Notes under the pieces: generated by a model
The model's database searches: none
What the model was told of the DNA's origin: nothing
The model's input: the letters and a program-made list of their open reading frames with translations, nothing else
Made by a program: the position numbers and the translations under genes
Assembly: GCF_009730915.1 (NCBI RefSeq)
Contig: NC_052482.1
Location: forward strand, 434,001-498,000
Length of the DNA: 64,000 nt
Reading direction: 5' to 3'
Origin: Dioscorea cayenensis subsp. rotundata
Taxonomy: Eukaryota > Streptophyta > Magnoliopsida > Dioscoreales > Dioscoreaceae
In this document: piece after piece, positions 1-64,000 of the stretch
How positions within the stretch are numbered: the first letter of the stretch is position 1
How the letters are laid out: each line of letters opens with the position of its first letter

Positions 1-648
1 TAAATTTAATTCTAATATTTTATTTTAAAATTTAAAATTTTATTTTAAATTTCAATTAACCATTTTTACAATTGAAGAACTGGTATTTTATTTTTTCAAC
101 TTAAAACTTGAGGATTTTATCTTGTGATTAGTGTGCGCCTGATAAAAAAAAAAAACTGAAAATATAATTCGACTTAAAAAATTTAATTTTTGTTTTATTT
201 TTTTATTATAAGCTAACATCTTCCTTTTGGTCCTTTTCATCCATTAGAATCTATAAAGCTTTGCCATTTGGTGGGAATGAAATAGACTAGAAAATATAGA
301 TTATATATATATAAACTCTATCATGCTTGACTAGTTCAACCAACCAAATCATAATCCACAGTGAAAAAAAAAAAAACCACATGTAAACAATTAAGTGATA
401 AATATAAACTTTAAAGAAAGAAACCTCCACAAGTAACACAAGACAATCAAAACAATTAACCACACCAATGAAATATGTATCTTTAAACGTGTCTTTGTCC
501 TTTGTGGTCCCTCAAAACAAAGAAATCAAGTTCAACAACTACTTGCACTCATTACACCTTCAATTGATCTTTATTAATATCACTATTCATGTAAATCCAC
601 ATTATCTTTCATACACCACAAACATATTAATTTCTCCAAGACTCTATC

Positions 649-660
649 TATATATAAATA
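649..660 (+). promoter_or_regulatory. TATA box of the small gene that follows
   Basis: A TATATAAATA-type box lies about 95 bases before the ATG at 752. It is followed by a CT-rich run (about 668-688) of the kind seen near plant transcription starts. It supports the small ORF as a transcribed gene. Similar AT strings are common in this window, so the distance and the CT patch matter more than the motif. Confidence 0.45.
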
Positions 661-751
661 CTTTTAACTCTCTCTCTCTCTCTCTCTTTATCTCTTTCCT
701 TTTCTTTTATGATTTGAGGGAGAGAGATGAGAAGGGAAATTAATTAATAGT

Positions 752-982
752 ATGGCAGTGTCTATGTTTAGATGGTTTGAAGTTAACATATTTTATGCAG
801 TGAGGAGTGTTCCAAGTTATATGAGATGGCCGGAAATTGGTTTGGAAAGTTTCCGGTGGCCGGAATTCGACTTTTCGGTCTTCTTTGATGATATGTTGTG
901 GACTGTCATGGTTGTGTTTGAGACTCTCACTTTGATCACTGCTGTATGTTTTTTCTATGTCTTTTGTGGTTGCAGTATTTGA
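752..982 (+). CDS. Small conserved-looking membrane protein, 76 aa
   Basis: Intronless ORF of 76 codons starting at a true ATG and ending in TGA. I do not recognise the family with certainty. The protein has an amphipathic N-terminal half rich in Trp, Phe and Arg-Trp-Pro motifs (two RWPE motifs, about residues 25-39). A hydrophobic segment at about residues 48-74 ends in Cys-Gly-Cys-Ser-Ile, compatible with one C-terminal membrane span. There is no cleavable signal peptide; the hydrophobic part is at the tail, so tail anchoring is possible (inference). A TATA box and a CT-rich patch precede it. Codon use is less AT-biased than the surrounding DNA. Small plant proteins with a RWFEVN-like start and a C-terminal hydrophobic tail exist to my recollection, but I cannot confirm homology. 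Confidence 0.55.
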   Translation: MAVSMFRWFEVNIFYAVRSVPSYMRWPEIGLESFRWPEFDFSVFFDDMLWTVMVVFETLTLITAVCFFYVFCGCSI

Positions 983-1086
983 GGTTTATCAATTAATTCT
1001 TTGTGAGTTTTTTCTTGATCTTGTTCTTGTCCTTTATTTGAGTCTTTAATTTTCTTTTAACATTTGTTTATGTACATGATGAGATC

Positions 1087-1130
1087 ATATATATATATAT
1101 ATATATATATATAGTAGTAGTAGTAGTAGT
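1087..1130. repeat. (TA)n followed by (TAG)n microsatellite
   Basis: About 26 bases of alternating TA followed directly by six TAG units. It is a compound microsatellite downstream of the small gene and likely to vary in length between individuals. Confidence 0.9.
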
Positions 1131-1616
1131 GCATGTGGTATTGGTGTGGTTATATATATTGATGATTTATGTGATAATATGGATGAAGATAAATCATGTG
1201 ATTCATTGTAACTTAAATCCTCTCGTTCTTCTCTTTCTTGATTGTTTTTATTAAAAATAATAAAATAATAAAAAGAAAGAAAGAAAGGGAGATTGCAATT
1301 AATCAACTAAAATGTTTGTTTGAGAGAGATATAGAGGTTTTGATCTTAGAATTAAAGCCTTGGATTTCTCTTCAACTTTGTATTTTTTTTAAAAAAAAAT
1401 AAAATGAATAAATCACGGATTTATTAGAAAAGTTAAATGAAAGATTAAAACTTTGAATTTGGTTCACATTGTTTTGTAATGTTTTAATTTTAATTTTAAT
1501 TATTTTTTTTTAAAAAAAGCATTTAATTTTGATAGTTGTGGCTGATGGTACTGAGGAGCCCTGAATGTTGACATTGCCATAAATCATAATCATTGAGGGG
1601 AAATAAAGAGAAAAGC

Positions 1617-1617
<1 letters not shown>

Positions 1618-1680
<63 letters not shown>

Positions 1681-1684
1681 TAAT
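1618..1684. repeat. (TTA)n microsatellite
   Basis: Uninterrupted TTA/ATT trinucleotide tract of about 22 units, the longest trinucleotide repeat in the window. No coding frame crosses it. Confidence 0.95.
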
Positions 1685-3949
1685 AAAATTTCTTTTTATC
1701 TTTTCACTGCTTTTTATACAATTGCCAAAAATATTTGGGTTTTATGAGAACCTAATTGGTTAATCAATCAAATGACGAATAACAAAGTTTTAAGTCATTT
1801 TTTTTAATTAATTAGTAATAGAAGAAGAATAACTTGTTTGAATATATGAAGAATGACATTTCAAAATCAACCTATTTATTTTTTAATAATAAAGAAGTTC
1901 CACCTTCATTTTTCAACTTTCAAATATCTATAAAAGAATATTAACATTCACTTTTCTTTTCTTTTTCTTGAAATGTAAAATATTTTGAAAACCCAAAAAA
2001 ATCAACTTTACTATTGTTTTTAAACCATAACCCTAATCAAATTAGGAAAAAATAAATAATTTATTCGAATTTAAGGTTTTTTTTCAAGCATTTAAAAATG
2101 TAAAAAGTCTTTCTATTTTTGTTATAAAAATTGAAGTTTCATATCACACGGAATTGCATTTGTTCTTTTCTCTAAGGATGGCAAAATATATATTTATAGT
2201 AATATTGATCAATTTCCTCCCATATCTCAAAAACCAAATAAATCATTAAAAATTTTGTCGCATTTATAATGAATCACAATAGATTTCTTCAACCATTTGA
2301 ATTATATGAATCACTCTCATCACAACTGTTTAATGAAATTGGAAAATCAAAGTCACTTAGCACATCATATTTGATTTTTATTATAGCTCTTCAATTTTTA
2401 TTAATCATTAATCATTGCTATTTTTTTAACAACATATTTGATTAGAAAGTAATTAAAAAAATTATAAATAAGAAAGCCTTTTTTATGAATTTTGGGAGAG
2501 CAAAAAAATATATAAACTAAAGAATAAATTTGCTTCTTTAAAGAAGATTTAACTTAATTTTTTTTTAAAGAACAATATGATTTTTAAATAAGTATATTTA
2601 TAATTAACCACTTCTATGGGTGTATAGAATTTTTAAAAACAACAAAACAAAACTAACATGAAATCCAAAAATTAACATTGGTTGAAAGAATAGCAAAGAA
2701 GAATAGAAAATGTGATGAGTCTTAAGCAAATTTTCCATTCTAGATAAATATATATATATATATATATAACAAATTTAATACAACTTTTCTATATCCCATA
2801 ATAAATAATAAATTTACCAATCATAACAATAACATAATACCTCTTGTTTTGCATATTTCAATTTCATTGTGGTTTTTGTATTTTAGCTTATATAACCATT
2901 TGAATCTCATGGGGTTTCTTTTGTAAAGAAATTTAATTAACTCCCAAGTGTGATTAGGCTCTAAAGCTTCTAATTCTTTCTTCATTACTTCTTGCCAAAT
3001 TGGTTCAGAACATCAGATAACATTTATAATTATTTTTTCTTTATATTATATTAGTTGTTTTAGCTGCCTCTTATAAATAAACATATTGATCAATTTCCAC
3101 CAAAATCTCAAATTATTTTATAAATAATTTTTTATATTAGACATAAATATTGACTTCTTTTGTTTATTATGTTTATGCAGTAATATTGTCTTAGTGATTG
3201 TATAAAAAACATATATCCAAATATTCTTCAGAATAGAAAGAATCACAAATTATCCAACACTGAAGAAGACACGGATTTTATATAAACCTAATTAAAGAAT
3301 AAGATGAAAATTTTATATAAAAAATTTCTTTGATTTATAAATCAATTTTCTCCAATATCTCAACTAAAAGTTTAAAAAAAAAACCTAGATAATAACTCTC
3401 TGAGAACTCTTTAGTTTGTGCCTTATAATAAATCATATGGACTCTCATATGATAAGAATGATTATATGCAAGCACTACAATTCCATGATCCATTCACAAA
3501 CAATTTATGGGATTCAAAATCAAACAAAAGTATAACCTTGGTCCGTAAAAATACAAATATAGAACACTTATTTTTTTTTACATACAAACATACAGTAAAA
3601 CATCAACCAATTCACCCCACAATACAACACAATCTCAACATCAACAACAACAACAACAGGGGGAGGGGGAAATATTACAGGGTTTAAAAACTGTATCTAA
3701 ATATTAAAATTGATATTTAATAAATTAATTTATTTAAAATGAAATATCTTTAATACGACCAGAAATCAATAAATTAAAGCAAAGTAAGAATTGGACAAGT
3801 TGTAACTCTGAGGAACCAAATCAAGAGACTTATTAGAGAATGACTTCAATAGAATGCATGTTTCTGCTGATTATAGATTTTATAGTGTTTTATACGAAAA
3901 TGTGGATGAAATTTTGATCTTTTCAATAACTAATCTTTGCATAGATTTT

Positions 3950-4870
3950 TCATGAATTGAATTTGAATTTTAGGGAGGAGGAAATAAAGGGAATAAAGCT
4001 TGAAAAAAATCCAAGAACCATTTGAGCTTTCATTTCTAATCATTTCTAAACCTTGGATGATGATGAATTGCCTTGTTAAACTTTATGTTCTTGTAGATTT
4101 TGAACTCAAAATGAAATACATACTTTGTCATTAGGGTTTGCTAAACTCTTGTGCTTCATTCTATATGGATCTTCATTGCTATATATTTTTTTTTAAATGA
4201 ATTTTTGTAATCGATGTGAATGATGAGAAGTCTTTGTTTGTGAATGGATTGATCTTGCCCTAATTCTCAAGTTTCTATTATTAATGAATGAGTTTGAACT
4301 CAATTCTAAATTAAGATTAGTCCTGTTGCCATCCAAGATTAAATTGCCCGGATATGGGAATTTAATTCTTGAAGTGCATCTTGGGAATACTTAGTATGCC
4401 GCGATATGGGATTCTAAGATTTTAATTTAGAATGCTCGATTTCTTTCAGATAAATTTTGATTAATTCCATAGCATACATGAGCCTAATTTTCAAGTGCAC
4501 TTGATAGAACATTCTAAGATACCAATATATAGGACATTAGAAAATTGAACAGGATGAATGATCATAGATCACTCTTCCCAATTGACAATATAAGACTTGG
4601 TTTCTCTAAACTAGGATGCTCATATATGAGTTCTAAACTAAGAATTTCAGTTCATTTTTGCTTCATTTTTGTTTGTTAATTTTATGATTTTTTTTTGCAT
4701 TTCAAAAATTATTGAATCAGTTTCTCAAATAACATAGTTTTGTTTTTGACTTTAGATATCCCTAATGCTCACAGGGAAAGATACCCTACTCATCTTCTAT
4801 TACTAATTCGATTAGTGGACATGATTGCATTTAGGTGCAAGCATTTAAATTTGTCGGATTAATCATAATG
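3950..4870 (+). mobile_element. Decayed LTR fragment, probably Ty3/gypsy
   Basis: This stretch is less AT-rich and differs in texture from its flanks. Its right part has phrases I associate with the 3' half of plant Ty3/gypsy LTRs of the Athila/Tat kind: a 'CACAGGGAAAGATACCC' block near 4770 and a 'TTAGGTGCAAGCA' block near 4830. The left part has other recurrent LTR-like wording around 4020-4260. I see no partner LTR, primer-binding site or gag-pol coding, so it would be a solo or truncated LTR. The assignment rests on remembered sequence texture, not a search; the edges are approximate. Confidence 0.4.
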
Positions 4871-5057
4871 CTAACTATATTGATCATAATATCTACAAAG
4901 ATTTATTTGATAAAGCTCTTGTGTGCAAATTATATCAAAAATGAAGCCAAAAAAAAAAAATTAAATAGAGTAAGACACAGAACACTAGTTGACAAAACAA
5001 GAAAAATACAAGAAAAATAACCACATTAGTTGACAAAACAATTAAACATGAACAAAG

Positions 5058-5237
5058 TAGCCAACAAAACAAAAGTCTACAAATGATAAAATACGACTCT
5101 ATTTCATATGGAAAAAATAGCCAACAAAAGAACTGTCGATAAACAACAAAATACGATTCTATCTAATAAGAAGAAACTAGCCAATAAAACAATTGTCAAC
5201 AAATGACAAAAGACAACCCTATCTAAATATAAGCATC
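5058..5237. repeat. Three diverged 60-bp tandem repeats
   Basis: Three units begin with TAGCCAA at 5058, 5118 and 5178, giving an exact 60-base period. Each contains a 'caacaaa...tacgactctat'-like core with many substitutions. Further, more diverged copies appear to lie at about 4985-5045 and 5360-5480. They sit just left of the 144-bp array and share its A/C-rich composition. Confidence 0.75.
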
Positions 5238-5513
5238 TTTCCCCATCTTTTTTCCTTCTAGAACAGCAAATTAACCACTAGAACATTAGAATCAACTAAA
5301 GATATAAACAAAACAAAGAGAGCTTGGAATCTCTCTAAAATACAATCTAACATAAACCAAACCAGCCAACAAAACAAGTTTCTACAAAGTAATAAGATTG
5401 AAACATATCTAAAATGGCATAAAGGCCAAACAAGCAGACAATCTACAAAAGAATAAAATAAAATTAAGACATATCTAAAATGGCATAAAAAGAAAAACAA
5501 GAAAGAAATAAAC

Positions 5514-6380
5514 AAACACATACTTATATTCTTTCTTCCAAAGAACTAAAACCACAGATATATGCATAGATGACTGAAGGAAACAAACATTAAACTAGCC
5601 AAACAAACACAAAACCACAAACCGTACTATTCAACGATACCTAAATATAACCATCTCTAACACAAACTAATATACTTTCTTCAAAAGAACTAAAACAACA
5701 AATATATGCATAGATGACTGAAGGAAACAAACATTAAACTAGCCAAACAAACACAAAGCCACAAACCGTACTATTCAACGATACCTAAATATAACCATCT
5801 CTAACACAAACTAATATACTTTCTTCAAAAGAACTAAAACAACAAATATATGCATAGATAACTGAAGGAAACAAACATTAAACTAGTCAAACAAACACAA
5901 AGCCACAGACCATAATATTCAACCATACCTATATATAACCATCTCTAACACAAACTAATATACTTTCTTCAAAAGAACTAAAACAACAAATATATGCATA
6001 GATGACTGAAGAAAACAAACATTAAACTAGCCAAACAAACACAAAGCCACATACCGTACTATTCAACGATACCTAAATATAACCATCTCCAACACATACT
6101 TATATACTTTCTTCAAAAGAACTAAAACAACAAATATATGTATAGATGACTGAAGGAAACAAACATTAAACTAGTCAAACGAACACAAAGCCACAAACCA
6201 TAATATTCAACCAAACCTAAATATAAACATCTCCAACACATACTTATATACTTTCTTCAAAAGAACTAAAACCACAAATATATGCATAGATGACTGAAGA
6301 AAACAAACATTAAACCAGCCAAACAAACACAAAGTCACAAACCATACTATTCAACCATACCTAAATATAAACATCTCCAA
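5514..6380. repeat. 144-bp tandem array, six copies
   Basis: The phrase 'gatgactgaaggaaacaaac' (one variant base in some copies) recurs with its GACT at 5572, 5716, 5860, 6004, 6148 and 6292, an exact 144-base period. All copies are the same length and differ only by substitutions, so the array expanded recently or is being homogenised. It lies 140 bases past the 3' end of the exonuclease gene. No reading frame stays open through it. Confidence 0.93.
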
Positions 6381-6516
6381 AGTCCTCCACCGTCTTCAAC
6401 ATCATCATCATCAACTTCTCAACCTTTTTAACCTACAAACACATTAAACCAATTACAATCATCATCATCATCTTAAAAAAATCATTTTTTTGAAAACAAA
6501 ACCCTCACTTTTTGAG

Positions 6517-7194
6517 TTACTCGGACAAGAGCCTGCAACCCAAGTAGTAAGAAGCACAAGCATCAATGCAAGCATACTCAATTTGGGCATAACTAAGAAC
6601 CCTAGATTCCCAATTGCTCAGAGTCACACGCCTCGGCTTCACCATTGTTAACCCTAGAATCTCCTTCGCATAACCCTTCAATCCCAAGCTCCGGCGATTG
6701 TCCAACCCTAAATAACTCCAGCACAATGGATCCAGATCAACAGGGTTGCCGCATTGGAGATCGTAATCATCAAAAAGCTTAGAAACATCAGCCATGATCC
6801 CAACTCCGACGAAAGAGATTGAGGGATCAGAGAGGAAGTCTCTGAGGATGCGGGGAATGGAATCCATGTGCTGGAGCTGGAGAATGAGGCATTGGTTCGA
6901 GAAGCAGAGCTGGAGAGTGGCGACCAGGTTGGAGGAGCCGGCGGTGAAGTTTGGGCGCCATTCGCAGTCGAGGCCGACGATCGGGGTTTGGAGATTGCGG
7001 AGGCTGGGGGTCAGGGATCGGAGCCAGACGGCGGTGGAGGAGCCGGAGGAGGTCACCGTCGTCACGATGACTTCGCCGGCGAAGTCGATTTCGTGGACGG
7101 TGGTCGCCGGCGGAGTGGGCCTGCGAGTTCCTGCCCACATTCTGCTTCTTCGATGAACCAACAAAGAAAGGTTTAGGGTTTTTAATTTATTCAT
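6517..7194 (-). CDS. Werner-type 3'-5' exonuclease domain protein (DEDDy)
   Basis: Intronless gene for a small 3'-5' exonuclease of the DnaQ-like DEDDy class, like the stand-alone Werner-exonuclease proteins of plants. All catalytic motifs are present: motif I 'GLDCEW' (Asp76, Glu78), motif II 'VGVGIMADVSKL' (Asp136), and motif III 'SYAQIEYACIDA' with Tyr207 and Asp211 in the Y-x3-D spacing. No helicase domain follows, as is normal in plants, where helicase and exonuclease are separate genes. Two starts are possible: the ATG at 7194 (225 aa) and the ATG at 7140 (207 aa, starting Met-Trp-Ala-Gly). The first 18 residues are poor in recognisable signal, so the second may be the real one. The 5' half is GC-rich, the 3' half less so. 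The likely role is trimming of DNA or RNA 3' ends; the substrate cannot be read from sequence. Confidence 0.88.
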   Translation of the reverse strand: MNKLKTLNLSLLVHRRSRMWAGTRRPTPPATTVHEIDFAGEVIVTTVTSSGSSTAVWLRSLTPSLRNLQTPIVGLDCEWRPNFTAGSSNLVATLQLCFSNQCLILQLQHMDSIPRILRDFLSDPSISFVGVGIMADVSKLFDDYDLQCGNPVDLDPLCWSYLGLDNRRSLGLKGYAKEILGLTMVKPRRVTLSNWESRVLSYAQIEYACIDACASYYLGCRLLSE

Positions 7195-8423
7195 TATCTG
7201 GTTTTTTTAAACTTAGGGTTTTTACCTGCATTTTTTGAAATATAATTATTTAAAATTTTAAATATATAAAATTTTCACAATTAACTTTACATTAATTTAC
7301 TAATATTTATTGAATATCTATTATTAATATTATAAAATCCAAAAAAAAATTAACACCTAAATAATTTCAAATAATATTGGTTTTTTTTACAAAAAATGAG
7401 TGTGAAATCTTGAGTGCAAGTTTTACTGGATTCAATGTTGATAATTAGTACCCAATTGTGGATGTGAGTTTGTTTCACAAACTCTTTATCTTATGTTAGA
7501 TAATTAATTTTCTATATAAAGGCACACCAATCATATATATATATATATATATATATGAGTAATTTAGAGATGTCTAGACACATCCACAGTCATCATCGAA
7601 TAGTAATTTGACAGCAATAATTATCATAAACAGTATTAAAAAAACATTCGATAGTATCACACAGTATTTGTAAACAGCAAAAAAATATATATATAACGTA
7701 TATAAACAAACAGTTTTTAGATAATAATTTAACAATTATAATTAAACATCTCTGGTAAACAGTTATCTAGGAACATCCTGCAATACCTTATCTATATATA
7801 TATATATATCACACAAAAGTTCAGTGCATGATTTATGCAACCCTCACATGGTAATACAGTTCATATGTTTTTTTTTAATTATTTAATACTATTGTGACGT
7901 GGCAATACACACTAATTGGTCTTATACATGACAAGTGACACACTGTTTTAATTTTTTTAAATTACTAGCTAGCGTGACATAACTCGGGATAAAAGATGTG
8001 ACGTGGTATTTTTTTTTTTATACTAGAAATAAATTTTAATTTTACATTTATTAAAAATTTCAGAAAATATTTTAGATTTTAATATTTTTGTATAAAAGTA
8101 AATAAATAAAAGAATTACTTAAAATTATAAAAAAAATAAAAATTTTGAAAATTTATAAAAGTTATAGAAGTTTTAGTAAATTTCAATAGTGTTTATTATT
8201 TTTTTAGATCTCATAAATTTTTAGAATTTCTAATATTATTTATTCTATAAAATGATATAAATATAAATATAAATATAAATATATATATTATTTATTCTTA
8301 CAACTAAAAATTAAAATTTATTTTTAAAAACAAATGGCAGGTGGCAGCTGATATGGCAAGTTATCTCATGCAAGTTATATGAAAAACATAAAATAAATAA
8401 ATAAATAAATAATGAGGCATTAA
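7195..8423. other. AT-rich upstream/intergenic DNA
   Basis: Upstream region of the exonuclease gene. AGGGTTT-type telo-boxes lie within 40 bases of its start. From about 7556 to 7785 there is a weak terminal-inverted arrangement ('gatgtctaga' against 'ctaggaacatc'), which may be a degenerate MITE. No gene is seen. Confidence 0.5.
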
Positions 8424-9247
8424 GAGAGTGTTTATTTGGTAGTATTTAAAACTCCTTGTAGTTGGAATTACAAAATTCCTTGAAGTAAGTTGTTTGGTTA
8501 GGTGGATTTAAAAAAGCAACTGGAGTTGCAAATCCTCTTTAGTTGGATTTTGTGGATTTGGAACTACATCCAAATTGGATGTAGTTCCAAATACAGTATT
8601 TGGATTTTCAATTAAAATTATTTTTTAAAAAATTAGAATTTAATTAGAATATAAACAAATAAAATTATATAATTAATTAATTTGATAAATGATATTTTTG
8701 GTGGTTATATATATTAATTTAATACATATTATATTAATTATTTTAATAAATAATTAATATATGATATTTTTTATGATAAATTAAGTATATATTAATGATA
8801 TTAATTACTCATAATATTAACTACACTATAATTATATTTTATAAAATATTAAATAAAATATAATTATAGTGTAATTAATATTTAAAATATAGTATATAAT
8901 TGATATATTATAATATATTAATTATTTTAATAAATAATTAATATATTATATTTTATTATAATAAATTAAGTATATATTAATTATATTAATTACCTATAAT
9001 ATTTGAAATTTGAATTCATATTTACATAAAATAAACTATATATTTTATAATTTATATTAATTATTACATCAAACCAGTTTTCCAAATTCAAATTTACAAA
9101 TCCCTCCAACCAAACACAAAATTCTGTGATCTACCATTATAAATACATCAAACCAAACACTGAATTTAACTCTCCTGAATTTTCAAATACAAGGATTTGT
9201 AAATACAAATTCACTGCATTTTCAACTATATCCAACCAAACTCCCCA
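8424..9247. mobile_element. Non-autonomous PIF/Harbinger (Tourist-like) element
   Basis: An 824-base segment is flanked by TAA on both sides (8421-8423 and 9248-9250), the target duplication typical of PIF/Harbinger. The left end reads GAGAGTGTTTATTTGG; the reverse complement of the right end reads GGGGAGTTTGGTTGG, an imperfect terminal inverted repeat of the 'GGGNGTGTTTGGTT' kind. Near both ends are subterminal 'ccaaattc/gaatttgg'-like motifs. The interior is AT-rich with no transposase, so it would depend on an element elsewhere. Confidence 0.68.
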
Positions 9248-9250
9248 TAA

Positions 9251-10706
9251 GTGAAATACATGCACATCAACAATAAAATATATCCATGTGAGAACTAAAT
9301 AATTTTTTAAAATATGAAATACATGGTCATATTGTTATATAAGCGTTATAAGAACAAAAAAAAATCCAAATCTCAAATGAATTATACGTTATAATAAAGG
9401 AATTAATATTTAAATATATATATTGTTAGCTCAAAGACTAGGTTAAAATTCCAACTCCCTTTTATTTAAAATTAATAATTATTTTATAATGTATTTATTA
9501 ATTTTCTCTCTCAAAATTATAAGAGAATTCGCATGTATACCAGTAGAAAAGAATTATGGAAAAAAGAAATTTAATATTGGAGGGAAGAAAAAGAGAAGGG
9601 TAAAAAAAATTAAAGAAAATGAGAGTAAAATGGTGAATTTGTTCTTTTGGGGACTCTGTACAATTTAATAAATATGCATAAATAATTTTAATATATGTAT
9701 ATATCAAATTGCCCAAAAATAAATGATTGTGGTTAATGAGATTTCTTTTTACCTTTAAAAGAAAGTAAGTTACTTTTGCTTTGTTTTTTTAATTCAAGAG
9801 GATTATTTTATTTTTCTTAATAAAGTTAATGAAAAAAGCAAACGATATAGATCAAGAAAAATTAATTATATTCACATTCTATTACAATATTAGAAAAAAA
9901 AAACCCAAATTTATAGAATATTAAGATCATACATGTATATAGTCAAACTATGTCCTTCAATATATACTTTTTTTATATATCACCATAAATTTTTATTTAG
10001 TAATGGTTTTCTAATTGCATTTTAACATCATTCAAAATAAATATTTACATTTCAAGAGAATTATTAAACAATTTAAGGAATTTTTATACAAATTTATATA
10101 TAAAATTTAAAAATAATAATTTATTTTAAAAATAAATTATGCCTCGTTCTTGCCCCAAGCATGATATCTTTGTTGTTCTCATTATCAATAGCTACATAAA
10201 TATTCTGCAATAATAAAGGCAAGGCAAAAAACCTCAATCCCAATCCCAATTCCTAAAGTTGACAATAAATTTATTATAATTTATTTAATCTCAAATTTTC
10301 ATTTTTTTTAATGCTTTAAATGGACATAAATAATCCTTTTTTCCCGGGTTTATCCCACATCCAGACAAACACACCGAAAGCCACTGACGGTGGAGTGCTT
10401 TTGGTTAATTATATAAATATATATATATATATATATATCATGATAAAAAACCATGTCAAATCACAATCATTTTAGGCAAAAGTTGATATTTACAAGAGAT
10501 ATGTTGTTGGATACATAGAACTTCCAAAACAGTTTCTTGACCTTTTTACTGTGAGAGATAACAAAAGGCAGATTCAATTTTATAATTTCCCAAAAAGAAA
10601 ACAAAAACATTCATTTTGTATGAGTTGCATTGTGAAACAATAAAGTTTTTAAAGAGATTATTATCCATAAATATTTATTTGCCAATTTAACACACAGGGC
10701 ACCGTT
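9251..10706. other. AT-rich intergenic DNA, no gene seen
   Basis: No coding region, RNA gene or clear repeat stands out. Short ORFs here are poly-Lys/Ile/Tyr translations of AT-rich DNA. Confidence 0.6.
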
Positions 10707-10931
10707 CTTTTATAAACGTACATAAATAAAAAAAAATCTATAAATGTCTATTATCGATTATTAAATCTCGATCCAACGGCTAATATTGTTAAAAAATAGT
10801 TACTGCAGCAGTATATTTAAAACAATATAATAAACAGTACTACTGTTTATCAATATCGGTCATTGGATTGTGATACAACGGTTTATAATTGAACATCTAT
10901 ATATTTTTTATTTATAGATATTCATAAAGGA
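10707..10931. mobile_element. Foldback MITE with long inverted arms
   Basis: The left arm (from about 10707) and the reverse complement of the right arm (ending about 10931) align over roughly 90 bases, including 'cataaataaaaaaaaatcta' against 'tataaataaaaaatatatag'. The centre holds inverted 'aacagtactactgtt'. The family resemblance to the element at 42816-43014 is clear in the arms. Part of the right arm is repeated again at about 10970-11030, so the right edge was duplicated. Confidence 0.7.
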
Positions 10932-11355
10932 TGTAAATTGTATATATATAATAGATTAATTCAACTGATAATTGAACATTTATATATTTTTTATTTATAG
11001 ACGTTGATGTAAATTATATATATAAAAGATTAAAATTATAAGGAAAAAAAAAAAGCTAAGCAAGAGGATGGAATGAAGAAAGAGCAAGAAATAGGAGATT
11101 GATTGATGAAAACTAATAGGGTGAATGGAAACAAAAGAGTTGGTTGTCATGGCATGCATGAGAACAGCAATAACTAGTCAGCAGATAACTTAAAACCCAC
11201 AGTTTGAGTATTTCTTTGGACTTCATTAATCTATGAATATGACTAGTGAAGCCCTGAGCAGCAGTCAAACCTCACAAGGTTTATATATAATAGTCTCCTA
11301 CTTCATTAAGTCATCCCTGCTGACTAGATTCACAATTCCAATTCAACAAGCATCA

Positions 11356-11389
<34 letters not shown>

Positions 11390-13221
11390 GAAGAGAAGAG
11401 AAGATAAGAAGCTCAAATGGAAGTTCATGAGCAGATGATATTGGGACCATATATGTGTAAAAGATATTGAAAACAAATGCATGTGAGTTTATTCTTTCTA
11501 GGTTCTCTATCCTTGTCTTATTAGGCAGCTTTGTTCAAACTTCAGCACAAGCCTTTGCTTTTGGAGCTACTAATGCTGCCCCTTTGACTAAATTACAGCA
11601 TATAAATTAATTATGTTCATACTCTAAACAAATCAATCTTAATATTCTAATTAAAAAAGAAGAGTGTTACAAAGTGTGCTTTCATCATGTTGCTTTCAGC
11701 TAAAGCTAAAAAAAAAAAATGGTGGAGAATATGATGAAGAATAACAAAGTGCAGTGCAGTTGGGAACTTGGACAGAAGATAAGGATTGATAGAGAAATGA
11801 CACATTCAGTGATGAGTAGGTCCAAGTTTTGGAATTTGCTTATTATGAATAGATGCTACTTACAAGAGTAAAGAAACAAGAACCATATCTTCACCCACAC
11901 ACACACACACACACACACATGACTTATCTTTGCATATATGACAATGCATGTTGTCAGAAAAGACTCTTCTAAGTTGCACCAGAAGATTTAATTTGCAGGT
12001 AGAAAGGAAAAAAGAATTCTAGATTGAGAACAAACAACTGAAGGCAATAATAAAGATATGCAAAAACTAGAGACAAAAATGTATAACTGATAGTCAACAG
12101 AAAAAGAAGGTTCAAAAGATAACCAACACTGAGCAACAAAATTTGCAGTCTAGTAAACTAGATCATTGTTTTTGTCTACCCATAATTTCTTTCTTATCTC
12201 TTACTTTAATATTTTTTTTTTTAATTTCATTATTCTTCTACATATGAACTAAACTACAAAGCAAGCTGAGTTGAAAAGTAAAACTATACAATAAAAACTT
12301 CTTAAAGAGACAAGAATGTCAACCAATCCTTAGAACAAAATATATCCTAATTAAACTCTCTAAACACAAATAAACTGAAAAGTATTAGATTTAGCTGTTC
12401 CACCAAACAAAGTTTCTAATGAGGACTAGGCTTTATTTCAATGAATCAAGCAATTAAGCTAACAAAGTTGACACCTTTCAAATATATTTGGGAAATAAAT
12501 GCTTCACAATAATCAGTATACGTACAAAGCATGCAACAGCACCTACTTCATGCATTCAACTCTCTTGAACATTAATCATATCCAAACTCTCATGAAGCTA
12601 GCTAGTTACTCCTAGAAACCCTCATTTACTCCTCCTACTCCCAACATTCTCATATATATATATATATACATCATAAATATTAACTCTCCACTCCATCCTC
12701 AAGGACACTGTCTTCTTTTCATAACTTCCAAACCAAATGCAACAACTATTCCTTTAAGAGAAGAGAGCTACACAAACACGTATATATATATATAGACAAC
12801 TAAAGACCACAAAAACAAAAACAAAACAAAAATGGAAACTTTATCATCGTTCCACCCTGCCATTTTCCCTAAATTCCCAATCCTAGGGTTAGGGTTAGGG
12901 TTAGGGTTTCCTTTTCTCTCCCAATCCCTCTTCGCCATGATTTCAGTGCAAAACAAAAAACCCTAATTTCTTCATCATTTAAACACAAACATATGATTTA
13001 GATTAATATTTAATTAATACAACAAGTTGTAGTAGTACATCATGATGATGATCAGAGAGGTTCGTCGCTATTTGTACATCAAATGGACGGCCGTGATCGG
13101 CTGTCCTCCTAGTCAGTAATTACCTAATTAAAACTCCAAAAATAAAGAAATTAAACGATTTAGAAGCGATAGGCGAAATGACGAACGTACCACTGGTCAC
13201 ACACACTCTCTCTCTCTCTCT
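10932..13221. other. Intergenic DNA downstream of the WRKY gene
   Basis: No gene is supported. It contains a (CA)n run at 11892-11919, a (TA)n run near 11357-11385, and at 12886-12909 a four-unit TTAGGG string that is part of a chance ORF. The last 200 bases probably hold the WRKY 3' UTR, including a (CT)n run at 13203-13224. Confidence 0.55.
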
Positions 13222-14209
13222 CTACTCGTTCATCCGAGGGATCACGTCTTGCAGTAAGCCACCATAGTCCATGATCGGAGCATTCCTAGCCGTCTGATCG
13301 GAGAATCTCTGGCGGAGATCCATCGGGAGGAAGCCGTTGATGTAAGGGAGGTGCAGCTCGTTAACGTGCACCGGCGGAGCAGAGAATCCTAAAGGAGACT
13401 GACTCGGATGTGCGCCACGTGTCACCACAGGGCTCGGATGCGTGTGCTGTCCTTCGTACGTCGTAACCACCACCGTCGGATCCTCCGATGATCTCTCCAC
13501 ACGCTTCTTCACCCCACACGCCGCGCTCGTGCACCGGTAGTAGCTCCTGCGAAATGACGATCGTGTCCTTCCGCGTTAGCCTAGAAGATAGCTAGAGTAT
13601 GAGGAGGAGGAGGGAGGAGTGGCAGTGGTGTAAATACGAACCTTGGGTAAGGGCTATTCTTCACGGCCTTCTGGCCGTACTTACGCCATCTATAACCGTC
13701 TTCCAAATGATCCACCTCGCTCTTCGTCATGAACGCGAAACGCGGTTCTCTTTGACGCTTTTGCCCCTTCTTCTTCGCTTCATTTTCCCTGCAGCCATTC
13801 CAGAATTTCAAATCACCATCGATTCATATATATATATACATAGCTAAGAAATCGAGATCGCTTACAGCTTCTTGTTGGTTTTCTCCTGCTCATCCTCAGC
13901 GGCGGCGGCGGTGGTGGCGAGGGGCTTCAGCGGATCCGCATCAGTGGAGGACGATGAGATGGAGGATGAGTTCGGTGTCGCCGGCGTGTTCACGGTCACT
14001 GATGATGACTCCAGGGGTGGCTCCATCTGCGGGGAAAGATCGAGTAAAGACGGGCTGTAGTCTTGGAAGCCAAGCAGCTCAAGGAACCCGTAAGACGAGT
14101 TCTTCTCCGCCTCTCCACCTCCATGGCCGACGTCAAAGATCCCGTCCACTGAGAACGGAGAGATTCCAGACACCGTCTCCGGCTCCTGCTTCGCTTTCAT
14201 CATCATCAT
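13222..14209 (-). CDS. WRKY transcription factor, group IIc
   Basis: Three exons on the minus strand: 14209-13866, 13788-13642 and 13546-13222, joined by GT/AG borders, giving about 271 aa. The single WRKY domain starts near residue 135, with WRKYGQK at about 149-155 followed by a C-x4-C-x23-H-x-H zinc finger, which places it in group IIc. The second intron splits the Arg codon of 'SPYPR-SYYR', the conserved R-type WRKY intron. Upstream of the domain are a basic KKKGQKRQ stretch and Ser/Thr-rich and acidic regions. The [21 protein letters not shown] lead-in resembles the WRKY48/WRKY23/WRKY71 neighbourhood. An in-frame ATG at 14269 would add 20 residues; I prefer 14209, the first of four Met codons. 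It should be a nuclear protein that binds W-boxes; the upstream region has six, so autoregulation or cross-regulation is possible. Confidence 0.93.
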
Positions 14210-14652
14210 CTCGCCGATCTCATAAAAAAGGTGAGAATTAGGGCTACAAATTTCGAATAAGAGAAGCAAAAGAAGAAGAAGAAGAAGAAGAAGAAGGAGG
14301 CGGAAGGGGTTAGTGGGATTTTTATTGAATTTTTATGGCTTCAAAGTGATATGGACGGTGACCGGTTATTGCAGGTGGAATCGTACGGACAGCGTTAGCA
14401 TTGAATGCGAGCGTCTGTCCCGGGGGTATGCTTCGCCCCGGTCGTCGTCGTCACCTTCTTCCTCGTTTGTGAACGGGGTTCCGGTTTCCTTGACCGGGTG
14501 GAACCGGCTACGTGTGAACATCCATGTCCGCACGCGTTCGGAATTACGGCGGGAAACCAGGTACGCTCCTCACCCGTGTGTACTCTGAAATGTCGTAATT
14601 ACCCTCACCACCTTCGAAACCCACTCGAGGGTATAATCGTGACTTTCATTCG

Positions 14653-15881
14653 CACGTGCGATCCCAGTCGTATAACATTGCTTTTCTGACGGTGCGCGTG
14701 TGTGGACCCGGGTCCTGACACGCGGATCGCGTGCTGACCCGATCCCAGCGTCATCCACCGCGCCACTACCCCCCACGAGCCAACACCTAATGATACGTTG
14801 CACCCTATCACCTCCCTTCCTTACCCTATCCCCACCCTTAAGACGAACCGTACGCTGACATCACCAATGACGTTTTTATTTAACAAATTATTCAACAGCC
14901 TATTCAAAGGGAATAGGCTAATCTAAAACGGCGTAGGAGGTACATGACACCGGAGCCAAGGGAGGCACCGTGTGGCGCACGGAATACTACGTGAAGGGAA
15001 AATAAAGACTTAGAAATGAAGTACTCGTGCGCTTAATATATTTTTCAAGCACGTTAATTATTTTTTTTATGAAATAAAAAAAATAAAAAAAATTGGGTTG
15101 GTGACGTGTGACAGTCAACTTGGTCGACTTTGACCAACTTGGGTTATGTCAGGCTGTGTGAGTGACATCTCACCAACGATGAAAACCCCAATCTATTCCT
15201 TTTCAAATCAATTTTCAAATTTAAATCTTGATTAGTGATTTAGTTAAACAATTAAACCATGTGATTAGATTTGGTGGCGTGTTGTTATTAAATTATCTTT
15301 TTTTTTTTTCTAGTGTTTTTTTCGTGAAACAAACTCGCCAGCATACACGGCCCGGGTCGCACTCGCGTTCCGGGTCTGAGCCGCATGCACACGTGTACTC
15401 CACGAGTTGATCTCGTCCGTCCACGTGGTTGAATCCAACGGCAATGCGTCACTGCCGGTGGTGCTTTTCTGGAAATTCGTGTGGTGTCACACGCGTTTTG
15501 CTCCACCGGTTACGGGTTTGCTTGCTTATGAAGTTGCTCAGATTTTTTTGTCTTATTTTTAAAAAATAAAAATAAAAAATAAAAAAGTAAAATTTGGTCA
15601 AAGTCAAAACGGGTTAAATGGGTGTAAAGTTGACTAATAGGTACAGGGTTTCAATGTCGGTTGGGGTCAGGGGTGGTGAGGTGTCATGATCTGGACCGTC
15701 CAATCAAGGGAGCGTCCATCGGGGACAACCGGGGTATATATGATGGGCAGTGAGATATGATGTACCAAAGATGGTAGTGAAAGTGGGTCCCATCGCTTCC
15801 AGTGAATGTTAAAAAGGGCGCGAGATTCGATGTGGATTGAGTGATGGATAGATGTGGGGAGGTGGTTGGGTGAAGTTGACC
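14653..15881 (-). promoter_or_regulatory. GC-rich WRKY upstream region with W-box and G-box clusters
   Basis: This 1.6-kb zone upstream of the WRKY gene is much more GC-rich than its surroundings. W-box cores (TTGACC/TTGACT on either strand) lie at 15113-15118, 15130-15135, 15596-15601, 15602-15607, 15630-15635 and 15876-15881. G-box CACGTG palindromes lie at 14653-14658, 15390-15395 and 15422-15427. A TGACGTGT bZIP-type motif is near 15102. The motifs are seen directly; the regulatory role is inferred from known WRKY and bZIP/bHLH binding sites. ORFs here on both strands are chance openings in GC-rich DNA. Confidence 0.55.
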
Positions 15882-17903
15882 CAACCCGGACGTTTTCAGA
15901 TTAAGATGGTTCACTCAAAAACTTTCATATATATTTATCTATATATATATATATATATTTACAGAATGCATGTGAACAAATCATCTTGAACACGCGTTGT
16001 TTTATTAGTGTATAAATTTCTAAATAATTCTTCTATTTTCTTTAATTTTTTTTTAAAAATTTTTTTATTTAAAATTATATAGTTTCTCTATTATTATTAA
16101 ATAAAAAATATTAGTTTTTCTTATTCTTATAATTTAAGATTTATAGGACTGATATTATTCATATAAAAATAGTAGATGAACTAAATGATTATAATTTAAT
16201 ATAAAGGACTAAAAAAATAAGTTTAAATTTTTGATACTAAGTGACGAGCACCAGCATTTAAGGTTAATAATCATGAATGTGCACAAATGTTAAGCGCATT
16301 CGCAAACTCAACAATATCATGCTCTCACTCACTTTCTGTGGGTTTCGATCTTGAGTCTTCCTGAAATGAGAACTTTACACAATAGACTCGGTACCAATAA
16401 ATTAAAAAGTCATTGGTATAAATTAAAAAATAAAATAAAAAGACTATTTAAAAAATTATATATATTTTAAACTATGCATTCCAAAAGATACAAATTTCTA
16501 ACATTCATCATGAAGATCAAGTGTCTTAATTGGAAGGTTATTGCATTGTGGGTCTATGATCACTTTTTTATATCAATATATATTTTAAAAATTTTAATAA
16601 ATAAATAGGCTTATAATGATTTATATTTAATTATTTCAATATTAAAATGAAGGCTAATTAAAATATAGGTTGAGGCTCATGGGTGATGAATTAAATTAAT
16701 ATATCAGATTGGAATAATATTGTGGCCAGTTAATTAGTCGTTGGTGATTCATTTTCTAAGATTGATGATGAGGTCACACATCTTGTGTTGCTAAACAATT
16801 GATTCGATCAAAGATTCACATTATTATAAAATATATATATATATAGAGTCATTAGCAAACAAGGTTGAGTTTTGAAAATAAATAACATATATATATATAT
16901 ATATAATCCTATACTTTTTGTATATAATTAATTTGATCCTAATTAGGATTAGAGACTAACAAATCTATCTAGCTTGTTGTTTCATTGGATTCCTTTTCTT
17001 GCTTTCTTATTCATGGTGGTGTCCAAAAGGCTCTTAATTAATCAATTTAATCCCTTCTTGAGATGAGATGAGATGAGATGAGATTCCCAAACAAAAGGTA
17101 ACATCATTGCTTATGTAATCTGTTTTTCTTCTAGGCCTCTTCTAGAATGAAAACAACAGGCTTGAGAGACTTGACTTAGTCCTTGAAGTTTAAGATCTCT
17201 TAAAAAGAATTTACAATTGATTATATATGCATTTATACTTGGTAGATTATAATTAGTTACTTAATACTAGAGTTATCCGTTGATCAAGTTTTTTTATTTG
17301 ATATGGTAAAGCGTGATTTGAAATTTCTAATATAAATGATTTAGATTTGAACTAGATAATTGAATAATATATGTAAGTCTATAGTATTAGGAATGGGAGA
17401 AATTTCCATTGTTTGTTATTTGATTAGTTTTGAGTGTGAAGTTTGATTTTAAATTCAAGATGGTTTAGAATTAGAAAAAAGTTCAGATGAAATGATTAAT
17501 TAAAGTTAATTTCAAGTTTAAATATTTCTCAAAGTTAAAAATAATTATTTTTAAACATTCCTAGCTTGAATATTTTATAAAATAAAATAAGTTTTGTATA
17601 ACAACTGAAATTAATAATGTTATGGATATTTATATAATTATCTATGATAGTTGTTGGTCTTTGTTTAATGCATGATTCAATGGTTCTAGAAATAATTGCA
17701 CTATTTTTTACAAATATTAAAATAAAATAATTTTGGTACAAAGTTTTAAAAATCAAAACAGTGATTAGTACAACCTAAACCTAATTAGCATAAGAAACAA
17801 AAGAAACAAAATTAACGGGATTCCCGGGTGGGGCTTTCTTATCCATCCATAATGGAAAACAAGATGCTTACTAATTTCTTACCCACATGCTATCATAAAT
17901 ATT

Positions 17904-17907
<4 letters not shown>

Positions 17908-17997
<90 letters not shown>
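17908..17997. repeat. (TA)n, about 45 units
   Basis: An unbroken run of about 90 bases of alternating TA, the longest in the window. It can extrude cruciforms and is likely to be misassembled or variable in length. Confidence 0.95.
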
Positions 17998-17999
<2 letters not shown>

Positions 18000-19939
18000 T
18001 CTTCCAAGATGACTAACAAATTATAATTAAGTGTTTTGATTAAAATAATAAATTAATTGAAGCAGAAGGATTAGGTGGGGTGACTTTAACTGAAGTCAAA
18101 GTCATCATTTTAATTCATGACTGCTGAAAATTTGGTTGGTCAAAGATCAATGGATAGATTAAAAATAGGATTTCAATTCATGACGAGATCACTCATGTTT
18201 TCTTTTGGGTCTTCTTGACTTGATCTAATAAAATAAATATATATATTATGTATGAAGAGAAAGATAGAACTATATACCTAATTAATGATGGAAGAAAGAA
18301 CAATAAAGAGTGCTTGGTAACCAAACATAACAATAACTGAATAGTAGAGGGATGTACATTGATGGAGAGATAGATGAAAATATACCTAATCATTAAATGG
18401 AAAAGAAGAGATGAATGGAAATTGGAAATGTACCTACAACTATGCATGCAGAGGATTTTGTTTTATATATATATAGATAAAGAGAAGGAGAAATGGAACA
18501 CTACCTAATTTTAAAAGAGAGAGATTCATCAAGTAAAAACATATATTGCATTTGCATATATATATATATATATATATATATGAAAAATATTTGAGAATGT
18601 ATTTTTAGGAATATATGAGGGTGTGATCTCTAGGGATATCGTTGTGTTAGATTTATATCTAATGACTATTGTTTATTCATGTATACTAGTTAACAATAGT
18701 TAATAATATCTTATAGTGATTAGCTATATTTGATAGTGTAGTAGCACAATAACTAAGTAAACTCTGTGCACACGACATCTATAAAATAACAACGGTTAGA
18801 TTATGACAATCATCAAATATCCAAAATATATTATGTATATATACCCAGGGATCCCAATGTTAGTATAAGCACGTGAGTTGCATATGAAGTTCAAATCCTT
18901 AGAAATACATGATAAATAATATGAAGAGTTTGCCACAAATAAATAAATAAATATAAAATAATATGACTATTATTTGGGCTGGGCTTACAAGTAGTGGGCC
19001 AATTATTGAGAGCAACAATATATATATATATATATATAACCAAAAAAATTGATATTTATATTGATAGAAACAATGTTGAGTGGTTTCAAGATGAATTTAT
19101 CTTCTTATATCTCAAAATGCACATGAAAAACCTTAAGAGTCCTTAAATAGTCTACTTGTTGATCAGTCTCTATCTTCTTTATACTTCATGGCATGTATTT
19201 CCCATCACTCTTTTTATCATGCAAACACACTCTGGACTCTTCTATTTCTCTACCAAGTTCATTGCATTTAATATATGTTGATGTCCCATCTTCCTATTTC
19301 TATGTTTCAAGGAGAATCATGCTTAAATAGTTTTCATTTTTCTTTTAAAAAAAATTAAGAAATCAGGTCAAACTAAAACTCTTGATTAAGAGATGAACTC
19401 CAATACATGCATCTATCTACTAAGAAAAAAAAATCACAAAAAATTATTCATAAACATTGAAAAGCAAAGACATGCATTCCTTAATTTCCTCATGTGTGCA
19501 AACACAAAAACCAAGGTGGCCATTAGAATTCAAAAGTATATATACTAAAAAAAAGGCATCTTTACTTTTGCCTTTCTAATTGGATTTAGTGACCAAATAA
19601 TGCTTTCAGAAGAGTCATTCAAGGACTAAAAGATTTTATTATGTCTCTGAAATGCTGGATGTGTTTTGTCCATTAAGGAGACAAATTCTTTGCCTCAATG
19701 CCAAGTTGATACCTCCACCAAGAACAAGAACAGGAAAAGTTCAATCTTAAAACCAATATAAATATATTTTTTTTACACATATGTTTTGTTTTATTTGTTT
19801 GCATGAAACATGCAAATCCTTCTTTTGATTCTTGGAATCACAAGGAAATTATCTATTTTAATTTGTTCTATATATGCATGTTATTATGTTTTCCTTATGC
19901 TTTAATTTAGTTTGTCCTTATATTAGTTAACATATTAGG

Positions 19940-19941
<2 letters not shown>

Positions 19942-19990
<49 letters not shown>
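19942..19990. repeat. (TA)n microsatellite
   Basis: About 49 bases of alternating TA in gene-poor DNA. Confidence 0.95.
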
Positions 19991-19992
<2 letters not shown>

Positions 19993-21210
19993 TATGTTTT
20001 GTCTTTTTGTAATGTTAATCTTAGTTCATATATTACTATTCTTAACACTGAAAAATGTTGATAAAAATATCTTGTTAAAGTTTGGGAGCTTGGTTTGTTT
20101 GTTTGTTTGCATGAGACGTGTAAATCCTTATAAGATCAATATATGTATAGGATTTCACTACTACTACCTCAAAGTCATGCACACACGCAATTCACGCAAT
20201 GACTATAAATTAGGTTTTTCATTTATTCCATCATAGTCATACTATATTTTCTTAATTAGCAAAGATTCATTGAATATAGATGATTGTTTAGTTTGTTTTC
20301 TCAATATATATATATATATATATATACATATTAGAGTTGTTTTCATATTAAACCATTAATTTATATAGTGGTATTTTAGTATAAGTGAATATTATATATT
20401 TTCTTCTTCTCGTGTATTGGTGTTGTGCACCATTTTATATCTTTTATCAAGAGCATGAAAAATAATAGGCGGTCAGACCATTAAACTGACTTAGTTCGAA
20501 ACTGAATTTTCACCTTTTTTTTTTTAGTCTTTATTTAATGTTTTGGGGTTTGAATTTAAAATAATAATAATAATAAAACAATCACCCTAATAATTTGGTG
20601 TGCTTAAATATTTATTTATACGAGAAAATTAATCACAACTTAAAAAATTTAATGGTTTTATTTTTTATTCTCCAATATTTGTTTTTTATCACATATAATT
20701 AAATATAAATTATTTTTAAATAAAATTATTGTCTTGGGTTCAACTCTAGTTCAATTTTGTTGACCCCATTTACTTTTGACCTTCTCTATTGTTAAAACTT
20801 AATTTAATTATGAAGATTTTAATATATTTAGATTATTCCCTTCACTTAATTTCTCATTCTCTCTAAACCACAACTCCGTTCATCTTTTCTTTCTTACTTT
20901 TTTGTCTCTGTAAACATTCTACAAATTAAGGTCTGCAGATGATGTATTATACCCTTCTCTCTCTTTTCGTTTATTTTTTTTGTTTATGTAGATGTTCAAT
21001 GAATGTTTTCAGATGACATATTGTGATATATTTAGCATTGGCTAAAATTTTTTATGACACAAAACACTAGAGATGAGCATGTTATTATATATCTCTTGTT
21101 TATTTATTTATTTATTTTTTTTGTATTTGTAGATATTCTATGAATGTTTTCACATGACGTATTGTGATATATTTAGCATTGGCTGAAATATATTTTTAAT
21201 GACACAAACA

Positions 21211-21330
21211 CTAGAGATGAGCATGTTATTTGAGTTGGCTAGGCCACCTTCAAAGAGCTTTCCCATGCAACTAGAGATGAGCATGTTATTTGAGTTGGCT
21301 AGGCCACCTTCAAAGAGCTTTCCCATGCAA
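21211..21330. repeat. Perfect 60-bp tandem duplication
   Basis: The 60 bases 21211-21270 are repeated exactly at 21271-21330, starting CTAGAGATGAGCATG in each. A related segment with the same 'gcattggct...actagagatgagcatgttatt' order occurs earlier (about 20990-21090 against 21125-21230), so a larger, older duplication of about 140 bases surrounds a recent one. Confidence 0.95.
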
Positions 21331-21993
21331 CTTGCAACTTGCAACATGCAACAAGCATAGCATGTTACTTGATCTATTCATTCACACCCTTTTTTGTGCC
21401 ATGATTGGTCTCACTCTCTCTGATTCTCATGTTTCATTGACTTATGTTTTGAATGGCCTTAGACAAACAACATGTTAGTGAGTGGCCATGCATGCTCCTC
21501 CTTATCACCTGTTTTTTTTCTATTCAATCATGCATGCATGTTCTCTTCTCCTTCTTCTTCCTTCATTTATATCAACACTGTTCCTCTGCCCTACATATTT
21601 TGGTCCCCCCCTCTCTCTTTAATATTACCTTGCTTTCTTTCGGCACTCTCACTTGTTAAGTTTTTTATCTTTTAAAAAATTATAAGGATAGTTATTATTT
21701 TTTTTCAATGTTGGTTTTTAGTAAAATGAGACTTTGGATGAAATTATAAAACAGAAAGAATTTAATTATTTTTTATTAAATAATAAATTTTATACTTAAA
21801 AAATGGATCCGAAAGGGCCTTAGGCTTAGATCTAAAGCCGGTGATTTAATTTAGACTATGGTATGGTAGATTTTAAGTTTTCATTCTTCCTGAATCGATA
21901 ATGTTAAAATTTACTCTTTGTTTTTAAACTGTTTTTCAAATTAATATTTCATCATTTTATTAATGTTTGTAATGAATTAAGTTTGAATCTTTC

Positions 21994-22029
<36 letters not shown>

Positions 22030-22111
22030 TAATAAGATTGTTTATTTTTCAAAAAAAAAAAATATAATTAAACTTGTAGATTTAACTTGTGTTTGGGTAT
22101 ATCAAGTGTCA

Positions 22112-22455
22112 AAGGGGAAAAATAAATAAACTTATATAGTCTATTGAAGAAAATGAATTTTTTATTTTATAATAATATATATTTTAAATGTCACTAGTGT
22201 TTTTAATAGTTCAAATAGTTATTAATGTCCAATAAAAAGTAGACAATATATATATATATGATATTTGTATATAAAATTCAAGGGGGAAAATAAATAAACT
22301 TATATAGTCCATTGAAGAAAATTGTTTTTTTATTTTATAATAAGCTATATTTTAAATGTCACTAGTGGCTTTAATAGTTCAAATAGTTATTAATGTTCAA
22401 TAAAAAGTAGACAAATATATATATATATATATGACATTTGTATATAAAATTCAAA
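22112..22455. repeat. 168-bp tandem duplication
   Basis: Two copies with a 168-base offset. 'cttatatagt' at 22131 matches 22299, and the following 'aaatgtcactagtg', 'agttcaaatagttattaatgt' and 'caataaaaagtagacaa' blocks repeat in order, each ending in a (TA)n tract. The copies differ by scattered substitutions. Confidence 0.9.
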
Positions 22456-24299
22456 TTCAACATGAATTAGATTAATGTTAGATTAAATCAATAATTATAG
22501 CATGTTTGCTCCACGTGAAGGGAGTGGATAAGTATGCATGAGTGTGACTTCCAATGAATTGAGGGTAAGCTGAGGTACATCCTCATTTATTATATTTGTT
22601 CTATGCAATTGAGACACCTATGAAAACCAAAACTTTTTAAAATTAAAATAATTATCACATACATAAAATGTACACTAAACCATTAAAAATACTTTTTATT
22701 ATTATTATTTTTTTTTAAATTTCCACCAATTCCTCTAGAACAAACACCCTTTAAGTAATCAAAATAATTTTTTTTTTATATATAATTGAGCAAGCCACTG
22801 TAGTATGTAGATCAAAGCCCGTCATTAACACATTGAAGTTAATCACCTCAACACTCTTTCAACTTACTGTAATGACGATATACCGGCTGACATAAAGAAG
22901 TAATCACTCTAACACTTGTCTAACTGATTGCACTAGTCACTCATCTACCGGCTAGTTTAATCGAAAGGATATTACGCATAGATTAAGAGAAGTTCAGAGT
23001 TCTTATCTACCAGAGATGCGGGTATTGATATTTGATAACCCGGCGCGAGTTAGCTCTTACTGTTTCTTTCACCTCTAGGGGAACTTCTCTTTAGGGGTCT
23101 TTTTTTTTTCTGCTGTTTTAATTTGTTGTCAGTTTTTCCACTCCTGATGAATGTTTTGTTGAGCTATGCTTCATATTGTTTTTCTTCCGTCTATTTTTGT
23201 AATGTTTCTTTTTTTTTTTAATGAATATAATTTATTATTTTAAAAAAAAAATTATTTCTTAACATACATTGTATGTACTCTTATAGCCCTCACTTGGCAT
23301 AAGGGAGATGTACAATAATTCATAATATATATATATATATAATATGTAAAGTGGAATCACATGGGAAGCACTGAATACTGCCACAATAACATCACATGCA
23401 GAGCACCAAAAATTGCGGAAATAAAGAAAACACATGAGAAGTTGAGAACCCTACAAAACTTGAAACTTCTTTTGTATATTAAGTAAGAACCCACCCCTAC
23501 AACAACAACGTCACGGGTCCTAACCATCCACTTCACCGTCCGATCACCCTCATCTAACGGTCCTTATTCATCACACCCATCTCCCACCACCCTGGAGATT
23601 CGTGTTCCTTCCCGCCCTTTCCCATTCAGGACAAATTTCGTACACCGACCATCCCTTTCTTTTTTAATATTTATAACCCCCCTTACTTTTTTTTTCTTTT
23701 AATTTTTTCCTTGCAATTACCTCCTTGTTTTCTTCCTTATTTACAAAAACACCACCCTTATCCTTTTTATTTTTTTAAAAAAATTTGCATATATATATAT
23801 ATATAATTTATCACCATGATAATAACTCAACGATAATATTAGACTATAGTGCATTTAGAAGATCATTTGAAAAGAATATTTAACTCTTATATAAAAATTA
23901 ACTCTCTTCCAATACATAACTAAAACCTAATAATAAAAAAAAAACTATTCGCACAAAATAACTTGTTCACATGGTAAAAAAACATAATTTATAAATATAT
24001 AGCCATGGTTTTATTTAAGAAAACCTCTCCATTGTCTTATTTTCTTTGTAATCTTACTAAGAAAATGTAATCTAATTTTTTTAATTATATATATATATAT
24101 ATAATCATGCAAATCTCATTTTTTTCCAATAAAAAAAATTGCAGGGATTTTTTTTACTACAAATCCAGAACATATCAGGGAGGTATTTGCAAAAAACAAA
24201 AAGGTATCCTAAAAATAGTGTATTTACGAAAGTACCATTAAGAAAATATCAGGGAGGTATTTGCAAAAACTCCAAATATAGAACAAAGCTGGAGCCGAA

Positions 24300-24842
24300 T
24301 CAACTCAACCTCTGCGCCGACGCCGGCGCCGGCGCCGTCCCTCCGATGAGCATCTCCGTCATGGCGGTCATTGCCTTGATCTGCATCTCCAGAGCAGCGA
24401 TGTAGTCCGAAGCTTCTTCTAGAAGCTTCGAGAAGGATAACTTCCGGCAACCCGGCACGAGCCGGCTCAACACTCTAACCTTCTGATGAACCGGGTTTTT
24501 AACTCTCTGAACCGAACCGACCGGTCCGGTTCGCTTAAACCGACCCAAATTTCTAGACCGACGCGTTTGGGCTTGGGCTTTAAAAAGGATGGCCCTGCTC
24601 CATCGCGTGCGACCGCGTGCGGCGACGGCGAGAGCACGATCGGCGGCGGTGCGCAAAGCTCGAGATCTCGTCGGCGCCGGTGACTCAGTGCTTCGTACTC
24701 GCCGGAGGGCTTCTAGAAGCTTCGAGGAGTAGATCTTCTGCTCCGTTTCGGTTCTCCACCGTCGCCGGGAACTCTGGCTCTGGCTCTCCTCCTCCGGCGC
24801 CGATCCCGGTCTTCGATTCCGATCCTTCATCTGTTCCTCCAT
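24300..24842 (-). CDS. Atypical bHLH factor, AIF/bHLH147-151 type
   Basis: Intronless 180-aa protein. It opens with a basic, Gln/Ser-rich region and an [23 protein letters not shown] segment (from about residue 26), followed by an '[21 protein letters not shown]' stretch (about 66-86). These two blocks mark the AIF / IBH1-related plant HLH group. The C-terminal helix-loop-helix (about residues 120-168) contains '[20 protein letters not shown]' then '[18 protein letters not shown]'. It lacks the His-Glu-Arg basic residues of DNA-binding bHLHs, so it should act by dimerising with other bHLH proteins. In Arabidopsis this group restrains brassinosteroid- and growth-related bHLHs (family knowledge). 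The gene is GC-rich against AT-rich flanks. Confidence 0.87.
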
Positions 24843-25041
24843 TGGATTCCCAGATCCACAGCAACAAAAAAAAAAGGTACGCGGAATCGGATCTGTTGAG
24901 AAATAGTTGCGATTTTTTTTTTTGGTTTTCTTCTGAATAATCTAAAGATTTCCATGGAAATTAGGGTTTAAAAATTAGTAGATAATTAGAAAAACAAAAA
25001 AAAATCAAAGAATTTTTAGGGTTTTCATATCTCATACCTGC

Positions 25042-25043
<2 letters not shown>

Positions 25044-25081
<38 letters not shown>
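25044..25081. repeat. (GA)n tract upstream of the bHLH gene
   Basis: Nineteen GA units about 200 bases before the bHLH start codon. On the gene's sense strand this is (TC)n, a common plant promoter or leader element and a target of GAGA-binding BPC proteins. Confidence 0.85.
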
Positions 25082-25086
<5 letters not shown>

Positions 25087-25289
25087 AAGGGACTTTGTGT
25101 TACTCTCTTTCTATTTTATCTCCCGCCTATGAGATTTTTTTTGGACGGTTTTACCCTTAGAGATGTGAAGATGATCCTTGTTGGACGGAAATGCCCTTTA
25201 ATTGAACGATAATAATAATAATAATAATAATCTAGTTTTTCTAAGTTATTTGTAATTTACAATACCAATTGACTAATCTTTTAACTGTC

Positions 25290-25465
25290 CGTCTACTCTA
25301 CTGGAAAAGATGTGGTGTAGTACTACCGTCAAATATCTCGAGTTTAAATTTTACCAATGAATCATTAATTATTGGTTCACGCTGTAATTTCAAACCCTAC
25401 ATAATAGAGTGAGGATGTGTAAATTATATGTTAATACTTCTATTTTTAATAAACTAATTGTCTTT
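25290..25465 (+). mobile_element. Possible tRNA-derived SINE
   Basis: A 'GTGGTGTAGTACTACC' phrase followed by 'CGAGTTTAAATTTTACC' resembles decayed A and B boxes of a pol III promoter. The order 'ctcgagttt..aaccaatg' recalls plant Au-type SINEs. I do not see a clear target duplication. Low confidence. Confidence 0.25.
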
Positions 25466-26204
25466 GTTCCACTCATTAAAAAAAAACATGTATAAAAACA
25501 TTAAATAAAAATTTGAAAAAAAAATATATTTAATTGCATTTAATTTTATAAAATTTTTATTAAAAAATAATGGTATAAATTCTTTGCTAAATAAAGAATA
25601 AAAATAAAAAATAATTAATTGTTTTTAACATATATGATCTCAAATATTTATGTTGGCAATTAATTAATTGAATTGCATCATGTTACTTGTGTTATTCAGA
25701 TCTATGAATCGAGAGCAATCTAAAATTTTGGTTATGTGAAAATGAAAAGCTCTTATAATTTATTTTATATGAAATTATTATTTATATCCTCTGAAGGCAA
25801 AACTAGTCACTTTTTTAAGCTGTAAACGTCTGTTACTTGTACATTTCTTGTTTTTTTTTTTTTAATAATTATAATTTTAAATAATTTTTAGATTTTAGAT
25901 GTTTATTATCTGATTTTTTTAGCATTATCAATTTAAATGATAACATAGTATTGCTAGATTTTATTGGTCTAAATTAATAAAAAAAAAAATTGAAAAATAA
26001 AATTTAGTATATATATTTTAAATAATTGTTGTGTGTGCACGTTTAAATCTTACTCTCACTTGTTCTGTTAAATTTTATACATATTTTTGTTTTTTTAGAG
26101 ACATAGTCGCCAATTTTGTTAATAAAAAAATATCAGCGATAATCAATGAGTACTTAAATTTTATGATTTTATGGATATCACTAATTTTTTTTAAAACATC
26201 TCCG

Positions 26205-26426
26205 AAAAGTTAAATATGAAACTTTAAAATCAGGAGGTTTTGCCGGAGTAGCTTTTGTTTCCTTTTGGGTTAGGAGGAGACCCGTTGTTCCTCCATTACT
26301 GTCTGTTTTTTTTGTTTCCACAGCTAGTGAATGGTTTGTTGTACCTTCTGTTTTTACTTTAATACATGTGGTTCATCCACCTTTTCAAAAAGTTAAATAT
26401 GAAACTTTAAAATCAGGAGGTTTTGC
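26205..26426. mobile_element. 144-bp insertion flanked by a perfect 39-bp direct repeat
   Basis: The 39 bases 26205-26243 recur exactly at 26388-26426. Between them is a 144-base insert with T-rich blocks ('ctgttttttttgtttcc', 'ctgtttttactttaatac') and a short A run at its right edge. This is the pattern of a 5'-truncated LINE or other target-primed insertion, but 39 bases is long for a target duplication. The repeat and insert are seen; the mechanism is inferred. Confidence 0.7.
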
Positions 26427-27328
26427 TGCATGAGTTACCCATATGGGCAAAAATTCTCAGCTGAAATACAAATGTTTTGAAATCACTGGGTTTTCCGTAA
26501 AAATGTCATACAAAACCGCCTCCGAAATTAATGGTAATAAACGCAGGGGCCTTCCCCAAAAGTTTCACGGACTGAATTTCTGCAGAAACAACCCCGAAAA
26601 AGTTATATATATATATATATAACTTTTTTTTTTTCAAATAACTGCGTTTTATGCAAAAATGCCATTAAGTTTTTATATTTTGCAAAACAAATCCCATTAG
26701 TTGTTAATAAACGAAGGGTGTTTCCGCAAAAGTGACATGAGCTCGTGCAAAATGTAACAAAATTGTGGGATTATGCAGTATCGCCCTCACATTAATTCTT
26801 AATTTACTGATGGTGTTATTACAAAAGTTACATAAATTTGCGCATTTTTGCAAAATCAGCTCAGGTAATGTTAACTATAAAATATCAAAATCACTGGGTT
26901 TAGTCACAAAAACTCACATAAAGTTTTGTATGTTTGCAAAAAAAAAAACCCCAGAATTTCAAAATTACTAGTTTTTCTTCCGCCAAAACACATCAATGGC
27001 TCCTTCTTCAACTCCTCCCCTATTTCTCTGTTAGATTTTATATTTTGATACTAGTGGGCTCTATATGAATTTAGGGGTCTTATAACAAAAAGTCTCAAGA
27101 CTTAGTGGCTCAACCTCTATACCTATATATAAATCCATTACACTTTTATTACACAACTGATGTAGTACTATATGTCCAATACTCTCCATCCATTGAGATC
27201 AGCGAATCCACCTCCTCGGTCCCAGGTTTGCATCTCACAACCATCTCTTTGCCACAAACCCTAGAAAAATCATCTTACTAGCAACATCGTGATCTTCATA
27301 AACCCTAGAAATCAAATCAGGAATTGAA

Positions 27329-29311
27329 TCACCAGTAATCCATACAAGAGCATTCGCCATCTTTGAAAAGATGATATCTTGCTCGATCTCTCACAACAAT
27401 CTCTCTGCCATAAACCCTAGAAATCAGCTTAGAAACAAAATGACAATCTTCACAAACTCGCAGGTTCTTTGTTATCCTTATCATCTTCTCCGGCGAGCTG
27501 CTGATCAATCCAAAAGCAATGGCGAGCTTCTCACTGTGGTAGCTAATTGCATTCTCTTTCTCTTCTTCATCAAAGATCTCCAGCGTTACATCTCTGGTTT
27601 TTGGAACATAGCCTTGTTCCATCTTCAACCTCTTCAGCACCTCCTTCAATTTGGTGTGTATCTCTTTGGCGTTGGGATGCCGATGATCTCCGGCGATGAA
27701 CTCATGGACAACACCTTCACATTCGATTAAGCTCACGCCGGGGATTGTCTTTATTCCTCTGCACTTCATCAGTTTCCTCAGTTTCGAAACATCGTCCCAT
27801 CGATGAGCCTTTGCATAGATATTCGATAGCACAGCGTATCGGCCGCTGTTCTCCGGCTCTAGCTCAAGTAGAATTTTGGCAACTCTTTCACCGAGCTCGG
27901 CATTGCCATGGATTCTACAAGCTCCTAAGAGTGCTCCCCAAACTACTGCATTTGGCTTCATTGGCATAGAATTTATCATGCTCTCAGCTTCTTCCAACAG
28001 TCCAGCTCGGCCTAAGAGATCGACCATACATCCGTAATGCTCTGTTGTTGGCGCAATACCGAAGTCTTTCTCCATTGAATTGATATGCTTGTAGCCTTCA
28101 TCAACCAAGCCGGTGTGTGCGCAAGCATTCAATACGGCTATGAAGGTGATAGCATTCGGCTTGATGTTCTCCTTTTGCATAATTGCAAAGAATTCGAGTG
28201 CTTCATTGGCTCTCCCGTGGATTGCAAACCCGCTGATCATCGCATTCCAAGTAAAGACCTGTTTATGCTGTCGAATCTTCTTGAAGACCACCGATGCGAA
28301 GTCCAAATGCCCGCACTTTGCATACATATCAACCAAAGATGTTCCTAGAACAGGGTCTAATTGTTTGAAGTTTCGATCAATATAAGCGTGGATCCATCGG
28401 CCTTGCTCTAAAGCACAGACATTGGCGCAAGCAGTGAGAGCAGACGATAACACAAACTTATCGATCGTCACTCCTTCCTTCAACATCCTCCTGAACATCA
28501 ACAGAGCATCAGTGAAACAACCACATTGAACATATCCATTGATTATGGCACTCCAAGAAACTCCATCTCTTTGCGGCATATCATCAAACAGTTTTTTCGA
28601 CTCATCAATCATTCCATTTCTCACATACCCGGATATCATTGCATTCCAGGACCTGATGTTCCTACAAGGCATAACATCAAACAACTCCTTAGAAGCAACA
28701 AGATCACCATTTTTCACATATCCATCGATCATCGCATTCCAACAAGCCGAGTCTGAACAAGGAGTTAGCATTCTCTTCGCCTCGGCCATCATCCCACAAG
28801 CACCATACATCTGAATTGCCGCACTCTTGATATACTTATCCCCGCCGAGCCCTTGCTTGATCAAGTGCGCAAGAAACTGCTTCCCTTCGTCGATCGCCTC
28901 AGCGGCATTGCATGCATTGAGAACCAAAGGGAAGGTGTAGTTATTTGGTATTGAACCTTGAATTATCATGTGGTGATAAGCAAGGATAGCTTGATGAGGA
29001 TAATTGTTATCAATGCAAGCTCTGATGAGGGAGTTCCAGAGAAAGACATGTGGTTGGGGCACTTGGTCAAACACTTTGAGTGCTGTGATGAATGAGTTGA
29101 GGTTTGGATTGGAGTAGTGTTTGATGAGGGATCCTGAGATGTAGTTGTCTTGGAAATGGGATAGCTTGATGAGCATAGCATGGGTTTGTTTGAGAAGGTG
29201 GAGGGAGTGGTGGCATTTGGTGTCAAGAAGGTGAGTTAGGGACTCTTTGTTTAGGGTTTGGGGATGGTTAGGGTTGTTGGCTGTGAATTGAGCTTCAATG
29301 GAGGCTGCCAT
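27329..29311 (-). CDS. PPR protein, PLS class with E and DYW domains
   Basis: Intronless 660-aa pentatricopeptide repeat protein, typical of plant organelle RNA editing factors. The first ~30 residues could serve for organelle targeting, though the region is not strongly Arg/Ser-rich. PLS-type repeats run from about residue 55 to 490 with recurrent 'WNAMI(S/D)GYV(K/R)NG' motifs. The E/E+ region with its PG box ('PGVSLIECEGVVHEFIAGD') follows near residue 535. The C-terminal DYW deaminase-like domain has the zinc motif (His-x-Glu in 'YHSEKLAIAFGL', Cys-x2-Cys in 'CEDCH') and ends CSCMDYW, where many members have CSC(G/N)DYW. It should bind one or a few organellar transcripts and convert C to U; the target and the organelle cannot be told here. 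Confidence 0.93.
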   Translation of the reverse strand: MAASIEAQFTANNPNHPQTLNKESLTHLLDTKCHHSLHLLKQTHAMLIKLSHFQDNYISGSLIKHYSNPNLNSFITALKVFDQVPQPHVFLWNSLIRACIDNNYPHQAILAYHHMIIQGSIPNNYTFPLVLNACNAAEAIDEGKQFLAHLIKQGLGGDKYIKSAAIQMYGACGMMAEAKRMLTPCSDSACWNAMIDGYVKNGDLVASKELFDVMPCRNIRSWNAMISGYVRNGMIDESKKLFDDMPQRDGVSWSAIINGYVQCGCFTDALLMFRRMLKEGVTIDKFVLSSALTACANVCALEQGRWIHAYIDRNFKQLDPVLGTSLVDMYAKCGHLDFASVVFKKIRQHKQVFTWNAMISGFAIHGRANEALEFFAIMQKENIKPNAITFIAVLNACAHTGLVDEGYKHINSMEKDFGIAPTTEHYGCMVDLLGRAGLLEEAESMINSMPMKPNAVVWGALLGACRIHGNAELGERVAKILLELEPENSGRYAVLSNIYAKAHRWDDVSKLRKLMKCRGIKTIPGVSLIECEGVVHEFIAGDHRHPNAKEIHTKLKEVLKRLKMEQGYVPKTRDVTLEIFDEEEKENAISYHSEKLAIAFGLISSSPEKMIRITKNLRVCEDCHFVSKLISRVYGREIVVRDRARYHLFKDGECSCMDYW

Positions 29312-30054
29312 GAAGGATGATGATGGATGGATGGATAGAGGTTGATGATGGGTAGATATTATTTGGGAGGTTTGAAGGAATATTATTATGATGTATTTAT
29401 TTCTAAATTTTTGGTATATATATATATATATATATTTTGTGGATATACCAAATTTTTGTCACCTTTAGTTATTGATTTTTTTTTTTCTTAAAGAACATGT
29501 GGTTCTCGCCGTTTGTAAAAAATTATCAAAATACTAAACTTCCTTTATTCTTGCTATGATTTATTTTCATAGGATATAAAAACCATTTAAGTTACAATTA
29601 GAGTTGATTTGAATGATGTTTAATTAGTACATATTTTAATAAAAAAAATAAAAATAAAATAATAAATTTAAATTAATAGAATTAAATGTTTTGACACTTT
29701 TTTTTAAAAATAGTTTACAACTTAAATCACAAATCCCGAATTAATAAAGAGACAAATCACACAGTTGTTTAACAAAATTTCTCCAATAATACATCATTAG
29801 CATGAGAACACACAAAAAAAAAAAAACATAAACATAAAAATTGGGATTAATAACTAAAGTAGATAATTATTAAAATTTCTCAAGTTTTGCCATAGGATGT
29901 ATAGGAAGACCTTTATGAATACTTCTATGCAAAGTACAATTATAAGCTCATGACTAGGTCTCATGAAAGTGCAAATTAGTTGTTACAGTGTATAGAGTTC
30001 TCTCTTGTTTCAGATCATCATCATATTAAAAGAAAATACATAGAAAACAAAAGA
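29312..30054. other. AT-rich intergenic DNA
   Basis: Contains the upstream region of the PPR gene on the left and the probable 3' UTR of the hydratase-family gene on the right. Nothing else is recognisable. Confidence 0.55.
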
Positions 30055-32178
30055 TTATAGTTTCGAAGAAGTCTTCTTCTTCGAACCACTTCGACCGGAA
30101 ATAAATTCCTGCATTTTTGCAAATTGCTCTTTGCTCATTCCATCGTAGTAGCTGTGACCTCTCTCCTGAAAATTGCGGCACAATATAACATAAGGTTTAA
30201 GATATTATACTCGTGTATCGACACTTGAACCATAAGCAATACATAACCACATTTTCACAAATTGTACTGAATCACAGTTTCAGTCAACCATAGAAATTAA
30301 ACTTGACGATACCTTTTCAAGGGCAAGAGCATGACGTAGGTCCAGTTTAAAGCCGTCGTTTATAACCGATTTATATCTCAGCACCATGTCTCTGTTGTTT
30401 CTTAGTATAGCTTGTGCAACCTCTTTTGCTTTCTTTAACACTTCACTGTTGTCAACGACATGGTTGACGAGTCCCCATTTCTCCGCCATCTCTGCGGTTA
30501 TAGGCATAGCGGTAAGTGACACTTCTCGAGCCCTGCTTACTCCTATAACGCGTGATAGTTTTTGAGATAGACCCCATGAGGGGAATATGCCGAACCTGGA
30601 CCATGAATGTAAACATCAAAGGTTTTAGTTGGAAATATAGATCACCAGCAAATTCGAAAATAAAACTATTTTTAGTCACATCTTGCATTGACTCAATTCT
30701 ATGATCATAGTGGGCATTTGAATATATATATAAAATCTTCAATTTTAGTGAATCACGAATGCTTTATTATTTTCTAAATCAATCTCATCAAATTGCATGC
30801 TAAACTATGATGACGATGATTCCACAAAATTATCACTGCTGGTGAATTAATGCCCATAAAGATACACTAAGTAAGTTTTTTTTTCAAATGATAATAATAG
30901 TCATACCTATTTAACCAGAGTTGCTATAATGTTAGCATTCATAGTAGCAAATGAATCACAACTTCCCCCTTTTATGTCTCTCAAACATGATTTTAATGTC
31001 GAATAGTTTATCATGATAAGGATTGTTTGGTGCACAGAATAAATGGCTAGCAATGATCTATAACTCATAAGCAGACAGACTACTACAAACATCAACAAAT
31101 TCAATCAGGAAATATTGATGGCTTGAAATTTCTCAAGTAAAACAAACTATTAGTCACATTGTTGATTGACTGAATTCTATGATCAGTTGATCACTAAAGG
31201 ACTTCAAAGTCCTTATCAAACCTATAATTTTGGTAAAATTTTAAGGCTAAAAACACAACAATAAACCCCAATCCATCTGCCATGCTTCACAAATTTCACA
31301 CAAACTTATGATATCAATAATTCCATGAAATCCTCACTGCTAGTGAAGAAATTTCCATAATAGTAACCTTTTTTTGGAAAAGAAAAAATAATATCTTGAT
31401 ACAAAGTTGCCTTATTTTGAAGAAAATGATTGTTTAATGTCAACATCGATCCTAGTAAATAGTAATGAAGCAAAAGTTCCCATTTTTATGTCTTCAGAAC
31501 ATGATTTAATGCTAAATAATTTATCAATTCAGGGATTGCTTGGCATACAAATCAAGTGTCCTGAAATAATCTATAAAATCAACAAAAGACTCAATCAAAC
31601 AAACATTTTTCCTGAAAATTTTGCATGATCTCTGATTAACAACAACTTGAATCGCAATCAAAATAAACAGACAATAATTTTAGGTCACTTGTTTTGATTA
31701 GAGAAAAAAAAAAGCCCTGAAAATTTTGCTAATTTTGGAAAAAAAAAGGGATTAATTTGGGAAATTAGGGATTGAAGAGTAGATACCTCGCGTGGGTGTC
31801 GATGAACTTGGTGTCTTTCCCAGCAACGAGGATATCACAAGCAAGCGCGATCTCGAAGCCAGCGGTGACGGCGAATCCATTGATAGCCCCGATGATGGGC
31901 TTCCGGCAGTGCTCCATCTGGAAGACGGTATCCGAGTCATCGTCCTTGACGTCGCCCTTGAAGACCTCCTCCGCCGCCGTGAGATCCACGCCGGAGCAGA
32001 AAGCTCGGCCACGGCCAGTGATGACGATGGCTCCCACCGTATCGTCCCCATCGAGCACCTTGAAAACGCGAGCGAGATCCACGATCATCTGTCTCGTGAG
32101 AGAGTTGAGGGATTTGGGGCGGTTGATGGTCACCACCGCCACGCCGGAGTCCTCCCGCTCCACCACGATGAGCTCCAT
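30055..32178 (-). CDS. Peroxisomal enoyl-CoA hydratase/isomerase family protein (ECHIA-like)
   Basis: Three exons on the minus strand: 32178-31787, 30595-30313 and 30165-30055, all GT/AG, giving 261 aa. The crotonase fold motifs are present: 'FCSGVDLTAAE' (about 60-70, oxyanion region) and 'GAINGFAVTAGFEIALACDI' (97-116) with Glu109 at the first catalytic glutamate position. The segment that carries the second catalytic Glu in classical hydratases reads 'THARFGIFPSWGLSQKL' and has no glutamate, so hydratase activity is not assured. The last exon ends in Ser-Lys-Leu, a textbook PTS1 signal, so the enzyme should be in peroxisomes. It resembles Arabidopsis ECHIA (At4g16210). Intron 1 is long (1.19 kb) and AT-rich. 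The gene is divergent from the pectinesterase gene. Confidence 0.9.
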
Positions 32179-32342
32179 CGCCGGCGATCGGAGTTCTCAG
32201 AAGAGAACGATGAAAAAGAAGCACCTTTTGAGTGAACTCTTTTTATGTACATTGAAATTCTCATTCAGACCCCTAAAAAAATGTTTAATTTTTTAATCCC
32301 TAAACATTAAATTTTATATTTTATTAAATCTCAGAATAATTG

Positions 32343-32387
<45 letters not shown>

Positions 32388-33137
32388 TACTCATATAATT
32401 CAAATATGTGGAATTTATGAATAATTTTCTGTTTTTTATCTGTATTTATTGAAATATTTAACTTGTGGAAATTGCGTAGGGACTTGAAAATAAGTTAATA
32501 CTATTCAAGGACATCGAGGAAATTTGACATATTTCGTAGCGTGTGGGTTTTGGTCACATATGATGCACTAAGGAGTATGTTAAAAAGTCAAAAGTGATTA
32601 CGTGGCTATCATATGTTTGACGTGTATCGAGATGATTGTAAAGTTTGGGTCTTGTACAACTGGTCAGTAGTTGACACGTGGCATATAAAGGATAGTTAGA
32701 CTATTCTCAGGATCATGATCATAATTTAGCGTTCGGATGAGTTGGGAAACTGGTAGTGTTGAAGTGCAAAAAAGCCCTTACCATTCCATATAATTACATA
32801 TTCTTCTCTGAATTAGAATTTATTTACTTTAAAATTAAAATTTAAATAATCTTTGTATTTATAATATTTTAGCTCGTGTTCTTGGCCTATTGCTACTGAG
32901 TTTATTTCGAAGAAAAACAAAGCTCAAATCTAAAAACCACTTAATAAAGTAACTAAGGTAAAGACGCATGTGCTTGTTTAAGCTGGTTACATTTTGTAAA
33001 AATAAAAATAAAATTTAAATTCATATATATTTATCTATAATAATATGAAATTTACGGTAGGTGGTACATACAATGTTTGTAAAATTATATCAAGATTAAC
33101 CATATTATTATCATTATTATTATTATTATCCATTTTT
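32179..33137. other. Divergent upstream region between hydratase and pectinesterase genes
   Basis: About 1.6 kb, including the SINE listed separately, separates the two divergent start codons. The left part has a (TA)n tract (32345-32385). From about 32500 to 32760 it is less AT-rich and has CACGTGG/ACGTGTC-type bZIP motifs near 32620 and 32680. No gene is seen. Confidence 0.5.
32345..32385. repeat. (TA)n microsatellite
   Basis: About 40 bases of alternating TA some 170 bases upstream of the hydratase-family start codon. Confidence 0.93.
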
Positions 33138-33322
33138 AATAACTTTAATTGAATAATAGACAATGACGTCTTTTTTATGAATATTATAGAAATCCCGGGT
33201 GAACGGTGTATGAACAGTACATGGAACAGTACTGTTGGGGGAGAGATTTGAACCCATGACCTCCCCCTTACACTTTGATGTCATACCATTAGGCTATCCA
33301 ATGGTTGACAATAACTTTAATT
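33138..33322 (-). mobile_element. tRNA-derived SINE with 13-bp target duplication
   Basis: On the minus strand the pol III A box TAGCCTAATGG (33286-33296) is followed about 31 bases later by the B box GGGTTCAAATC (33245-33255), the arrangement of a tRNA-derived SINE head. AATAACTTTAATT occurs at 33138-33150 and again at 33310-33322, a 13-base direct repeat that fits a target duplication and bounds a 159-base element. The body carries an 'aacagtactgtt'-type inverted motif. It sits about 0.5 kb upstream of the pectinesterase start. Confidence 0.7.
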
Positions 33323-33792
33323 TTAGTTGTATATATTTTCTTTTATAACATGTTCACTTTATTGTTTTCATTTAAGCATGATTATTATGTATAAATCTTT
33401 TCCGTATAACTTTTTGTAATTAAATATCTAATTTACTTCATTAAAAATCTTATTTCCATATTTTATAAGATTTATTAAGATTTTCATTAGCACAAAATCA
33501 AGGCTATTTTGTTTCCTCAATAGAAACTATTACATTAGAAAACTAATTAACACCATCAAAGGACATTTTCTATTATTATAATTAATTATACTATATATTT
33601 TTTATTTTGTTCATAATAAGAATTATTTCCCTCCATATCTAATAAGGAACTCAATCGAAATCATCAAACGTAATCAAATAAACTAAGGATCAAGATAATA
33701 AATTATAAGGAAATTAAATACATACAATGAACAGAGAATTTCTTAAATGAACATTTTTTCTTTTATGGATTATTTTTTTATGTATATTTCCA

Positions 33793-33801
33793 TTATATAT
33801 A
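33793..33801 (+). promoter_or_regulatory. TATA box of the pectinesterase gene
   Basis: TTATATATA lies 55 bases before the ATG at 33848. A transcription start about 30 bases downstream of it would fall after the ATG codons at 33815 and 33821, which is why I prefer 33848 (or 33830) as the start. Confidence 0.45.
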
Positions 33802-33847
33802 CAGCTTAACCTCAATGTTCATGAACCAAATGTATATCAAAAACAAG

Positions 33848-36800
33848 ATGAAAAATATAATTATGTTGCCCATCTTCCTCTTATTCATCTTAAGCTATAT
33901 TTCATGTATTCATCTTGTCATCGGTCAAGTTTCGGTGACGAAAAACATTTTCGTTGATCAATCAGGTCACGGTGACTTCACTACAATCACGGCATCGATC
34001 AACGCCATTCCTTCGAATAACAATCAATGGATAAGGATTCATGTCAAGGCCGGAGTTTATAAGTAATTAGTTTTAATTTTATAGTTCTTGCATGGTTCAT
34101 TACTTTGAAGAATAAATTTTTTTTTTACAAGTATTATTTATTTATTTATTTATTTGTTTGTTTGTTTTTATAGGGAGAAGGTGCAAATAGGTAGTGACAA
34201 AGGGTTCATCTTGTTGGAAGGGGAAGGGTATGAACAGACATCAGTGGAGTGGGGAGATCATACTAGTGGTGGTAGTGAAACAGATCAAACTAGTACTTTC
34301 AGGTTCTCAGGGAACAACATTGTTGTCAAATACATCTCCTTCAAGGTCTTTATCTGTTTTTAACCTTGTTATTTGTTTCTAGGGTTAGGGTTTACGGTTA
34401 GGGTTTATAAATATACATGATATAATGAAAAGCTTGAAGTAGTCATATACGGAGAACAAGATGGTTGGTGGTATTTCGGTTGATTGTTTCAATGCCAATA
34501 CTATTTTTAAGTTAGGGTTAGGTTATGCGTATACTCGCTTCGGTTTTTTTTTACTTGTTAATTTTACCTAAATACACAAATTAAAAAATTAAGTTGATTC
34601 AAATTAGTTGGTAATCTAAAAATTATAAAAGTTATATTAATTTTTCAAGATTATTTTATTTAAAATATATTTTACAAAATGTGTAATTGAATATAATTTA
34701 TTAGAAATTATAGAACTACATTAAATATAAAAGCTAAATGTAGAAACAAATATTTAATGTATCACAAATTTTCTAATTAAACAAATTAAAAAGAAAAAAA
34801 AAATCTCTAAAATAAGACAGGTAAAAAAGACCAAAGAGAGTATATGATAAAATGAAAACTTGTACTCATTCATGCATTGCGGGATAAGTTCAGTGGTGGT
34901 TTTTTAGTTGTTTGTTACATTGCTATTTCTTTTTTTAGGGCTAAAATTAGGGTTACACTAAGGTTTATATTTATATAATATAATGAAAGGTTGATTTCAT
35001 GCATGCAGAACAAGATCAATGGTGATTATTCAGCTGTTTAATTGGTTTCCAATGCCAATCTAAGGTTTAGGGTTAGGGTTATGGTTTATATATTAATATA
35101 TGTATGTATGTAGATATGTATGATATAACGATAGCTTGAATTCATGCATGCAAAGCAAGATCAATGGTGCTATTTCAGCTATTAATTTGTTTCCAATGCT
35201 AATCTTGTTTTCAGATTTTAGTTAGGGTTAGGGTTAGGGTTTATATATGCAGAGCAAGATCAATGGTGGTTTTTCAGCTATTTCCAATGCTAATATCTTG
35301 TTTTCATGCTCAAGATTAGGGTTAGGGTTAGGGTTTATATATATGCAGAGCAAGATCAATGGTGGTTTTTCAGCTATTTCCAATGCTAATATCTTGTTTT
35401 CATGCTCAAGATTAGGGTTAGGGTTAGGGTTTATATATATGCAGAGCAAGATCAATGGTGGTTTTTCAGCTATTTCCAATGCTAATATCTTGTTTTCATG
35501 CTCAAGATTAGGGTTAGGGTTAGGGTTTATATATGCAGAGCAAGATCAATGGTGGTTTTTCAGCTATTTCCAATGCTAATATCTTGTTTTCATGCTCAAG
35601 ATTAGGGTTAGGGTTAGGGTTTATATATGATATAATAAAAGCTTGAATTTTCATCTGCATGCATGCATGCATGCAGAACACGTTCAATGGTGGAAGTCAA
35701 TTAGGGCAAGCAGTGGCAGCACTTGTAGAAGGAGACATGATCTCATTTTATAACTCTGGTTTCTATGGAATCCAAGACACTCTCTGTGATTTCAGAGGTC
35801 GCCATTACTACAAGAACTCTTACATTCAAGGTGCCGTTGACTTTATCTGGGGCTCAGCTCAATCCATCTTTGAGGTCAACCACTCAATTAATTAATTAAT
35901 TACTTAATTTCATATTTATAATGATAATAATTTGTTTTTTTTTTTTTTTAATTTATTAGGGTTGTAATATTTGTAGCTATGGAGAAGGAATAGATCATGG
36001 ATATATAACAGCACAAGGGAGAGAAACTGCTTCAGGCCCTGGTGGGTTTGTTTTTAAGTCATGTAATGTGACTGGATCACTTGAGACATTCTTAGGAAGA
36101 GCTTGGACACCTTATTCAATGGTCATTTTTTATCAGACTTTCATGTTTAACATTATATTCCCTCAAGGTTGGGATGCTTTCAATGCTGCTCGTGGCAAAG
36201 AGTAAGTTTTTACTTTTACTTTTACTTTTATTTTTTTTAATTAATTAATTTTTTTTTATTTATTTAATGTCCATTTTTGCTAAAACCTCTAAATCTATTG
36301 GTACTGAGTTTCTTGCTGTTTGTTTCGGAGAGAATCCAATATCGAACCCCCAAACCCAAGTAAGGTGAAAGCACAATTGTTTATTGAGTTTAGAGATAGC
36401 AAAAACCTAATTGACCCGTGATTTTCACCCGATCCACCACTAACGGGGTGGGGCAGATTTAGTTTTTCCTTACCCGCCCCGCCTAGCCCTGCACCGCTAA
36501 TAATTTAACTTATTATAAATATTATATAATGTAGGGGTAAATGACTTTTTTTTTAAGATTTTAATAAATTTTTTATGAGCTTGTTTTTATAAATATATGT
36601 TTTATAAAAAACCTATTTTATAAATATTTTTTTAGGAATTTTAGTTATTTATTTGTAACTATGAACAGGACAGCACAACATTGGGCAGGGCGGGCTGTTT
36701 ATGAAAAAAAAAATGGGGCGAGGATGGTAGAGGCGTGCCCCACCCCCGCCTCGTCCCATTATCATCCCTAGTTGAGTTTGTTTGATGCCCGTGCACATTT

Positions 36801-37058
36801 TTGTCCATATTTTAATTATTTAATAAATTTTATGGAGAAAGATTTTCATTGATTATTTTTTATTTGTTAAATTATTTATTTATTTATTTTTTAAATTTCA
36901 GGTTGTTGACATACTATGTGGAGTTTGAGTGTTCAGGACCAGGATCAAATTCATCTGAAAGAGTGAATTGGCTTAAGAAACCCACATATAACCAATTGAA
37001 GCAATACATTGACATCTCCTTCATTGATAAAGAAGGATGGCTGTCTCAACAACCCTAA
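33848..37058 (+). CDS. Pectinesterase, short type without pro-domain
   Basis: Five exons: 33848-34062, 34174-34345, 35677-35874, 35960-36201 and 36902-37058, GT/AG throughout, giving 327 aa. An in-frame ATG at 33815 would add 11 residues. The N-terminus is a hydrophobic signal peptide (about residues 5-26) for secretion to the cell wall. There is no pectinesterase-inhibitor pro-region, so it belongs to the short class with QRT1-like members. Catalytic features are present: Gln in 'GQAVA', Asp in 'GIQDTL', Asp in 'GAVDFIWG' (many members have FIFG), and Arg/Trp in 'LGRAW'. It should remove methyl esters from homogalacturonan. Intron 2 (1.33 kb) is filled by copies of its own 3' splice-site region. 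The gene converges with the phytochrome gene, stop codons 400 bases apart. Confidence 0.88.
34415..35680 (+). repeat. Minisatellite in pectinesterase intron 2, derived from the intron 2/exon 3 border
   Basis: The most regular part (about 35213-35630) has units of 96, 96 and 94 bases, seen from 'gcagagcaagatcaatggtgg' starting at 35249, 35345, 35441 and 35535. Each unit carries three TTAGGG blocks and 'tttatatatatgcag'. Older diverged copies start near 34450, 34890, 35007 and 35150. The true acceptor and exon 3 start (gcag/aacacgttcaatggtgg at 35673) match the unit at 18 of 21 positions, and the 'gatataataaaagcttgaat' lead-in also recurs upstream. So the intron grew by serial duplication of its own 3' end plus the exon edge. 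Confidence 0.9.
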
Positions 37059-37459
37059 AAAAATCTACAAAAGAAAACAAATAACATGCACTTTCCATTC
37101 ATTTCTTGTTACTTATGATTCCATTGAAACTTTTCTTTCTTTTATTTATTGTTATTCTAAATTTAATCATTCAAAGTAAGGCATTTTTTGTTCACATTTT
37201 AATTGGATCATACAAATGAAGCACTTGCTTGACAACATCAAGTCAGAACTCACATTACAACATTGATACACTGAAGAAGAAAAAAAAAAGTCCGAAAGGA
37301 TTTCGGGTTTGATCTCCTGGTTCTGCAACAGGAAACGAATTAAAAAAATTTGTTGCAGGATGTGCACGCGAAGTTCCACGGGAAGATCAAGAGCTTGTTA
37401 TGTTGTCGAAAGAGTTGAAATGAGGTCTCTTTTAGTGTCAGTTGGATAGATTAACACAC

Positions 37460-40400
37460 TCAAGCTTCTGGTCGGCGAGGAAGCTCTATGGCGATGAGGA
37501 AGTAGCATCGTTCGGCTTCCCTGATGTATTGAACTTCGCCATTCACTAGCTTCAAAAGTTTCCGGCTTATGCTTAGGCCCATGCCTTCTTGAGTCGCCCA
37601 CCGGGAATTGTGAAACATATCTTGGACAAGCTCTGGTGGAAGGCCCTCGCCGGGGACTATGATCCTGGAGCATGAACAAACACATGCATCTCATTAGATC
37701 AAGTGAAAGAAAATACGAAACTAGTGGCAATAACTTCATCATATCGAATGGTTAAAAAAAACATAAATAACAAGACAAGAATGAAATTCAGCACAAGTTT
37801 TCAAGTATTCCATAAAAGCATGGAGAACAAGTATATTCACTTATGTTGAGTTAAGGGTTAGAGTTTTAAAAGGGAAAATCCTGTAAGTAAACAAAAAAAC
37901 GAGCTACTAATTGAATCTCAATAGACATGAAACTGTTCATTATAACATACACGCAAGTTGAAAGCAGTATCAGAACTTGATTAAGCGAAAAAAAAGTAAC
38001 GTAATTGGGCGGACCTGAATTGGAGAAGCATGATCTGTGTACCATCAGAATTCCGCTTCAGATTTGATCCAACCTGGATCTCCACCCAACCCTTGGGAGA
38101 TGGTGCATGCAGAACCATGTTTAGCAAAAAATCAGCCATGACTTGCTGAATTCGAACTTGATCACCATATACAACAGTGGTTTTGATTTCCTCAGGAATA
38201 TCCCTTATTAACTGTAGACCTCTTTCTCTCAATAAAATCATAACTTGACTCACAACCGCATTTATAACACTCCCAAGAAGGAATTCACTTTTTTCGAGTG
38301 TCAAGGAACTGGTACCAATGAAGGCAAAATTAGCGCGCAGTTAAACAATACATGAAGAAATGGCAAGTTAAAAGTTAAAACATTCAGCACCCTCTCTGAA
38401 ACAACATTTAACAAACACATACTTTGCCTAGGCCTAATATCCATGAGTTTCTGAAGAATTGAAACAATACAGAAAAAATGTATATACTATACAGTAGACA
38501 GTAGCAAGAACAATATTAGACTTGATAAATGATCAAGTAGGGCTTGTAAAGAAAAACCATCAAATCAATAAATAAAGCAGCTAGCAATATCACTTTTGGC
38601 CTATGCCAAAGCAACTGCAGAACATTGCCAGAGGTATGCCATAAATTCAACTCATCGGCACAAATCACAGGCCCATGTAAGATTAAAATATCAGTTGAGT
38701 GTCAAAGGCACGGACAATATAGTGTCAACATGTTCAGATACCAATAGTAATTGTGGAACATAAATACTTAATCGTTAAATTTGCTTTCCAAAAAACAATA
38801 AGTTTCACAACGATGTTCTCTACAAATTATGATTTATAATGAAGTGAAAATACACAGATACTCATTAAGAACTGTGAAGCAGAACCAATATGATCTATTA
38901 TTACTGTTTCCTACAATTGTAGTACTGAAAAATGTATATTTCACATGAATCACATCCAAGAGAAGTTTGGACAAACAGAGGACAAACAGTGGGCAGAGGG
39001 TGCCTTAACAAGACAGATTGTGTATCGTTCTCAGAATCCCAGGCAAGATTAAATAACTAACTGAATAAGGTCTCCAATCATATAAAGCAAGCATTTATAG
39101 GTCTGACGCTTAGCAACAGAGTTGAACAAAGGAAAATTAGTTCGATTTGTAAAGGCATGGCAGATTTATAACTCCAGAGAAGTGCATGTATCTTTACTAA
39201 CTAATGCAGGCCTGGTATACCAGAGGTATTGAACGTAGACTCAAAAAATCTGTTTGTCTTTTCAAATTCAGAACAAATTCATGAAACAAGGAAGCCATCC
39301 AAATTCTCACTATTTCCTATAGCAAAATCGTATGCATGGTCTGCCGAGTCAACAAATGCAAGAAAACACCTGGAAGTAAATCACTAAATCTAAAACTAAA
39401 GTAGTAAAAGGCATAGATTTGACTTACCCATCCTCAATGCTTTCCAAACTAGCATCCTTTATGATCTTCATCATCTGCCTCTCACAAGAAGCACTAGTTT
39501 CAAGAAACTGCTTCTGATCATCAGATAAATCAGTCATCTCCAAAAGTGAGTTAGTGAATTGTATACCACTCAGTGGATTCTTTATCTCTTGGCAAATGTA
39601 CGCCAACTCTTTCATTCTGGTAAAACATTTCCTCTCCTGCTGCCTCTGTATCTCAAGGGCTTGCTGCAACTCAGGGCTAGCTATCTGTAGGAAACAGAAT
39701 GCCCCAATTGTCTCACCATCCATATTACTCCTTGTATTTGCCGTCAAAAGAGCCTGTACAAATTTGCCATCCTTGTCAAAGAAAGCAAATGGGAATTTGT
39801 CTGTTTCATTTCCGCTGATTGCATTGTGCAGAACAATCATGAATTTTGTCAATGCATCAGGTCCTTTGAGTTGGCAGCTACTGCCAAAAACCTCCCCAAC
39901 CAGCAGCTTTCCGATCATATTCCCTCTTGACCAGCCAGTAAGTTTCTCCATTGCTGTATTCCACTCTGAGCAGCAAGTGTTTTCATCTGAAGCAAAGATC
40001 GGTGGAATCAATGGGTTAGGGTTGTGCACGATGGCCTTATAATCACCTTGTATGTGGATGAATTTATCCATGACAACTTTCTGCCCAGTAACATCCTGTG
40101 CGATAAAACATACCCCAACTATGTTACTCACATAGTCCCTGCTGGAACAAGCATTTACAATCACAAAAACTGCGTTTTTTGATTGCTGCAAGCCAAATGT
40201 TCTCAACTTTATCTCAACGTTTTTGTCTTCTTCACCTGCATGTACTCTGGTTCAGTGAGCATTTACATCATCTAGGTAAAAGCATGTTCATTTCAAGAAT
40301 TCAAACATCATAACCTCTCACGAGAAACTTTGTCAATGGTTTTCTAATCACCAAACACGAATCAACACATCTCCGACAACAAGCAAACATGAAACATCTT

Positions 40401-42506
40401 TATATCCGACAAGAACAGAGGATAAAAAGACAAAAGAAAATGGTGAAATTTACCTCTTAAGGCCCTGTAGAGAAGCTTGTCAACAACATCTGCATATTCT
40501 TTGAAGACAAGGTCTTGAACCAATGATTTCCCCATTGCTTCCTCAACAGACAATCCTGTCAACTCCGCAACTTTTGCATTCCAACCATTTATCCGTCCAT
40601 CTGAATCCACAGCAAAAATTGGTGCGGTAGCTGTCTCAATCAACCTAACCATCTCCCTTGCCACAGAGCTCAGCTCATCAATCCCCTGCAACTCCAAATC
40701 ACCAAACTGCTCATTTACCAATGCCTTCGAATTACTAGCCCCTTCAGCCGCATCCCTAAACGAATCTCTCAATATTAGCTGCAAAGAATGAATAGCATCC
40801 ATCTCCGCATTCTCCCAAGGCAAGCTCCTACTCTTAACCACTTCCAAAAAGGCCTTAAACGAAGACCTTGGGTGCATTCGCTGCCCATCATCCTTATCCT
40901 CTGGGTGATGCTTCGCCCCACCCCATTTGATCTCCTTAGCAGTATGAGACCGAAACCAGAACAAGAAGTCATTTGGAGTAATGTAGGCCACAGCCATACC
41001 ACAAACAGCATCACCCAAAGCCGCGGCACCCGGATAACCAGCATCAGCCAAGCTATCAGTGCTCAACCCTGCAGAATCACTATGACAAGCAGACAGCCAT
41101 TCGACAATGTCCTTAATCTGAGCTTCTGTAGGGGTGATTCCCAGAGGCCAATACTTTCCCTGATAATACAGTGCAGCACCATCACACTTGACAAGGTCCA
41201 TGATGCTGGGGCTCTGAGTAACAATGCCGGTAGGAGACTCCCGGAGAAGCATGTCGCACAAGAGAGTCTGTGTCCTGAGAATGTGCTTCTCAGACATCTG
41301 GGAAGAGAGTTGGAGCTCCATGTTAAGCTGAAGGCCAAAGGCTTGCATCAAGAACTCGCAGGCGTACCGGAGAGGGAAGGGGATGCAGCGAGGGGCGGTG
41401 TGGTGGCAGACGACGAGGCCCCAGAGCTTCATGGAGTTGCGTGAAGAGCTCTCGTCCTCGCTGCCATTGATAATGACGGCCATGGCCAAGGAAGCGATGG
41501 AGCCCATGTTAGCCATGTACTGCGCGTGGCAACCATGTGGAGCGCGGAGAGTGGAGCCGACGAGGCACAGCGGCTGCATCAAATTCTCGTCTTGGATCAC
41601 CGGAACGGGAGCGGCGTTGCAGTCAGCTATCATCCGAACTCGGTTTTGCTTGAAGAGAAACCGAGAAGCTTGGGGGATGTCAGTCGCCGGATAGTGAAGA
41701 CCGAAGTAGGGCTCGAGGTCGTCACGGCGGGATTCGGCCACGACCTCGCCATGCTCATCGTCGTGAAACTTGTATACCATGACGCGGTCGTAGCCGGTGA
41801 GCTCGCGGACGTGGGAAACAACTGTGTCGCAGAGAAGCTTGATGTCGCCACCGGGAAGAGCTTGGAGACGGGAAATGGCACGGACGGCGAGTTTCTGCGA
41901 TTGGACAGCGCCGGCGATTGAGAGAGCGGGGTCTTCGGTGCGGGCGGGCTCGAGGTCTATGACGATGCCCACGTCGATGCGGTGGAGGATGGCGTAGAAG
42001 GGTTTGCCGGAATTGCGGGAGTGGACGAAGAGAGGGTTTAGGAGGGTGATCTCGCGGGCGGAGGCGGCGCGCTCGAGGAGGAGAGAAGACGAAGTGGAGA
42101 ACAGGGATCGGAGATCGGCGCCAAGACGGAGAATCGGAAGGGAATCGAGCGTTGGGACGGAACGCGGCGAGAGGTCAAGAAGATCAGGGGCGTTGGCGGA
42201 GAAAGCGATAAGCCGGAGCGCTGGTTCGTCAACGGCGAGCGTGCAACCGAATGGCTGAACATGGCCGCCGCGCTGGATCCTAGAGAGGTACGCAGTGATC
42301 TGTTGCTCTGGCACCGACTGCGACGGCGTTCGCCGGACGGATTCGGAGTAATCAAAGGATCGGCCGGACTCACCGGACTGCTCGAAGACGGCGTGCAGAC
42401 GAGCGTCAATTGTGTACTGCGCGATGGCCTTGCTCACTGAATCTCCACCGCGCGCGTTGGAAGCTCCTGAGGACTGCGTCGGCGCCCCGCGGCTGCCGGA
42501 CGCCAT
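37460..42506 (-). CDS. PHYB: Phytochrome B-type photoreceptor
   Basis: Four exons: 42506-40454, 40235-39428, 38308-38015 and 37664-37460, all GT/AG, coding 1119 aa, full length for the family. The order is a Ser/Gly-rich N-terminus; PAS and GAF domains, with the chromophore Cys at residue 326 in '[10 protein letters not shown]', 'PATDIP' at 273-278 and the photochemically key Tyr245; the PHY domain with its [20 protein letters not shown] tongue; two PAS repeats (the second spans the exon 1/2 join); and a histidine-kinase-related C-terminus without the phospho-accepting His, as in plant phytochromes. The N-terminal 'MASGSR' and 'RSFDYSESV' resemble monocot PHYB. It is a red/far-red reversible receptor that moves to the nucleus in light. 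Exon 1 is GC-rich, falling toward the 3' end. It converges with the pectinesterase gene. Confidence 0.95.
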
Positions 42507-42762
42507 TGTTGGCGAGCTTGGAGCTCGGAGCTAAAGTCGGTGGAGAAGATGAGGGAATTGAGGAAGTGGAGTTCAGAGAGGAAGTGGGAAGTGGGAAGTG
42601 GAGATTTATTATGAAGGAGTTACATGAACTTGAGGGAAAATTAGAGTGAGAAACGGGAAGTGAGATTTTTCATTTTAGAGAAGAAGAATGGACTGGATTG
42701 ATAGGCTCCACAGAGAGACAAAGAGTGTGGGATTTATTCTATGCCTTTCTATCCTTATTCAC

Positions 42763-42802
<40 letters not shown>

Positions 42803-42815
42803 GAATCTATATAAC
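42507..42815 (-). promoter_or_regulatory. PHYB leader and proximal promoter
   Basis: The 300 bases before the PHYB start codon are purine-rich on the plus strand (pyrimidine-rich in the transcript sense), with repeated 'gaagtgggaagtgggaagtgg' wording near 42580. They end in a (TAA)n tract (about 42769-42799) at the border of a MITE. I cannot place the transcription start. Confidence 0.4.
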
Positions 42816-43014
42816 CTATGGACGTCCATAAATAAAAAATCTATAAACGTCCAATTATCAGCCGTTAAATCCAATGGCTGACATTGATGAACAGTATCAC
42901 GAGTGATTATACTGTTTACTGTTTATATTACTATTCATCAATGTTAGCCGTTAGATCAAAATTTAACGACTGATAATGAACATCCATAGATTTTTTATCT
43001 ATAGATGTCCATAG
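42816..43014. mobile_element. Foldback MITE upstream of PHYB
   Basis: The 199-base element is a near-complete palindrome. The left arm from 'ctatggacgtccataaataa' and the reverse complement of the right arm ending at 43014 align over about 85 bases with few mismatches and meet around an AT-rich centre. It is embedded in (TAA)n sequence: TAA repeats lie left (42769-42799) and right (43028-43050). It belongs to the same family as 10707-10931. The superfamily is uncertain; TAA-rich flanks would suit a PIF/Harbinger target, but the ends lack the usual GGG/CCC. Confidence 0.8.
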
Positions 43015-43984
43015 AAGATGGATCCTCTAATAATAATAATAATAATAATTTAATATTTGCATATTATTCAAAATAGATAATGTAAATTAATAAATTTTGT
43101 GTTATTAACTACGTACGATCAATATTTAAAAGAACCCTTTGGTCTCACTTTTTTAAATTCTAACCTCCCTTATCACCGGATGAAGTTTAGTATTATATTA
43201 ATATATATATATCTCCTATTTTGGTAAAAACATAAACCAAAATTTTCTTTTTATGCTATATATATTTTTATAATTACATCTCAACTATACATTGAGAGAG
43301 CTGAGTCCTTAATCTTCCCTTCAACCAAACTATTTTAATACATGCTTCATTTATGTCATCGTTATTTTATAAAATAAAGTGAAAATAGGGTAAAATGGTA
43401 TATTATATATATAGAAAAACGTAAACATCCGTAGATGGTAATATGTATGAAAATACATCAACTGCGGATGTTCTACGAACATTCACAGTTGGTGAAAAAT
43501 AAATTATAGAGATAAACAAAAAAGAATGGGTGTATAAACACTATCAGCAATAGTGTTAAAAGCTTATATTAGATTTAAAAATGAATAATTGAGTATTATT
43601 TGATTTTGTATAATTTTTCTGTAAAATACTAATAAAAATCAGACGTTCATAAATGACACGACATATATATATATATATATATATGACTTCTATTAGAGTA
43701 AAAAAATGGTTTTTTTTTCTTTTGTTACATATATCTATAAAATATAAAAAATGAATAAAGTTACATAAATTTGTCGAGATATACATGCAAAAGAAAAAAA
43801 AATAAAAAATGTGACAAATAATGCAAGAAAAAGTGAGGAATGAACAAATAATTCAGAATTCTGTCCTTGTATAAGGAAACAATGAAGTGAAAAATAATAG
43901 AAAAAAATATGAATTTATATAAATCTTAATATTAAGAATCAAGAAAAGATGTGCAGTACAAGAGGCACACAAACAAATGAAATT

Positions 43985-44359
43985 AATTTTTTAGCAGGAT
44001 ACCAAACTATGGTCATTTTTCATTATGGGGTCCAAACTTCAATTTGAATCAAAATGATTACCCAACTTTAATTTTGTTTTACAAAGTAATTACCTGAGAG
44101 ATTCTAACCTATTTTTTTAATGATATAAATGCTGAAAATTCTCTGTCAACACATGCATGGCATACTGTCCGCCCAATTGGCAATTTCATTTTAGATGTTA
44201 ATAGAAATTGATAATATCATATCATAAAAAATAGGCCAAAATCTCTCGGGTGACCATCTAGTGAAACAAAATTAAAATTGGGTATCCATTTTGATTTAAA
44301 TTGAAGTTTGGACCCCAAAATGAAAACGGATCATAGTTTGGTACTTTATCAAAAAATTT
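43985..44359. mobile_element. MITE with ~110-bp terminal inverted repeats
   Basis: The left arm ('ataccaaactatggtcattt', then 'ggggtccaaacttcaattt') and the right arm read in reverse complement ('gtaccaaactatgatccgtt', then the same 'ggggtccaaacttcaattt') match over about 110 bases, including a shared CCTGAGAGATT/CCCGAGAGATT inner edge. The total is about 375 bases with no coding potential. Long inverted arms recall Mutator-derived MITEs, but I could not find a 9-base target duplication. Confidence 0.78.
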
Positions 44360-44560
44360 ACCATCATCTTGTTCATGTTCTTGCTTACAAACACACCACA
44401 TCCAACAATATATCTAAATGTATATATATATATATAACAGAAAATCTAGAGACATCTCACAACAACGGTTAGATCATCATCTAACCATTGTTTTATTATA
44501 ACTCCACCTCCGAGGTTAGGAACGTCCTGAAAAAACATATTGTCATATATGGCTTTGGCA

Positions 44561-44870
44561 GTACATTCAACAATGTAATTGCCTCATCATGTTTCTGGTT
44601 ATGAACACACCACATCCAACAAAGTAAAAGAAAGTATAAAGCTTTGAAAGTGTGGTACATTCAACAATGTTATTGCCTCATCATGTTTCTGGTTATGAAC
44701 ACACCACATCCAACAAAGTAGAAGTATAAAGCTTTGGCAGTGTGGTACATTCAACAATGTTATTGCCTCAACTTATTCATGTTCCTGGTTATGAATACAC
44801 CACATCCAACAAAATATATTTTTTAAAAAAAAAAAAGGAGAAAGATTTGTAAGTGTGGTACATTCACTTT
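44561..44870. repeat. Tandem copies of a ~90-bp unit
   Basis: 'gtacattcaacaatgt' recurs at 44561, 44655 and 44745, and a shortened 'gtacattcac' at 44858 (spacings 94, 90 and 113). Each full unit carries 'ttctggttatgaacacaccacatccaacaa' or a close variant, split here only by single changes. A lone earlier copy of the second half lies near 44370. Confidence 0.88.
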
Positions 44871-45332
44871 GCACTTACATGTGCACTTTACTAATGAGGT
44901 CCCTCTTCATCTCTACTTTCTCATCTGTCTTGTCTCCTCTTTTGGCCTTATTCACTTCCTGTCTCCTTATCACCACTTCTCCTATGTGCATTTTTTTTAA
45001 TTTATTTATAGTCCAAAGAAACATTAATTTTCTTTATTTTTATTATATTCCTTTATTTTAATACAAAACTCTAATGTTCTCATTAGAAAATCAATTATAT
45101 ATATCTGATATCTAATGAAACAGAGCATAAAAATAATGTTATAGCAACCACATAAATCTTATGTTTGTTTGTTGATGGGATTTCACTATAAACCTGAAGT
45201 TTGAGATACTGTATATCCTCCAAAATTCAGATTTTGAGTCAAAAATAACTCCGTCATCATCCCAGTGTTTATAATCACTAGCTCTGCCAAAATCTAGATA
45301 TCCAAATACTTCCGAATAATTCCAATCAATCA

Positions 45333-45370
<38 letters not shown>

Positions 45371-46546
45371 TTTATAAGTTCGATAATATCGTACAAGTGT
45401 TTGGTTCGTGAAATTTGGGGACGCTGGATTTCAAGATACCATTCTACCAGCTTAGAAACACTTTCTAGTTCCAAATCCATGGAACCAAATAAAGATAAGC
45501 AAAACACCAAAACTATATCTCTAACAATGACTGCAAGCTAAATAATTACCAGGAGATAAATATGTAAAATCAGGATTCCATAGAGGTATATGTGTAATTA
45601 AAAAAAAAGAAGAAGAAGAAATTCCTTCTTTTACAAAGCATAAAGTAAGGAATTAATGCATTTCTTGAATCTTATCCATAAGAATATTATTAGGACCGGG
45701 AAGGTCATTGATATTCTGACATGATAAAGTTAATGGTCCCAAAAAGATAGATAGATACTTATGTTTGTCTCAATCAATGGTTTGCAGTTGCCATATGCTT
45801 CACTTTCTATAGTGCCAAAGAGTAACAAAATCTTCATAAATTTCATGTGTTAATGCAATGCCAATAAAGGGAAATCCATGGACAAAGAAACCTAGTTTGG
45901 TTCTTTAATAGTTCTACATATTAGATTTCACAACATATAAAATACAAAAACATAACAATGCGTAGTAGAAGACTATAGTGTCTTAACCTTCTCATAACAA
46001 TTTTTAAATTAAAAATTCTGAAAGAAAAGTTGACAATTTCACAGAAAATCTGGAACTTAATTGTCAATGAGGAATCAAATTCCATGTACCTGAAAGTGGG
46101 GTCTGTGAACAGGGAGGGACCAGGGTCACGTGGATATCACATGCCCATATTAGCTTTCAGTTTCAGTTTCAGCATCACAGTCACCTGAATCTCACGTGGT
46201 TATGCTCTAACGGACAAGATTGAGAGCATGCTGATGTGCTTCTAAGTTTTGATCATCCAAAAAGCAATTCCAGAATAAAGTTGACAGTCTGAACCAGAAA
46301 TATCTCATAAAAAAATTAACTAAACAAATTTACCTTGCCTCTTTTGAGAGTAATTTCAATTTCAACCCCTTACTTGTCACAAAAACCAGCCAACAGTGTT
46401 GTCACAAAGTTCTTTTCATAACAGGCAGTGTCAGAAGCATGTTCTTAATTGAATTCAAACTTGTTATTGCTTGCAATGTCTATTGCCTCAATTATAACCA
46501 TAGCCTGATATCAGAGTTGACTGATAACTTCATCAATTTTGATAAA
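44871..46546. other. Intergenic DNA, no gene seen
   Basis: AT-rich with a (TA)n run near 45340-45367. ORFs here are interrupted and show no family pattern. The last 100 bases are probably the 3' UTR of the PPR gene. Confidence 0.5.
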
Positions 46547-49272
46547 CTAAGCCTTAGAGATCCTATCCAGCATTTTCTTTGTTTTCGAGCTCAATATGAT
46601 TTGATCCTCCTTTATTCGTTGCTGAAGTGAAGGCTCTTTCTTACCAGCTGCTGCATACGTTCGAATCAGCGCATCATATGCTCTCGAATCCAAACGTTTG
46701 AACTGCTTCAAAATAGCACAAAACTCTTCTGCCCCCTTTACATCCTTTGCTTCCTCGTAATTTTTCAGGAACATTTTCACATGGTCTCCATTTAACTTCC
46801 ATTTGTCTGGCTTCACATGTGAACTCGCTTCCTTCAACCACTTCAGAGCAGGCCCCATCTCCTGTTTCTTCAAATGGTAATCTATGAATAACTCAGCCGT
46901 CTTGAAATCAAATTGGGAAACTCTCAATGAAGCTCCTACCTCAAGTGATTCAGCATCTTTGATCATATCTTTCCTAAGGTAGGCCGCTATCATCAGATTC
47001 ATCAATCTTACATCATAGGCCACATGAACAGATTCCCATTCCTTAAAGCACCGTTCCATGCCATCAAGATCATCGAGTTTATTTAATGCCTGAAGAATGA
47101 TAAGATAGCTCATGTTGGTGAGCTTTGGAAAGGTAGTCTTCAAAGTGTTCCACACCCTATTGACCTCCGCTAGGTTGCCAGTGCTTGCATATAAAGTCAT
47201 TAAAAAATGGTACGGTTCCCTGTCACAGCTGTCGATGAGTTGCTCGAGTTTTTTGAGGGCCGCCTCTGCTTTCTCAAAAAGACCAGCAGCATTGTATATG
47301 CCTGCCAGGGTGCTGTATGCAGACCAAGTTAAAGTGATATCAGATGCCTCTTCCATATCCTGCGCAACTTCTTCAACAGAATCAATGTCGCCCTTGGAGG
47401 CATAGCTATTCATCAGGATACAGTACGAGAAGTTATCAGGCGCAATATTCTCTGATTTCATCTCCTCAAATTGTCTTTGGGCTTTCTCAGGCTGTCCTAG
47501 TTTCATATAAAAGGCCATCATATTATTTTGAACCAGGTTGTTTGAAGCTAAACCGAGTTTCTTCATCTTTTCATAGAGGGGAATAGCCTTCTCTGGCAGC
47601 TTTTCATTGCAATAGCAGTTAAGGAGAGCTCCATATGTTTGTTGCTTCTTAGCAGCCTCCGGAAGGCTGGAAAAGTACAACTCTGCTGACTCAATACCCT
47701 TGACTTTTGAAACGAGATCTAAATATATTGCATGATTTGTAATAGACAAGTTCATTCCTTTAGTCTTTACCATCCAATCAACCACCTAACAATGCAAGCA
47801 ATCAAGCAGCTATAAGAACAACTATGTAAACATTTTGGGCAAATATTATACTTGCCACTACAAAAAACAACAATACCAAGAGGAAAACACCGTTCTCTCA
47901 TTATCCAGAGTTCTGATAATGAATTGATTCTATTAATCCATTGACCTTGTGTGTCCTTTTTATTAAATTTGAGAGGCATTTCTATCTAATTAGGCAAATG
48001 ATGTTCATTCAGACTTGCATTTTTTGGTGAGGGGTACTTCAAAGCCTCTAACAAAGCGTAATTGGAAGATGGGAAGCACGCGTTCTTAGATTTTCCACAA
48101 TAAATGGCATGCTAGTCACTTCACTGTATGTGCTAGGGATGATTGCAAACACTCATCCCTGCCAATAATTTTTTTTTTTAAGAAAAGAAAATCTATACCA
48201 AGCCTTTAAGATATTTTATATGCAGACCATTTTCAGTTTAATTACAGCAAACTAAGAAGAACAATTGATAAATGAAGTAGACATGAAGAAAAAAAACCTT
48301 TTTTAGTCAAAAACTAGCATTTCTTACAAGCTTCCAATCAGAAAAATCTATGATCTCTACATCAACGGCCCTCTTCATCAAAACAACCAAACAAGTAAGA
48401 TAGTGCTTCACAATTGCTAGCATGCAAAACACTCAAAAAGAAGCTAATTATAATGAATTTAATATGAAAAAAAGTCCCTTTCACAAAAGTTCTGGCATTT
48501 CTATTTCTTACAAGCTTCCAATCAGACAAAACCCTAATCTCTACATCAATATCACTCTTCATCAACAACCAGCCAGCAGGTGACATTTCACAATCATTAA
48601 ACTTCAAAACACTCAGAAAGCAGCCATTTTATCATGAATTTAATAAGAAAAAAAAAAATCCTTCCACTAAAAATACAGCATTCCTTACAAGCTTCCAATC
48701 AGATAAATCACTGATCTCTACATCAATGTTCCCCTTCATCAATAATCCAACACCAAGATGGCATTTCACAACCGTTAAAATTCAAACATACAAATAATTA
48801 TCATGAAACAAAAAAGATTGAACATTTACCAAATGAATCCATTGACCAAACACAAAGTGCCTTCATACATAATAATCTCTAATACCATCATATAAAACGA
48901 ATTATATAAACAAACCATTAAATCTAACATCATGTAAGCATCTCAAATCCAATTAAAACCAATAACCAATCATCAAAACAACAATTCAAATGGTAATACC
49001 TCAAGGGCGCTGCCGTATTTGCCATACTTGCGTAGTTCCTTAACTTGCTTGATGAGCTCGGGGGAAGTGACGGTCTTCCCCTCCCGCACCCACTTATTCA
49101 GCACCTTCACCACGCTCCCGTCCGGCGCGCCACCCAGCGCCGACAACCTCCGGTAAAGCGGCCTCAAATCCTTCTTCACCACCGCCGGTGCCGAAGCCAG
49201 CGACGACGCAGTGCTCAGCCGCCTAACCGCAGCAAGCGCCAATCTTAGCGCTCGGCTGGGCATCCTCTCCAT
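46547..49272 (-). CDS. P-class PPR protein, mitochondrial type (At4g01990-like)
   Basis: Two exons on the minus strand, 49272-49000 and 47785-46547, joined by GT/AG after 'YGSALE', giving 503 aa. The first ~30 residues (Met-Glu-Arg-Met-Pro-Ser-Arg..., then 'RRLSTASSLASA') are Arg/Ser/Ala-rich without acidic residues past position 2 and fit a mitochondrial presequence. About ten P-type pentatricopeptide repeats follow, e.g. 'TYGALLNCYCNEKLPEKAIPLYEKM'-like units (shown only in part) and 'NFSYCILMNSYASKGDIDSV'. There is no E or DYW extension, so it is an RNA stability, processing or translation factor rather than an editing deaminase. Exon 1 is GC-rich. Length and ending resemble Arabidopsis At4g01990/At1g02370. 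The intron (1.2 kb) has repeats of a 'tttcttacaagcttccaatcaga' phrase near 48320, 48510 and 48685. Confidence 0.92.
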
Positions 49273-49658
49273 GATCGATTCTAGGGTTTGCGCTTCAATG
49301 GCTGATTGGTTTCTAGGGTTTTAATCCAGGGTTTAAGAACGAATGATCACAGATCGGCTGTTAATCTCAAACAGCGTTAGAAGCTTTCATCATTACGCGG
49401 TGAGTTCTTATTGGTTTCCATATGTGGACCCCACATATGATTGAAATTTTCAATAAACACCTCGGATTTTATGGAATTAACATCATATCATAAATCTGTC
49501 TGATATCTCAAAATCATATTAATGTGTTCAGCTGGGACAAGCTTTAAACTAAAATGATCGAAAACTATACAAACATTAACGTGCAAATACAACACACAGC
49601 TGCCCCGAACACGACAATTCGCAATTACAAAACACCAAATGGCAGAGGGTTGATTCAT

Positions 49659-52600
49659 TCACCGCCCTTCGTGCAGATCTTCAGACAATATTTGCGTCCT
49701 AGAAATGTTATCGGTGTCAAACTGGCTTAGACCTGAAAATGGCCCGGATGAAAACATCGACGAAGTATCAGATTCATATGTGGTGGACGATTGTCGTATG
49801 TTAGGACGGGCCGATGGGGTCGGCATTGTGTCTTGGTACTCTGTCACGCGCTGCACCATCTTGAGGGACTGCACCACCTCCCCCATTGTCGGTCTTTGGT
49901 TTGCTTCAGGTGCTACACAAGCTGCAGCAATCGTGCATACGCGCACGAAGTCTTCTTTTGGATACTTGCCAGTGAGCCTTGGGTCTGCAAGCTCTTCTAA
50001 TCTATCCTTGTCTCGAAGAATTGGCCGAGCCTGCAACCATGAGGTTATGAATGTATTCAACAGTAACGATCAACAACAAAATGATTTAAACAAGTGGCTG
50101 AATTAATCAGGGAGAAAGTTCTAATTCTAACCCAGGTTACAAGGTTCTCCTGGCCAGATGGTTGTGACATATCTACAGGCTTCCTTCCGGTTAATAGTTC
50201 AAGAAGAACGACTCCATAGCTGTATACATCACTCTTAACTAATAGATGTCCTGTCATTGCGTATTCAGGGGCGACATACCTGAAATGTGAATTGGTTAGA
50301 CATGATACCATCAGGATCAGAGGGACGGTGCAGAAGATGGACTCACCCAAATGTTCCCATCACACGGGTAGATAAATAGTTTGCTCGGCCTTCAGGTGCC
50401 TGCTTTGCTAGACCGAAATCAGAAACTTTAGCATGGAAATTGTTCTCGAGTAATATATTGGATGCTTTAAAGTCCCTGTGAATCACACAAGGTTGCGAAT
50501 CCTCATGAAGGTATGCCAGCCCTCTTGCAGCATCTAAAGCAATTTTCATTCTGGTATCCCAATCCAAAGGGCAGTTTGCACCCAAGGGACCTGAAGAAAT
50601 CAAAGTTCATCAGCATATGCTCAACAAATCACAATGAGAACAGGGAGGAAGAATAAAAATAATACCGTGGAGCCAAGCCTCCAAGCTCCCATTTGGAATA
50701 AGTTCATAACATAGAAGGTTCTGTGATGATTCCCTGCTGCAGTAGTAGCCGACTAGTTTCACCAGATTGCGGTGATGCAATCTACTCAGCATCTCAACCT
50801 CCACCAAAAATTCTTTATCACCTTGGTGTCCTCCACTAGTAAGTTTCTTGATGGCTACAGCCGTGCCATCACTTAAGACACCCTTGAATACACGACCAAA
50901 ACCTCCCTCGCCAAGCATGCTTGCAGACTCAAAATTATTGGTAGCTTCTTTAAGTTCCTCATATGGAAGAAACCGGGTGCTTGTGGGATGTGGAAGAGAG
51001 GTCTCTATTGAAGTGGCATCCATGGTCCCAGTTTTAACTGCCAAATCAATTTTTGTTTTTCTTTTAAAATAAGCATTACAAATCATAAATTTTGAATGAC
51101 ATTCTTCATTATACTTGACAGAAGGTTAGAAAAATATTACAACACTGGAAAGTTGAAAACTATACCTGTTCCTTTTGTAACAACCTTCTTCTGCTTCCGT
51201 GATGTGCATGAATAAATAATTAGTGCAGAGATTATGACGACCACTAGACCACCAGCACATATAGCAAGAATTATAACCAAATTCGAGCGTTTATCATCAC
51301 CAGTATTATTGCTTGGGGTATGTGAGGATGACACAGAATGTGGTGAAGCAGAAGGTGACGCAGCCAGTGTTGGAGCTAGACAAAATAAAAGTGGCTATCA
51401 GTACAACATATATGTATGGAAGTCTTCTACCAGCAGAAGCCCAGAAAGAAAGGAATATAGACTGCTCAATATATATAGATAGGTTCATAAACGAATATCA
51501 GAACAGCTGAAAACTATCAAATACGAGAAAACAGCAAAAAAAATAAACCATTCCTTCATAGGAAAATAGAATAACAAAATGATCACAAAATGGGCATCCA
51601 TCTAAATTCTATGTAAAAAGATCCAACATCTTTTGTCTAATAGTTAAGTATATTAGTAGAAATAAATATGCAAGGAACTGCCAGCAGCAAACTCACAAGT
51701 TAAATCATTTCTCTTGTACGATTTCTAAAGTAATGACTGTCTTGCAGGAATCAATAATAACATGTCAATAACAAAGGACCGCATCAGTGGACTAACAAAA
51801 ATGAAAGCCTTTCAAATTGAAGAGCGACATCACAATTTATATCGCCTATGCATGATTATTCAATGTCAGTTTCACAATAAATTGGCATTAAACAGAACCT
51901 TGGAAATAAAAAAGCAATTAATATGGCAAAAATGCAGTTGAGCACAAGACAGCATGCAACACAAGTTGGAAACAGATGTGATAAAGGTAAATGCTGCAAT
52001 TGATGATTTTAGATATTTCTAGTAATGCAAGCTTTAAGACAAGGATGCGTCAAGTTACCAGGAGTAGGAGCCAATGGCTTAAACCATGTCAGATTAATAA
52101 GCTTGTAGTCACCAACTAGTGCAGGATCGATATGAACCTTATGCATCACAAGTGAATAGTTCATAGCACGCACTTGGTCAGCAGAGAAACTTATCCCTGT
52201 ATGCGGTGCAATGTCCATTGTGATATTTAGCCCCGAGACACCAACAACGTAAAAGTTGTCAATCTCAAATTGAGAAACTAGTAGGTTGAGTTGAGAAGCC
52301 AGTTCATCAAGAAATTTATTGCTCCAGTTTGAACTTAGAGAAACATTTCCAAGAAACAACTCAACCTTTACCGGGTATACACAATGGCAATCTTTGATGC
52401 CCCGCCTCTGTACCATATTTGGCCCACAGCATCCTAGAAAAAGCAAATATAAACACACTATCATTAATGCAAAAATTTATAACAAATCAATGTACATGAC
52501 CAATAAAATCATGCTATCGTCCATAAAATTCATGTAGATGAGAATATTACAAATCAATTTTATGCAAAGCAAATCATATTCTCATAAAATTCAAAAATCA

Positions 52601-53807
52601 TCAATCAACAATCTAGCACTAGATGACTGAGGAATTAAATCTCACCAAGCATATTGCCTCAGATAAGATGCTTCAGTTGATTGGGTCTCAACAATGTGTT
52701 ATACTATTCATCATACTGATAAAAATAGCATTCGTACGAAAATTGATATAAAGATGATACCTTGCTGTTAACATATTAAAGATGGCATCATGAAAGCCTC
52801 CGTACTCCAAGGAAATTTGGCACACTATACAACATGATTTTAAAACAAGCAGAATAAGCATAAAACCAATCAGAAAAGAGTATGACTCACCAGAATGAGG
52901 CGCAAATGGAGGCTGTGCTAAACCAGATGGAACTGCACTCGAGTTAGAGTCCGAGGGGGCAGGCTCCCCAGATGGAGAAGGTACCAAGGCTGTCCCAGGA
53001 GCAGAATTTTGATTCCTCTGCATTGATGGTTTTGACAAACGTGATGAACTAGAAGAAGGGTGACCAGCAGTTGTCAATGACCCATAATCAGGAGGAAGAG
53101 CCGGTGCTGGCACAGGTGAAGGGGAAACCCTTGGTGAAAGGCGCTTCTGGTGTTTCCCTCTAACCAGAGGTAGACTCACTGGCAATGGAAGTTCCAAAAC
53201 AACCGGGGAACCTCTGGGATGAACAGAACTCCACCCAGTTGATGGAGCAACAACAGGAGCTACCAATGCTGCCTCCGATGGATCATACCATAACACCACC
53301 AAAATCAACAAACTAACAAGTAAAGACAATCTAGAGAAACGTCCCAAAAACCCTGGATGCCAGAAGAAAGAACACCATTGGTAAGCAGCCTTGAGGTGAT
53401 AAACTATTCAATGGAACAGTTAAATTAAATGCTCCACAAAACAGACAAGTTGCAAACTTGCCACTAAAAATACAATAAATAAGACAATGGCCATCACAAA
53501 ACTCGCCATTTGCACTCATTCAATGGAATGAGACAAAAATTTTGATCTGTTATAGCCCTGATCAGTGATCTCTGAATAAACTGAGCGATAAGTGCTTGAC
53601 ATAGTCAGTAAATCAAGCAAAACATGCGAGGAAAAAAACAAGCAAGAAACCCTGGATCAATCCAATCACTCAAAGGCCCCAAATTTCCAGCTCAAATTGG
53701 ATCAAGACAAGATTTTTGAAAACATGAAAACAAAGAATAGAACACCTTTAACGAAATTAAACAAAGAAATCGTCCAGGATCGGAAACAAACCATGAAATC
53801 CCCACAT
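49659..53807 (-). CDS. ALE2-like receptor serine/threonine kinase (At4g02010-like)
   Basis: Seven exons are well supported: 53352-52891, 52433-52059, 51375-51166, 51037-50666, 50590-50347, 50279-50132 and 50030-49659. The reading frame entering 53352 has no ATG, so a short first exon is needed. I propose 53807-53792 (Met-Trp-Gly-Phe-His plus one base), joined by GT/AG to 53352. That gives 732 aa with a signal peptide. Next come a Pro/Ser-rich extracellular region, a Cys-containing '[11 protein letters not shown]...CHCVYP' domain typical of the ALE2 group, one transmembrane span ('[20 protein letters not shown]'), and an active-looking kinase: '[10 protein letters not shown]', 'VAIKK', 'HRDFKASN', 'DFGLA', 'APEY'. 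ALE2 acts in epidermal/cuticle formation in Arabidopsis (family knowledge). It lies 386 bases downstream of the PPR start and on the same strand. Confidence 0.92.
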
Positions 53808-55396
53808 CGTCGATGCCCTCTGGAGCTCGACGAGTTCGATCTGGAGAGAAGACGAGAGATCATGGGGCTAAAAACTGGATCAGCAGGCGAGCGCAGCTGG
53901 GTCAGGGAAGCACGAGATCGGACGAACCGGCGCTGGAGTGGGGCAATCAGGAGACGATGGTTTCAAAGATCGGAGAGAATTCAAGGGATTCAAGCCCATG
54001 GACGCGGGTCTCGATAGGGAAATCGCTAGGGTTTTGTGGAGCTCTTTGGTCCCAAGCGAGAGCTTCTCTTCTTTTTTTTCCCCCTTTTAATTAATTAATT
54101 ATTTTTTTTTCGGTTGAAATCGGTCGGAATTGAGACAACGCGCCGACGTTGCCATTTATTTTTAAAAAAAAAATAATAATTTTTATTATTTTGTAATTTG
54201 AAATTCCCAAAAGACCCTTCAATTAATGAATATTTTCTTTGTTTTTATATTTATATTTATTTATAACCCCTCAAATTATATTAAATGCTTTTTCAGTTAA
54301 TTTATTATTTTCTTTATTTTAAAATATTTTGTACAATTTAAATCATTATATTTTTATTTTTTATTTTTTATTTTTATTTTTTTAGACGAAAGATAATACA
54401 AGAGTTTGGCTTTTTATAAAAATATTGAAGTTAATTTTACTATGAAAATTATAATTTTCTTTCTCACATTTAAATATAATTTTTATATAAAGGATTTTAT
54501 TTAATTTTTAGAGAGAAATACAAGGACAAATTTCACCAAAAATAAAATAATATTTATTTTTAATGGATAAATATATTTTCAAGTTAGATCCAAAATTTTC
54601 AAGGGTATTATTGTCCATTTAAGTGAAATTTGATCTTTGTCTCCCTAAAAGATTTCCTTGGGCGAGTTGGGCCCCCTATAAATGTCACATATTCTTCAAT
54701 TTTTTTTTTCTTTTTTCTTTAATATATTGTGATATTTATATTGCACGAAGTTAATTTTAAATTTTTATTTTGGATTATTATTAGAAAATTAAAAAAGAAT
54801 AAAAAATAGACCATTGTGCTCAATGTGCAAGCAATGTATCCATTTCTCAAATGGTCCCTCCATGCCATGTAATGTGCTTTGTTTTATATCTAACATTAAA
54901 ACGGGTGAAAATTACTACTAAATACCTCTTATATTTTCATTTTGATCATATAAATGACTTTTATTTATTTATTAACTTTTATTATTTTAAATTTTTAAAT
55001 AAAATTTTGTGTTATTAATATGTTAATAAAGAATTGTTATGATAGCGACAGTGGTAGGGGCGTATGCTGGATGGAAACACACTGTCATGCGCGTTCGTTA
55101 GAGAATACGATAGAAATAAATTTATAATTTTAATTTAATTTGAATTTAAAAGTACAAATTTTGAAAATCACTGATGTTTTGATCCAGTTTCCATCACTTT
55201 AAAGGATTTTTTCCTTTATAAGAAATTGGGAGGGTTTGAAGATCACTTGTTGCTTTCCTTAAAAAACTCAATTAAATTTGAAAAATACTCATCTCAAACA
55301 AACTCATTGACATGAGCTCTTTTTAATGTTCATATATAGTGCAAATTAGTTGACTTCCCTTGTCTTATTTCACCTAAATTTTTATTTTCATTGATT

Positions 55397-55434
<38 letters not shown>

Positions 55435-57904
55435 TTTTTTTTATGACACGTATCTTTGTTTTAAAATTGCTCTAAATTGTCCGTATTTGTATATTCACAT
55501 CGCACTTATATGATTGCAAAAAATAATACTAAATATTTTTCTACTAATTAATTAAATCAAATCACTTTTAAAACTATAATAAATTCAAATATAAAATCCA
55601 AAATTCATTTTGGTGAAAAATAAAATATAAATTTCTAATCATTTTTTAATATGTATATGTTATTTTAAATTTTTTTTATTATACAATTTATTGAGGATAA
55701 AATTACACTGAGCAAATGATCTTTTTGATCTATTATCACTAGGTACTCTGCATTATATATTTGTATCCTATTGATAAAGCTGGGACGAATCTCATCTCAT
55801 GTGAGGTGAAGAGGTGCATATATATTGAGAGATTAACTCAACATCTGTGCACGTTTCTGACGTAGCTTGTCCATATTTCGTTCAAAAAATAAAATAAAAT
55901 ATCATTAAAATTTTAATCATTAAACATAACATAAATTTTATATAAAATATTGATTATCATTAAATTATTGTTAGTGGGATGTTAGTAAGTAATTTTTTTT
56001 TTAAAAAATATATATAAAGTCATGATGGATGAAGAATAATGTAATGGGAGGATAAATTTATTCTTCACAATTATGGCATGAATGATATTATATGTTGAAT
56101 TTGATAATGAGACTAAACTTAAAAGGCAAACTTGGACAATATTTTTTATCTCATGTGTCTTTTTGACCTTTTTGAACAAACCAAACATATGATGTTATTA
56201 ATTGGAATCAAAAGTAGTAGACAAAAATTAGCACATAATTAGTAAGATAAGAAAAGCTTTTATATGGTTGATTCCATCATTTCACTATAAAAAGCAAAAA
56301 AAAAAAACCCCCTCTTTTAAATCATTTTGTTAGAGAATATATATATATATATTATTTGTTGGTTCAAATCTCAATCCAAACTCTCGTATCTTCTTAATTG
56401 AAGATGACGATGATAGAATAACTTTGCGAAAAATATAAAATACAAAACTCACAAGAGTTGATATTTTATTCCCTTATTTGGTTAAAAGTATGCGTATTCA
56501 AGTTTTTCTCATCAGTCTACTTTATCCATAAGTTCGTCGAATCTTGAACCAGCCTCATTATCTTGTTATTCGAGGATAAAGATGATGAAATAACACTAAA
56601 ATAAATGTCATAATTCATTCTTTAAATGTTATATAACAAAATATCTCATTTATTTTTTTGATTAAATGTTGATTGTTTGAGTCTCCTCCCATTAGTCTAA
56701 CTTATTCATTGGTTCATCATATTTTGATCCAATCTCAATAACTTTGGAATTATCATCATATATCATTTATTTTAATTTTTTTTTATAAAGTATTAATATC
56801 ACTAGAGTTGATATCTCAATATCCCATTTGGGTGTTTAAATTTTCTCCTCTCAATGGCATCTAATTCTCCCCTTTGGTTAAAAGTTGCGTTCAAATTTAA
56901 TCTAACTTATTCATATATTCGTCACATATTAATCCAATCTTACAAAACCAGATTATAACTTTAACATGGTTATCATATTTTATTTCTTTGAATTTTTTAT
57001 AATAAAATACAAAAATCACTAGAATTGGTATCTCATTCTCCCACTTGGGTTAAAAGTTAAAAATTCCAATCTCCTCTTCATCAATTTGGGTGGTTCACAT
57101 ATATGTATGTAGATATATATAGATACATATGAACATATATTGATGAGAATATTTTTTGAATGGGAATCAAATCAAACTTTGGGGGTTTGTGGTGTGCTTT
57201 TGGGTGAGTTTCATTGAACCAAGATTTGATTATATTATGTTAATAGAAAAGCCAAGAGCTTTACATTGCAAAGTTTGTGTGTGCTTATGAGAGACAAGTG
57301 AGGGACAAAAACATACTTAATAGAACTTTTGAAAAGAATGGCAATTAAAGTAGATTAAAGAGAATAATTTTATATGAAGACATATAAGAAAAGAAAAAAA
57401 AAAAAAGGAATCAATTATATGTAATGAAAAGAATGGGAATCCTAGGCTCCTTTATTTAGCTCCTTTTGATGGAGAATGTTGGAGTGAGGGATAAAAGGAA
57501 AACAAAGATAAGTTTTCTTTAATAAATAAATTTTCTCTTCTTTCCTTTTCATGATGTTTTTGTTTTGAAGATAAGAGCTTGGTGTGCAATCATCATAGAC
57601 TTTTCAACTGAAAATGATGGTTAGATGGAAAGAAAAATAAAGATTTTTTTTAATAATTAAAGTAAAATAACAGATAATATTGGTCCCTAGACCCAAACTT
57701 TATGTTTAATTTTTGTCATAAAATAAAATTCTTTTTAGAATAATATTTTCTGTTATAAAAAAACTTATTTTATTTGATTTTAAATCTCTCCCTACAAACC
57801 ACAATGATAGAATTTAATTAAATTGCATAATAGTATAATAAAGGAAGTGATTTCAAAGAGAATCACTTTAAGGACAAATGCAACAACTAGTGAGGAGTAT
57901 GCAT
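53808..57904. other. Receptor-kinase leader, then AT-rich DNA
   Basis: About 53808-54060 is GC-richer and is the probable 5' leader of the receptor kinase, with ATG triplets on the sense strand before the proposed start that would form short upstream ORFs. Beyond 54100 it is AT-rich with (TA)n runs (e.g. 55399-55431). From 56380 to 57080 a degenerate repeat of a 'ttggttaaaagt...cttattcat...gtc' wording occurs several times. No gene is seen. Confidence 0.5.
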
Positions 57905-58085
57905 ACAAATTAAGAATTGATCATTTAGATCGTACATCTCATCAAGAGACGTAGAGTTTTGGACTAAAAGCCTGTATCCAGTAACTCATTATCACCACAT
58001 GTTGTACGGGATTTGAACTCAGGACAGTTAAAAGTCTTAATAATTTTTGGAGTGGACACTGTTGGTTAGCATTCTCCAATATTTT
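57905..58085 (-). mobile_element. SINE-like segment with a B-box motif
   Basis: On the minus strand GAGTTCAAATCCCG is a good pol III B box. The surrounding phrasing ('ccaacagtgtccactcc', 'tactggatacaggctttta') looks like a dispersed tRNA-related repeat. An A box is not convincing and I see no target duplication. Low confidence. Confidence 0.3.
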
Positions 58086-58627
58086 TTTGTGTCTATATAA
58101 TATATAATTATATTGAAGAACACCTAAAACCTCTTGCCCTGTTTATATCTAACGGGTGAAGATATTAATTTTTAAGATGAGATTCATTTAGATTCATATT
58201 TAAATTAACTATCGGGATCCTAACTTTATAGTTAAGTTTTATATTAAAATTTTTATTTTAAATATTGAACCACATTTTTAATGTGAAATTAATCTTAACA
58301 ATTATATATAAATCAGTACTAAATTTCCAATCTATTGTTTTTCTTCTAAATACAAGTACATTAACAAAAGATAATGCCATAGTAGTACTTTCTTGATTTG
58401 TAACATAGAAAACCTACGATTTATGTTATAAATTTGATATAAAACAATAGCCATGAATTGTTAATAAGAAAATTGATTTTTTTTTTTTTAGTTTATTGAC
58501 TTCAAATTGCGAAAGTAACCACATGTCCATAATTTATAGTATGATTAGTTAAGATATTATTATAAGGTTAACAAAACTACAAACCCATTATATATATATA
58601 TAATATAAAATCACTGTTTAATTAGAA

Positions 58628-58658
<31 letters not shown>

Positions 58659-58960
58659 TTCTTAAGTTTTTTTTAAGATCTCAAGATAATTGAGAAAGTT
58701 CTTTGTGTCCAAACTATGCCCGCATTTTTTATAATATTTAATAAATTATTTTTTAAATAATATGGATAAATAATTATGGAAGTCAAATGCTTCAACGTTC
58801 AGGCATTATTATAGTGATATTAAATTTTTTAAAATTTATTTTTTATTCTAAAATAATTCTTTAATTATTTTTATAAAAAAATACATACTTAGGCTTGCCT
58901 TTTTTTCTTTTTGGCTTGCCTAATGTATCATTATTTGAATTATATTTTTTTGAATTAAAT

Positions 58961-58998
<38 letters not shown>

Positions 58999-61085
58999 TC
59001 ATGCACATATTAAAAATATATTGCTTTAATTCAAATTAGGAATCGCTCATTTTTCAATATCTATAGATTCAAATTATTTGTTATTATTATTATTTTAAAA
59101 AAATGGGTAAATCACATGTATTAAGTAAAAAATAGAAAAATATGGTACAAAACAAAAAAAAAAGGCATTTATAACTCAATTAAAATACAAAATATGAGAG
59201 GAAAAAACTAAACAGTAACTATAAGTCTACAAGAGGAGAAACAAAACACTAAAAACATTAGATAAGACAACAATTAAAAAAAAAATAACATAAAACAAAT
59301 AAGAGAAAAAAAGAGTAAGCAAGACAAGACATTGAGAACACTAGACTGCTTTCAAATGATGGATTCAAATTATACTAATGAGTGTTTAAAAAAAAAGTGG
59401 AAGATGAAGGTGTAGTGTTAAATTTATTTTTAATATATTTAGTTTGATATATAAAAAAATTATTGTATTTGTCTAAAATATAATATAATCAAAAAGTTTT
59501 TAGCTTGTTGACATTAACCCCACTACATAAAATATTGGTGACAGGATTTAAGAGCATTGAGTTTAAGAGCCTGTTTGGATGCATAATAAATTTTTCCATA
59601 GGAATTTTATTCCATAGAATTCAAATATGATTCCGGTGGAATTTATTATGGAAAAAATTCCTACATAATGGTGTTTGGATATGCATAGAAATTTTTTCAT
59701 AGGAATTCAGTAGATCAACTCTGTGCATCAACTATCAAAAGATTTATAGGTCATGCTGGCAAAATGAAAATTTTATGTACCTTTATCAATCTTTGCTTCC
59801 TAAACCAACATTTTATAATGGAGAAAGAATACACAAAATAGATCACAGATAGCACACTAATGGGGTTAATGTGATTTTGCATCATCTTACACCATTCATT
59901 ACCCAACCAACACTCTAAAACAAACATTCATCATACCATTACCCTTGTGCAGGGTTGGCCAAGAAGAATGAAAGTTTCCTGAATTTGGACTACTAAATTG
60001 CAGCACATCAATCTTAATTGATTTCAGCAAGCAAGAAAGTGTTACTACATTTGGGCATATGATATTTTCTTTTCAACTGTGACAACCTGTCACTTGATAA
60101 AAATATAAAGTTGTATCAACTTTAAACTACACCTCTTGTTGCTATAAAAGAACAAATTATTTCTCCAAGGACACATCCGGCAGGACAGAATATCATATAT
60201 TATAGGCATTGCAATCTATGTAGGAATATAAGAATGTTAGCAATAAGGAAATATGCAAACACATTCATTTAATTAAATAAGATGATGCAACATCACACAC
60301 CCACCATACAGGTCTCTAAGGAACACATATTACTGTGCATTGAAATGCTTTCATTTTTTTTACACTCTCCAGTGTCTCCAGCTAATTAATTTGAGACCTT
60401 CAACGACCATAAGGACGACCATTACATGAGTATTGAAAACATACAAAGGATAGTATAAACCCAATCAATATCTAAAGTATAGTCTGAATCTAAAGGATAG
60501 TATACATGGATACGATAGTAATTAAGGGTTCTAAGTTATGGGTGCAGATTTATAGTCTGAATCTAAAGTATCAAATTTGTGGCCTGTGTGCATGCTTAGA
60601 TATATGTTTGCCACATTTATTAAAAAAAAAAAAATCAATATCAATAAAAATTAGACTTTTAAGCATCACAACTGTATTTTTAGAAATACTAATGACAAAT
60701 TTTAGTAATATTAATAAATTTTATTAATTATTAAATTTACTTATTTAATTAATTATGTATATTTTTTGGAAATAGGTTTACAAAATGTTCTAAGGTGGTT
60801 AGCAGGGAAAGAGTCTTTATCCTCCCTCTAGCCAAACATTGTAACATCACATCACTAGTATCATGAAAAGGAGTTAATCCTTCCAACTTCTTGGCAAAGG
60901 GAAGAGTTACATCACTCAGAAAATTCATCTTAAATAAATAAAAAAGAATAAGAAAATTTTGAATATTGTTTGTTTCCTAAGTTTTTTTTTTTTTTTTACC
61001 AAAATAATGTTAAATATATAAACGGCTTTGAACTAGAAAGCACAAGAATTTGGGTAATTTTTTTATTTTTTTTCAAAGTTTGGGT

Positions 61086-61118
<33 letters not shown>

Positions 61119-61441
61119 GATAAAAAATTTTCTAGGGACGTCAGGAAGAGTAAGGATGAGAGAGATAGTCATATATTGGCGCATTAATAGTTCCCGATCA
61201 TGGTACCTGGTTTGTAATGATTGTTCTGGTGTTTTTTAAATTAGGGCGTGCACAAAATCGAAAGGTCTTTAGAATGTATATATATATGCACTAATAACTA
61301 TCTACTCTATTGATATTGATATTGGGTCTTCTATCTAGGGTGGTTGTTCAGTTGAAGGGGTGTGTTAAAATTTATCTCGTGGTGTTGTTGAGCTCAACAT
61401 CTTACGTGTGACATTCTTGACACATAATTTGTCGAAAAAAG

Positions 61442-61515
<74 letters not shown>

Positions 61516-61927
61516 CTCTTTTGTTCTTTTTTAGTTGTCATTTTTATGTTCCTTTTTACTTGTCATATTAGAGACTTTGTGCAGCATTAAATAATTTTTT
61601 ATAATTTTCAATAAATTAAAATCAACTAAGCATTAAATTATATTCTCTACTAGTGGGGTTTTAAATAGGGGTAATTTTAAAAAAAATAATGGATTTTTAT
61701 ATAAAATATTGGTAATCAACTAATTTTAACTATTTTTTTTTAATCTGTATGAATTAGTTAAATGTGACAACTAAAAAAGAATATGGAGTATATGTAACCG
61801 CTAAAATAAAAAAATTATAATATATAAAAAAATTATTATCTATATATATAAAAATCCCATTTTATTTATCCCTATCTAAAACCCTGGCAAAACCCCTGAA
61901 TCTCATCTCCTGCTCCAAAGCTCTTCA
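58086..61927. other. AT-rich intergenic DNA before PTAC12
   Basis: No gene is supported. It has several (TA)n runs, an imperfect foldback at about 59565-59700 that opens 'ttaagagcctgtttggatgc' and repeats 'gtttggat' 120 bases later (possible Tourist-type remnant), and the PTAC12 promoter at the right end with a TATA-like 'tatatataaaaa' about 80 bases before the ATG. Confidence 0.5.
61444..61513. repeat. (TA)n, about 35 units
   Basis: About 70 bases of alternating TA roughly 415 bases upstream of the PTAC12 start codon. Length variation here could alter promoter spacing. Confidence 0.95.
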
Positions 61928-63715
61928 ATGGCGTCTCATCTCCTCCATCTCCTCCCCAATCCCTTCATCTCCTCCTTCAATCCCAAGTACCCAAACCCTA
62001 ATAAGAGGACAATCCAAACCCTACGTTCAAATCCTCCATCAATCCGAGCTTCCCTCCCTCCCCATCCCTTCTCCTCCCCTCCCTCCTTCCTCCCCCTCCC
62101 CAAACACCCTCCTTTCATCGCCGCTGCCGGCCGGAGCAAGAAGAACCCTGCCGGACGCATGGAAGGCAACGCCGAGATCCGCCGCCAAGCCAAAATCGCT
62201 GGCCGCCGTCGATCCCGCCGCATCGCCCAAAACCTCTTCTACCGCAAGTACGGCCCCAACGCCAACAATCCCGACCGGTTCTCTGACGAGGAGCTCCAGA
62301 TGATCGGCCTCGGCTACGACCGCATGGTCCGGTTCATGGCCCCCGACGACCCTCGCCTTCGCCACCCCTACGACTGGTACAAGTACGGCCAGTACGGTCC
62401 TTACTCTTGGCGCGGCGTCGTCATCGGTCCTCCCATCCGCGGCCGCTTCTCCGACGAGCGTGTCACGCTCATTGGAGAGGTCCGCGACCACGAGGAGTGG
62501 GAGCTCATCGAGCAGTTCGATATGTCGTCGGAGTTCTCCGAGCGGCTTGAATCCATGGATAAAAACGTCGGCTTTCGCTACTTCTGGGTGTTCGTCCGGC
62601 ACCCTAAGTGGAACTCCTCTGAGCTGCCATGGCAGCAGTGGACGCTGGTCGCCGAGGTTGTGCTCGAGGCCGGGAAGGAGCGTCTAGATAAGTGGAGCTT
62701 GATGGGGCGGATGGGGAACAAAGCGCGCGCAATGGTCACCCAATGCGCCGCCTGGTTCCGGCCGGACATCATCTATGTCAAGCGTCCTATGTACCAGTGC
62801 CGCTTTGAGCCACAAGAGGATTTCTTCAAGCTTCTCGGACCACTGCTCGATCCCGAGACCGAAAGTCAGTACCTTTTTGAACTGGAGCGTGAGGATGGGA
62901 GGATTGAATTGTGTACTTACTTTGCAGGGCTTTGCAAGATTGTGAGAGTGAACCCCAAGTCTTATGTAGATGATGTTGTAAATGCCTACGAGAAGTTAAG
63001 TGATGAGAGGAAGTCAAAATGTTTGGAGTTCTTGCTTGGGAATCATCCCATGGAGCTCTTGCATCCTTGGACTAAGGAGTGGAAGGCCAAGTTGGAGGAG
63101 TTGGAGCTTGGTTGTGATGCTCCTGATGACAGTGATGATGATTTGGGTGATGGAGATGAGAACCGGATTACCGATTGGATTGAGGAGGAGGATGGGGATG
63201 GGGATGGGGATGGTGATGGTGATGAAGTGATTGATGTTGGAGAGAATGTGGATGATGATGATGATGAGCCCAAGGATCCTGAAGAGCCTGAGGAGAATCC
63301 GGAGTATTGGAATGAGCAGTGGGAGAAGGCGATTAGGAGTCCGCAAGAAATGGAGAAGTTGGTGACGAAAAGTTTGGAGATATCGACAAAGTTATACAGT
63401 AGTCAAATGGACCAAGAACAAGATATGAGAGCAAATGAAGTAGGAAATAGAAGCAGTGTGAGTGTGGATTTGGAGGAAAGTAGAGCAGAACAGGAGAATG
63501 CAGGATATAAAGGTTCAGCTGATTTGGATGAAAGTAGAGAAGAATGGGAGAATGTAAGATATAAAGGTGGCAGAATGAAGGCTAAGAGAAGCCGAGTCCC
63601 GCCGGAGTTGTTTTTGAGAGCTGCCGTCCGGCCCTTCACATACCGGAATCTTGTGAAAGAGATTGTTCTTACGAGACATGCTATTGTTGAAGGAGATATC
63701 ACTGTAAAGGACTAA
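61928..63715 (+). CDS. PTAC12: Plastid transcriptionally active chromosome protein 12 / HEMERA
   Basis: Intronless 595-aa ORF. The N-terminus (about 1-50) is Ser/Pro/Arg-rich with few acidic residues, like a chloroplast transit peptide. A basic stretch 'RRQAKIAGRRRSRRIAQ' (about 83-99) could act as a nuclear localisation signal or bind nucleic acid. The conserved core (about 115-390) has 'LGYDRMVRFMAPDDPRLRHP', 'YDWYKYGQYGPYSWRG' and 'VTLIGEVRDHEEWELIEQF', which I recognise as PTAC12/HEMERA. The C-terminal part is very acidic, with Asp-Gly and Asp runs (about 397-445), a duplicated 18-residue motif and a conserved-looking tail. HEMERA is a component of the plastid RNA polymerase complex and also works in the nucleus with phytochromes and PIF turnover (known in Arabidopsis). 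It is longer than the ~527 aa I recall for Arabidopsis; I am unsure whether homologues have introns. Confidence 0.82.
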   Translation: MASHLLHLLPNPFISSFNPKYPNPNKRTIQTLRSNPPSIRASLPPHPFSSPPSFLPLPKHPPFIAAAGRSKKNPAGRMEGNAEIRRQAKIAGRRRSRRIAQNLFYRKYGPNANNPDRFSDEELQMIGLGYDRMVRFMAPDDPRLRHPYDWYKYGQYGPYSWRGVVIGPPIRGRFSDERVTLIGEVRDHEEWELIEQFDMSSEFSERLESMDKNVGFRYFWVFVRHPKWNSSELPWQQWTLVAEVVLEAGKERLDKWSLMGRMGNKARAMVTQCAAWFRPDIIYVKRPMYQCRFEPQEDFFKLLGPLLDPETESQYLFELEREDGRIELCTYFAGLCKIVRVNPKSYVDDVVNAYEKLSDERKSKCLEFLLGNHPMELLHPWTKEWKAKLEELELGCDAPDDSDDDLGDGDENRITDWIEEEDGDGDGDGDGDEVIDVGENVDDDDDEPKDPEEPEENPEYWNEQWEKAIRSPQEMEKLVTKSLEISTKLYSSQMDQEQDMRANEVGNRSSVSVDLEESRAEQENAGYKGSADLDESREEWENVRYKGGRMKAKRSRVPPELFLRAAVRPFTYRNLVKEIVLTRHAIVEGDITVKD

Positions 63716-64000
63716 AAGGAATTTGCCAAAGATAAAACATTTCCTGGTAGGTTCACAATTTAGTGATTTCACTAGTATTTCTTCAATTAAAACTGGTTAT
63801 TTACTAGTGGCATGTATGTAGTAGTTACACTGTTAGACTTGTTGATATCTCTTGATATGGTATTACTGTTGTGTTGAATGCTATACATTCTGATGAATGC
63901 TTATTGAGTTTATTCTTTACAAATGAGCAGGTAGTGGTTTTTTTTTTCCAGAACAGTTGATGTTTATTCATGTGCTCTTTAGTTCATTGAATTTCTCCTC
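63716..64000 (+). other. PTAC12 3' flank
   Basis: Probable 3' UTR of PTAC12, T-rich, with no further gene before the window ends. A polyadenylation site cannot be placed; the transcript may run past the edge. Confidence 0.5.

Follow-up and report, generated by a model that had tools for sequence, protein, structure and literature searches.

Tandem copies of an intron–exon border within intron 2 of a yam pectinesterase gene

The second intron of a pectinesterase gene in the yam Dioscorea cayenensis subsp. rotundata contains, ahead of its 3′ splice site, a series of sequences that resemble this splice site together with the start of the exon that follows it. The locus therefore raises the question of whether the intron has grown by duplication of its own border, or whether the array has some other source and its likeness to the exon came about in another way. 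The gene was analysed within a window of 64,000 nucleotides (contig NC_052482.1, positions 434,001 to 498,000), to which all coordinates refer, and against the 584-Mb assembly.

Anatomy of the gene and of the array in intron 2

The pectinesterase gene consists of five exons (Table 1), which when joined give an open frame of 327 amino acids, and this frame stays open when the last, real acceptor of intron 2 is used. A profile search matched the pectinesterase domain PF01095 (E=1.1e-62) over profile positions 1-295 of 298, i.e. a match to the whole domain. The start chosen for exon 1 is one of several in-frame ATGs, and of the three in-frame options for the junction of exons 1 and 2 the GT-AG version was picked. 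For intron 2, the coordinates given by the initial annotation proved to be exact and to cover the whole intron.

Table 1. Coordinates of the pectinesterase exons, intron 2 and the units found within it (positions in the window).
Feature	Position	Strand	Remarks
Exon 1 of pectinesterase	33848..34062	+	model
Exon 2 of pectinesterase	34174..34345	+	ends ...YISFK, then GT, phase 0
Intron 2	34346..35676	+	1,331 bp; the array and one MITE make up most of the length
C1, old unit	34383..34511	+	exon-like tag starts at 34455
Dispersed repeat, Stowaway-like MITE	34534..34840	+	307 bp; TA target duplication; interrupts C2
C2, right part, old unit	34843..34946	+	tag at 34883; acceptor position without AG
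C3, old unit	34947..35065	+	TGCAG, then AACAAGATCAATGGTG; tag at 35009
C4, old unit	35066..35221	+	tag at 35154; CAG replaced by CAA
C5, young short unit	35222..35315	+	94 bp; tag at 35253
C6, young short unit	35316..35411	+	96 bp; tag at 35349
C7, young short unit	35412..35507	+	96 bp; identical to C6; tag at 35445
C8, young short unit	35508..35601	+	94 bp; identical to C5; tag at 35539
C9, terminal partial unit	35602..35693	+	holds the real acceptor plus nt 1-17 of exon 3
Exon 3 of pectinesterase	35677..35874	+	begins NTFNGGSQLGQAVAAL
Exon 4 of pectinesterase	35960..36201	+	
Exon 5 of pectinesterase	36902..37058	+	includes the stop

Eight tandem copies (C1 to C8) lie within the intron and are followed by a ninth, partial copy (C9). 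A repeat search recovered eight exon-edge-like stretches in intron 2 and placed the real border in one group with several of these, which confirms the earlier count of at least eight border-like copies ahead of the real acceptor. Tandem Repeats Finder reported the young array at 35190-35628 with a period of 96 (also as 190), as well as a 25-bp run at 34383. The copies fall into two age classes. C1 to C4 are 69-84% alike in pairwise comparison, whilst C5 to C8 are 100% identical over aligned columns, differ solely by a TA indel (94 vs 96 bp) and are without the lead-in that precedes the acceptor. The terminal unit C9 is 73-74% like C5 to C8 and 79-82% like C1 to C4. There are thus several copies, homogenised on the inside, with a divergent copy at the border, an arrangement characteristic of the structures known as ‘mirages’.

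These classes also limit two motifs that had been ascribed to the units in general. The motif ‘tatatgcag’ is present in C5 to C8 (4/8) and missing from the other four copies, and the lead-in ‘gatataata..aagcttgaa’ is common to C1 to C4, in varied form, and the real acceptor, with C5 to C8 lacking it. The likeness of the real acceptor to an array unit, put at 18 of 21 positions, comes to 19/22 in a recount of tgcag plus 17 nt against the young unit.

One old unit, C2, is interrupted by a dispersed repeat that has TA at both ends and carries inverted ends. When 40 of 666 candidates were scored, relatives of this element with 77-84% identity came to light in at least 39 other places. The ends of four relatives were inspected: one starts with TACTCCCTCC and three with variants of it. 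The combination of a TA target duplication with inverted ends of the CTCCCTCCGT type, which we take to be the motif of Stowaway MITEs, is present at 34534-34840, and to judge from these features the element looks like a Stowaway MITE. When the element and one TA are removed, what remains, TATATATGATA, is the unit’s own sequence, i.e. the empty site is restored. C1 and C2 evidently adjoined each other before the MITE arrived.

Other tandem repeats occur in the window. Six copies of a 144-bp repeat (93% matches) at 5515-6377 adjoin a minus-strand open frame at 6517-7206, and a perfect TTAGGG run, like that of the array unit, lies at 12884-12908. A further tandem array, at 48318-48786 (period 184, 2.6 copies), is located in an apparent intron of a putative PPR-like gene on the minus strand. 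In a blastn comparison between this array and its gene, neither exon edge was found to be copied, the only match being one of 13 nt just inside the intron.

Likeness to exon 3 and the direction of copying

The edge of exon 3 reads AACACGTTCAATGG as it stands, the unit-like form being AACAAGATC. Its first 17 nt match the unit-derived string AACAAGATCAATGGTGG at 15/17 positions, and the tags of C1 to C8 match the same string at 14, 13, 16, 15, 16, 16, 16 and 16 of 17 positions, in that order. Against this, only two of 125,046 background 17-mers (both strands, outside 34300-35760) reach 13 and none is higher, and the best of the 1,035 17-mers that directly follow a CAG elsewhere in the window reaches 10/17. 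The lead-in and the exon edge together are collinear with C2, C3 and C4 in gapped alignments, for each of which 0/1000 dinucleotide shuffles were as good; the gaps in C3 and C4 measure 14-16 nt and fall where the real acceptor carries extra sequence. The alignment of C1 to the real border is confined to the lead-in (0/1000 shuffles as good) and that of C5 to the last 23 nt (1/1000). The comparison with shuffled sequence had been set in advance as a test of the proposed duplication, and in it the exon 3 edge was clearly closer to the units. Further into the exon, positions +18 to +80 match the five units compared no better than shuffles do (281-920 of 1000 as good), so that no more than 17 nt of exon 3 belong to the recognisable array. 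The tandem units thus span an intron–exon border of their host gene, as in mirages. That the duplicated segment included this border, as the initial annotation had proposed, is supported by the 17 exon nucleotides in register, the collinear lead-in and the short introns of the paralogues.

The paralogues were collected by a protein search of the assembly, which returned 74 matching places, four of them the gene’s own exons, and 12 regions with exon-split relatives were examined. L035 and L037 were not counted, the start of exon 3 not being resolved, and L038, L039 and L044 are without a measured intron length, the donor not having been located. The eight paralogues measured are all interrupted at this same position (five have K|NT there, two H|NM and one K|ND), by introns of 71, 75, 77, 85, 107, 113, 171 and 227 bp. 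The position is shared with relatives rather than new and absent from them; an old intron grew, and no new intron position arose.

With regard to the direction of copying, the first 17 nt were compared between copies, exon 3 and paralogues, omitting L042 as a near copy of L041. C1 to C8 match the exon edge of their own gene at 12-14 of 17 positions and that of the nearest paralogue, L034A, at 9-10 of 17; L034A is itself distant, with exon pieces 54-67% identical. For seven copies (C2 left out), agreement with the edges of the nine other paralogues is 1-7 of 17. In the comparison of single sites, C6 to C8 were left out as identical to C5 over the tag; C2 was also left out, and was added for sites 5 and 7. 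At site 5, 8/8 copies have A, with C in exon 3, L034A and 6/9 other paralogues. At site 7, A is found in 7/8 copies and T in C2, exon 3 and L034A, whilst T occurs in none and A in two of the nine other paralogue edges. The exon 3 edge is thus most likely the source, with the intron units as the copies. Site by site, support for this polarity is thin, as one or two sites carry it, and that from site 7 is weakened because C2 has the letter of the exon and the other paralogues lend none.

In the reverse order of events the array would be the older, and one of its units would have overwritten exon 3 at its start, either by gene conversion or because the acceptor moved into the last unit. Sites 6, 8 and 15 (and site 9 in three of the four units compared) are common to the units and exon 3 and differ in the nearest paralogue, as such overwriting would have it, and it can also draw on the two paralogues that have the A of the units at site 7. 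However, the intron position is common to paralogues with short introns, 5/10 paralogue edges compared start with AACAC just as exon 3 does, and at site 5 no copy has the letter on which exon 3 and the nearest paralogue agree. We consider overwriting improbable. Still harder to credit is the insertion of a transposon or dispersed satellite beside the acceptor with a likeness to the exon that is due to chance, even though one MITE does sit in intron 2 and the (TTAGGG)3 of the unit recurs at 12889 in the window. The exon match exceeds that of every 17-mer of the window outside intron 2, and the unit DNA was found at a single locus in the 584-Mb assembly, that of the pectinesterase gene, although its restriction to this locus is not absolute because the search skips very common words.

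What was duplicated may have been more than the 3′ border. In a variant of the border duplication, whose likelihood overlaps with that of the latter, the whole short intron was copied along with both exon edges, so that each unit would be a mini intron with a former donor. A part of the unit, about 40-60 nt from GGTGG to TTAGGG, has no match to exon 2 or exon 3 beyond that of shuffles, and the end of exon 2 in particular matches the unit no better than shuffles do (348-903 of 1000 as good). For the 5′ end of intron 2, the summed score against five unit middles was reached by 65/2007 T-matched controls. C2 is the sole unit to stand out when taken alone (17/2007), C1, C3, C4, C5 and the consensus being equalled by 186, 601, 313, 868 and 241 of 2007 controls, respectively. 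With TAGGG included, 3/1000 shuffles were as good for C4 and 7/1000 for C2. A match of the end of exon 2 and the first 33 nt of intron 2 to the unit middle is thus suggestive only, and we regard mini-intron units as a minority possibility. As a candidate in its own right, duplication of the whole intron was weakly supported and was set aside. Against border duplication in general, the lead-ins of C9, C3 and C4 were no closer to the intron of the nearest paralogue than many shuffles (683, 548 and 209 of 1000 as good, respectively).

Duplication of the gene’s own 3′ border remains the reading that we prefer. A segment that ended 17 nt inside exon 3 and included the 3′ end of intron 2 would have been copied into the intron by tandem duplication. 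The first units to form would be the old ones, at least four in number, one of which was then presumably split by the MITE, and a shortened unit would later have been amplified into the four near-identical copies, with copy number being altered afterwards by unequal exchange or replication slippage. We infer that one of these two processes also made the original copies. On this history, which we hold to be probable, intron 2 is a plant mirage that arose from tandem duplication of a border, was split by a MITE and grew by amplification of a short unit.

Splice signals of the copies and of the real acceptor

Each copy had been proposed to offer a decoy acceptor. An AG is indeed kept at the acceptor position in 6/8 copies, C2 and C4 being without it. 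The AG-free stretch upstream is 33 nt long at the real acceptor, 10-17 nt in the six AG-bearing copies, 17 nt in C4 and 40 nt in C2. A long AG-free stretch followed by an AG, such as marks the real acceptor, is thus found in none of the eight copies, and the proposal is to be narrowed accordingly. At the real acceptor a TTCAT loosely resembles a branch site, its A lying at -24; the underlying pattern, YTNAY, is a weak one and also occurs in C3, at -36. The T fraction of the last 18 nt before the AG is lower at the real acceptor (0.22) than in the eight copies (0.28-0.44), which counts against the real acceptor being a strong one.

When the exon 3 phase is read from any of the copies, with no internal donor, a stop is met at codon 11-109, and use of a decoy would thus probably be harmful and probably rare. 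Since the acceptors of the copies appear poor and every read-through meets a stop, splicing most likely still goes to the last border, going by the splice signals and reading frames. We infer from this that the decoys are silent. It is conceivable, though we would not call it likely, that full border copies with branch-site lead-ins came first and decayed, that deletion of the lead-in disarmed the acceptors and so freed the unit for amplification, and that the real acceptor gained its 33-nt AG-free stretch, by which the spliceosome could distinguish it from the copies.

Part of the array is also spanned by a 113-aa open frame (35238-35579), whose phase, read from C5, is that of exon 3 and which lasts up to the point where it is shifted by a 94-bp step. 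It is a consequence of the 96-bp period, and it has no Pfam match at E 0.001.

Relation to known border duplications

Under the AGGT model, duplication of an AGGT-bearing exon segment is said to create a new intron. The yam gene agrees with this model in that an internal duplication is the source of intron sequence, but it does not present a new intron derived from an AGGT exon segment.

A closer parallel already has a name, and has precedents in amphioxus. Amphioxus mirages are minisatellite-like tandem copies of intron–exon borders, found in Adh3 and in the globin genes BflGb6 and BflGb9 (PMC3087553). What is repeated in BflGb6 is an intron’s 3′ end joined to the 5′ part of the exon that follows, in units of 150-160 bp that are 81-100% alike; many mirage copies retain splice signals, and the inner units are homogenised whilst the border unit is not (PMC3087553). 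The yam intron is another mirage, sharing with those described there the tandem copies of a border, splice signals in many of them, homogenised inner units and a divergent border unit (PMC3087553). Unlike the amphioxus cases, it belongs to a plant, its exon part is only 17 nt long, its array has two age classes (69-84% alike vs essentially identical) of which the younger is without the lead-in, and one of its old units has a MITE within it.

Among plants, the potato RdRp gene acquired a new spliced intron through a single tandem duplication, which extended from the 3′ end of one intron into the beginning of the exon after it (PMC4974935). The yam pectinesterase gene resembles this case in being a plant gene whose duplicated segment takes in an intron–exon border of this same kind; it differs from the potato gene in having many copies and in that an old intron was lengthened with no new position (PMC4974935). 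In the literature searched by title and start of abstract, no plant minisatellite of an intron–exon border was found among the matches listed.

Taken together with the amphioxus cases, the yam intron indicates that minisatellites of this border type also occur outside the lancelets, and it ties the growth of an intron to duplication of the gene’s own border. Moreover, the near-identical acceptor copies within one intron form a natural series, through which the rules of acceptor choice by the spliceosome become directly testable.
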